This document shows, one piece after another, positions 1 through 64,000 of a stretch of DNA of 64,000 nucleotides. This DNA is from Antedon mediterranea. Taxonomy: Eukaryota; Echinodermata; Crinoidea; Comatulida; Antedonidae. The position numbers and the translations under genes were made by a program. Location of the stretch: NCBI RefSeq assembly GCF_964355755.1, contig NC_092679.1, forward strand, positions 310,001-374,000, written 5' to 3'. Under the pieces are notes generated by a model that was given only the letters and a program-made list of their open reading frames with translations, searched no databases and had not been told where the DNA came from. The first letter of the stretch is position 1. Each line of letters starts with the position of its first letter.

Positions 1-3000
1 ATATAAGCAGTGAGTTAGGCAGATCATAAGTCAGCTCTCCTTAATTGCCTAAGTCACACAGCTGACTTAGGCAGAAAACACGAAAAATATAGTATATTGA
101 TATAAGCAGTGAGTTAGGCAGAAAAACAAAACAAAATATGACTTATAGACACTTTTGTTATGAGGCTGTCGATATCATCTGTATACAAAAAATTCTACCT
201 TTAAGTAACAAAATGTAATAGCATCAGCTCTTCAGATTAAAATTAACACTGATGATTTTAGAAAAAGAAAGTAGCAATAAAAGAGAAATAATTTGTAACA
301 AATGGGTTAAAAAATATACTATAAAAATGTATTTCTTATTTTATTTAAAAAAACATGAGTCTCCTCTCCTTAATTGCCTAAGTCACACAGCTGACTTAGG
401 CAGAAACACAAAAAACGATCTGAGCATGTGCAAATGTATATAAAAGTACTCGGATAATGTACAGATGGCAGTATAATGATATAAGCATTGAGTTAGGCAG
501 ATCATAAGTCAGCTCTCCTTAATTGCCTAAGTCACACAGCTGACTTAGGCAGAAACACGAAAAATATAGTATATTGATATAAGCAGTGAGTTAGGCAGAT
601 CATAAGTCAGCTCTGTTTAATTGCCTAAGTCACACAGCTGACTTAGGCAGAAAACACGAAAAATATAGTATATTGATATAAGCAGTGAGTTAGGCAGAAA
701 AACAAAACAAAATTATGACTTAGACACTTTTGTTATTAGGCTGTCGATATCATCTATATACAAAAAAATGCTACCTTTAAGTAACAAAATGTAATAGCAT
801 CAACTCTTCAGATTAAAATTAACACTGATGATTTTAGAAAAAGAAAGTAGCAATAAAAGAGAAAGAATTTGTAACAAATGGGTTAAAAAATATACTATAA
901 AAAGGTATTTCTTATTTTATTTTAAAAAACATGAGTCTCCTCTCCTTAATTGCCTAAGTCACACAGCTGACTTAGGCAGAAACACAAAAAACGATCTGAG
1001 CATGTGCAAATGTATATAAAAGTACTCGGATAATGTACAGATGGCAGTATAATGATATAAGCAGTGAGTTACGCAGATCATAAGTCAGCTCTCCTTAATT
1101 GCCTAAGTCACACAGCTGACTTAGGCAGAAACACAAAAAATATAGTATATTGATATAAGCAGTGAGTTAGGCAGATCATAAGTCAGCTCTGTTTAATTGC
1201 CTAAGTCACACAGCTGACTTAGGCAGAAAACAGGAAAAATATAGTATATTGATATAAGCAGTGAGTTAGGCAGATCATAAGTCAGCTCTCCTTAATTGCC
1301 TAAGTCACACAGCTGACTTAGGCAGAAACACGAAAAATATAGTATATTGATATAAGCAGTGAGTTAGGCAGAAAAACAAAAAAATATTATGACTGAGACA
1401 CTTTTGTTATGAGGCTGTCGATATCATCTATATACAAAAAATGCTACCTTTAAGTAACAAAATGTAATATAGCATCAACTCTTCAGATTAAAATTAACAC
1501 TGATGATTTTAGAAAAAGAAAGTAGCAATACAAGAGAAAGAATTTGTAACAAATGGGTTAAAAAATATTATATAAAAATGTATTTCTTATTTTATTTAAA
1601 AAAACATGAGTCTCCTCTCCTTAATTGCCTAAGTCACACAGCTGACTTAGGCAGAAACACAAAAAACGATCTGAGCATGTGCAAATGTATATAAAAGTAC
1701 TCGGATAATGTACAGATGGCAGTATAATGATATAAGCAGTGAGTTAGGCAGATCATAAGTCAGGTCTCCTTAATTGCCTAAGTCACACAGCTGACTTAGG
1801 CAGAAACACGAAAAATATAGTATATTGATATAAGCAGTGAGTTAGGTAGATCATAAGTCAGCTCTGTTTAATTGCCTAAGTCACACAGCTGACTTAGGCA
1901 GAAAACACGAAAAATATAGTATATTGATATAAGCAGTGAGTTAGGCAGATCATAAGTCAGCTCTCCTTAATTGCCTAAGTCACACAGCTGACTTAGGCAG
2001 AAACACGAAAAATATAGTATATTGATATAAGCAGTGAGTTAGGCAGATCATAAGTCAGCTCTCCTTAATTGCCTAAGTCACACAGCTGACTTAGGCAGAA
2101 ACACGAAAAATATAGTATATTGATATAAGCAGTGAGTTAGGCAGATCATAAGTCAGCTCTGTTTAATTGCCTAAGTCACACAGCTGACTTAGGCAGAAAA
2201 CACGAAAAATATAGTATATTGATATAAGCAGTGAGTTAGGCAGATCATAAGTCAGCTCTCCTTAATTGCCTAAGTCACACAGCTGACTTAGGCAGAAACA
2301 CGAAAAATATAGTATATTGATATAAGCAGTGAGTTAGGCAGATCATAAGTCAGCTCTCCTTAATTGCCTAAGTCACACAGCTGACTTAGGCAGAAACACG
2401 AAAAATATAGTATATTGATATAAGCAGTGAGTTAGGCAGATCATAAGTCAGCTCTGTTTAATTGCCTAAGTCACACAGCTGACTTAGGCAGAAAACACGA
2501 AAAATATAGTATATTGATATAAGCAGTGAGTTAGGCAGAAAAACAAAAAAATATTATGACTGAGACACTTTTGTTATGAGGCTGTCGATATCATCTATAT
2601 ACAAAAAATGCTACCTTTAAGTAACAAAATGTAATATAGCATCAACTCTTCAGATTAAAATTAACACTGATGATTTTAGAAAAAGAAAGTAGCAATACAA
2701 GAGAAATAATTTGTAACAAATGGGTTAAAAAATATACTATAAAAATGTATTTCTTATTTTATTTAAAAAAACATGAGTCTCCTCTCCTTAATTGCCTAAG
2801 TCACACAGCTGACTTAGGCAGAAACACAAAAAACGATCTGAGCATGTGCAAATGTATATAAAAGTACTCGGATAATGTACAGATGGCAGTATAATGATAT
2901 AAGCAGTGAGTTAGGCAGATCATAAGTCTCCTCTCCTTAATTGCCTAAGTCACACAACTGACAACACGAAAAATATAGTATATTGATATAAGCAGTGAGT

Positions 3001-3969
3001 TAGGCTGAAAAACAAAAAAATATTATGACTGAGACACTTTTGTTATGAGGCTGTCGATATCATCTATATACAAAAAATGTTACCTTTAAGTAACAAAATG
3101 TAATATAGCATCAACTCTTCAGATTAAAATTAACACTGATGATTTTAGAAAAAGAAAGTAGCAATACAAGAGAAAGAATTTGTAACAAATGGGTTAAATA
3201 ATATTATATAAAAATGTATTTCTTATTTTATTTAAAAAATCATCAGTCTCCTCTCCTTAATTGCCTAAGTCACACAGCTGACTTAGGCAGAAACACAAAA
3301 AACAAAATAACAAAATTTAATAGCATCAGCTCTTCGGATTAAAATTAACACTGATGATTTTAGAAAAGGAAAGTAGCAATAAAAGAGAAAAAATATGAAA
3401 AAAATGGGTTAAAAAATATACTATAAAAATGTATTTCTTATTTTATTTAAAAAATCATGAGTCTCCTCTCCTTAATTGCCTAAGTCACACAACTGACTTA
3501 GGCAGAAACACAAAAAACGATCGGAGTGTGTGCAAAAATGTATATAAAAGCACTCAGATAATGTACAGAGGGCAGTATAATGATATAAGCAGTGAGTTAG
3601 GCAGATCATAAGTCAGCTCTCCTTAATTGCCTAAGTCACACAGCTGACTTAGGCAGAAACACGAAAAATATAGTATATTGATATAAGCAGTGAGTTAGGC
3701 AGATCATAAGTCAGCTCTCCTTAATTGCCTAAGTCACACAGCTGACCTAGGCAGAAACACAAAAAATATAGTATATTGATATAAGCAGTGAGTTAGGCAG
3801 AAAAACAAAACAAAATATGACTTATAGACACTTTTGTTATGAGGCTGTCGATATCATCTGTATACAAAAAATGCTACCTTTAAGTAACAAAATGTATAGC
3901 ATCAACTCTTCAGATTAAAATTAACACTGATGATTTTAGAAAAAGAAAGTAGCAATAAAAGAGAAATAA

Positions 3970-6827
3970 TTTGTAACAACTGGGTTAAAAAATATACTAT
4001 AAAAATGTATTTCTTATTTTATTTAAAAAAACATGAGTCTCCTCTCCTTAATTGCCTAAGTCACACAGCTGACTTAGGCAGAAACACAAAAAACGATCTG
4101 AGCATGTGCAAATATATATAAAAGTACTCGGATAATGTACAGATGGCAGTATAATGATATAAGCAGTGAGTTACGCAGATCATAAGTCAGCTCTCCTTAA
4201 TTGCCTAAGTCACACAGCTGACTTAGGCAGAAACACGAAAAATATAGTATATTGATATAAGCAGTGAGTTAGGCAGATCATAAGTCAGCTCTCCTTAATT
4301 GCCTAAGTCACACAGCTGACTTAGGCGGAAAACACGAAAAATATAGTATATTGATAAAAGCAGTGAGTTAGGCAGAAAAACAAAAAAATATTATGACTGA
4401 GACACTTTTGTTATGAGGCTGTCGATATCATCTATATACAAAAAATGCTACCTTTAAGTAACAAAATGTAATATAGCATCAACTCTTCAGATTAAAATTA
4501 ACACTGATGATTTTAGAAAAAGAAAGTAGCAATACAAGAGAAAGAATTTGTAACAAATGGGTTAAAAAATATTATATAAAAATGTATTTCTTATTTTATT
4601 TAAAAAATCATCAGTCTCCTCTCCTTAATTGCCTAAGTCACACAGCTGACTTAGGCAGAAACACAAAAAACAAAATAACAAAATTTAATAGCATCAGCTC
4701 TTCGGATTAAAATTAACACTGATGATTTTAGAAAAGGAAAGTAGCAATAAAAGAGAAAAAATATGAAAAAAATGGGTTAAAAAATATACTATAAAAATGT
4801 ATTTCTTATTTTATTTAAAAAATCATGAGTCTCCTCTCCTTAATTGCCTAAGTCACACAGCTGACTTAGGCAGAAACACAAAAAACGATCTAAGTGTGTG
4901 CAAAAATGTATATAAAAGAACTCAGATAATGTACAGAGGGCAGTATAATGATATAAGCAGTGAGTTAGGCAGATCATAAGTCAGCTCTCCTTAATTGCCT
5001 AAGTCACACAGCTGACTTAGGCAGAAACACGAAAAATATAGTATATTGATATAAGCAGTGAGTTAGGCAGATCATAAGTCAGCTCTCCTTAATTGCCTAA
5101 GTCAAACAGCTGACCTAGGCAGAAACACAAAAAATATAGTATATTGATATAAGCAGTGAGTTAGGCAGAAAAACAAAACAAAATATGACTTATAGACACT
5201 TTTGTTATGAGGCTGTCGATATCATTTGTATACAAAAAATGCTACCTTTAAGTAACAAAATGTAATAGCATCAACTCTTCAGATTAAAATTAACACTGAT
5301 GATTTTAGAAAAGGAAAGTAGCAATAAAAGAGAAAGAATTTGTAACAAATGGGTTAAAAAATATACTATAAAAATGTATTTCTTATTTTATTTAAAAAAT
5401 CATGAGTCTCCTCTCCTTAATTGCCTAAGTCACACAGCTGACTTAGGCAGAAACAGAAAAAACGATCTGAGTGTGTGCAAAAATGAATATAAAAGCACTC
5501 AGATAATGTACAGATGGCAGTATAATGATATAAGCAGTGAGTTACGCAGATCATAAGTCAGCTCTCCTTAATTGCCTAAGTCACACAGCTGACTTAGGCA
5601 GAAACACGAAAAATATAGTATATTGATATAAGCAGTGAGTTAGGCAGATCATAAGTCAGCTCTGTTTAATTGCCTAAGTCACACAGCTGACTTAGGCAGA
5701 AAACACGAAAAATATAGTATATTGATATAAGCAGTGAGTTAGGCAGAAAAACAAAAAAATATTATGACTGAGACACTTTTGTTATGAAGCTGTCGATATC
5801 ATCTATATACAAAAAATGCTACCTTTAAGTAACAAAATGTAATATAGCATCAACTCTTCAGATTAAAATTAACACTGATGATTTTAGAAAAAGAAAGTAG
5901 CAATACAAGAGAAAGAATTTGTAACAAATGGGTCAAAAAATATTATATAAAAATGTATTTCTTATTTTATTTAAAAAATCATCAGTCTCCTCTCCTTAAT
6001 TGCCTACGTCACACAGCTGACTTAGGCAGAAACACAAAAAACAAAATAACAAAATTTAATAGCATCAGCTCTTCGGATTAAAATTAACACTGATGATTTT
6101 TGAAAAGGAAAGTAGCAATAAAAGAGAAAAAATTTGTAACAAATGGGTTAAAAAATATACTATAAAAATGTATTTCTTATTTTATTTAAAAAATCATGAG
6201 TCTCCTCTCCTTAATTGCCTAAGTCACACAGCTGACTTAGGCAGAAACAGAAAAACCGATCTGAGTGTGTGCAAAAATGAATATAAAAGCACTCAGATAA
6301 TCTACAGAGGGCAGTAAAATGATATAAGCAGTGAGTTAGGCAGATCATAAGTCAGCTCTCCTTAATTGCCTAAGTCACACAGCTGACTTAGGCAGAAACA
6401 CAAAAAATATAGTATATTGATATAAGCAGTGAGTTAGGCAGATCATAAGTCAGCTCTCCTTAATTGCCTAAGTCAAACAGCTGACCTAGGCAGAAACACA
6501 AAAAATATAGTATATTGATATAAGCAGTGAGTTAGGCAGAAAAACAAAACAAAATATGACTTATAGACACTTTTGTTATGAGGCTGTCGATATCATCTGT
6601 ATACAAAAAATGCTACCTTTAAGTAACAAAATGTATAGCATCAACTCTTCAGATTAAAATTAACACTGATGATTTTAGAAAAAGAAAGTAGCAATAAAAG
6701 AGAAATAATTTGTAACAAATGGGTTAAAAAATATTATATAAAAATGTATTTCTTATTTTATTCAAAAAATCATGAGTCTCCTCTCCTTAATTGCCTAAGT
6801 CACACAGCTGAATGAGGCAGAAACACA
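3970..6827. repeat. Satellite segment duplicated 9,002 bp downstream (copy 1)
   Basis: This segment pairs with 12,972-15,829 at a constant offset of 9,002 bp. The pair shares private variants: CAACTGGG instead of CAAATGGG at the start, a CGGAAAAC variant after one hairpin, GTCAAACAGCTGACC in another, ATCATTTGTATAC, and AGCTGAATGAGGCAG near the end. Beyond both limits the module types differ. This shows a multi-kilobase exchange inside the array, larger than the basic repeat. Confidence 0.8.
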
Positions 6828-9800
6828 AAAAACAAAGTAACAAAATTTAATAGCATCAGCTCTTCGGATTAAAATTAACACTGTTGATTTTAGAAAAGGA
6901 AAGTAGCAATAAAAGAGAAAAAATTTGTAACAAATGGGTTAAAAAATATACTATAAAAATGTATTTCTTATTTTATTTTAAAAAACATGAGTCTCCTCTC
7001 CTTAATTGCCTAAGTCACACAGCTGACTTAGGCAGAAACACGTAAAATATAGTATATTGATATAAGCAGTGAGTTACGCAGATCATAAGTCAGCTCTCCT
7101 TAATTGCCTAAGTCACACAGCTGACTTAGGCAGAAACACGAAAAATTTAGTATATTGATATAAGCAGTGAGTTAGGCAGATCATAAGTCAGCTCTGTTTA
7201 ATTGGAAAACACGAAAAATATAGTATATTGATATAAGCAGTGAGTTAGGCAGAAAAACAAAAAAATATTATGACTGAGACACTTTTGTTATGAGGCTGTC
7301 GATATCATCTATATACAAAAAATGCTACCTTTAAGTAACAAAATGTAATATAGCATCAACTCTTCAGATTAAAATTAACACTGATGATTTTAGAAAAAGA
7401 AAGTAGCAATACAAGAGAAAGAATTTGTAACAAATGGGTTAAAAAATATTATATAAAAATGTATTTCTTATTTTATTTAAAAAATCATCAGTCTCCTCTC
7501 CTTAATTGCCTAAGTCACACAGCTGACTTAGGCAGAAACACAAAAAACAAAATAACAAAAATTAATAGCATCAGCTCTTCGGATTAAAATTAACACTGAT
7601 GATTTTAGAAAAGGAAAGTAGCAATAAAAGAGAAAAAATATGAAAAAAATGGGTTAAAAAATATACTATAAAAATGTATTTCTTATTTTATTTAAAAAAT
7701 CATGAGTCTCCTCTCCTTAATTGCCTAAGTCACACAGCTGACTTAGGCAGAAACACAAAAAACGATCTGAGTGTGTGCAAAAATGTATATAAAAGCACTC
7801 AGATAATGTACAGAGGGCAGTATAATGATATAAGCAGTGAGTTAGGCAGATCATAAGTCAGCTCTCCTTAATTGCCTAAGTCACACAGCTGACTTAGGCA
7901 GAAACACGAAAAATATAGTATATTGATATAAGCAGTGAGTTAGGCAGATCATAAGTCAGCTCTCCTTAATTGCCTAAGTCACACAGCTGACTTAGGCAGA
8001 AAACACGAAAAATATAGTATATTGATATAAGCAGTGAGTTAGGCAGAAAAACAAAAAAATATTATGACTGAGACACTTTTGTTATGAAGCTGTCGATATC
8101 ATCTATATACAAAAAATGCTACCTTTAAGTAACAAAATGTAATATAGCATCAACTCTTCAGATTAAAATTAACACTGATGATTTTAGAAAAAGAAAGTAG
8201 CAATACAAGAGAAAGAATTTGTAACAAATGGGTCAAAAAATATTATATAAAAATGTATTTCTTATTTTATTTAAAAAATCATCAGTCTCCTCTCCTTAAT
8301 TGCCTACGTCACACAGCTGACTTAGGCAGAAACACAAAAAACAAAATAACAAAATTTAATAGCATCAGCTCTTCGGATTAAAATTAACACTGATGATTTT
8401 AGAAAAGGAAAGTAGCAATAAAAGAGAAAAAATTTGTAACAAATGGGTTAAAAAATATACTATAAAAATGTATTTCTTATTTTATTTAAAAAATCATGAG
8501 TCTCCTCTCCTTAATTGCCTAAGTCACACAGCTGACTTAGGCAGAAACAGAAAAAACGATCTGAGTGTGTGCAAAAATGAATATAAAAGCACTCAGATAA
8601 TGTACAGAGGGCAGTATAATGATATAAGCAGTGAGTTAGGCAGATCATAAGTCAGCTCTCCTTAATTGCCTAAGTCACACAGCTGACTTAGGCAGAAACA
8701 CGAAAAATATAGTATATTGATATAAGCAGTGAGTTAGGCAGATCATAAGTCAGCTCTCCTTAATTGCCTAAGTCACACAGCTGACCTAGGCAGAAAACAC
8801 GAAAAATATAGTATATTGATATAAGCAGTGAGTTAGGAAGAAAAACAAAAAAATATTATGACTGAGACACTTTTGTTATGAGGCTGTCGATATCATCTAT
8901 ATACAAAAAATGTTACCTTTAAGTAACAAAATGTAATATAGCATCAACTCTTCAGATTAAAATTAACACTGATGATTTTAGAAAAAGAAAGTAGCAATAC
9001 AAGAGAAAGAATTTGTAACAAATGGGTTAAATAATTTTATATAAAAATGTATTTCTTATTTTATTTAAAAAATCATGAGTCTCCTCTCCTTAATTGCCTA
9101 AGTCACACAGCTGACTTAGGCAGAAACACAAAAAACGATCGGAGTGTGTGCAAAAATGTATATAAAAGCACTCAGATAATGTACAGAGGGCAGTATAATG
9201 ATATAAGCAGTGAGTTAGGCAGATCATAAGTCAGCTCTCCTTAATTGCCTAAGTCACACAGCTGACTTAGGCAGAAACACGAAAAATATAGTATATTGAT
9301 ATAAGCAGTGAGTTAGGCAGATCATAAGTCAGCTCTCCTTAATTGCCTAAGTCACACAGCTGACCTAGGCAGAAACACAAAAAATATAGTATATTGATAT
9401 AAGCAGTGAGTTAGGCAGAAAAACAAAACAAAATATGACTTATAGACACTTTTGTTATGAAGCTGTCGATATCATCTGTATACAAAAAATGCTACCTTTA
9501 AGTAACAAAATGTATAGCATCAACTCTTCAGATTAAAATTAACACTGATGATTTTAGAAAAAGAAAGTAGCAATAAAAGAGAAATAATTTGTAACAAATG
9601 GGTTAAAAAATATTATATAAAAATGTATTTCTTATTTTATTCAAAAAATCATGAGTCTCCTCTCCTTAATTGCCTAAGTCACACAGCTGAATGAGGCAGA
9701 AACACAAAAAACAAAGTAACAAAATTTAATAGCATCAGCTCTTCGGATTAAAATTAACACTGATGATTTTAGAAAAGGAAAGTAGCAATAAAAGAGAAAA

Positions 9801-12800
9801 AATTTGTAACAAATGGGTTAAAAAATATACTATAAAAATGTATTTCTTATTTTATTTTAAAAAACATGAGTCTCCTCTCCTTAATTGCCTAAGTCACACA
9901 GCTGACTTAGGCAGAAACACAAAAAACGATCTGAGCATGTGCAAATGTATATAAAAGTACTCGGATAATGTACAGATGGCAGTATAATGATATAAGCAGT
10001 GAGTTACGCAGATCATAAGTCAGCTCTCCTTAATTGCCTAAGTCACACAGCTGACTTAGGCAGAAACACGTAAAATATAGTATATTGATATAAGCAGTGA
10101 GTTAGGCAGATCATAAGTCAGCTCTGTTTAATTGCCTAAGTCACACAGCTGACTTAGGCAGAAAACACGAAAAATATAGTATATTGATATAAGCAGTGAG
10201 TTAGGCAGAAAAACAAAAAAATATTATGACTGAGACACTTTTGTTATGAAGCTGTCGATATCATCTATATACAAAAAATGCTACCTTTAAGTAACAAAAT
10301 GTAATATAGCATCAACTCTTCAGATTAAAATTAACACTGATGATTTTAGAAAAAGAAAGTAGCAATACAAGAGAAAGAATTTGTAACAAATGGGTCAAAA
10401 AATATTATATAAAAATGTATTTCTTATTTTATTTAAAAAATCATCAGTCTCCTCTCCTTAATTGCCTACGTCACACAGCTGACTTAGGCAGAAACACAAA
10501 AAAACAAAATAACAAAATTTAATAGCATCAGCTCTTCGGATTAAAATTAACACTGATGATTTTAGAAAAGGAAAGTAGCAATAAAAGAGAAAAAATTTGT
10601 AACAAATGGGTTAAAAAATATACTATAAAAATGTATTTCTTATTTTATTTAAAAAATCATGAGTCTCCTCTCCTTAATTGCCTAAGTCACACAGCTGACT
10701 TAGGCAGAAACAGAAAAAACGATCTGAGTGTGTGCAAAAATGAATATAAAAGCACTCAGATAATGTACAGAGGGCAGTAAAATGATATAAGCAGTGAGTT
10801 AGGCAGATCATAAGTCAGCTCTCCTTAATTGCCTAAGTCACACAGCTGACTTAGGCAGAAACACGAAAAATATAGTATATTGATATAAGCAGTGAGTTAG
10901 GCAGATCATAAGTCAGCTCTCCTTAATTGCCTAAGTCACACAGCTGACCTAGGCAGAAAACACGAAAAATATAGTATATTGATATAAGCAGTGAGTTAGG
11001 CTGAAAAACAAAAAAATATTATGACTGAGACACTTTTGTTATGAGGCTGTCGATATCATCTATATACAAAAAATGTTACCTTTAAGTAACAAAATGTAAT
11101 ATAGCATCAACTCTTCAGATTAAAATTAACACTGATGATTTTAGAAAAAGAAAGTAGCAATACAAGAGAAAGAATTTGTAACAAATGGGTTAAATAATAT
11201 TATATAAAAATGTATTTCTTATTTTATTTAAAAAATCATCAGTCTCCTCTCCTTAATTGCCTAAGTCACACAGCTGACTTAGGCAGAAACACAAAAAACA
11301 AAATAACAAAATTTAATAGCATCAGCTCTTCGGATTAAAATTAACACTGATGATTTTAGAAAAGGAAAGTAGCAATAAAAGAGAAAAAATATGAAAAAAA
11401 TGGGTTAAAAAATATACTATAAAAATGTATTTCTTATTTTATTTAAAAAATCATGAGTCTCCTCTCCTTAATTGCCTAAGTCACACAACTGACTTAGGCA
11501 GAAACACAAAAAACGATCGGAGTGTGTGCAAAAATGTATATAAAAGCACTCAGATAATGTACAGAGGGCAGTATAATGATATAAGCAGTGAGTTAGGCAG
11601 ATCATAAGTCTGCTCTCCTTAATTGCCTAAGTCACACAGCTGACTTAGGCAGAAACACGAAAAATATAGTATATTGATATAAGCAGTGAGTTAGGCAGAT
11701 CATAAGTCAGCTCTCCTTAATTGCCTAAGTCACACAGCTGACCTAGGCAGAAACACAAAAAATATAGTATATTGATATAAGCAGTGAGTTAGGCAGAAAA
11801 ACAAAACAAAATATGACTTATAGACACTTTTGTTATGAGGCTGTCGATATCATCTGTATACAAAAAATGCTACCTTTAAGTAACAAAATGTATAGCATCA
11901 ACTCTTCAGATTAAAATTAACACTGATGATTTTAGAAAAAGAAAGTAGCAATAAAAGAGAAATAATTTGTAACAAATGGGTTAAAAAATATTATATAAAA
12001 ATGTATTTCTTATTTTATTCAAAAAATCATGAGTCTCCTCTCCTTAATTGCCTAAGTCACACAGCTGAATGAGGCAGAAACACAAAAAACAAAGTAACAA
12101 AATTTAATAGCATCAGCTCTTCGGATTAAAATTAACACTGATGATTTTAGAAAAGGAAAGTAGCAATAAAAGAGAAAAAATTTGTAACAAATGGGTTAAA
12201 AAATATACTATAAAAATGTATTTCTTATTTTATTTTAAAAAACATGAGTCTCCTCTCCTTAATTGCCTAAGTCACACAGCTGACTTAGGCAGAAACACAA
12301 AAAACGATCTGAGTATGTGCAAATGTATATAAAAGTACTCGGATAATGTACAGATGGCAGTATAATGATATAAGCAGTGAGTTACGCAGATCATAAGTCA
12401 GCTCTCCTTAATTGCCTAAGTCACACAGCTGACTTAGGCAGAAACACGAAAAATATAGTATATTGATATAAGCAGTGAGTTAGGCAGATCATAAGTCAGC
12501 TCTGTTTAATTGCCTAAGTCACACAGCTGACTTAGGCAGAAAACACGAAAAATATAGTATATTGATATAAGCAGTGAGTTAGGCAGAAAAACAAAAAAAT
12601 ATTATGACTGAGACACTTTTGTTATGAGGCTGTCGATATCATCTATATACAAAAATGCTACCTTTAAGTAACAAAATGTAATATAGCATCAACTCTTCAG
12701 AATAAAATTAACACTGACGATTTTAGAAAAAGAAAGTAGCAATACAAGAGAAAGAATTTGTAACAAATGGGTCAAAAAATATTATATAAAAATGTATTTC

Positions 12801-12971
12801 TTATTTTATTTAAAAAATCATCAGTCTCCTCTCCTTAATTGCCTACGTCACACAGCTGACTTAGGCAGAAACACAAAAAACAAAATAACAAAATTTAATA
12901 GCATCAGCTCTTCGGATTAAAATTAACACTGATGATTTTAGAAAAGGAAAGTAGCAATAAAAGAGAAAAAA

Positions 12972-15829
12972 TTTGTAACAACTGGGTTAAAAAATATACT
13001 ATAAAAATGTATTTCTTATTTTATTTAAAAAAACATGAGTCTCCTCTCCTTAATTGCCTAAGTCACACAGCTGACTTAGGCAGAAACACAAAAAACGATC
13101 TGAGCATGTGCAAATATATATAAAAGTACTCGGATAATGTACAGATGGCAGTATAATGATATAAGCAGTGAGTTACGCAGATCATAAGTCAGCTCTCCTT
13201 AATTGCCTAAGTCACACAGCTGACTTAGGCAGAAACACGAAAAATATAGTATATTGATATAAGCAGTGAGTTAGGCAGATCATAAGTCAGCTTTCCCTAA
13301 TTGCCTAAGTCACACAGCTGACTTAGGCGGAAAACACGAAAAATATAGTATATTGATATAAGCAGTGAGTTAGGCAGAAAAACAAAAAAATATTATGACT
13401 GAGACACTTTTGTTATGAGGCTGTCGATATCATCTATATACAAAAAATGCTACCTTTAAGTAACAAAATGTAATATAGCATCAACTCTTCAGATTAAAAT
13501 TAACACTGATGATTTTAGAAAAAGAAAGTAGCAATACAAGAGAAAGAATTTGTAACAAATGGGTTAAAAAATATTATATAAAAATGTATTTCTTATTTTA
13601 TTTAAAAAATCATCAGTCTCCTCTCCTTAATTGCCTAAGTCACACAGCTGACTTAGGCAGAAACACAAAAAACAAAATAACAAAATTTAATAGCATCAGC
13701 TCTTCGGATTAAAATTAACACTGATGATTTTAGAAAAGGAAAGTAGCAATAAAAGAGAAAAAATATGAAAAAAATGGGTTAAAAAATATACTGTAAAAAT
13801 GTATTTCTTATTTTATTTAAAAAATCATGAGTCTCCTTTCCTTAATTGCCTAAGTCACACAGCTGACTTAGGCAGAAACACAAAAAACGATCTGAGTGTG
13901 TGCAAAAATGTATATAAAAGAACTCAGATAATGTACAGAGGGCAGTATAATGATATAAGCAGTGAGTTAGGCAGATCATAAGTCAGCTCTCCTTAATTGC
14001 CTAAGTCACACAGCTGACTTAGGCAGAAACACGAAAAATATAGTATATTGATATAAGCAGTGAGTTAGGCAGATCATAAGTCAGCTCTCCTTAATTGCCT
14101 AAGTCAAACAGCTGACCTAGGCAGAAACACAAAAAATATAGTATATTGATATAAGCAGTGAGTTAGGCAGAAAAACAAAACAAAATATGACTTATAGACA
14201 CTTTTGTTATGAGGCTGTCGATATCATTTGTATACAAAAAATGCTACCTTTAAGTAACAAAATGTAATAGCATCAACTCTTCAGATTAAAATTAACACTG
14301 ATGATTTTAGAAAAGGAAAGTAGCAATAAAAGAGAAAGAATTTGTAACAAATGGGTTAAAAAATATACTATAAAAATGTATTTTTTATTTTATTTAAAAA
14401 ATCATGAGTCTCCTCTCCTTAATTGCCTAAGTCACACAGCTGACTTAGGCAGAAACAGAAAAAACGATCTGAGTGTGTGCAAAAATGAATATAAAAGCAC
14501 TCAGATAATGTACAGATGGCAGTATAATGATATAAGCAGTGAGTTAGGCAGATCATAAGTCAGCTCTCCTTAATTGCCTAAGTCACACAGCTGACTTAGG
14601 CAGAAACACGTAAAATATAGTATATTGATATAAGCAGTGAGTTAGGCAGATCATAAGTCAGCTCTGTTTAATTGCCTAAGTCACACAGCTGACTTAGGCA
14701 GAAAACACGAAAAATATAGTATATTGATATAAGCAGTGAGTTAGGCAGAAAAACAAAAAAATATTATGACTGAGACACTTTTGTTATGAGGCTGTCGATA
14801 TCATCTATATACAAAAAATGTTACCTTTAAGTAACAAAATGTAATATAGCATCAACTCTTCAGATTAAAATTAACACTGATGATTTTAGAAAAAGAAAGT
14901 AGCAATACAAGAGAAAGAATTTGTAACAAATGGGTCAAAAAATATTATATAAAAATGTATTTCTTATTTTATTTAAAAAATCATCAGTCTCCTCTCCTTA
15001 ATTGCCTACGTCACACAGCTGACTTAGGCAGAAACACAAAAAACAAAATAACAAAATTTAATAGCATCAGCTCTTCGGATTAAAATTAACACTGATGATT
15101 TTAGAAAAGGAAAGTAGCAATAAAAGAGAAAAAATTTGTAACAAATGGGTTAAAAAATATACTATAAAAATGTATTTCTTATTTTATTTAAAAAATCATG
15201 AGTCTCCTCTCCTTAATTGCCTAAGTCACACAGCTGACTTAGGCAGAAACAGAAAAAACGATCTGAGTGTGTGCAAAAATGAATATAAAAGCACTCAGAT
15301 AATGTACAGAGGGCAGTATAATGATATAAGCAGTGAGTTAGGCAGATCATAAGTCAGCTCTCCTTAATTGCCTAAGTCACACAGCTGACTTAGGCAGAAA
15401 CACGAAAAATATAGTATATTGATATAAGCAGTGAGTTAGGCAGATCATAAGTCAGCTCTCCTTAATTGCCTAAGTCACACAGCTGACCTAGGCAGAAACA
15501 CAAAAAATATAGTATATTGATATAAGCAGTGAGTTAGGCAGAAAAACAAAACAAAATATGACTTATAGACACTTTTGTTATGAGGCTGTCGATATCATCT
15601 GTATACAAAAAATGCTACCTTTAAGTAACAAAATGTATAGCATCAACTCTTCAGATTAAAATTAACACTGATGATTTTAGAAAAAGAAAGTAGCAATAAA
15701 AGAGAAATAATTTGTAACAAATGGGTTAAAAAATATTATATAAAAATGTATTTCTTATTTTATTCAAAAAATCATGAGTCTCCTCTCCTTAATTGCCTAA
15801 GTCACACAGCTGAATGAGGCAGAAACACA
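12972..15829. repeat. Satellite segment duplicated 9,002 bp upstream (copy 2)
   Basis: This is the partner of 3,970-6,827. It differs from that copy by scattered single bases only. At 15,829 the sequence switches to a CGATCTGAGC module, whereas copy 1 continues into a CAAAGTAACAAAA module, which marks the right junction of the duplication. Confidence 0.8.
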
Positions 15830-18789
15830 AAAAACGATCTGAGCATGTGCAAATGTATATAAAAGTACTCAGATAATGTACAGAGGGCAGTATAATGATA
15901 TAAGCAGTGAGTTACGCAGATCATGAGTCTCCTCTCCTTAATTGCCTAAGTCACACAGCTGACTTAGGCAGAAACACAAAAAACGATCTGAGCATGTGCA
16001 AATGTATATAAAAGTACTCGGATAATGTACAGATGGCAGTATAATGATATAAGCAGTGAGTTACGCAGATCATAAGTCAGCTCTCCTTAATTGCCTAAGT
16101 CACACAGCTGACTTAGGCAGAAACACGAAAAATATAGTATATTGATATAAGCAGTGAGTTAGGCAGATCATAAGTCAGCTCTGTTTAATTGCCTAAGTCA
16201 CACAGCTGACTTAGGCAGAAAACACGAAAAATATAGTATATTGATATAAGCAGTGAGTTAGGCAGAAAAACAAAAAAATATTATGACTGAGACACTTTTG
16301 TTATGAAGCTGTCGATATCATCTATATACAAAAAATGCTACCTTTAAGTAACAAAATGTAATATAGCATCAACTCTTCAGATTAAAATTAACACTGATGA
16401 TTTTAGAAAAAGAAAGTAGCAATACAAGAGAAAGAATTTGTAACAAATGGGTTAAAAAATATTATATAAAAATGTATTTCTTATTTTATTTAAAAAATCA
16501 TCAGTCTCCTCTCCTTAATTGCCTACGTCACACAGCTGACTTATGCAGAAACACAAAAAACAAAATAACAAAATTTAATAGCATCAGCTCTTCGGATTAA
16601 AATTAACACTGATGATTTTAGAAAAGGAAAGTAGCAATAAAAGAGAAAAAATTTGTAACAAATGGGTTAAAAAATATACTATAAAAATATATTTCTTATT
16701 TTATTTAAAAAATCATGAGTCTCCTCTCCTTAATTGCCTAAGTCACACAGCTGACTTAGGCAGAAACAGAAAAAACGATCTGAGTGTGTGCAAAAATGAA
16801 TATAAAAGCACTCAGATAATGTACAGATGGCAGTATAATGATATAAGCAGTGAGTTACGCAGATCATAAGTCAGCTCTCCTTAATTGCCTAAGTCACACA
16901 GCTGACTTAGGCAGAAACACGAAAAATATAGTATATTGATATAAGCAGTGAGTTAGGCAGATCATAAGTCAGCTCTGTTTAATTGCCTAAGTCACACAGC
17001 TGACTTAGGCAGAAAACACGAAAAATATAGTATATTGATATAAGCAGTGAGTTAGGCAGAAAAACAAAAAAATATTATGACTGAGACACTTTTGTTATGA
17101 AGCTGTCGATATCATCTATATACAAAAAATGCTACCTTTAAGTAACAAAATGTAATATAGCATCAACTCTTCAGATTAAAATTAACACTGATGATTTTAG
17201 AAAAAGAAAGTAGCAATACAAGAGAAAGAATTTGTAACAAATGGGTCAAAAAATATTATATAAAAATGTATTTCTTATTTTATTTAAAAAATCATCAGTC
17301 TCCTCTCCTTTATTGCCTACGTCACACAGCTGACTTAGGCAGAAACACAAAAAACAAAATAACAAAATTTAATAGCATCAGCTCTTCGGATTAAAATTAA
17401 CACTGATGATTTTAGAAAAGGAAAGTAGCAATAAAAGAGAAAAAATTTGTAACAAATGGGTTAAAAAATATACTATAAAAATGTATTTCTTATTTTATTT
17501 AAAAAATCATGAGTCTCCTCTCCTTAATTGCCTAAGTCACACAGCTGACTTAGGCAGAAACAGAAAAAACGATCTGAGTGTGTGCAAAAATGAATATAAA
17601 AGCACTCAGATAATGTACAGAGGGCAGTAAAATGATATAAGCAGTGAGTTAGGCAGATCATAAGTCAGCTCTCCTTAATTGCCTAAGTCACACAGCTGAC
17701 TTAGGCAGAAACACGAAAAATATAGTATATTGATATAAGCAGTGAGTTAGGCAGATCATAAGTCAGCTCTCCTTAATTGCCTAAGTCACACAGCTGACCT
17801 AGGCAGAAAACACGAAAAATATAGTATATTGATATAAGCAGTGAGTTAGGCAGAAAAACAAAAAAATATTATGACTGAGACACTTTTGTTATGAGGCTGT
17901 CGATATCATCTATATACAAAAAATGTTACCTTTAAGTAACAAAATGTAATATAGCATCAACTCTTCAGATTAAAATTAACACTGATGATTTTAGAAAAAG
18001 AAAGTAGCAATACAAGAGAAAGAATTTGTAACAAATGGGTTAAATAATATTATATAAAAATGTATTTCTTATTTTATTTAAAAAATCATCAGTCTCCTCT
18101 CCTTAATTGCCTAAGTCACACAGCTGACTTAGGCAGAAACACAAAAAACGATCTGAGCATGTGCAAATGTATATAAAAGTACTCGGATAATGTACAGATG
18201 GCAGTATAATGATATAAGCAGTGAGTTAGGCAGATCATAAGTCAGCTCTCCTTAATTGCCTAAGTCACACAGCTGACTTAGGCAGAAACACGTAAAATAT
18301 AGTATATTGATATAAGCAGTGAGTTAGGCAGATCATAAGTCAGCTCTGTTTAATTGCCTAAGTCACACAGCTGACTTAGGCAGAAAACACGAAAAATATA
18401 GTATATTGATATAAGCAGTGAGTTAGGCAGAAAAACAAAACAAAATATGACTTATAGACACTTTTGTTATGAGGCTGTCGATATCATTTGTATACAAAAA
18501 ATGCTACCTTTAAGTAACAAAATGTAATAGCATCAATTCTTCAGATTAAAATTAACACTGATGATTTTAGAAAAAGAAAGTAGCAATAAAAGAGAAAGAA
18601 TTTGTAACAAATGTGTTAAAAAATATACTATAAAAATGTATTTCTTATTTTATTTAAAAAATCATGAGTCTCCTCTCCTTAATTGCCTAAGTCACAAAGC
18701 TGACTTAGGCAGAAACACAAAAAACGATCTGAGCATGTGCAAATATATATAAAAGTACTCGGATAATGTACAGATGGCAGTATAATGAT

Positions 18790-21700
18790 ATAAGCAGTGA
18801 GTTACGCAGATCATAAGTCAGCTCTCCTTAATTGCCTAAGTCACACAGCTGACTTAGGCAGAAACACGAAAAATATAGTATATTGATATAAGCAGTGAGT
18901 TAGGCAGATCATAAGTCAGCTCTGTTTAATTGCCTAAGTCACACAGCTGACTTAGGCAGAAAACACGAAAAAATATAGTATATTGATATAAGCAGTGAGT
19001 TAGGCAGAAAAACAAAAAAATATTATGACTGAGACACTTTTGTTATGAAGCTGTCGATATCATCTATATACAAAAAATGCTACCTTTAAGTAACAAAATG
19101 TAATATAGCATCAACTCATCAGATTAAAATTAACACTGATGATTTTAGAAAAAGAAAGTAGCAATACAAGAGAAAGAATTTGTAACAAATGGGTCAAAAA
19201 ATATTATATAAAAATGTATTTCTTATTTTATTTAAAAAATCATCAGTCTCCTCTCCTTAATTGCCTACGTCACACAGCTGACTTAGGCAGAAACACAAAA
19301 AACAAAATAACAAAATTTAATAGCATCAGCTCTTCGGATTAAAATTAACACTGATGATTTTAGAAAAGGAAAGTAGCAATAAAAGAGAAAAAATTTGTAA
19401 CAAATGGGTTAAAAAATATACTATAAAAATGTATTTCTTATTTTATTTAAAAAATCATGAGTCTCCTTTCCTTAATTGCCTAAGTCACACAGCTGACTTA
19501 GGCAGAAACAGAAAAAACGATCTGAGTGTGTGCAAAAATGAATATAAAAGCACTCAGATAATGTACAGATGGCAGTATAATGATATAAGCAGTGAGTTAC
19601 GCAGATCATAAGTCAGCTCTCCTTAATTGCCTAAGTCACACAGCTGACTTAGGCAGAAACACGAAAAATATAGTATATTGATATAAGCAGTGAGTTAGGC
19701 AGATCATAAGTCAGCTCTGTTTAATTGCCTAAGTCACACAGCTGACTTAGGCAGAAAACACGAAAAATATAGTATATTGATATAAGCAGTGAGTTAGGCA
19801 GAAAAACAAAAAAATATTATGACTGAGACACTTTTGTTATGAAGCTGTCGATATCATCTATATACAAAAAATGCTACCTTTAAGTAACAAAATGTAATAT
19901 AGCATCAACTCTTCAGATTAAAATTAACACTGATGATTTTAGAAAAAGAAAGTAGCAATACAAGAGAAAGAATTTGTAACAAATGGGTCAAAAAATATTA
20001 TATAAAAATGTATTTCTTATTTTATTTAAAAAATCATCAGTCTCCTCTCCTTAATTGCCTACGTCACACAGCTGACTTAGGCAGAAACACAAAAAACAAA
20101 ATAACAAAATTTAATAGCATCAGCTCTTCGGATTAAAATTAACACTGATGATTTTAGAAAAGGAAAGTAGCAATAAAAGAGAAAAAATTTGTAACAAATG
20201 GGTTAAAAAATATACTATAAAAATGTATTTCTTATTTTATTTAAAAAATCATGAGTCTCCTTTCCTTAATTGCCTAAGTCACACAGCTGACTTAGGCAGA
20301 AACAGAAAAAACGATCTGAGTGTGTGCAAAAATGAATATAAAAGCACTCAGATAATGTACAGATGGCAGTATAATGATATAAGCAGTGAGTTACGCAGAT
20401 CATAAGTCAGCTCTCCTTAATTGCCTAAGTCACACAGCTGACTTAGGCAGAAACACGAAAAATATAGTATATTGATATAAGCAGTGAGTTAGGCAGATCA
20501 TAAGTCAGCTCTGTTTAATTGCCTAAGTCACACAGCTGACTTAGGCAGAAAACACGAAAAATATAGTATATTGATATAAGCAGTGAGTTAGGCAGAAAAA
20601 CAAAAAAATATTATGACTGAGACACTTTTGTTATGAAGCTGTCGATATCATCTATATACAAAAAATGCTACCTTTAAGTAACAAAATGTAATATAGCATC
20701 AACTCTTCAGATTAAAATTAACACTGATGATTTTAGAAAAAGAAAGTAGCAATACAAGAGAAAGAATTTGTAACAAATGGGTCAAAAAATATTATATAAA
20801 AATGTATTTCTTATTTTATTTAAAAAATCATCAGTCTCCTCTCCTTAATTGCCTACGTCACACAGCTGACTTAGGCAGAAACACAAAAAACAAAATAACA
20901 AAATTTAATAGCATCAGCTCTTCGGATTAAAATTAACACTGATGATTTTAGAAAAGGAAAGTAGCAATAAAAGAGAAAAAATTTGTAACAAATGGGTTAA
21001 AAAATATACTATAAAAATGTATTTCTTATTTTATTTAAAAAATCATGAGTCTCCTCTCCTTAATTGCCTAAGTCACACAGCTGACTTAGGCAGAAACAGA
21101 AAAAACGATCTGAGTGTGTGCAAAAATGAATATAAAAGCACTCAGATAATGTACAGAGGGCAGTAAAATGATATAAGCAGTGAGTTAGGCAGATCATAAG
21201 TCAGCTCTCCTTAATTGCCTAAGTCACACAGCTGACTTAGGCAGAAACACGAAAAATATAGTATATTGATATAAGCAGTGAGTTAGGCAGATCATAAGTC
21301 AGCTCTGTTTAATTGCCTAAGTCACACAGCTGACTTAGGCAGAAAACACGAAAAATATAGTATATTGATATAAGCAGTGAGTTAGGCAGAAAAACAAAAA
21401 AATATTATGACTGAGACACTTTTGTTATGAAGCTGTCGATATCATCTATATACAAAAAATGCTACCTTTAAGTAACAAAATGTAATATAGCATCAACTCT
21501 TCAGATTAAAATTAACACTGATGATTTTAGAAAAAGAAAGTAGCAATACAAGAGAAAGAATTTGTAACAAATGGGTCAAAAAATATTATATAAAAATGTA
21601 TTTCTTATTTTATTTAAAAAATCATCAGTCTCCTCTCCTTAATTGCCTACGTCACACAGCTGACTTAGGCAGAAACACAAAAAACAAAATAACAAAATTT

Positions 21701-22520
21701 AATAGCATCAGCTCTTCGGATTAAAATTAACACTGATGATTTTAGAAAAGGAAAGTAGCAATAAAAGAGAAAAAATTTGTAACAAATGGGTTAAAAAATA
21801 TACTATAAAAATGTATTTCTTATTTTATTTAAAAAATCATGAGTCTCCTCTCCTTAATTGCCTAAGTCACACAGCTGACTTAGGCAGAAACAGAAAAAAC
21901 GATCTGAGTGTGTGCAAAAATGAATATAAAAGCACTCAGATAATGTACAGAGGGCAGTAAAATGATATAAGCAGTGAGTTAGGCAGATCATAAGTCAGCT
22001 CTCCTTAATTGCCTAAGTCACACAGCTGACTTAGGCAGAAAACGAAAAATATAGTATATTGATATAAGCAGTGAGTTAGGCAGATCATAAGTCAGCTCTG
22101 TTTAATTGCCTAAGTCACACAGCTGACCTAGGCAGAAAACACGAAAAATATAGTATATTGATATAAGCAGTGAGTTAGGCAGAAAAACAAAAAAATATTA
22201 TGACTGAGACACTTTTGTTATGAGGCTGTCGATATCATCTATATACAAAAAATGCTACCTTTAAGTAACAAAATGTAATATAGCATCAACTCTTCAGATT
22301 AAAATTAACACTGATGATTTTAGAAAAAGAAAGTAGCAATACAAGAGAAAGAATTTGTAACAAATGGGTCAAAAAATATTATATAAAAATGTATTTCTTA
22401 TTTTATTTAAAAAATCATCAGTCTCCTCTCCTTAATTGCCTAAGTCACACAGCTGACTTAGGCAGAAACACAAAAAACAAAATAACAAAATTTAATAGCA
22501 TCAGCTCTTCGGATTAAAAT
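18790..22520. repeat. 794-bp higher-order repeat run within the satellite
   Basis: The module whose frame begins at 19,139 recurs at 19,933, 20,727, 21,521 and 22,314, giving periods of 794, 794, 794 and 793 bp. One period holds two long modules, with frames 215 bp apart, followed by two 98-bp monomers, so four hairpins in all. In each period the first hairpin has CCTACGTCAC in place of CCTAAGTCAC, which breaks one base pair of the stem. A single 794-bp period also occurs at 16,397-17,191. Adjacent copies look almost identical, which fits recent amplification. Confidence 0.9.
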
Positions 22521-25500
22521 TAACACTGATGATTTTAGAAAAGGAAAGTAGCAATAAAAGAGAAAAAATATGAAAAAAATGGGTTAAAAAATATACTATA
22601 AAAATGTATTTCTTATTTTATTTAAAAAATCATGAGTCTCCTCTCCTTAATTGCCTAAGTCACACCGCTGACTTAGGCAGAAACACAAAAAACGATCGGA
22701 GTGTGTGCAAAAATGTATATAAAAGCACTCAGATAATGTACAGAGGGCAGTATAATGATATAAGCAGTGAGTTAGGCAGATCATAAGTCAGCTCTCCTTA
22801 ATTGCCTAAGTCACACAGCTGACTTAGGCAGAAACACGAAAAATATAGTATATTGATATAAGCAGTGAGTTTGGCAGATCATAAGTCAGCTCTCCTTAAT
22901 TGCCTAAGTCACACAGCTGACCTAGGCAGAAACACAAAAAATATAGTATATTGATATAAGCAGTGAGTTAGGCAGAAAAACAAAACAAAATATGACTTAT
23001 AGACACTTTTGTTATGAGGCTGTCGATATCATCTGTATACAAAAAATGCTACCTTTAAGTAACAAAATGTATAGCATCAACTCTTCAGATTAAAATTAAC
23101 ACTGATGATTTTAGAAAAAGAAAGTAGCAATAAAAGAGAAATAATTTGTAACAAATGGGTTAAAAAATATTATATAAAAATGTATTTCTTATTTTATTTA
23201 AAAAATCATCAGTCTCCTCTCCTTAATTGCCTACGTCACACAGCTGACTTAGGCAGAAACACAAAAAACAAAATAACAAAATTTAATAGCATCAGCTCTT
23301 CGGATTAAAATTAACACTGATGATTTTAGAAAAGGAAAGTAGCAATAAAAGAGAAAAAATTTGTAACAAATGGGTTAAAAAATATACTATAAAAATGTAT
23401 TTCTTATTTTATTTAAAAAATCATGAGTCTCCTCTCCTTAATTGCCTAAGTCACACAGCTGACTTAGGCAGAAACACAAAAAACGATCTGAGCATGTGCA
23501 AATGTATATAAAAGTACTCGGATAATGTACAGATGGCAGTATAATGATATAAGCAGTGAGTTACGCAGATCATAAGTCAGCTCTCCTTAATTGCCTAAGT
23601 CACACAGCTGACTTAGGCAGAAACACGTAAAATATAGTATATTGATATAAGCAGTGAGTTAGGCAGATCATAAGTCAGCTCTGTTTAATTGCCTAAGTCA
23701 CACAGCTGACTTAGGTAGAAAACACGAAAAATATAGTATATTGATATAAGCAGTGAGTTAGGCAGAAAAACAAAAAAATATTATGACTGAGACACTTTTG
23801 TTATGAGGCTGTCGATATCATCTATATACAAAAAATGCTACCTTTAAGTAACAAAATGTAATATAGCATCAACTCTTCAGATTAAAATTAACACTGATGA
23901 TTTTAGAAAAAGAAAGTAGCAATACAAGAGAAAGAATTTGTAACAAATGGGTCTAAAAATATTATATAAAAATGTATTTCTTATTTTATTTAAAAAATCA
24001 TCAGTCTCCTCTCCTTAATTGCCTACGTCACACAGCTGACTTAGGCAGAAACACAAAAAACAAAATAACAAAATTTAATAGCATCAGCTCTTCGGATTAA
24101 AATTAACACTGATGATTTTAGAAAAGGAAAGTAGCAATAAAAGAGAAAAAATTTGTAACAAATGGGTTAAAAAATATACTATAAAAATGTATTTCTTATT
24201 TTATTTAAAAAATCATGAGTCTCCTCTCCTTAATTGCATAAGTCACACAGCTGACTTAGGCAGAAACAGAAAAAACGATCTGAGTGTGTGCAAAAATGAA
24301 TATAAAAGCACTCAGATAATGTACAGAGGGCAGTATAATGATATAAGCAGTGAGTTAGGCAGATCATAAGTCAGCTCTCCTTAATTGCCTAAGTCACACA
24401 GCTGACTTAGGCAGAAACACGAAAAATATAGTATATTGATATAAGCAGTGAGTTAGGCAGATCATAAGTCAGCTCTCCTTAATTGCCTAAGTCACACAGC
24501 TGACCTAGGCAGAAACACAAAAAATATAGTATATTGATATAAGCAGTGAGTTAGGCAGAAAAACAAAACAAAATATGACTTATAGACACTTTTGTTATGA
24601 GGCTGTCGATATCATCTGTATACAAAAAATGCTACCTTTAAGTAACAAAATGTAATAGCATCAACTCTTCAGATTAAAATTAACACTGATGATTTTAGAA
24701 AAAGAAAGTAGCAATAAAAGAGAAATAATTTGTAACAAATGGGTTAAAAAATATACTATAAAAATGTATTTCTTATTTTATTTAAAAAATCATGAGTCTC
24801 CTCTCCTTAATTGCCTAAGTCACACAGCTGACTTAGGCAGAAACACAAAAAACGATCTGAGCATGTGCAAATGTATATAAAAGTACTCGGATAATGTACA
24901 GATGGCAGTATAATGATATAAGCAGTGAGTTACGCAGATCATAAGTCAGCTCTCCTTAATTGCCTAAGTCACACAGCTGACTTAGGCAGAAACACGAAAA
25001 ATATAGTATATTGATATAAGCAGTGAGTTAGGCAGATCATAAGTCAGCTCTGTTTAATTGCCTAAGTCACACAGCTGACTAAGCCAGAAAACACGAAAAA
25101 TATAGTATATTGATATAAGCAGTGAGTTAGGCAGAAAAACAAAAAAAATATTATGACTGAGACACTTTTGTTATGAGGCTGTCGATATCATCTATATACA
25201 AAAAATGCTACCTTTAAGTAACAAAATGTAATATAGCATCAACTCTTCAGATTAAAATTAACACTGATGATTTTAGAAAAAGAAAGTAGCAATACAAGAG
25301 AAAGAATTTGTAACAAATGGGTCAAAAAATATTATATAAAAATGTATTTCTTATTTTATTTAAAAAATCATCAGTCTCCTCTCCTTAATTGCCTACGTCA
25401 CACAGCTGACTTAGGCAGAAACACGAAAAACAAAATTTAATAGCATCAGCTCTTCGGATTAAAATTAACACTGATGATTTTAGAAAAGGAAAGTAGCAAT

Positions 25501-26286
25501 AAAAAAGAAAAAAATTTGTAACAAATGGGTTAAAAAATATACTATAAAAATGTATTTCTTATTTTATTTAAAAAATCATGAGTCTCCTCTCCTTAATTGC
25601 CTAAGTCACACAGCTGACTTAGGCAGAAACAGAAAAAACGATCTGAGTGTGTGCAAAAATGAATATAAAAGCACTCAGATAATGTACAGAGGGCAGTATA
25701 ATGATATAAGCAGTGAGTTAGGCAGATCATAAGTGAGCTCCCCTTAATTGCCTAAGTCACACAGCTGACTTAGGCAGAAACACGAAAAATATAGTATATT
25801 GATATAAGCAGTGAGTTAGGCAGATCATAAGTCAGCTCTCCTTAATTGCCTAAGTCACACAGCTGACCTAGGCAGAAACACAAAAAATATAGTATATTGA
25901 TATAAGCAGTGAGTTAGGCAGAAAAACAAAACAAAATATGACTTATAGACACTTTTGTTATGAGGCTGTCGATATCATCTGTATACAAAAAATGCTACCT
26001 TTAAGTAACAAAATGTAATAGCATCAACTCTTCAGATTAAAATTAACACTGATGATTTTAGAAAAAGAAAGTAGCAATAAAAGAGAAAGAATTTGTAACA
26101 AATGGGTTAAAAAATATACTATAAAAATGTATTTCTTATTTTATTTAAAAAATCATGAGTCTCCTCTCCTTAATTGCCTAAGTCAAACAGCTGATAGAAA
26201 AAATATAGTAGCATATATATTGATATAAGCAGTGAATTAGGCAGATCATAAGTCAGGTCTCCTTAATTGCCTAAGTCACACAGATA

Positions 26287-26553
26287 GTACAGGAATTTTT
26301 TCCAAAAATGGCCAAAATATAAAGTTTTTAAAATTCAATTATTATGCTATAAAATTGCTCTATATGATCATATATTGCTTTATCATCACCTTATAGTACC
26401 ATAGACACCAGTTTTATCGAAAAATAAAAGGGTCGAAAAATGGCAATTTTTAGTCGCGTGGACGTTCACTATGTCGGTCGGTCGGTCCGGTATCACTATG
26501 CGTTTTAGCACGCGACTTATGGCTGTTGGCCTTGTTAGAAAAAATCCTTGTAC
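26287..26553. mobile_element. Short inverted-repeat element (MITE family A), TA-flanked
   Basis: The element begins GTACAGGAATTTTTTCC and ends GAAAAAATCCTTGTAC, an imperfect terminal inverted repeat of about 16 bp. TA lies directly outside both ends (26,285-26,286 and 26,554-26,555), as expected for Tc1/mariner-type insertion. It has no coding capacity. It lies exactly at the right end of the satellite. Related copies are at 26,558 and 30,278. The class assignment rests only on the TA and the inverted ends. Confidence 0.7.
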
Positions 26554-26557
26554 TATA

Positions 26558-26895
26558 GTACAGAGAATTTTTCCAAAAATGGCCAAAATATCAAGTTTTT
26601 AAAATTAAATTATTATGCTTTAAAATTGCTCTATATGATCATATATTGCTTTATCATCACCTTGTAGTACCATAGACACCAGTTTTATCGAAAAATAAAA
26701 GGGTCGAAAAATGGTTACTATTGCATAATAAACATGCGCAGAGACGAATTGACATGCGTAGAACCCATTGTTCGTCTCTGCGCATGTTTATTATACTATA
26801 GTAACCATTTATGTAAAAACTGGTTTATTATACTTAACCATTTATGTCAAAAAATAAAAGGGTCGAAAATCGGCCATTTTTCGCAAATTTCCCTA
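26558..26895. mobile_element. Second MITE family A copy, interrupted
   Basis: This copy starts GTACAGAGAATTTTTCC right after a TA and follows the first copy through ATCATATATTGCTTTATC and TCGAAAAATAAAAGGGTC. At 26,711 it is broken by an inverted repeat. Family A sequence (AAATAAAAGGGTCG, GGCCATTTTTCG) resumes at about 26,850-26,885. The right terminal repeat is missing. Confidence 0.6.
26711..26808. mobile_element. 98-bp inverted-repeat (hairpin) element nested in a MITE
   Basis: The left arm starts ATGGTTACTATTGCATAATA at 26,711 and continues through AACATGCGCAGAGACGAA. The right arm, starting TTCGTCTCTGCGCATG at 26,771, is its reverse complement for about 38 bp with few mismatches. The loop is only about 22 bp, so a single strand folds into one long hairpin. 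It interrupts the family A element around it. Confidence 0.7.
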
Positions 26896-26896
26896 T

Positions 26897-27080
26897 AGTA
26901 ACCATTTATGTCAAAACTGGTTACCATAGCACAATTGACATGCGCAGAACACATTATTCGTCTCTGCGCATGTTTATTATGCAATAGTAACCATTTATGT
27001 CAAAACTGGTTAATATAGCACAATTGACATGCACAGAACCCATTATTCGTCTCTGCGCATGTTTATTATGCAATAGTAAC
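26897..27080. repeat. 89-bp tandem duplication of a hairpin-element arm
   Basis: AGTAACCATTTATGTC recurs at 26,897 and 26,986, and its start returns at 27,075, a period of 89 bp. Each copy carries the TTCGTCTCTGCGCATG arm of the neighbouring hairpin element. The two full copies differ at a few bases only. Confidence 0.8.
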
Positions 27081-27159
27081 CATTTTTTCATTGTCTGTAT
27101 TTATTATCCTATTCTTTGAGTTTTTTAAGCACATTCTAAATCCAAACTGGTTTTGTTAG

Positions 27160-27725
27160 CTAGCGCTGCATTTGCACATTTCTCCTGTTTTGCTCGTTGG
27201 TTGTTACTTCATAGTTTTCTCTTTGTAGTTCTAGCTGCCTTGTCAGTTCAATCTGGTTTACCAATTCTTGACGATTCTGTTGTTTCCTCTTTTGTCTTTC
27301 GAGATCTTTGATGACACCTTGCTTCAATTGCTGTAAAGTGTAAAATTATTGGTAATAATAATGGATGACTATACACCAAGTTAATAAGTTGGTATCGCCC
27401 TACTACCTACATAAAACGGCGCTACTGCAGTTTCGCACCTAAAACTGGGCATAAGACTTCACAGTAACTCATCATCAGCGCTGCGCAACAGGTCGATGTC
27501 TTTAAAAGGGAGAGTGTGGTGTGAAAGTGCATTAGCACCCATAAAACAATTGTTCAAGGGTGCAAGTTGGGTCCAGCCAGGTAATATTATCTAGGCTACT
27601 TTACTCTAATACTAGGTAGGCCTCCTTACGTTTTGGTCGTACTTCTTTTTATAATGCACTCCGGCTATAGTACTTGTAGCAATTACAACAGAAGTACCAA
27701 GGGTTATTTTTGCTGTCAACGACAT
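27160..27725 (-). CDS. PET117: PET117, cytochrome c oxidase assembly chaperone
   Basis: This is a two-exon gene: exon 1 is 27,630-27,725 (32 codons) and exon 2 is 27,160-27,330 (56 codons plus stop), with a 299-bp intron that has GTAAGG and TTTACAG ends. The 88-residue product starts MSLTAKITLG. A hydrophobic N-terminal segment (about residues 8-24) is followed by AGVHYKKKYDQN, then GVIKDLERQKRKQQNRQ and a charged helix. This is the layout and the conserved AGVH, GVI-DLERQ and LE-QRE pattern of PET117, a small mitochondrial inner-membrane protein that works with COX15 in heme a delivery during complex IV assembly; animal forms are about 80 residues. The ATG has G at -3. Both exons are too small to stand out as ORFs. 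The assignment rests on recognised pattern, not on a search. Confidence 0.88.
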
Positions 27726-28274
27726 GCCTTCTTATTTATACAGTCAGTAGTTCATTTAATCAAGTGAAGGTGTAGAAGACCATCCTCCTTTCTGGTAGAG
27801 TTATCAACGATATAGGCATATATGCCTAGCCTAGGTGAAATTCTTGTAGGCCTCCTTGGTCTAGTAGATAGGAGGAGTATAGTAGTACTACTACTAGCCT
27901 AGTAGTATAGGGTGACCGTAGTATATAGTAGGCCTAGCTTTCTTTGCTTAGCCTAAATGTAGGAGTATATACAGACAGACTAGACTTAAGCATATAACAA
28001 GTATAAATTAAAATAATTAGGCTAGGTCTAGTGCATTTTTTCGAAAAATAAAGCCCTCAGCTATATCTCCGAAAATGGCAAAATTTCGGCCTTTTTTCAC
28101 TAGCTAGGCCTAGGCGCGCTACTCCGATCAACCCCTGAAAAACGACTGGGCATGGCAAAGGAATCATTTCGCGTCAACTGTGACGTGTAACGCGTTACTG
28201 ACAATGGAAATATGATACGTCAACGGATTGGCTATAATTTCAGGTAAGAACAAATTAATAAGATGTTTGTGTTA
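27726..28274. promoter_or_regulatory. Upstream region of PET117
   Basis: This is the DNA between PET117 and the next MITE. It includes a tract rich in CCTAGG, GGCCTA and TAGGCC words (about 27,820-28,115). A short interval at about 28,160-28,235 is less AT-rich, with GTGACGTG, ATACGTCA and an inverted CCAAT box (GATTGGC). These could be promoter elements for PET117, but no transcription start can be placed from sequence alone. I see no other gene here. Confidence 0.3.
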
Positions 28275-29133
28275 TGCGCGATTTGAACGATTTGCGCAAT
28301 TTGAAATTGCGCAAAAAAATCCTTGCGCAATTTGAAATTGCGCAAAGAATTCTTGCGCAATTTAAAATTGCGCAAAGATTTTTTTGCGCAATTTCAAATT
28401 GCGCAATCAACTTGCGCAATTTCAAATTGCGCAAGAAAATCTTTGCGCAATTTTAAATTGCGCTGCACAATTTGTAAATTGCGCAAGATAGTTCTTGCGC
28501 AATATGACACCTTTGCGCAATTTGAAAACGAACTGTAAATTTTCAAATTGCGCAACAAAATTCTACCAGACAATCGGTATTATAATAATTTATTGGAAAC
28601 TAAATAACTCAAAATAAAACATAATAAATGCGAAGATAACATGTGTATAATAAATACATAACATTTATTATTACAATTAAATAATATTATCACTGTAACT
28701 TGAAATAAATCAAAATAAATGTAAAAATTAAGTTTTTAATATTAGTTTAAGCTAGGCCATGTAACCTAGTCAGTATCAGTAGTCCAGACCCTAGCTAGGC
28801 TAGAGTAGTATAGCCGGCCGCCCGCGCCGCGCCCGCCTGGTGGAACACCACCGCTTCGTTTTCCTTCGTCGGTATGCTAACTTATAACAATATTTGCACT
28901 ACTAAAATAAGGAAATGCGATATTTATCTTTAATTTTGAATCATTCTTAGAAATTACTATAAAAATATGGGTGTGCATGATTTCACAATCTGTCGAAAAA
29001 CCTTGCGCAATTTGCAGATTACTTGCGCAATTTAATACGTTGCTTGCGCAATTTGAAACACATGTTTCAATTCAAATTGCGCAAGGATTTTTTTTGCGCA
29101 ATTTCAAATTGCGCAAATCGTTCAAATCGCGCA
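28275..29133. mobile_element. 859-bp MITE with many TTGCGCAA octamers
   Basis: The left end TGCGCGATTTGAACG and its reverse complement at the right end are flanked by TA on both sides (28,273-28,274 and 29,134-29,135). The terminal inverted repeat runs about 62 bp with one A-run length difference. Between them are 15 TTGCGCAA octamers in the left cluster (28,275-28,560) and six in the right cluster (28,998-29,133), many paired as palindromes around ATTTGAAAT or ATTTCAAAT. The middle is AT-rich with one GC-rich patch (28,810-28,845). Short open frames inside are products of the repeats. There is no transposase, so the element is non-autonomous. Confidence 0.8.
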
Positions 29134-29135
29134 TA

Positions 29136-30027
29136 ACATTTATTATGTACTAGGATATTTATTTACATCATGGAATCCATGTTTATATCATACAACCAGA
29201 CGGAGATTAGAATGGCAATGGCCTATATCCCTACACGAGATAAGATTAGATAATGCACACGGACCTAGTGGGACTGGGCATATCTTTTACGAAAACTTAC
29301 ATACTGATAATACTGTACTCACAATTCGGCTGAATTTTACGTTTTGAGTGTCTATAACTATGGAACGCCTCTTCTTCCTTCAGTTCACATTTATCATGCA
29401 GTACACACCAATCGTCATGCAGTACACACCAATGGTCATTCTGTACACAGTACCAATCGTCATGCAGTACACGCACACCAAACATCATGCAGTCACTTTT
29501 GACGTGCTCGTATAACGTAATTTCGAGTTGGAAATTGAATTAAATATGATAACATTATTTAAGAAAGGTTGTAAAACAGAAATCGGGCCGCAAAATAGTG
29601 CATATTAACATTTAACATGCAGTGTGCGTGCAAAAAATCTGCGCACTCATTGCTATTTTTGTAATGCTTAAGGGGCCTAAATTTGGCTGAAACGTACTTT
29701 AATTTCATCAAAAATAAATGTTGACATTATACCGGTATGTGCTACACACGTAATTGTATTGCCATATGATGAAATATGACCTGAAATTTATGAGTACCAA
29801 ATTTTATTTAATTGTGATTCATGCTTGTGAAAGATATGATTACAAACGTGATTTCGTTAAATCGAGCGTAGAAAGACCGCATAATTTTTTATTGCGCATT
29901 GTGAAAAACATAACCACATCAAGTCCTGGCCATAAGAAATATACTCTGAAAAATTGACTTAGCTAGATGAAACTGATATCAAGACAAGGTCATTTATACA
30001 AGTTGTGTTTACCGACATAGTGAGCTG
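29136..30027. other. Non-coding stretch with short direct repeats
   Basis: No gene is supported here. Between 29,394 and 29,490 TCATGCAGTACACACCAA and close variants occur four or five times, spaced about 20 bp. A 67-codon open frame at 29,754-29,957 (plus) has no recognisable domain, and I see no splice partners for it. Confidence 0.5.
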
Positions 30028-30272
30028 TAATAATAATAATATTTATTCGGTCATCAATGTAAAAATAACCAAAGAGATTCTGCACTCACTCCATACAATA
30101 CAAACAGTTCAGATAAAACCATATACATAAATTCAAATAAACTATACATAACATGAAATATAGTGTTTTGTTAGAGCAGCCTTAAATATTGAAATTGATT
30201 GTGAATCTTTTAAGTATGTCATTTGGTATTTGCTCCCATAGTCTAGGAAAGGAAAAGAGTTGCGTTGCACGC
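30028..30272 (-). mobile_element. LINE 3' fragment, 5'-truncated
   Basis: Read on the minus strand, the sequence encodes FPRLWEQIPNDIL and, after a frameshift, SISIFKAALTKH. This matches the end of the reverse-transcriptase frame in the larger fragment at 47,205-48,092 (FPRLWEQLPNEIKQ, SDFKAQLIKH). The 3' end is a CCGAATAAATATT tail followed by ATT repeats, again as in that fragment. It is a dead 5'-truncated copy of a CR1/L2/Rex-like non-LTR family. Confidence 0.75.
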
Positions 30273-30277
30273 GATTA

Positions 30278-30498
30278 AAAATGGCCAAAATATCAAGTTT
30301 TTAAAATTCAATTATTATGCGTTTTTATTGCTGTATATGATCATATATTGCTTTATGATCATCTTATAGTACCATAGAACCCAATTATGTCGAAAAATAA
30401 AAAGGTCGAAAATTGCCAATTATCGAAAAAAGTCATGTACAGTACAGGGATTTTTTGAATGATATATATTTGGCTTTAAAAAAAAAAAATCCCTGTAC
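30278..30498. mobile_element. Third MITE family A copy with a terminal hairpin
   Basis: AAAATGGCCAAAATATCAAG, ATGATCATATATTGCTTTAT and TCGAAAAATAAAAAGGTCG match the copies at 26.3-26.7 kb. The left terminus is missing. At the right a compact palindrome, GTACAGGGATTTTTT at 30,442 and AAAAATCCCTGTAC ending at 30,498, repeats the family terminus in inverted orientation. Confidence 0.6.
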
Positions 30499-30839
30499 TG
30501 ATTCATAAAAAAACAAGAACATTTCATATGCTTCCCATATTTTAAACATATTTATAGTCTATATACGCACTACAATGTCCAGAAAAGTGTGAAATCTGAT
30601 TGTAGCAATTCATTAAGATACTGTGTCAGACAAAAATGATTCTAAAAATAAATTAATGTCATTTAAAAATTACCCTGTAGTTTTTTTTCTCAGAAAAAAA
30701 AAATTGACTGTTGTAGGGCTTAATATGTATTGAGGTAACATGCGCAGACCGCATTATTGTATATATATATATACAGATTATTTCAAAGGCATATTTAAGA
30801 AAACATTACCAACATTGAATAAAATTTAGTAAATTCGGA

Positions 30840-33800
30840 TCATGGAATTGGAATTAAAGATGGTGTATTGTACATTCCAATTGGTTGAAAGTTTTCTTGA
30901 ATACCAAATGCACTTGTTCCAACAACCTGGAGGGCTTGCAGTGTTGTTAGTGCTGGAGAGGCTGGTATTGCAAGAACAGCTACACGTAAACCGTAACGCA
31001 ACTCATCTGTTGGGATTGGTTGACCATTATCAGAATCAACGATACAGATCAGGTCTGGAACAGTAGCAACAATCTAAAATAACATAAAATCCATTCAACT
31101 CAATGTAAAAAATGGTAGTAAAAAGAAAATGTAATTATATGTAATATGCCAATTCCAAACTAGAAATAAAAGTTTGTAATGAAACTGAATTGAAAATATC
31201 CTGTATTATTATAATATTTGTCTTTTGTATAGAGCTTAACCAAAATAAATTTTCACTAATGCTACAACCACAAGGCTTGAAACAAGGTGGAAATTACATC
31301 ATTTCATATGTTATGCGAAAGAGATGGGTTTTCAGCAATTGTTTGAAGATGGCAATAGAATTGGCATTCTTGATTCATTGTGGAAGAGTATTCCATAAGG
31401 ATGTTTATCCAATCTATGTCTTTATAGGTCTGTGTTACTATACTCCATTTCAACACTAGTTACTTCTTGAAAAAGAAAGCATGTAAATATCCCTACCATT
31501 TCAGTGCATTGTGCGGTTGTCTTCCTTGCCAACAAGTTTTCATTCTGAAACTCCACATTCAGTGTGCTTTGACTCCATTTTAAAGTGCCCTCAATTGTCA
31601 CGTTTCCTTTGTCAAATCCTTCGTTAGTCTTTCGTGCAACATTAGAAATCTGGATAGAAAATAGGGAAAACATGAACTATTAAATTATGAAAACATTTTA
31701 GTTTTATTATTATTTGTTTGTTTCTGTCTATATAGACTAAAGTAAATAGAATGTGAAAGTGTTTCTTCAGGAAGTTTTTCGAGTTGCGACCCATGACCTA
31801 ACGAGGTCAGGTCAATAAATGTGTTCAATCAAAACAGAGTCGAGGTGGGGAGTGAAGAAACATGTTCCAATGTGCACACAGTTACATACTTTGGTAGTCG
31901 CTCATCGCCAAAACTAAAGCTTCCTAATTACACATTCATTATTATTAACTCTAATGGAAAAAATGCATACCTTGCCTATTATCAATAGAGTTCCATTTTC
32001 CTTTGTTATAATCGCATCGATCGGGGATGATGTAGCTGATAGAACTTTGTGTCCAAGATGGCGAGCTCGGCTTAATGAGTACAGAACACTCTTTTCTAAA
32101 ATTTCGGACTTAGTTAAAGGATTGAAGCTCAAAGCCGCTGAACACCTGTCGACAAAACGCATAAATCAGGTGAAGTGAAATAAATAAGAAAGTATTTTTG
32201 AGACGTTGCTATATATAGTATTATTAAAGTTTAAATAGATATGTATAACAACAACAATTAGATAACAACAACTCTCCGTTGATAGATCTCCATTCCTTCA
32301 TATCTTGAATACATGTCTGTATGTCTTTCCTAAAGCTCTGTCTACACTATCAAGCAAGTTTGACAAATAATGTGTCATGTGCCCAAATATGGTAGTGAAA
32401 CGACATTACCATGTCCATACTATAAATGGGCACATCACGTTTTTTTGTCCCAAGTTTGATAGTGTAGGCAGGGCTTTACTAATAAAATAACTCAAAATGT
32501 TTACCCCATAGATACAACTGTTTTGCGGAAATGATCCTCAAGTTGTTTAGGTGTTTCAGCTTTAAGTACGACAGCTTGCTGACCTTTGTCATCTACAAGA
32601 CAGCATGGGGTCAACGACTTACCATATATAGATGGAACAAACATCTAAAATTCAGAAGAAAACATAGAAATAAGGACGTTAATGGTGGATTCAAGTGAGA
32701 GTGAGATTGTTTTTGAGATGTTTTGCCATACTTAAATACTGATACCACACTTCATCCCTTTTAAATTCAAATCTCTCCTGAAAACTCACCTATTTCAATA
32801 GTTATTCTTTTCAAGAGTGCTTTATAAATATTTCATATTATTATTATTATACCATGGTAATTGAATTTGTGCCCACCTGTAACTCTGGGAAGGCACGTCC
32901 CATACCATCACAATCAACAACAGGTAAGTCTAGAAGTGCACCAACTACTAGAGGTTCCACAGCATTCATTCCACCAATCTCTGCACTCATCACACCTACT
33001 ATTCTATCAGCTGTGTTCTTGCATTTGGTTTCTTCTCTAGAGTCTACAGTGCTGTAATTGTCAATGTATCGAATGCCATCACCTGATTTGACTTCTAAAA
33101 TCAGTTTAAAATAGTTCATTTTAGTACATATTCACAGTACAAAAGAAATGAAGAAAATCTGTAGGTAATGTCAACGAATTGACTAAAAAGTTCATAAATA
33201 TGTTAGCTTGTCGAGAGAATTGGTGAAATGTTCAATTTCTAAATGACGCTATGACCACACCCAGTCACAGGACCAGTAACAGTAATATCATGAACAGGCA
33301 ATCAAATAACAATATCAACAATTAATATCAACACTTAATTCATTTGAATTGTATTTCATCAAATATAGAGCTGAAGATTGGTAACTCATCAAATATTTGG
33401 AAATGATCAATAAAGTATTTGTAGTTTAGCAATAGATTTAATAATGTTGCAGTATTTTGAATTAATGCATAATAATTAATGCTACTCTAACCTTTGATAT
33501 CCCATGATCCTTCAGTAGACCTATTAATTATTTCCTGTTGACATTTGATTGCCTCCAACATTTCTCTTCCACTCATCAACTTTTCAGTCAAAACTCCTGG
33601 TGACCCCATGAAGGCACAAACAGCCACTTTACCACAACCTATCCTAAAGTTATACAAACATAATTAGATTTAAACATCTAAACATCATGTTTTCTGAAAC
33701 TACTGTAAGAATAAGACAATTGCTATTTACCTCTCTGGAGCAATTACTCTGATCTTCTTGCCTTCTTTGAGAAGCTTTTGTGCACGTAGACGTCCAAGGT

Positions 33801-36800
33801 AGGGGCTACCCCCTCCTCCACACCCCAATATTCCAGCGCCAACACTAATGCATTCAATATCGTATTCTGTTAAGAGCCATTCACCGGTTTCTTTGTCAAC
33901 TACTGGTTGTGAAAGATCTTCATTTTTTACACCTAATAAAGGATAAGACATTTGCATTTTGTCATTAGGAAGAACCTTAGCTTTATAAAAGGTTTTGATA
34001 ACATTAATTCATCGTTATGTTTTAAATTTGTGGTAAATAATAGTAATAACCAGGAGAGACTCTGGACTCACTCAATACAGTAAAATAAAACGTTAGGTAC
34101 TGTACATCAGAATCCACATAACTGAAAATAAAGTGTTTAGTCAGATTGACTAAACACTTTATTTACTCAGAGCAGCGTAAAATAATCAAATTGTTTTAAC
34201 TTTTTATGCCACTTGTTATTAAAGTTTTTTCCATATATTCTAGTTTAATTAAACAAAAGATGTACCTGTAACAACCGATTTTTCTTGCTCGTTTTTTAAT
34301 ATTTGCTTGGAAGGTTCAGATCCTGCCGGTTTTCCATCATCCACTGTACAAGATAGAAAAGGAATTGAACTTTGAGAACAATCTACTGATTGCTGGGTCA
34401 ACTTGAGGTCACCGACTGCTTTAACCTTTATACGTGTGCAGCCATGCACATAAGTAAGACTAACTTCTTCGATTTCAGTAATCTAAAATCAAAATTAAAC
34501 ATTTTAGCTACTATAAATGGCTATCCTTATAAAAAAAAAACAACAAAAGAACAGACAAATGGAGGAAGGAAAATTGTGGCAGGAATGTGGGCGTGTTATT
34601 ATTCCCGCCGGTGAATTCATGGCAGGAATGTGGGCGTGTTATTATTCCCGCCGGTGAATTCATGGCAGGAATGTGGGCGTGTTATTATTCCCGCCGGTGA
34701 ATTCATGGCAGGAATGTGGGCGTGTTATTATTCCCGCCGGTGAATTCATGGCAGGAATGTGGGCGTGTTATTATTCCCGCCGGTGAATTCATGGCAGGAA
34801 TGTGGGCGTGTTATTATTCCCGCCGGTGAATTCATGGCAGGAATGTGGGCGTGTTATTATTCCCGCCGGTGAATTCATGGCAGGAATGTGGGCGTGTTAT
34901 TATTCCCGCCGGTGAATTCATGGCAGGAATGTGGGCGTGTTATTATTCCCGCCGGTGAATTCATGGCAGGAATGTGGGCGTGTTATTATTCCCGCCGGTG
35001 AATTCATGGCAGGTATGTGGGCGTGTTATTATTCCCGCCGGTGAATTCATGGCAGGAATGTCGGCGTGTTATTATTCCCGCCGGTGAATTCATGGCAGGA
35101 ATGTGGGCGTGTTATTATTCCCGCCGGTGAATTCATGGCAGGAATGTGGGCGTGTTATTATTCCCGCCGGTGAATTCATGGCAGGAATGTGGGCGTGTTA
35201 TTATTCCCGCCGGTGAATTCATGGCAGGAATGTGGGCGTGTTATTATTCCCGGTGAATTCATTTATCAAAAAAGTTTTTTTCAAGTTGCAGGTGTTTGCT
35301 ACCTTTACTGTAGATAAGTCAGCTCCATTCTTTACAGCTTCATTGATTGCAACCCTCTTTGCTTCTGCAACTGCATCCTCCCTACTAATGTTGGACAAGT
35401 TCACAATGGTGTCGTGTACTCCTCCAATCTGACTCATGGCTGCTCCAACTGCATTTGCAACCTTGATAAACAGTATGAAATAATCTATTACTGAATATAC
35501 TCAATACACTATCTAAGGCTTTGTTTAGTTTATTTATTATAGATAATAACAATTGAAAATGAAATTAAAATGAATAACCTGATAATGTGGCGGTTTAATA
35601 ACCGTTGTAGCCCCTTCTAACGAGTTCTTCTCATCCAATAAAATACTGCCACCACCGACTAAAACATACGGCAAGGCTTCTCTACTTAACTGAAATTAGA
35701 ATTTAAAGGTTTACAGAATAAAAATAATAATAATAATATCCTGGATTTTTTTTTTTACCTCGTATTGGAAACATACTCCCATTAAAATGCAGCTAGTAAT
35801 CAGCGCAAAGTTGTGTCTTGATCTAAACAGGTTCCCATTTATACACCTGGGTGGAGAGAGATAAGTAAGGTATCTTGCCTAAGGATACAAGAACATTAGG
35901 AATTAGAGAAAGCATCAACAAACTTTGTAATTCTTACTTTCATTTGATCCACAACTTCTTCAATCATTTCTTTCATACGATTCATCACAGTTGTAATCTC
36001 CTCCTTTTTCAAATGCTCCACTTTCTTACGATCTCCAAGAACATCACATCCACCGGCTACAGCAATGTCGGTAGTGGTCAGTGTCTGGCCACCAAACACC
36101 ATAGCTTCTTCCACCAATTGATAGCCAACACTCTCTGGACCTACTTTACACACCAGCTGTAATGAAGCATGATTTTATAACTTGTGTTAATAATAAATAA
36201 TAAGTCACTGGACTTGTAATAAGGAGATTTTGATTTGCGACCAATGACCAAACTATGTCATGTCAGTTCATTGTACGCATGTGGAAATATTGGGACATGT
36301 GTCCTCGCTCCTCACCTTACCAGGCACATCGATTGACCTGACCCTGGTGTAAATACATAATTTAGAACTGTATAGTAGAGTAGTAGTCTACTGAAGTTTG
36401 CTGTCCTACTAATCCTAATCCCCACCCCCCCCCCCCCCCTCATAAAATTTATGGTAAAACTAAGTTGAATCCAGCTATACAAATAGTTATAACTAGGATA
36501 GACCACTGCGTTATATTTTAAAAAGAAACTTACATCAACGGAAGAGGTGTTGATCTCAACCTTTGACCCTCCACCAAGACCAATGCTCATCACATCTGGC
36601 ATGCGTAACTTGGTACTGACGCCTCCTATCTTAATATGACTTGACGCCTCTCGTGGGAAACCATTTATGAGACACCCAACATCTGAAGTTGTACCGCCAA
36701 TATCAATTACTACTGCATCTTTAATATCTAAAAAATACAAATATTAGTGGAAGATAAACAATAAACTCAGACAGATTGTTAATTAACAACAAAACTGAAA

Positions 36801-39267
36801 ATCCTATTTTTGACTGAAATTAGAATGAATTAATGTTTTACAATAGTTTGTAACATCTAAATGAATAGAGCAAACCTGCACTATCATTAGGATATATATT
36901 TATGTTTCTATCTGAGCAGTGTGACTAGATTTTTGGTGAGCAAATTGAGAACCTTGTAAGCAACCAGTCAAATACGCCTAATGTATAGTTAAATAGATCT
37001 TTACCCACCTGAGAGAAATGCAGCACCCCTCATGGAATTTGTAGGCCCTGATGAGAATGTATGTACAGGGAATGACTTGGTCTGCTCCGAACTGTAAGAA
37101 AATAAATTAATAATATAAAAGGTAAGGCACATTTAAAACTAACAATAAAAATACAGTATATCCCTAGAATTTACCTTGTCTTGTGTTAGAATATATCCTA
37201 AATTAGAAGGTGGAATTATACTGAAAACAGGGATTATATTTGGTCATAAACTGTAATAAACACATTATTTAGAATGTTACCTTTTTATTGTTCCATCATT
37301 TTGCGTCAAATAATAAGGGCATGTTATTCCAATATCAAGCAAGGCTTTGGATAATGCTTCTACGGTTTTCTGACACAACGGTTGAAGAGACGCATTAAGA
37401 ATGGCAGCATTCTCACGTTCTAGCAAACCTATTTGGCCAACTGTATGTGAGCAAGTGATTTGAGCAATGGGAAATATGTCCTTAACAACACCACTAACCT
37501 GTAACAATAAAAAATAAAAAACATCATAGCAACCTTTTCATGGACATATTCAAAGAGGCACAGTACACATATTAAAACATTACTTTAGTGTAGAAATAGC
37601 ATGTGATACCATCTAATCTTTCATAAAACATTAAACTCTAATTTTAAATTAATATATAGTTTACAAACATAATAGAACAAATTCTATAAATATATTTTAT
37701 ATAATTCGATATTATTGCTATATTAAATTGAATTGACTAAAAATAAATGACAACTTAATACTTTAATACCCATTGTTTTACTAGATCTCTTCTAAGTATA
37801 TTAATAATACAAGTTATTAATCACTCAGCATAGTCTATATTCTGTAACACACATACTACATAGTTCATCCTAGGATTATAGTAGTATTAAAGTAGTACTT
37901 GAACTGAAAATACAAATCATTTGTAAAGCTAAGTTGATAATACTGGAATTTTTAAGCATTGTATTAAAATAATCCAGTGTAGGTTTCTTTATCGTTTTAA
38001 GGGATAACTGCTCTACTTTTTAAATCACTTTTTAAAAAATCAAAAAAAATGTTGATTATGATTGGTAATAATAAATTTAAAAGGAGTTTATCACCAGACA
38101 GTACCGTAGCTAAGAGAAATAAAGTAGTTCGGTGATTGCACGAAAATGGAACAATCTCTGTGCGGGCCTCAAGGTTGTCAAATATCTCTGTGAAAAACTG
38201 TACTGGTGGCTACGACCATGACAGGTATTCATAAACATAGATACATACTAGTTGTTCTTGTTCTGGATTTACTGGGGAAAAAACGCCACTGACAACAATA
38301 TGTACTAGTCCTTTTGCTTGGATATCACTGATGTACGATCTAATCTCATCGTCATCAACATCTGTGATTGGCCGTCCATCAATTTGGAATCCTCCATTTG
38401 CCAAATATGTTGGTCCTTCCACAACCTGTAAATTAATCAAGTGTTAACATTTTGTCTACTTAAAGGCTAATAAAGGAAAAGAACATCAAACTGTAATTTA
38501 ATTTGAAAAATTCAGGGACAATTACGTTTTTGTATTTGTTCTAATTCCATGATGGAAGAAATATTGCGTACCTTTCGAAGATCATCAGGAAAATCGCTAA
38601 AAGGAGGCAAAGCTCCTGATGCAGTACCGCACAACCTAATAACCGCAACCTTTACCAGTCCGCGTCGTTGCACAACAGCGTTCACAAAATGTGTTGTACC
38701 GACATTTACCTGTGCTATTGAGCATGTACCTGAAATAAACAAATAAATATCTCAATTTGTTTATTAGAATCATTAAAGCTCTGTCCACACTATCAAAAAT
38801 GTGTGATGTGTCCAAATATGGTAGTGATATGACATTATCTTGTCCATATATGGGCACATCACATTTCTTCGTCACATCAAGAAATGTTTGATAATGTAAA
38901 CAGAGCTTTAGATAATTAATATAAGAGAGGGGATCAAGTTGAGATTGTATGGTTGTTCATTATCACATTTTTCCTAATACATGTACCCATAGGCCTACAC
39001 ACGAGGTATCAAAAATAACCAGAATTGTACTGGAAACGTTTTAAACTACATTTGAATTATTATTGAAATGAAAATCAAACCATGATTAGCAGAAGCATCT
39101 TGAAGAGCAGAACTAATAGCTTTCTTAACGCCAGTAGTCACATCGTCTGTCGTTGGTTCCTTCACAGACCCAAGAACACGGTCGCCATGCAAAACAACGG
39201 CATCTGTGTTTGTTCCTCCAACGTCTACTCCGACAATACACTTATCAAACATCGAGTTATTACTCAT
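30840..39267 (-). CDS. Fused hydantoinase A / S-Me-THD (DUF917) protein
   Basis: There are seventeen exons (minus, 5' to 3'): 39081-39267, 38572-38729, 38249-38425, 37281-37498, 37009-37091, 36534-36727, 35938-36156, 35579-35689, 35303-35461, 34266-34482, 33731-33932, 33492-33643, 32877-33094, 32505-32644, 31971-32088, 31497-31649, 30840-31073. They sum to 2,940 nt, 979 residues, and all phases agree. Residues 1-505 are hydantoinase/oxoprolinase-like: first ATP-phosphate motif VGVDVGGTNTDAVV (about 12-25), second VVIDIGGTTSDVG (about 280-292), then YVLVGGGS. The family hydrolyses 5-oxoproline or hydantoin rings at ATP cost. Residues about 585-979 are the S-Me-THD domain (former DUF917): VGAGILGCGGGGSPYLGR, SAEIGGMNAVEPLVVG, DCDGMGRAFPE. 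DUF917 members include S-methyl-thiohydantoin desulfurase of ergothioneine breakdown. Substrate is unknown here. Start MSNNSMF precedes the conserved motif by 11 residues. The exon 15 acceptor (AAAAGAG/TGTT) is chosen by phase. Confidence 0.9.
32331..32478. mobile_element. MITE family B copy in intron 14 of the hydantoinase gene
   Basis: The ends are TAAAGCTCTGTCTACACTAT and its near reverse complement ATAGTGTAGGCAGGGCTTTA. The interior carries CCAAATATGGTAGTG and GGGCACATCACG, shared with copies at 38.8, 41.4, 42.0 and 62.2 kb. It has no coding capacity. Confidence 0.8.
34576..35262. repeat. 43-bp minisatellite, 16 copies, in intron 9 of the hydantoinase gene
   Basis: The unit begins ATGGCAGGAATGTGGGCGTG and ends CCCGCCGGTGAATTC. 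Starts at 34,619 and every 43 bp to 35,221 are in register, with one further copy before them. Copies are almost identical: one has GGTATG, one has TCGGCG, and the last lacks three bases (CGC). The array begins about 85 bp from the exon 10 acceptor side and ends about 40 bp from the exon 9 donor, so it fills most of the 820-bp intron (34,483-35,302). Confidence 0.95.
36425..36439. repeat. Poly-C/poly-G tract in intron 6
   Basis: This is an uninterrupted run of 15 C on the plus strand (G on the coding strand), in the intron after exon 6 of the hydantoinase gene. Its length may be unreliable in the assembly. Confidence 0.8.
38774..38910. mobile_element. MITE family B copy in intron 1 of the hydantoinase gene
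   Basis: It begins TAAAGCTCTGTCCACACTAT and ends AATGTAAACAGAGCTTTA. The interior has CCAAATATGGTAGTG and TGGGCACATCACA in the same order as the 32,331 copy. It lies between exon 1 and exon 2. Confidence 0.8.
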
Positions 39268-39336
39268 CCTAACTAAATAGGACAAATATGTAGGCCTATT
39301 AACAAAAAAACAACATAGACAAATGAAACAAAATGT

Positions 39337-39484
39337 GTTTGTAATGTATGGAGGCAGAGTGTTAGATATGGTATTGTATTTATACAATTTGTTTGTAATG
39401 TATGGAGGCAGAGTGTTAGATATAGTATTTATAAAATGTGTTTGTAATGTATGGAGGCAGAGTGTTAGATATGGTATTTATACT
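39337..39484. repeat. Three direct repeats of about 50 bp just upstream of the hydantoinase start
   Basis: GTTTGTAATGTATGGAGGCA followed by GAGTGTTAGATATRGTATT occurs at 39,337, 39,391 and 39,440. The first copy is 70 bp upstream of the ATG at 39,267, so the repeats lie in the 5' untranslated region or promoter. Function is unknown. Confidence 0.7.
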
Positions 39485-40810
39485 GTAGTAGATCTTCTGA
39501 TATGAAGCAACACAATAACAGATCTGATAAACTCACAAGGTCAATCCAGTACAGTACTAGATTTGTGTGGTAGCTTAATGTAATGTGGTGTTTGATAAGT
39601 CAAAACTGAACTCACCTTTCTGTATAAGTCACTTGGTTAGGGAAGCAACACAATCCTAATACTACAGTATTTAGATAAGTCTGAGAACAGGAACTAAGTC
39701 TAAAACATCAGACTTAGGTCATGGTCTTTGTAAGCCTGTAATACACTGCACATGTTAGACAAATACAACAACAAAGGGTCAATTGGGTCAACTATAATAA
39801 GATATTATTATGCAAATGATTATATCCAGGGTTTTAAATTGGTTTTTAATTTTTATAATGATATCTGGTGTTTTTGTCTGCTTCTGATATTATGTAATTA
39901 TATATTTGACATTTTGAATCATATGTATTTATTTAGGTCAATAGGCCTATATAAAACTTACATAGAGGTGGCTTATGTCATAGAGATAGCGAATAATAGT
40001 TCTCTATTAGTCTTATGTGTACAATTGTATTTGTAGTCATATCAGTCGGTGGTTATCAGATCATAATAATATTTTGTAAGTCTAAGTTAATTTTTGATAA
40101 AGCCAATCTTCATCCACTTTATTAGCATTTCGCCAGCAACCTCCAGAACAATAACAAAATATTGATGCATCCAAGATATTAAAATTAAATTAGAAACTAA
40201 TAAGCAAATAATAAGATACTTCCTGTATTACTATGACGACGATGATAAAGCATTAAGTAATATTATTATTTTAATGTACAAATAACAGAAGACGAGCTGA
40301 TGACATGTTTGAGAAAACTGGAATGATTTTGTCAAACATAAATATTTTGTCTTTGTATCAATAATAAACACATATTTTAAAACACACATGTATTGTCAAA
40401 GAATGTTTATTACTTTACCAGTTATCTATACAAGATATTTTTCAATACAGAAAAATTAACTAAAAAGTTTAACTATAGCAATGGGAGGGGAACATTTTTT
40501 ATTTAAAGACTTAAATTCATTGCACTTAATAACTGATTAACATTTTTTTAAATGTACAAAATAATTCAAACCATACAGAGAGACTTGTATAATATCCAAG
40601 ATTAAGGTACCTAGGAAAGTATCACTAAATTTGTGTACACATTTCTATAAGACACTAGACTTACAATTGTTTTGTATTACTTCCTTGTTTTAAATGTTCG
40701 TTTTATGGTTAATTATGATAAAAAGAGAGAAACAATGCCTTCTGGTATTTATTGGAATCAACTTATTTTTCATATTTTAACCGTTTAAAGGTGAAAAAAT
40801 TATTGCAAAA

Positions 40811-40872
40811 ATACTGTATAAATAAAATACTGTATAAATACAATACTGTATAAATACAATACTGTATAAATA
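40811..40872. repeat. Short AT-rich tandem repeat
   Basis: There are four copies of ATACTGTATAAATACA (16-17 bp period), followed by degenerate TATTTATAAATATT sequence. Confidence 0.8.
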
Positions 40873-41444
40873 TTTATAAATATTTATATTTATAAGTATT
40901 TATTTGTACATAAAATGTAGTGTGCAACCTTAAGTTAATTAGGTTGAAAAACGTAGGTTCTAGTGGCTTTAATATAACAGATACTTTTGTGTAAAATGAA
41001 CAACTCTTTCAACAATGAAATACCATTGTCTTCTTGTGGTTATTGGATCCGGGTATTCAAACTTGTGCAGCCTTTATCAATTATTAGTTTATTTACTATT
41101 TTACTATTGCATTGAACAACAATCTAAAAATTCTACTCTATATTAGTTTAGGAAAGATTCATTTTTATCATATCACACAATATCGGTGGGTGGCGAGTAC
41201 CAATTGTCATTTTATTTTCTGTTTGTTTATCACATTATAATTAAAATATTCTTAGTAATCACATAAATCTGACAAAATAAAGGTTGGAAAATGTCAAGAT
41301 TAAACATGAGTTGTACTTTTATGAGTTTGTTGTTGATGGGATAAGAGTTTTCTCGTTTGACATTAGCCTTTCCATGAAATACAGCGATTATTCTTAACAT
41401 TTTTGTTCATAAACATCTTATAATCTCATGTCTCGAGTCGGTGC

Positions 41445-41669
41445 TAAAGCTCTGTCCACACTATAAAACTATGTGACAACAAAATGCGATGTCATCCCCA
41501 TATGAACGTGATGATATAACTACCATATTTGGGTATATCACTACCATATTTGGGTATATCACTAGTATATTTTGGTATATCACTATCATATTTTGGTACA
41601 TCACTACCATATTTGGGCACATCACACATTTTTTTGTCACACTAGTTTGATAGTGTAGACATAGCTTAA
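41445..41669. mobile_element. MITE family B copy expanded by an internal tandem repeat
   Basis: The ends match family B (TAAAGCTCTGTCCACACTAT; TTGATAGTGTAGACATAGCTTA). The central ATCACTACCATATTTGGGTA segment is repeated about five times with small changes (about 41,515-41,625). This lengthens the element from about 140 to 225 bp and leaves a 72-codon artefact frame on the minus strand. Confidence 0.75.
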
Positions 41670-41954
41670 TGTTCTGCATTTATATCATTGAAATGAAAGG
41701 ATGCATTGTCATGGCAACAAGAAAAGAAAATGGTGAGGAGGCTAGATAACCTTGAATTAGCAACATAATTTGTAGAAATCATGATAGATTAAATCTGTGT
41801 TTTTCTTAACAATGTATGTACTAACTACCGAACAATATACAATATTCTAAGAATTTGAAGATCTAATTATGACTAAGAAAAATATCTTAATTAAAACCGA
41901 TCAATATCTGAATAAGAAAAACAATATCTAAAGAATTATATGTAGATTGGGATG

Positions 41955-42060
41955 TAAAGCTCTGTCCGCACTATCAAACTAAAGCTCTGTCCGCACTTTC
42001 AAACTTTATGTAACAAAAAAATGTGATGTTCCCATATATGGACATGGCAGCATTTTAATA
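41955..42060. mobile_element. Truncated MITE family B copy with a doubled end
   Basis: TAAAGCTCTGTCCGCACTAT is directly followed by a second AAAGCTCTGTCCGCACTTTC, then CAAAAAAATGTGATGT and CCATATATGGACATGG. The right half is missing. Confidence 0.65.
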
Positions 42061-43135
42061 CGCAATATTGTCTAAAAGTAACAACAAATCAATTAACAGC
42101 TGGTTACTGTAAATGTTGGTCTATGCAACTAAACATTATGTATTCTCAAAAGCTCTTAACAGCAATTCAATAATAAAGCTGATCTAGAAAACATGTTAAA
42201 AAAGGTCTTTAGAATTTGAAATGCTATAAAAGGCATTAACTCATTCTATAAATAAACTCATACATTTGAGATATATTCATGCAAATAAAGTGTTACTATA
42301 AATAGAAGGAAATATTTAATGTATGCATAAACATATCAAATGTTTTCAGATCAATATTGATACTATTTATAGCCTCAGGAATTATAGAAGCGGTTTAATC
42401 CGGTTACGTCTAGTTCAAACCTGTTTCATACTATTATAGAATGTTACCATGGAGATATTTAGCAACTACTCCGCCTACACACAATGTACACAAGGTTTGG
42501 TCTGAATAGGAGTATGAATAAAAACCAATATTTATCAGGAATAAAAAGACACAAGTTCAATTAAAACAGTATTGTAAAATAAAATAGAACGCACTAGAGC
42601 ACCAACACTACTTGAAACTATTATATGATTGATTTGATCAAACTATTTAAAATACATAAACACTATGGTCACACTATGCACTATTATTTCATTCCTTTAT
42701 TTTGAAAAAAATAATTAATTTACTTTTATCTAGTACATAGTTTTACTTGCTACTGAAGTTTTAAAAATGAATTGTTTTCACATTTAACAAATCTACTGTT
42801 ATTTAAAATGTCTCCATATTCCAAATATATCCAAATAAAAGAGGTTTTAATTTGTCTATAGTATAACATGAGTTGTAACTGGTTCTGAGGCATCAATCTT
42901 TTTGACTTACAAATTTTAATTGGTCAAACGAGGGAGATGTAAAAACATAATATTTACATTAAGGTAAATTTTTACAAAGATCAAATTGTGGTTTTAATTT
43001 GTCTATAAAATGAGTTGTAACTGGTTATGAGGCATCAATCTTGTAAATTTGAGTTGGTCAACAGTGTTACAAATCATAAAATATTTTAAGAGATTTTAAA
43101 GGTAAATTTTCACCAACAAGACGCCGTTTGGAATG

Positions 43136-46100
43136 CTAGAGAGCCTCTAAGCCCAAGTTGCAACGACAATATAACATTTTATCTATGACGTGCCACTGAT
43201 CATCGTCCGGATCGTACTCCTCTACTCGGTTTAAGTATGATGACCCAGAATGACCTCCAACAGCATATAACTTATGTCCCATTACAGCTGCAGCAAGTCC
43301 TTAAAACAAAATTTGAAGATTAATTACAATGATGTCATGGCTATTACACAGTGATACACCTACAGACTTAAGTCTGTACTTGAGACAATAAGTGTATACT
43401 TTGGATGTGCAGTATAAACATACTAGAAAAGGTACCGGTACATCCAAATTTATTAAAATTAAAAAGCTGTACCTGTTCTCGCAAGATTCAACGAGGCAAC
43501 CACAGACCACTTATTTCTATTACAGTCATATCGTTCAACACTACTCAAATGTGCTGTTCCGTTGTGACCTCCAACCACGTATATACAGTTATGAAGTACG
43601 GCCACGCCAAAGTCAATACGCTTGTCCGCCATTGGTGCAACCATTTGCCAAGATTCGGTATCCGGATCATACCTTTCCACACTAAAATATAAATTGAAAC
43701 TTTGGACTCAAACTATTGTTCAAAATGAATATTTTTTTAACAAAAATATTTATACTTTTTATTTACTTTGGTATAAAATAATACAAAAAGCAGCAAAAGC
43801 ATTGAATTTATATGAATAAAAATAAATACACAAGACAGTGCTTTAAATCGTAAGAGATTTAGAATTGTTTAAGAACATACCTATTGATGTCTTGTCCACA
43901 TCCTCCAATAACATACAGCATACCATTTGCAACAACAGCTCGGAAGAAACTCCTACTTTTTAACATAGGGGGCGACACACTCCATTGATTCGTTGACGGA
44001 CAATAGCATTCGACACTTCTCATGTATGTTTCACCATCATAGCCACCGAGGGCGTATATCTTTCCTTGTAGTACAGCTGCAGCGTGGTGACTACGACATC
44101 GCAGCATGCTAGCTAATGGTAGCCAACAGTTAGTCTCTGGGTTCCATTGTTCAACACTGCTATCAATTTCTCGGTAGGTCATATTGTTCTGACAAGCCCG
44201 TACTTTGGATTTCGTACCTCCAATAATATAGAGTTTACGATCATGTACAGCAGTGGCATAGTCAAGACGTCGGAAACTTAAGGGTGACACTTCAACCCAT
44301 TCTCTTGTGTTTATATGGTAGACCTCCACACTGTCAAAAATAACATACGAGAATTACACTACTGTACCACCAAGTGTTGCGCTTAAGAACAATGGTTTGG
44401 TGGTTTTTATTAAACCTATAAAGAAATCTAACTATAAGGTTATTAATAATTTAAGACCGCAGCGAATTTACAATCATAACAAATTATTTTTGGCTTCTGT
44501 ATCCCTTTAAAGATTGACTAGCTGCTAAAAATATTGGATTAACGCCACAGTGAGCGTATGCTTAATTGCGATGCTGGCTTAACAGAATAAGCTTAATATA
44601 ACACCATCAACTTAATAAAGCCAACTAGATGCTTAATATAACACGCTAAGCTAAAATTGCTGTTCATAATATACCACAAGTGCACTGAACAGTGATTAAT
44701 CTTTTATTACTATAAATTATTGTATAAAAATAAAGGTATTATTAAAGTCCGCAAAAATTGTATTGATGAAAAAAGAATATAAAATAATAAAAGAATTATA
44801 ATAACATTAACAATAGGAGTGAGTGGACGAGCAGTTATGGCAAGGGTCAAGGGTCACTAGCTCTGGTGGTAGAACGAGTCACTATACTCAGTGCATGGTA
44901 GGGGCTCACTAGCTCTGGTGGTAGAACGAGTCACTATACTCAGTGCATGGTAGGGGGTCACTAGCTCTGGTGGTAGAACGAGTCCTCCTGGATTAGGACT
45001 ATACTCAGTGCATGGTAGGGGGTCACTAGCTCTGGTGGTAGAACGAGTCACTATACGCAGTGCATGGTAGGGGGTCACTAGCTCTGGTGGTAGAACGAGT
45101 CACTATACGCAGTGCATGGTAGGGGGTCACTAGCTCTGGTGGTAGAACGAGTCACTATACTCAGTGCATGGTAGGGGGTCACTAGCTCTGGTGGTAGAAC
45201 GAGTCACTATACGCAGTGCATGGTAGGGGCTCACTAGCTCTGGTGGTAGAACGAATCACTATACTCAGTGCATGGTAGGGGGTCACTAGCTCTGGTGGTA
45301 GAACGAGTCACTATACGCAGTGCATGGTAGGGGCTCACTAGCTCTGGTGGTAGAACGAATCACTATACTCAGTGCATGGTAGGGGGTCACTAGCTCTGGT
45401 GGTAGAACGAATCACTATACTCAGTGCATGGTAGGGGGTCACTAGCTCTGGTGGTAGAACGAGTCACTATACTCAGTGCATGGTAGGGGGTCACTAGCTC
45501 TGGTGGTAGAACGAGTCCTCCTGGATTAGGACTATACTCAGTGCATGGTAGGGGGTCACTAGCTCTGGTGGTAGAACGAGTCACTATACGCAGTGCATGG
45601 TAGGGGGTCACTAGCTCTGGTGGTAGAACGAGTCACTATACGCAGTGCATGGTAGGGGGTCACTAGCTCTGGTGGTAGAACGAGTCCTCCTGGATTAGGA
45701 CTATACTCAGTGCATGGTAGGGGGTCACTAGCTCTGGTGGTAGAACGAGTCACTATACTCTCTCAGTGCATGGTAGGGGGTCACTAGCTCTGGTGGTAGA
45801 ACGAGTCACTATACTCAGTGCATGGTAGGGGGTCACTAGCTCTGGTGGTAGAACGAGTCACTATACGCAGTGCATGGTAGGGGCTCACTAGCTCTGGTGG
45901 TAGAACGAGTCACTATACTCAGTGCATGGTAGGGGCTCACTAGCTCTGGTGGTAGAACGAGTCACTATACTCAGTGCATGGTAGGGGGTCACTAGCTCTG
46001 GTGGTAGAACGAGTCACTATACTCAGTGCATGGTAGGGGCTCACTAGCTCTGGTGGTAGAACGAGTCACTATACTCAGTGCATGGTAGGGGGTCATTAGC

Positions 46101-49100
46101 TCTGGTGGTAGAACGAGTCACTATACTCTCTCAGTGCATGGTAGGGGGTCACTAGCTCTGGTGGTAGAACGAGTCACTATACTCAGTGCATGGTAGGGGG
46201 TCACTAGCTCTGGTGGTAGAACGAGTCCTCCTGTATTAGGACTATACTCAGTGCATGGTAGGGGGTCACTAGCTCACACTGTCGTGAACAGACAACATTT
46301 TCGCCGTAGTTGTTTTATTATCATTTTATTATATTAATAAGGTGTAACAGTATTTTAAAATTGAAAAAAAAAATTTACTTTTAGTAACTAAAATTAAGGA
46401 TATTCAGTTCATGTGTGAAAATACTACAATTTATTTAGGCCTAAGTAAAGATTTTAAATTAAATGGATGAATAAGAATTATTTAACACAAAATAATCATA
46501 GCAAGAACTGCAATACTGTACTGTAGATATGATTTATAATACTACATCATCCCTACACATCAAATTATTCTTGAATGTTCTGATGGTTGTATCCTGATTG
46601 GCTAATACATGTATCTATTTTTAGAACTAACACACTGTAATGATACATAGATTAATACTAAACATTGCATTACATTTGTATTGGTCTGATGCTCTAAATA
46701 GCAAAGCTATTAAAACAGCAAATACTCTAGGCACTTGAATTATATTATTATTTTTATTTTATATATATTTGTCCTCACGATTAACTGGAAACTGAGGAAA
46801 TTCGGATTAGGCCCTCCAAGGACCCACGGCAGCCAGCAGTGCAGCGCCTACCATATCAGCACACCGGGAGACGATCCCCTACTCTTTTTGAATAGTGTAC
46901 CAAGTTCTTTAACGTGCACTGTTAAGTACACGGGACCAACGGCTTTACATCCCATCCAAAGGATGAGCCAATGAGAGTAAAGCATCTTGCCTAAGGATGC
47001 AATTAGTATGGTACAGATAACCTCGAACCCATGCCTATCACATGCTAGTCCGATAGTACCATTACACCATCACTCTCCAGTATATACAGCACCCGCCGCG
47101 ATTTCTGGACGGTCTCCCATCCAGAACGCAACCGGGCCCAACGTTGCTTAACTTCGGTGATCTGACGAGAACCGGTGTTTCAACGCAGTATGGCCGTATT
47201 AGATGATATTATTAATAATAATAATAATAATAATATTTATTCGGCAAAAGTTCATAAAGTACATTTTACAATTCATCTTGCCAGGAGCAAGTAATAGGCA
47301 TGAGCCCAAACAGAAAACTGCTCTTACTCCATAATTACTTATAAAATACAAAAATAACAAAACTAAGTAGCACAAATTAAGTCAAAATAAAACAAAACAA
47401 AGTTATAATGAGATACACCAATTAAAAATAAGCTGCATTGAATAAACAATATAAACAATTACAACTTAATATTTTGAGATCAAATGTTTGATGAGTTGGG
47501 CTTTAAAGTCTGAAATTGTAGCACATTGTTTAATTTCATTGGGAAGTTGCTCCCATAATCTAGGGAAAATAACAAACGATGAATTTAAAAATGTATTGGT
47601 CTTTGCCTTCCAATGTATTAACCGCCCTTCACACCTCTCACTTGATCTCACAAACTCATTAAAGGATGATGGACAGAGCAGGCCATGCATTATTTTAAAA
47701 CCTAATGTGAGTCTATACACTTTAAATATATCTTCAATACTTAAAATATTTAGGGTCTTTAACCTACATAAATATGAAGTGTCCCAATTTCCTTCTTTTC
47801 TGTACATAATTATTCTAGTGGCCTTTCTCTGAACCCTTTCAAGTCTATACATATGAGAAATTTCAGTAGGTGCCCACATACAACAACAGTAAGTCACAAC
47901 AGGTAGTATTAGTGCTTTGTAAAGATTTAGCATTGCCATCCAAGACATTGCTTTACTACATCTTGAAACAAAACCAAGAAGTTTGCTTGCCTTACTACAA
48001 ACATAATCTACATGAGAGTGGCATGTTAATTTACTGTTGATATATACACCAAGTAGTTTGAATTCATGGACTCTCTCCGTTGAATTTTCTTAGAATACAG
48101 GGACGGAAATAAACGTGAAATTAATAAAATAATTACCACAATCTATATATAATTATAAGTTTTATTTTTAGTATAATATTATACACATATCTATTTTGTA
48201 ATTAATTGTTTTTATTCTATTTTTATAAAAATTGGTGAAACTGTGAAATGGCAGCTTTCAGAGATGTATTGATTTTATCAGGTAATTAAACGTGCTAACC
48301 TGATTGGTTAATATATTGCTATTTTTAGTAACACAATTCTATAATTAGATTCATTCAAGGATACACAGTATTAAATTAGCAAACAGATGAACTGAATAGG
48401 TAAACTTGAACTGCTCAATAAACACTTGAGTAGCAGGGTTAGCATATCATGTCATTTTAAACAAATGGATTTGATCAGGCATCCAGAAGGGATACTCAAA
48501 CTATTATTAATCCAAGGTTCAGTTGTAATTTTTGTCAATGTTTGATAATTATCAAAACAGCATACAAGGGAGTTGTCCCTGATTATTATACCAGTCTCCT
48601 CCTTCACTCATTCATCAGTGGAAAATGACTTCCATATATTCATTCATATAAAAAATAAATCATTTGCATAAAAAATACATAGAAATTATGTCTACCTAAT
48701 CAGTCTTACACACACACACAGTAAAAAAACGATTCTTAGATCGTAGTTAGTAGGCACACACAGTTCTGAGCCATCAAAGTAGAAATATATAGCTCTATGA
48801 TAATAGTTAATACTAAACAGAACACAATTCATGAATTCAGACATGGACATTCTTGGGGAACCTCAGATAACTTAGAAGCTGAAAATACTGAACTATTCTT
48901 CTTTTCACTTCAACAAACTAAATTTAAATTCATAAAAACACCATAGTGTCTCTGAGATTTTGCTCAATGCTATATGAAAGAGACATTATTATATAATAAG
49001 TAGTAATATCGACATTAACAATTGTAATTCACACAAATAATCATATTCTTTGATTCAAAGACTTCCAACATAAAATAAAAAATGTTAAAAGCATACAGTC

Positions 49101-52100
49101 TGAAATTTTGATTTAAAAGCAATTCTATGAAATGTGATCGATATTGCTCAGTATATTTTAAATGGTTTCAATGTGAATTTCATTAATATCCATCAACTAT
49201 TTTAATTGATGGTTTTTAAAGAATTCTTATATTCAAACGAGAAGCACTAACTAGAAATATTGTCACGCAACTATGCAGTAAATTAAACAAGTTATTTAAA
49301 ACTTGTAACAAAATCTCTACTAGAGCAGGTCATTGACATTTCAGAATAATAATTCAAAATGACTTTATTGAGATACAATTCACAGAAAAGAAAATTATCA
49401 TTTTTAGTTTTTATTATTAACTGCTGATTGTGGTCTATATAAAAAGTATGATTGAAAGGAGTAATTGACCTGAGCTGTTTGTTGATGCAACAGGATGAGG
49501 ATAAACTAATGTTGTAAAGTATGATTGAAAGGAGTAATTGACCTGAGCTGACCTGAGCTGACCTGAGCTGTTTGTTGATGCAACAGGATGATGCAACTAA
49601 TGTTGTAAAGTATGATTGAAAGGAGTAATTGACCTGAGCTGTTTGTTGATGCAACAGGATGATGCAACTAATGTTGTAAAGTATGATTGAAAGGAGTAAT
49701 TGACCTGAGCTGACCTGAGCTGACCTGAGCTGTTTGTTGATGCAACAGGATGAGGATAAACTAATGTTGTAAAGTATGATTGAAAGGAGTAATTGACCTG
49801 AGCTGACCTGAGCTGACCTGAGCTGACCTGAGCTGTTTGTTGATGCAACAGGATGATGCAACTAATGTTGTAAAGTACATTTACAGTACTATAATTATAG
49901 AATGTTTCTTAATTCCCACTCACAACTTACATTGAAGTAAACACTCATAATTATAACACCATGTTTATCATGAAAGATACTGTATACTGTACAGTAAATG
50001 CATTAAAACTATTGTATACTAGTACTACTATTGTATAATTTTACCTAGTGAAGTCAAATGAAGAGTTACTGCAGTAATAACTTATACTGCAGTAATATAT
50101 GATTTAGTTTGCTGCAATTAGCTTCTTTTTTTTTCATATTTCTAAAATTTGATATGTTATTTGGAACCAAAAGTATATTAATTATTTATAGTACAAATAT
50201 TTAGTCAACATTATTTTTTAAATAAGAAATAAATGTTACTTAAAATGAAAAATGAAATTTATATTATTTATTAAGATGCATCTACTATATTATCAGTATT
50301 ACTTCGCAACTTTCAAGTGCATACTCTCGTAATACAAACAATTTAGAATCGTGTCTAGACTTGTCTGAGAATAATGAATAATCTTTTCTCTTTTTCCCCC
50401 AATTTGTTAATGATTTAATATAATTATTGTACATTTTTAGATTAATTATAAATATATCATTTTCATGGTCATTTCTATTTTAAAGGTCATTATCTGGTCA
50501 TCTGCTGTATTAGAGGCATTGTGATTTAAATTGTAACACTTTGAATCATGGAATATATTTTTTTAAAGAAAATAAAGAAGAATATTTTTTTAAATAACTA
50601 GAAACTGTATTTTGTAATTGTTTGTTTCTACAATGGAACATTCCTCGAGAAACATCTGTAAGTTTCACCAACAATTTATTCCTGGTTTTTAACACTCAAA
50701 GAAAAATATAGAAACCAGATGAATGACTGTATCTCAACAAATGTATTGTATTGTTTGCTAGTATCATTTATTTATGTGTAGCAGTAATTAGGTAGTTTTG
50801 CTCGGTTATTTTGCTACGGCAAAATTATTCCCTAACTTTACTAATAAAAATACTATAGGCTTACTGTAATTCTGGGCACATACTATTCTAGAAACTATAA
50901 ATAAACTGATACTACAGTTAAACTACAGTTGAAATACAGTTAAAGTACATGTGAACTACAGCACTACAAAACTACAGTTATTAACTACACTGTATTATAT
51001 TTTCAACTGAAAGATTGTGGTTTTCTTTAAAAATAAACCACACAAATACTGCATGTTAAAATACTTGGATACAGTAAGTGATTTATTGTACATAGAATTC
51101 AATATCATCTTTGGTATGCTACTAGCCAGCAGATTTTAATTTATAATTAATAGGAAGCAATCTATAAATAGCTTCAAATACATAGTGTTGATCTATTAAT
51201 AGTAACAATTATTATCTTGGAATTGAAGGCTCTAAACATATGAATCAGGTCCCTGGGAATTAATGATTGCTGGTAACTACTATCATTTTTACAATCCTTG
51301 AATTATTGATGCAATGGAAACTATAAGAATAAAATTCTTGACTTTTAAATGAAGCAACCAACCAGTATTTTTTACAGAAATGTTAACTCGCAATGCATAA
51401 TAATACTAATGATCATACAGTATAACTATATTTAATGTTACTGTAATGCACTTGTCAATTGTATGACCCACTATACGACCCCCGGGAGAGGTGCGTCATG
51501 GGTGCGTCATTTACAAATAATTACTGACACAGGGGTGCGTCAAAAAACCTAGATGGTACGTCACATCAATGAACAAGGTGTGTCAATGTCCGTCACTTTA
51601 CCACCCACCATATCATAAACAACATGGTCACAGTGCGTCAAAATGGGTGCGTCATGGTCACCTAAAGGTAAGTCACCTTTTTGACGCACGGGTGCGTCAT
51701 GGTATTCAAAAGTATGACGCACATCGGACAAATGACGCACCTCTCCCGGGGGTCGTATAGTGGGTCATACAATTGACAAGTGCATAATTGTCAATTAAAT
51801 TATCTTAATTGTTACCGACATAATTTATTTATAAGAAACTAATCAATATTTTGTGTTTAATAATAACAACAACAAACAAACATTTACAGTATTTCATCAA
51901 ATGCCATACAATACATAATACAACCAACCTAAAAGTCACTTGGCCCTTTAGCATGGTTACCTAAAAGTCACTTGGCCCTTTAGCATGGTTACCTAAAAGT
52001 CACTTGGCCCTTTAGCATGGTTACCTAAAAGTCACTTAGCCCTTTAGCATGGTTACCTAAAAGTCACTTGGCCCTTTAGCATGGTTACAAAAAATAATAA

Positions 52101-53045
52101 GAAAAAGTGAAAGTAAAATGTTTTCCTCTAGGAAGTTGGTCAATGAAAATTTTCAGTTAAAATTTTAACATACCTTTCCAAAGTAGCTGAAAACCCATTT
52201 TTGCCACCAACAGCACAGAGCATTGTAGCTGGTCTACGACAAGTAACTTGCGACTTTTTGTCACCAATTAATTTTGCTCGATCTTCTGACTTGTGATATT
52301 GCAATGCTCGTTTCACTGCCTCCTTCGCAACTACGCTTTCACGAACAAATTCATTGTTTTCATACAAATTTGTTAAGTACTTAAATGTCAACAACGGTAG
52401 GCGAATGTGCGAGATTAACTTTGGTACGTAAGCTCGTCTTCGATTTAAATCGTATTGCAGCCAACGTTCTAACATTTCAAAAGTGGTTTCTTCCGAGTCC
52501 ACATTTAAACTTTCACTACTCAATATTTTTGATAATTCGAGGGAGTCCATCTGATTAAATTCTTCACTATTGCAAAGATCCTTAAAGTTATCATAGATAA
52601 AATTGCATGCATATTCGTAGAGTTCTTTACAGGCGTGGGTGTCTGCAAATGTTGCAATTCCAATGCAGTTTATGATATGAATCTGATGTTTCAAAAACTC
52701 ACAACATTTATTTTTAACAGCTCGTATTTGTAGCAAATTTGCAGCTGGGAGTAAAGTTTGTACATTTGCTTCTGTAACAGATATTTTACCAGAGTACAAG
52801 AATTCCACTAGAGTTTTTAGAATACCATCATCAATTCCTTTTAGTTCTATTTCTTCTTTCTCCCGTTCGCAAAGGTTACCCGTCAACATAGCTTTAAAAT
52901 ACGGGCTACCGCTAGCTAGGACCAATCTATGTGCACGAACTTTTCTCCCCGAAACCTTCAGTGTCACATCGCAAAGATCCCCTGCTTGGCGCAGCTCAGC
53001 CATGCTCTTCAGAATAGACCTAGAAAACTCAGAAACATCATCCAT
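43136..53045 (-). CDS. BTB-BACK-Kelch (KLHL family) protein
   Basis: Four exons: 52174-53045, 43881-44330, 43473-43681 and 43136-43299, total 1,695 nt, 564 residues, all phases consistent. Residues about 15-120 form the BTB domain (DLCDVTLKVSGRKVRAHRLV, SPYFKAMLTG), about 125-230 the BACK domain, and about 275-560 six Kelch repeats, each with a GG doublet (LCAVGG, LYIIGG, IYALGG, LYVIGG, IYVVGG, LYAVGG). KLHL proteins act as substrate adaptors of CUL3 ubiquitin ligases; BTB and BACK bind CUL3 and the Kelch propeller binds the substrate. The exon 1 donor is AAAG/GTATGT and it joins the distant exon 2 in frame, completing the first Kelch repeat. Intron 1 is 7.8 kb and full of repeats. I cannot say which KLHL number this is. 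The first ATG, MDDVSEF, gives a normal short N-terminus. Confidence 0.92.
44845..46275. repeat. 52-bp minisatellite, 26 copies, in Kelch intron 1
   Basis: The unit is CAGTGCATGGTAGGGGGTCA plus CTAGCTCTGGTGGTAGAACG and AGTCACTATACT. Variants alternate: TATACTC or TATACGC, GGGGTCAC or GGGCTCAC, GAGTCAC or GAATCAC, a CTCTC extension in two units, and a 13-bp longer form containing TCCTCCTGGATTAGG in units 3, 13, 16 and 26. A block of ten units (533 bp) is itself repeated: 44,857-45,078 and 45,390-45,611 are nearly identical. The open frame across it on the minus strand is not a gene. Confidence 0.95.
46276..46744. other. Intronic DNA, no feature seen
   Basis: This is AT-rich DNA in intron 1 of the Kelch gene, between the minisatellite and the SINE. 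I see no coding frame, repeat or RNA-like fold that I can support. Confidence 0.4.
46745..47198 (-). mobile_element. 5S-rRNA-headed SINE with a tRNA-like middle
   Basis: Read on the minus strand, 47,198 down to 47,085 closely follows 5S rRNA: ACGGCCATAC, TCTCGTCAGATCACCGAAG, TTAAGCAACGTTGGGCCCGG, GGATGGGAGACC (the C box of the internal promoter) and GGTGCTGTA. Next, 47,079-47,015 resembles a tRNA, with an A-box-like TGGTGTAATGG and a B-box-like GGTTCGAGGTT at normal spacing. A body follows with GTAAAGCCGTTGGTCCCGTG and TATTCAAAAAGAGTAGGGG, then an A- and AATA-rich tail. 5S-derived SINEs are the SINE3 class. The tRNA-like part may be real or chance. It lies in intron 1 of the Kelch gene, in the same orientation, and directly abuts the tail of the LINE fragment. 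Confidence 0.82.
47205..48092 (-). mobile_element. LINE fragment: C-terminal end of a reverse transcriptase
   Basis: An open frame on the minus strand, from about 48,090 to 47,466 with no internal stop, reads ENSTERVHEFKLLGVYINS, then YKALILPVVTYCCCMWAP, LERVQRKATRIIMY and FPRLWEQLPNEIKQ. This is the end of the reverse transcriptase of non-LTR retrotransposons of the CR1/L2/Rex kind, after the catalytic YXDD region, which is absent. The copy is 5'-truncated, with a stop upstream of ENSTER. The 3' untranslated part ends CCGAATAAATATT and then ATT repeats, the same as at 30,028. The open frame suggests a fairly young insertion. It lies in intron 1 of the Kelch gene in the sense direction. Confidence 0.88.
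48093..49439. other. Intronic DNA, no feature seen
   Basis: This is AT-rich intron 1 sequence of the Kelch gene with no supported coding frame. There is a short CACACACACA run near 48,710. Confidence 0.4.
49440..49876. repeat. Two-level minisatellite in Kelch intron 1
   Basis: There are five major units starting GTATGATTGAAAGGAGTAAT and ending CTAATGTTGTA. Inside each, a 10-bp word ACCTGAGCTG is repeated 1, 3, 1, 3 and 4 times in order. The unit end is either GATGAGGATAAACT (units 1 and 4) or GATGATGCAACT (units 2, 3 and 5). Open frames on the minus strand (QVSSGQLL, SSCCINKQLRS) arise from the repeat and are not a gene. Confidence 0.92.
49877..51446. other. Intronic DNA with weak ACTACAGTT repeats
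   Basis: This is AT-rich intron 1 sequence of the Kelch gene. Between about 50,910 and 50,990 the word CTACAGTT recurs five or six times irregularly. No other feature is seen. Confidence 0.4.
51447..51784. mobile_element. MITE with a 53-bp terminal inverted repeat and GTGCGTCA motifs
   Basis: The left end TGCACTTGTCAATTGTATGA continues through GACCCCCGGGAGAGGTGCGT, and the right end is its exact reverse complement for about 53 bp. TAA lies directly outside both ends, consistent with a 3-bp target duplication as in PIF/Harbinger elements. The interior holds nine exact GTGCGTCA or TGACGCAC octamers, plus near matches (GTACGTCA, GTGTGTCA, GTCCGTCA). There is no transposase. It lies 389 bp inside intron 1 of the Kelch gene, counted from the first exon. 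The perfect ends suggest recent movement. Confidence 0.85.
51928..52088. repeat. 32-bp tandem repeat, five copies, next to Kelch exon 1
   Basis: The unit CCTAAAAGTCACTTGGCCCT plus TTAGCATGGTTA starts at 51,928 and repeats every 32 bp. One copy has CTTAGCCC. The array ends about 85 bp from the splice donor of exon 1. Confidence 0.93.
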
Positions 53046-53721
53046 TTTTATATTTAAAACAGCCTACCTTACTTGATAATTTACAGTCTTTAGCATAAGT
53101 CTATAAACGACGTCTACCCAATGAGAGTAAAAACGACAAATTGAAGTATTCTTCTTCTTGTTGTTCTTGTCAACATTTTGACGATCACATATCGAGTGTT
53201 TTTTAACTCTGTTTGTTGTTGCTGTAATTTGCTCTATAGCGGGCGCTATGCATAATTGTGTGACAGCTGGAGTCGAGTACCTTTTTTCAAAATTAATTAA
53301 GATCTTCGAAAAAAAAATCATCTTATGATAATTATATAATGTAAATTAATTCCAAGAATAAAAAAGCACACACACATACCCAAAGTACACACACAACAGA
53401 ATAGTTATTATATTCTGCAATTGGGTTTCTATTTACATAACGAATAATAAAAGAACTCATAAATATATGATCACTTTTTCCAAATATTTAAAGAGAAAAA
53501 CTATACATTATTGTACAGTATAATTATTGGGTTCGCAACTATCAACACAGTATATTAAACAAATGTTGAGAAAAACTATTAACTTAACTGATGGAACTTG
53601 CGATAGATACTTTACATCCCCTTTACATCATGTAATTGTGCATCCCTTTTAAAGATCATCATTTTATAAGTTTCATAAATCAGTGTTTATAGACACTTAT
53701 TTTACAGAAAAAAATGAATTA
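53046..53721. other. Upstream region of the Kelch gene
   Basis: This stretch between the Kelch start codon and the stop codon of the homeobox gene should hold the Kelch promoter and 5' untranslated region and the homeobox 3' end. A GC-richer patch with GCTATAGCGGGCGCTATG lies near 53,230. No TATA box or initiator can be assigned with confidence. Confidence 0.4.
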
Positions 53722-54868
53722 TCAACTCGGTTTTTTTAGTTCTGTCCAATTAAAACCATTTACACAGGTATAAGTCAAAAGTGTGCTATTCTTCAGTTTG
53801 ATGCCGTAAAGATAATTACGCATAGTGGCGGTGTCGCAAATTGGGTTAGTTGGAAAACCTCCCCCTTCTCCTAAAGCCATCATTGTCATTAGACATCGAT
53901 ACAAATCATTCAGCCTGTGGGGTGGTTTCATCCTCATAGTAGTTTCCGTTCTTTTGAAATCAAACGTCATCAATCCAGGTCCCGCGTTCTGCTGATGGTT
54001 CTGTTTTAAATAAAAGTAAGAAGAGAGGAAAATATTTTATTATGACTAGAATTATTGATATAACGATTAAGCGAAATCGGAAGACAAAATGTACACAGCA
54101 TACTTATGATTTTACCTGACTTTTAGACACGTTGATTGGCACTTGAGATTCCTGTCCAATGATGGAAACATCTGCATCTAAAGATCCAAGATCTTTTTGA
54201 GGGGTGAATAAGACATTCCTTGACGATGACGAAGAGACAGTTGTCTTCCTCTTCGTACACCATGATCCGCCGTTGTTTTCTAGGAATTGGGAATGATCTG
54301 CAATCAATTTTACTTGGATGCCTGGTTTTGGTAAGATTTTTTGCAGACTTCGTTTCCTTTTGAGTTGCGATTTATTTTGTGATGTTATGTTCACTGTCTT
54401 GGACTGCAGCTGGTGGTAACTGGATTTTTCTTCATTTGGATTTCTTTTTATGATGGCATCCAATTCGGTTTGTTCCTGTGCCATTTTCTTCATTCGAGAT
54501 CTTTTATTTTGAAACCAGATGTTTACAAATCTCGTGGACATGCCCCATCTCAAAGCTAATTGTGCTTTCTTCTGCTTACTCGGCCACGAATCTCGTAAAT
54601 ACAATGATTCCAGTTGAAGGAGTTGTTCTGGTTCAATTACCGTGCGTTTGCGGCGTTTTCTCTTTGCATTTTCGAGCCATGATGGGCAGGAATTTGGGGA
54701 TGTCCCGTACGCGGATCCATCTAGGCTTACGGGAATTTTACTTGATTGATCGAGTTTGACAGAAGTTGATCCGTTAACTTCAGGACTAGGCCTACTAGTA
54801 TCATCAGCTAAAACATTAACACTTGACATCTTTTGCTTGTTTATTGTTAAATGAATTTTGTAAATCAT
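53722..54868 (-). CDS. Divergent homeodomain transcription factor
   Basis: There are two exons, 54116-54868 and 53722-54000, joined in phase 0 (CAG/GTAAAA, AAACAG/AAC). The product has 343 residues from the first ATG, or 330 from the internal MSSVNVL at 54,829; both ATGs have A at -3. Counted from MSSVN, residues about 58-117 are a 60-residue homeodomain with the fixed positions R5, L16, Y20, V45, I47, W48, F49, N51 and R53 (TRFVNIWFQNKRSRMKK). Q50 suggests TAAT-type DNA targets. Position 8 is I instead of the usual F. The N-terminus is serine- and proline-rich, and the rest is lysine- and serine-rich with no other domain. The C-terminal exon (TFDFKRTETTMRMKPPHR, GEGGGFPTNP) is unfamiliar. 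I cannot place it in a named homeobox class. Confidence 0.88.
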
Positions 54869-55579
54869 TTTTGTCTAATTATCGTGTATTTAGAACGATC
54901 GAATGCGCGCCACGTTGAATGCGCTGCGCGTACCAATTATAGTAGAAGCGCTAATTGTCGAAATTGATTGGTTAGAAATGTGCAACTTAAAAATGTACGT
55001 CACATGCGATTGTATGTATGGCTACTGTTATTATTTTATAATTCAGTTTAATCAATTTATCAATTTAACTAAAAATAGCATACACTTGTCATTTTAAAAT
55101 AGAATAAAGCAAAAAACACAAATTGTTGAATTTTATATTTATTTCTTACGAATTTGATCCAACATTAACACAAATATAAAATAGCCTTTAATAATATATC
55201 TGAAACATTTAACAAGTTTTAACTAGAAGTTAATAATTTTGGAAAAACAATATCAACTTACATTAACAACCATGTTTATTATCTGTACATTAATTTGTTG
55301 AAATTACACAATATCAACTTACATTAACAACCATGTTTATTATCTGTACATTAATTTGTCGAATTACAGAATATTAGAATTCCTTACAATCACATTTTTA
55401 TTACCTGATACAAATCAAATGTAGTAATATTCTAGTGATACATATTGGAATGCATACGATTGAAGAATTGTATTCCTCTCTACACTATAAATTGATTATC
55501 ATGAGTACTACTATTCATTGTCAGCACTCTGGATTATGTATAACAATTCTGCAGCAGCACATATTGTCTTCTTCGCACA
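54869..55579. other. Region between the DTL stop and the homeobox start
   Basis: It should contain the DTL 3' untranslated region and the homeobox promoter. A perfect-looking 61-bp duplication lies at 55,251. A patch with GCGCGCC and GCGCTGCGCG near 54,905-54,930 may be part of the homeobox promoter. The open frames here carry no recognisable domain. Confidence 0.4.
55251..55372. repeat. 61-bp direct tandem duplication
   Basis: TATCAACTTACATTAACAAC starts at 55,251 and again at 55,312, and the following 40 bases agree almost fully. It lies downstream of the DTL stop codon, probably in its 3' untranslated region or just beyond. Confidence 0.9.
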
Positions 55580-58500
55580 TCATGCCAGCGATACTGGCTG
55601 GAAATATGCACTTATTTTCCTCATTTTTGGAGTTGTAGGCTGCAGGGAAAAAACAAAAAATAATTATACAGTACTGTACTTACTTATGTACTGAAAGTTG
55701 ATTCTGAATCAAGTACGAAATATAATTTTTAAAATGATAAAACGATTTTACTCACTTGGGATGATACAGGGGATGATGGTCTACTGTTGCTAGGTGAGAA
55801 ACAAATATCATCTCTATCAGGTGACCTGACCTTTCGTTTGTATGTGGATGGACTTGGTAGATCCCGTTTCTTTAAGTTGCTGCTTCGTTTTGGAGAACCT
55901 TTTGCTAATTCACTGGCTGCCATAACATCAGCTGAATCTGAACTCAGTTTTTTAGAAAGTTCTTTCAGCCAGTTAGCTTTCACTTTACGAGATTCACTAG
56001 ATTTTGTGTTATTCCAAACTTGCGGAAGTTCTTTCTCTCGTTTTTCTAAATCAATTACTCTGTTAGGAAGATTTGCCGTTGGGGATAAGTACATTCTTAC
56101 AATGTTTTGGTTTTTTACACGTTTTGGTGAGTCAAATTGATTTGTATTATCTGAGTTACTTTCACTTGACTGTTCCTTATGAGAATCAAAACAAACCGGT
56201 GAGTTCTCCTTGTTCACTTTCGACGCATCATTTGTTGAAATTCGTTGAATTGCTAAAATTGGTTTCAAAACTGTATTCTCCGTTTTGTTTTCTTCATTAG
56301 TTTCCGTTGCATTATCCAAATTGTTTTTAATTGAGTTTTCTACAATTTGTTTGCTTTCTTTTTCTTGCCGCTTCCAACATGTTTTAAGAGAAATATCTTT
56401 GAGTATTTTCTTCTGTTTGTGCTTGACTACGGAGAAAAGATTAGCTGTGCCGGTGGGAAGGTTGGCCGTCACTCCCTCAATTGAATTTGTGTTGTTATTC
56501 GTGTGAATATCTCGTTGGCTGGATCCAAAACACTTTATCTGTTTTGTTACAGTATCTGTGATTTCAATATAAATACAATTAGTAATTTGATAGTTACTGT
56601 ACAATAATGTGAAAATGTGAATATAGTTTACAATTTAACAAATTAAATTACAGTTGATAAAACCACAAACCTTTGATCTCCATAGTTACAACTTCAGATG
56701 TTCCCACAATGCTTTGCTCTGGATTATCAGCAGGTGAAATTGATGCATCCGACCTCCAAAGACGGAATGTGTTATCATCTGCGCATGTCATTATCTTACG
56801 AAAATCCTCTGGACACCACGACACAGAAGTGACCTCTCCTTGGTGACCTGTTAGTTTTGCCACTGGACACTCTGACCCAACCTATGAATGAAAGACAAAA
56901 TGTAGATAACTAAATTTGCTCATGCATGTGGGTGATGGCAGGAATGAATTGTCCAGCCAATCACATATTCCTGTCAATGCACAGTAAAGAATCACACAAA
57001 CATACCTTCCATATATAAGCATTATTATCACTAGAACCACTTAATAGATATTGTCCATCTGCTGACAGGCATGATTTCACATAGAAGGTGGCATTCTGGT
57101 GACCTCTGTAGGTTGACACAGGGTTCAATGATGATGACATTAGATTGTATTCGTAGATGATGTCATCGGTACAACTAGCGTACAAATGACTACATGTTGG
57201 GTCAAGGGTCAAACAAGAGTAACCTATAGGAAAATTAATAAAAAAACTCATACAAGATTTAAATATTAAATTTTGAAATATAGATATCTATACAAGTTTC
57301 TTTACTTGCTCAAAATTAGAGGAAAAAATAGTTAGATAAAATTAACAGACAAAATGGAATTCCAATGAAGGGACAAACAGAATAAAAAATAAGGCAATCT
57401 CAAAATGAATACAAAATGCACATTAATTTGTCAATTAACTTGTTGAAGTACAAGTTAGTGTTGCTTACCATGTTGTCTCATGCTATCCCCAGCATAGGCA
57501 TATTCTCTTAGAGGTTTTCTTGCTGTGCCATGATAAGACTTCCGTAGGTCCCACATCTTAATTGAACTGTAAAGAGAAAATATCCATTATCAAATCATTG
57601 TCAGAGTCAGTTGCTTATTTAAGAATAAAGTTATTTGTAAATTAAAGAGAAATTACCCATCAGTAGCACCAGACGTTAGCAGAAAGTTTTCATCTTGGAA
57701 GACAACAGATGTCACACTTTGTTGCGAATCACGTGCAGGCTTGGTCTCACTTAAGCGTCGTCTTCGCTTACTTTTTGGTGGTTTAAGCACGGCAGGATCG
57801 GTATGAGCACAGTGTATCATTTTTACTGGAGCATAACTACCATTTTCTGTAAAAGACAAGATATTTGATTGATCTAGCAGAGTACTTGATTTGGTGTGTA
57901 CCATGGAGAAAAAAGTTTAGCTTTGTAAATACATTAATGTATTGAAAGAAAATATTTACCTCTTTGATGACATCTTAGATCCCAGACCATAACATTGCCA
58001 TCCCTAGCTCCTGTTGCCATTATGCTGTTGTTATGCTTGCTCACTGCAATTGACTTCAAACTACACGAGTGACCTTTCATGGTTGCTATCGAAACATGTT
58101 TCTCAATATCCCAGACAACTGCGCTCTGATCACCTGATGCGGTTACAAGTTTGGAGGAGTCATTCAGCCATGCTAGATCAAATATTGCATTGTTGTGTGC
58201 AGGAAAGGCTGTAAATGAAAACTTTTATTAAAATGTGAAGTTCAAAATTTGGTTAATAGGGCAGAGCCGTTATATGGCACAATCGAAGACTAGGTGACTG
58301 GTCATAGCATCATTATACCATAAAATATCTATATGTATTGGACTCTCAATGATAATACATGATTGTTAATAATCAGTTAAATCAATGAGTTTAAATTTCA
58401 CAGATTACTTTTTTTAATTTGATTAACAATTTACCCCTCATGACAGATTTTTCAGCGAGTCTTGAATCAAGTAGCCTGACGACACCGTCTTCATCAGCAA

Positions 58501-58656
58501 TGGCTGCAATGTTTCCATATCCACTTTTTGGGCAAAACTTGCACACAAACGGAGGTACAACAATGCCTGGTTCAATGCTGTCTACTTCATGCTCATCGTG
58601 TCGATAGCAGTTAAAAGATTTGATAATTGGATCATAGATAGGCAAGTCATTATTAC
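55580..58656 (-). CDS. DTL: DTL/CDT2, substrate receptor of CRL4 (5' exon unresolved)
   Basis: Eight exons: 58435-58656, 57960-58208, 57657-57846, 57469-57566, 57006-57223, 56671-56881, 55756-56555 and 55580-55639; 2,048 nt, about 682 residues, phases consistent. DTL (denticleless, CDT2) is the WD40 receptor of CUL4-DDB1 that destroys CDT1, p21 and SET8 on PCNA-loaded chromatin. WD repeats run through exons 2-7 (LAWLNDSSKLVTASGDQSAV, DGNVMVWDLR, IKMWDLRKSY, YLLSGSSDNNAYIWK). The two WDLR motifs are the DDB1-binding DWD boxes. The 800-nt exon encodes a lysine- and serine-rich tail. The last exon ends KMRKISAYFQPVSLA, a PCNA-binding (PIP-like) motif as at the C-terminus of vertebrate DTL. Exon 2 opens in phase 1, so a coding first exon is missing; 59009-59039 (MIRWIHRRQL) fits in phase but is weak. 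Confidence 0.93.
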
Positions 58657-59757
58657 CTATAAATAAAAGGTGATTCATCTTAACACTGCAATAAACATAT
58701 TAATAATGGATTTCTGTTGTATACAATAAAAATAGACAATGAATAATTTTAGGCTAGGCCTATATTTTAATTAATGAATGATACAAATTCAGTACAGAAA
58801 TACAAATGTTTTTGTATAGGCCTATTACTAGGCCTAGTAACTTACATAGCCTACCTAGAGACCTGCCCTAATTAATTAGGCTGGACTACACTAGTGACTA
58901 GCTTACACTAGAGTAGATTAATTTCACTGGAGGCCAGGCGATCCTACCTCGAGGTAGGGAGGTAGGTAGGAAGGAAGTAAGTAGGCTACTTACTACTATT
59001 AAAATTACACAGCTGTCGACGGTGAATCCAGCGTATCATCGTAAAATATTAAATATGAATGATAAATATAACAATTATGGCGACAATTTACACATCAAAT
59101 CGCGCCGGTTTTGTGGAGGCTCGAATCTAGTTCCGTTACGATATCGTCGTTAGATTTCGCGCGAAAAATTCATTGAATGGTTCCAGTTCAATGAGCATTA
59201 TAACAACAAAAGAAATCAAAATACCTCCCTCTATAATATATTGTCAAAGGAGCGCTAGATGTGTGTGACGTGTGTAAACCTAAAACTACAGGTTAATTTT
59301 TAAAGGTAATATACATGTTTTGAAAATATATAATAGAATGAAAGTTAAACACCATTAACTAAAAGCATAATTGTTCTTAAAAAAAGCCAAGTATGTATAA
59401 CGTAGTAGTACTCTAGCCTAGAGTCTACTAGCTAGAGGTCTAAGCCTACCTACTTAAGTTTCTACTACTCTCTAGGAGCCTAGCTAGGCTAGTAGGACCT
59501 CGAGAGGGATGCCTGATGAGGGTCAGGTCTAGTTAGGCCAGACAAGCAAAAAGAAGTTTCTAGAAATGTCATTCGTAATTATGGTATAAAAAGTCTGTAT
59601 AAACAATGAACACACACAGTTTGAATTGTAGATCTTATTCGTTTGTTTTTACAGATAAATGTACCTTTTATTATGAATTAATTACAATCATTCATAATTT
59701 ATTATTATTAATATAATTTTTATTTTTAGCATTTATTGACATTACGCAGTAAAGAAA
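58657..59757. promoter_or_regulatory. Divergent promoter region between DTL and ZNRD2
   Basis: DTL runs left and ZNRD2 runs right from this interval. It holds two GGCCTA/TAGGCC-rich tracts (58,750-59,000 and 59,400-59,530). Between them, about 59,030-59,170 is less AT-rich, with AAATCGCGCCGG and a TTTCGCGCGAAA palindrome. A probable splice acceptor TTTTTAG near 59,730 precedes the ZNRD2 ATG, so a non-coding first exon may lie further left. The DTL first exon should also be here. Confidence 0.5.
59155..59166. promoter_or_regulatory. Perfect E2F-type palindrome
   Basis: TTTCGCGCGAAA is a 12-bp exact palindrome containing two opposed TTTSGCGC E2F/DP half-sites. A related AAATCGCGCC lies 50 bp to the left (59,097). 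DTL is an established S-phase, E2F-controlled gene in vertebrates, so the site fits its position about 500 bp upstream of DTL exon 2. Binding here is inferred. Confidence 0.55.
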
Positions 59758-60613
59758 ATGGCAGAAATGGATGATTGGCGACCCCCAACAGAGGCAGAGA
59801 TGAAGGTCATTGAAGCCAAACGGGAACGGTCGGATAAAATAAGTAAACTTATGGGGGATTATTTATTGAAAGGTTACAAAATGCTGGGCACATGTTGTCC
59901 AACATGTACAGTAAGTTTCAATGAAATACATGATATCCTCATGAAATTATATTGGTATACAATAACAGATAACCTATTACCCTAATATGAATCCTTCCTT
60001 TTCTTATTGCAGACCATTTTGTTACGTGATAAGCAAAAGAACGACTACTGTGTGGCTTGCAATGAGTTGGACACAGAACATGCAAAAGATAACCCTGGTA
60101 AATACATTCACAACCTCTTTTTTCTGCATTCAGATACGATTTATTTGTCTCTCCGAGTTCAAATTCATCAACTTTGTGTTTATTATATTAATTAACTGAA
60201 ATTTTCCAATATATTGTTTGAATTTACTTAAGTCATTAATTTTCACCACATAATTTTCAGTTCTAAGTGAAGCAGCAGCAAGGTCAATAGTTCAAGAAGG
60301 TCAACGACCTCAAGTTCAAAATGGTCATGTAAACGGAACAAGCTGTGTGTCACAGGAGACATCAGCTGTTAAAAGGAAATGGGATTCGCCTATTGAACGC
60401 CCTCAATTTAGAAACAGTCAGCACTCTGAATTATCCCTCGAGTCTGTCGTCGGTGGATCGATAGATGTCGTCTGCGAGAAGTTAGCATGGGCACGCGATG
60501 AACTGAGATCTAGCAATTCTATTGAAGTCAGTCTCAAAATTTGTGAGCTAATGAAACTGTGTGCAGAGACTATAGTGACTTTAAAACATGCTGGACAAGC
60601 TGCTGATTTATGA
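59758..60613 (+). CDS. ZNRD2: ZNRD2 (SSSCA1/p27), small zinc-ribbon protein
   Basis: Three exons, 59758-59910, 60013-60097 and 60261-60613, total 591 nt and 196 residues, with phases closing; the human protein is of similar length. The N-terminus MAEMDDWRPPTEAEMKVIEA, then RERSDKISKLMGDYLLKGYK, is the family signature. Zinc ligands are Cys in CCPTC (about residues 46-50) and in YCVAC (64, 67). A variable linker follows, and the C-terminal helix region (VVCEKLAWARDELRSSNSIE, ICELMKLCAETIVTLK) is also conserved. The protein was first known as a Sjogren/scleroderma autoantigen. Its biochemical role is not well defined. The ATG at 59,758 has A at -3 (AAAATGG). The gene is head-to-head with DTL. 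Confidence 0.95.
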
Positions 60614-61227
60614 TGCTTATAGTGGTAATGCATAATATTTGTAATTAATTATCCCATTAAAGGGCCTTTCACACCTATTCCGGCACAGTTCCAGTTCGGC
60701 GCTGGTAAATCAAAGCGAAAATCTGGGTTGTTTTCATGCGGCTATGCGCATATCGATTGTTGCTGTTGGGTTAATCAAGGTTACAATACTGTTAAATTAG
60801 TGAATGAAGGTTCAGGATTACTGCATGTGTAGGCAAGCTAGGCCTTCTGCCTCCTTTTTAGCAATACAAAAAATCCTGAGAGAAAATGATCTATTGATGG
60901 ATTATGACTATCACATTTATCTCTACCATGAAGAGAAAATATTTACAAAACACTGTTAAAACTAGTGTACAAGTGTACACTTTTGTGTTATAAATTAGCA
61001 AATTACTGTATGCTTTCTACTGGCAGCTTTGCTCCAAACATTTAAGTTGTTAAATTGCTGCATTGACATAAAAAAAAAAGAACTACAAATTATTTTCAAA
61101 TTTTATTTACAGGTTGTTGTCTTGTTTACATAAATTATACTGGAAGTTTTGCAAATAAATACAGGGAAATTATTTGTACAAAAGTAAAACTTTAGCAAAT
61201 TAAAAAACAAGATTTAATAACAAGATT
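60614..61227. other. 3' flank of ZNRD2
   Basis: This is probably 3' untranslated region; an AATAAA lies near 61,155 (CAAATAAATACAG). No further coding sequence is seen. GGGCCTTTCACACC at about 60,661 looks like the end of a dispersed element, but I could not find its partner. Confidence 0.4.
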
Positions 61228-61859
61228 TAAAGCCCCATTCCCTACGTTTTTTAGATCTAATTTAAGATCACAAACTATATTTAATGTAAAAATAATACTA
61301 TATGGTCCTATTGCGATAACTTTTTTCGTCTTTAAACGGTTAAAAATGTGAAAAATAAGTAGATTCTAATAATTATAGCGGCCCGCTATAAATCCCAAAA
61401 TGCATTGCGCGCGGATTGATATTTTTGTTTTTCACCTGTAATTCGCCCACTTTTCGATTGATCGTGAGGCCAAAACAAATGGAAGGCTCCTAACTTTTCA
61501 GCGAAAATACCGGGTTTTCCCCAATTTGTATCAACGGAGTCTGGCAAAAATAGAAAGACTATTAATGCAGCAACTGTACAACGTCAGGCTAGGTATATAG
61601 CTAGCGTACGATGTTCGTACGTTACCGATGTTTACCAGCTAGGCCTACAAAACTAAGCCTAGCTAGGCTAGGCCTAAGACCGTCCAACGAGAGGTCGATC
61701 GCCGCGAGCTACTAGGTAGTGCATTGTTTCTCACTTTTTATCATAATTTACCATAAAACGTACATTTAAGACAAGGAATGACATGGTTTGATGTTTTTAA
61801 AGTGATATATATGTATTATTTTCCAAAAAACGTCCAAAATTGCAGGGAAGGGGTCTTTA
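61228..61859. mobile_element. Inverted-repeat element of about 630 bp, no coding capacity
   Basis: The left end TAAAGCCCCATTCCCTACG and the reverse complement of the right end (TAAAGACCCCTTCCCTGC) agree over about 18 bp with three or so changes. AATAACAAG words flank it on both sides and are themselves tandem (61,210-61,225 and 61,860-61,895), so a target duplication cannot be read. The interior has a GC-richer part (61,380-61,560) and a CTAGGCCTA-rich part (61,590-61,690). Confidence 0.55.
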
Positions 61860-62149
61860 ATAACAAGCATTAATAACAAGCTTTAATAACAAGCTTTAAT
61901 ACTGTTAGTACTGATCTTTTCAAATATTTTTTTCTCATTTTGGAGTGAAATATAATTTGTATTCTATTTGTTATATACAAGTTTACAGCCTGTAACAATG
62001 GAATGCAGCTATCTCTATTAATGATCCTAAGTATCTAATAATATAAAAGAGACTTTAATTGCAATAGCAAACTCATGGTCCTTTTCATATTGAAAATGAT
62101 AATGACTTGAGTGAGTTGAATGTTTTCGTTTAAATTATATTATTTCAAG

Positions 62150-62290
62150 TAAAGCTCTCTACACTATCAACATTTATGTGACAAAAAAATGTGATGTGCC
62201 CATATATGGACATGATGATAATCACTACCATGTTAGGGCACATCAAACTTTTTTTTGTCAAACTAGTTTGATAGTGTAGACAGAGCTTTA
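62150..62290. mobile_element. MITE family B copy
   Basis: It begins TAAAGCTCTCTACACTATC and ends TTGATAGTGTAGACAGAGCT plus TTA. The inside has AAAAAAATGTGATGTGCCCA and TTAGGGCACATCAAAC. Its right end is amplified in the tandem repeat that follows. Confidence 0.8.
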
Positions 62291-62670
62291 TGCAATAGTC
62301 TATTCAATATTATTTCCATTCAACGTAGTTTAGCCACAACATACAGATTAAAACTAGTTTGATAGTGTAGACATAGCTTTATGCAATAGTCTATTCAATA
62401 TTATTTCCATTCAACGTAGTTTAGCCACAACATACAGATTAAAACTAGTTTGATAGTGTAGACATAGCTTTATGCAATAGTCTATTCAATATTATTTCCA
62501 TTCAACGTAGTTTAGCCACAACATACAGATTAAAACTAGTTTGATTGTGTAGACAGAGCTTTATGCAATAGTCTATTCAATATCATTTCCAGCATAGCAT
62601 AGTAGATTAGCCACAACATATAGATATTAATACATATCAAAACTAGCTTGATAGTGTAGACAGAGCTTTA
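62261..62670. repeat. 91-bp tandem repeat that includes a MITE end
   Basis: AACTAGTTTGATAGTGTAGA starts at 62,261, 62,352, 62,443 and 62,534 (period 91), with a last, longer unit beginning at 62,641. Each unit is the right terminus of MITE family B plus about 60 bp of flanking DNA (GCAATAGTCTATTCAATATT, GTTTAGCCACAACATA). The array therefore arose by duplicating one insertion boundary. Confidence 0.92.
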
Positions 62671-62978
62671 GACTATCTACGTTTGAAATTCAAGTTTTGA
62701 AATTGTTCTTTATTTTGTTTTCAACCGCTCCTTATATGATGACTTTGTAGCCTTCTTCTCTATCTCTGTATGTATACAGTACAAGCACATCAGTCACCCT
62801 AGTGTAAAACCAAATGCAAGTATTTTAAACTGACTATGGCAACTTGGTTATTATTTTAAAAAAAGGGAAATGTCAGGTGACATACAACCCCATAGAGCTC
62901 AAGAATCATGAAAATGGGTATTTTTGTTATTATTTAATCGTTTTAACAGCAGTCAATAAATAAATATAAAATAAAATC

Positions 62979-64000
62979 TTACTTGGTCTCAATCTTAATT
63001 TCCATCAATTCATCACAAATAATAGTGAGATATTTCCTGTATTTTTGGTGTTTTTCAATCAACTGGAAAACACTCTCCTGATAGGAGTTCTCATCATTGT
63101 CAAACTACAACCAAAATTAAATGGACTCGATCACAGACAATGACACAAAGAAACATTTAATAATTCTAAATGGTTTGAAATGAATATACTGTATATGTTA
63201 GTAAAAATGCTTATTGAATCAGGAGTATAAATACTGTAATTGGAATGCCCTCTCACATGAAGCAGTAGATTCAGCCACAATAAATTCATTTAAGTCAGTA
63301 ATTTAAAAACACTGGCAGAATCACTCTGCAAAGTATGTGTCCTACCGAGGATTGGACAAGTAATGAGGACTTTTGCTTCCAGTCTCTACACTAAAGTAAA
63401 GTAAGTATGTATTTTTATACTTACATCCAGTGTGACAATCATACTCTTAACAACAGACATTGGTAAATCCACCTAAGAAGAAAACAAATACAAAACATAA
63501 AACCAATAATTGAAAAAAGGCCATGTAGAAGCACTAAGGGTTCAGAGTAATAAAGGCCATGTAGAAGCACTAAGGGTTCAGAGTAATAAATAATTAGCAA
63601 CTTACTGCAACAACTTCAACTTTAGTCTTGGAAGAAAAATTCTCAAGCAGTTGCCAGATTCTTGTTTGAATCTAATAAAAGAATAAACAAACACTTCAGA
63701 TAAAACTAAGATACATTAGTTGAGTGTAACAGTGTATTGTATTGTATTGTATTGTATTGTATTGTGTTGTATTGTATTGTATTGTATAGTGGTTGATCAT
63801 TACTTAAAATAGAGACACTTGTACAGTAGTTATAAAAACGGCTTTATACTGGGATCAACAACTTGACACAAATCTCTCAACACTACTGACATTCTCTTTA
63901 GATGGTTACATCTCCCAGAAGTGTCCCAGAATATAAACAAATATCAAGTAGATATCTTACCCTTCTCTCAGTTCTTTTTCGATCTACTGTGTCAAGTTTT
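62979..64000 (-). CDS. C-terminal exons of an unrecognised gene, cut by the window edge
   Basis: Four exons: 63961-64000 (partial), 63606-63671, 63425-63472 and 62979-63104, all with GT-AG ends (three donors GTAAGT or GTAAGA) and phases that agree. The readable 93 residues run KLDTVDRKRTERR, IQTRIWQLLENFSSK, VDLPMSVVKSMIVTLD, FDNDENSYQESVFQLIEKHQ, KYRKYLTIICDELMEIKIET and end in K. The last part looks helical. I do not recognise the family. The splice signals and clean frames make the gene real, but the function is open. It is convergent with ZNRD2. Confidence 0.75.
63516..63590. repeat. 36-bp direct duplication in an intron
   Basis: AAGGCCATGTAGAAGCACTA plus AGGGTTCAGAGTAATA occurs at 63,517 and 63,553 without a change. 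It lies in the intron between 63,472 and 63,606 of the right-edge gene. Confidence 0.9.
63733..63786. repeat. GTATT pentanucleotide microsatellite
   Basis: There are about ten copies of TTGTA with one interrupted unit (TTGTGTTGTA), within the intron of the right-edge gene. Confidence 0.95.

Follow-up and report, generated by a model that had tools for sequence, protein, structure and literature searches.

We report an animal gene in which a HyuA/oxoprolinase-type ATPase and an S-Me-THD-like (DUF917) protein are predicted to be joined in one polypeptide. The gene occupies positions 30840..39267, on the minus strand, of the window (the whole stretch of 64,000 nucleotides analysed here). It is a variant of a known bacterial pair, a two-gene unit turned into a single chain in the animal through a predicted join, and its interest lies chiefly in tying the function of DUF917 to that of HyuA. 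The pairing of the two genes in bacteria, the conservation of invariant residues and the matching tree placements of both halves together indicate that the bacterial unit became one polypeptide. The fusion would cast DUF917, described in a 2024 paper as not experimentally characterised (PMC11055893), as the second half of a HyuA-type hydrolase, and if active it would provide an animal route to open a cyclic amide, beside the classical dihydropyrimidinase and oxoprolinase.

The spliced model runs on the minus strand from an ATG at 39267 to a TGA ending at 30840 and comprises 17 exons and 998 residues; all 16 introns are GT-AG, and the frame has no internal stop and a single final one. An earlier note on this DNA had described a single frame of 979 residues: the single frame stands, and the length is corrected to 998. 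The HyuA half (34266..39267, minus strand) spans exons 1-10 and encodes residues ~1-530 plus a linker, with exons 1-5 at 39081-39267, 38572-38729, 38249-38425, 37281-37498 and 37009-37091, and exons 6-10 at 36534-36727, 35938-36156, 35579-35689, 35303-35461 and 34266-34482. The DUF917/S-Me-THD half (30840..33932, minus strand) spans exons 11-17, which carry the S-Me-THD_N and S-Me-THD_C matches; exons 11-14 lie at 33731-33932, 33492-33643, 32877-33094 and 32505-32644, and exons 15-17 at 31971-32145, 31497-31649 and 30840-31073. Alignment with bacterial DUF917 proteins reveals a 33-residue insertion (residues 693-725; 32996..33094, minus strand) at the start of exon 13, which is absent from the aligned bacterial proteins and has coding-like codons. 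An alternative in-frame acceptor in exon 13 would drop these residues and yield a 965-residue variant, but it sits in a poor context, inferior to that of the canonical acceptor. The introns also hold repeats, namely a 43-base minisatellite in intron 9 (34577-35252; 15.7 copies, 99% identity) and two related palindromic MITE-like elements (32320-32489 and 38774-38910) with arms of 27-34 bases that are 79-85% complementary.

By Pfam score, the predicted protein is a member of both the HyuA/oxoprolinase ATPase and the S-Me-THD-like (DUF917) families, as the earlier note had proposed, with four domains far above their cut-offs. Hydant_A_N (PF05378) matches residues 12-182 (2e-32, 112.9 bits against a cut-off of 25.2) and Hydantoinase_A (PF01968) residues 202-373 (2e-30, 106.7 bits against 22.9). 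S-Me-THD_N (PF06032) has its best stretch at residues 720-791 and a second stretch upstream (6e-48, 163.2 bits against 27), and S-Me-THD_C (PF20906) covers residues 797-986 (8e-53, 179.1 bits against 27). The HyuA half retains 69 of the 72 positions invariant across 40 bacterial HyuA proteins and the DUF917 half 39 of the 42 invariant across 37 bacterial DUF917 proteins, which argues for an active enzyme, as judged from sequence. The glycine/aspartate motifs of the ATP site (GVDVGGTNTDA and DIGGTTSDVG) are present in the HyuA half; the adenosine motif reported for CapA, GxxPGP, was not seen by eye in the alignment of the short HyuA subfamily.

Whether the two halves belong to one gene hinges on intron 10 (333 bases, phase 1; 33933..34265, minus strand), which forms the join between them and lies within the linker, exon 10 containing the end of the HyuA half and exon 11 the start of the DUF917 half. 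A reading in which two adjacent genes have been misjoined, with a HyuA gene ending and a DUF917 gene beginning in this intron, is conceivable on sequence alone, because the unspliced frame of exon 10 meets a stop four codons into the intron and an in-frame ATG lies some 10 codons upstream of exon 11. Against it, the donor and acceptor of intron 10 fit both reading frame and phase, a separate HyuA gene would carry an unrelated tail of ~48 residues, and the linker codons are coding-like on both sides: the coding score of the exon 10-side linker is reached by none of the 157 open 44-codon stretches taken from introns, and that of the exon 11-side linker by ~1% of 23-codon open intronic stretches. 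We therefore regard the misjoining of two genes as very unlikely and predict that HyuA and DUF917 very probably constitute one fused gene.

The host of this gene is an animal, as indicated by BTB-BACK, Kelch and homeobox exons in the window on the same strand as the fusion gene; these nearby exons, together with the 16 introns, rule out bacterial contamination. The spliced 17-exon model, the Pfam matches and the host exons thus bear out the earlier description of a fused animal gene at this position. The homeobox exon (54104-54874, minus strand) encodes an unusual homeodomain, with BTB-BACK and Kelch exons nearby at 52140-53063 and 43859-44353. A profile search of the genome (354 Mb in 18 contigs) returned no further match to PF06032.

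Bacterial relatives of the fusion occur as adjacent genes. In a translated search of plasmids, the whole animal protein is colinear with neighbouring bacterial gene pairs at ~42% identity over 88-94% of its length. Used as the query against ~85,000 prokaryote genomes, the HyuA half retrieved 80 loci at 44-53% identity; this half is colinear with short bacterial HyuA proteins at 45-49% identity, and at up to 53%, and the DUF917 half aligns with bacterial DUF917 proteins at 33-40%. Pairing was counted over 96 HyuA genes in 85 loci, made up of the 80 scan loci and 5 plasmid loci. DUF917 adjoins 94 of these 96 genes and is missing from the other 2; it directly follows HyuA in 72 cases, precedes it in 20 and flanks it on both sides in 2. 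HyuB lies near just 4 of the 85 loci. None of the 85 loci contains an open reading frame matching both the HyuA and DUF917 profiles, in agreement with the earlier statement that the two are commonly separate neighbouring genes in bacteria, and no fusion was found in 50 DUF917-bearing genomes out of a sample of ~800 covering three phyla. On inspection, the longest two frames (945 and 709 residues) turned out to be overlong readings with HyuA in a separate frame and were rejected as fusions. Virus relatives were looked for and none were found. The nearest bacterial relative (L013:1071-6567) has consecutive genes for HyuB, HyuA, a ROK-like kinase (an assignment by eye) and DUF917; given the HyuB gene at this locus, DUF917 might act there as a third component.

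A phylogeny of both halves, suggested in the earlier note, was run for its bacterial part, the animal protein being the sole eukaryote among bacterial rows and forming a long branch. In trees built separately for each half, it groups with one and the same trio of bacterial loci (a Chloroflexi MAG from groundwater, a Shinella plasmid and Sinorhizobium A49), with SH-aLRT values of 87 and 84; in the tree of the joined halves, its grouping with this trio reaches 91 and is nested in a 20-row group supported at 97. These placements make a transfer from bacteria plausible. As a tentative scenario, which we hold to be possible rather than probable, the animal lineage may have taken up a bacterial HyuA-DUF917 pair, merged it into one gene and retained it under strong selection; the product would be a metabolic enzyme without known animal counterpart, opening hydantoins or cyclic dipeptides that come from the diet or from microbes. 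Similar fused proteins may also exist in fungi.

With somewhat better than even confidence, we propose that the fusion protein would act as a single-chain ATP-dependent cyclic-amide hydrolase in which DUF917 is the second catalytic part. By analogy with caprolactamase and oxoprolinase, ATP bound by the N-terminal short HyuA ATPase would activate the ring carbonyl, the C-terminal DUF917 half would take the place of HyuB and complete the hydrolysis of the activated ring, and the linker of ~65 residues would keep the two halves at one-to-one stoichiometry. For caprolactamase, it is proposed that the ATP subunit activates the lactam and that the metal-bearing HyuB-type subunit hydrolyses it, and mutants of the ATP site and of the metal site are both defective, so that both subunits are needed (PMC8453981). 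The HyuA half of the animal gene has no HyuB in its own gene, the fusion protein having no Pfam match to PF02538, and the only PF02538 matches in the genome lie on one contig (C8), next to HyuA exons that belong to a distinct oxoprolinase-like gene; this makes DUF917 the natural second part. The predicted structure of a bacterial short HyuA (513 residues, pLDDT 91.6) can be aligned to the ATP-binding subunits found in N-methylhydantoinase, acetone carboxylase, acetophenone carboxylase and caprolactamase. The predicted bacterial DUF917 fold (pLDDT 93.9) matches CV_3147 (2o3i) with a Z of 41; the fold search returned no HyuB-like or other known fold, the next best match having a Z of 4.4, a value with which distant kinship remains compatible. 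Since DUF917 matches CV_3147 only, a hydrolytic, HyuB-like role would follow from position and pairing, not from homology.

The chief competing account of the chain is that it bears two successive enzymes, with DUF917 removing the sulfur or S-methyl group from a thiohydantoin and HyuA opening the resulting hydantoin. The name of the Pfam family, taken from S-methyl-thiohydantoin desulfurase, and the hydantoin racemases and allantoin/cytosine permeases found near bacterial loci speak for this account, but hydrolases of the HyuA type depend on a second subunit for hydrolysis (PMC8453981), the animal genome yielded no spare HyuB, and DUF917 is paired with HyuA at almost all loci, where oligopeptide transporters dominate. 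Constant pairing with HyuA in the absence of HyuB is more readily explained by one enzyme composed of two catalytic parts than by two enzymes acting in succession, and we consider the latter unlikely. The S-Me-THD name denotes one characterised activity within a very large family, and almost nothing on DUF917 fusions or thiohydantoin desulfurase was found in the open-access papers searched. The two-step thiohydantoin or ergothioneine route put forward in the earlier note takes its cue from the family name and gains no support from the bacterial neighbours: among the 25 commonest neighbour families listed for the bacterial loci there are no histidine or ergothioneine enzymes. Membership of the same HyuA superfamily might also suggest a second 5-oxoprolinase (OPLAH), a reading that we judge highly improbable, since the best relatives of the fusion gene are short HyuA genes adjoining DUF917 and the contig C8 gene combines HyuA and HyuB exons; the fusion does not carry HyuA and HyuB in one chain, and its assignment to OPLAH was rejected.

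The proposed single-chain hydrolase would probably act on a ring derived from peptides, for instance a hydantoin, a cyclic dipeptide or an imide, as suggested by neighbouring transporters and racemases. The bacterial genes are flanked mainly by oligopeptide-type ABC transporter genes and occasionally by an Asp/Glu/hydantoin racemase, a cytosine/allantoin-type permease or a PucR regulator, and one operon also contains an isoaspartyl peptidase and a dipeptidase. DUF917 genes are, moreover, enriched in cyclodipeptide-oxidase clusters (PMC11055893). Taken together, the transporters, racemases, peptidases and cyclodipeptide-oxidase clusters point to hydantoins or cyclic dipeptides. The Shinella operon (L008:9485-22633) comprises an Lrp/AsnC regulator, HyuA, DUF917 and an oligopeptide transporter, and adjoins cyanophycin synthetase and a Mur ligase, genes that it does not adjoin in Roseateles.

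Comparison with known systems delimits what is particular to the animal gene. The pairs of short HyuA and DUF917 in Shinella zoogloeoides (NZ_CP086612), Sinorhizobium sp. A49 and the Chloroflexi MAG (JACQED010000457) have the same domains in the same order, with 42-49% identity to the animal protein over both parts and nearly all invariant residues in common; they are separate genes, whereas the animal gene encodes one chain with a linker and a 33-residue insertion and is interrupted by 16 introns. Fusion of genes that are adjacent in bacteria gives good grounds for concluding that the encoded proteins work jointly. 5-oxoprolinase (OPLAH) and N-methylhydantoinase (7hk5) are, like the fusion, single-chain enzymes with a HyuA-type ATP-binding half, but their second half is HyuB instead of DUF917. 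Caprolactamase CapAB (6yra) likewise couples a HyuA-type ATPase to a second hydrolytic part, a part that DUF917 would supply in the fusion; CapAB consists of two chains, and CapB belongs to the HyuB type and holds a metal site, whereas the fold search gave DUF917 no such match. CV_3147, which shares the fold predicted for bacterial DUF917, is a stand-alone, uncharacterised protein. Elsewhere in the window, at 28292-28463, lies a tandem array rich in TTGCGCAATTT palindromes, with a period of 31/61.
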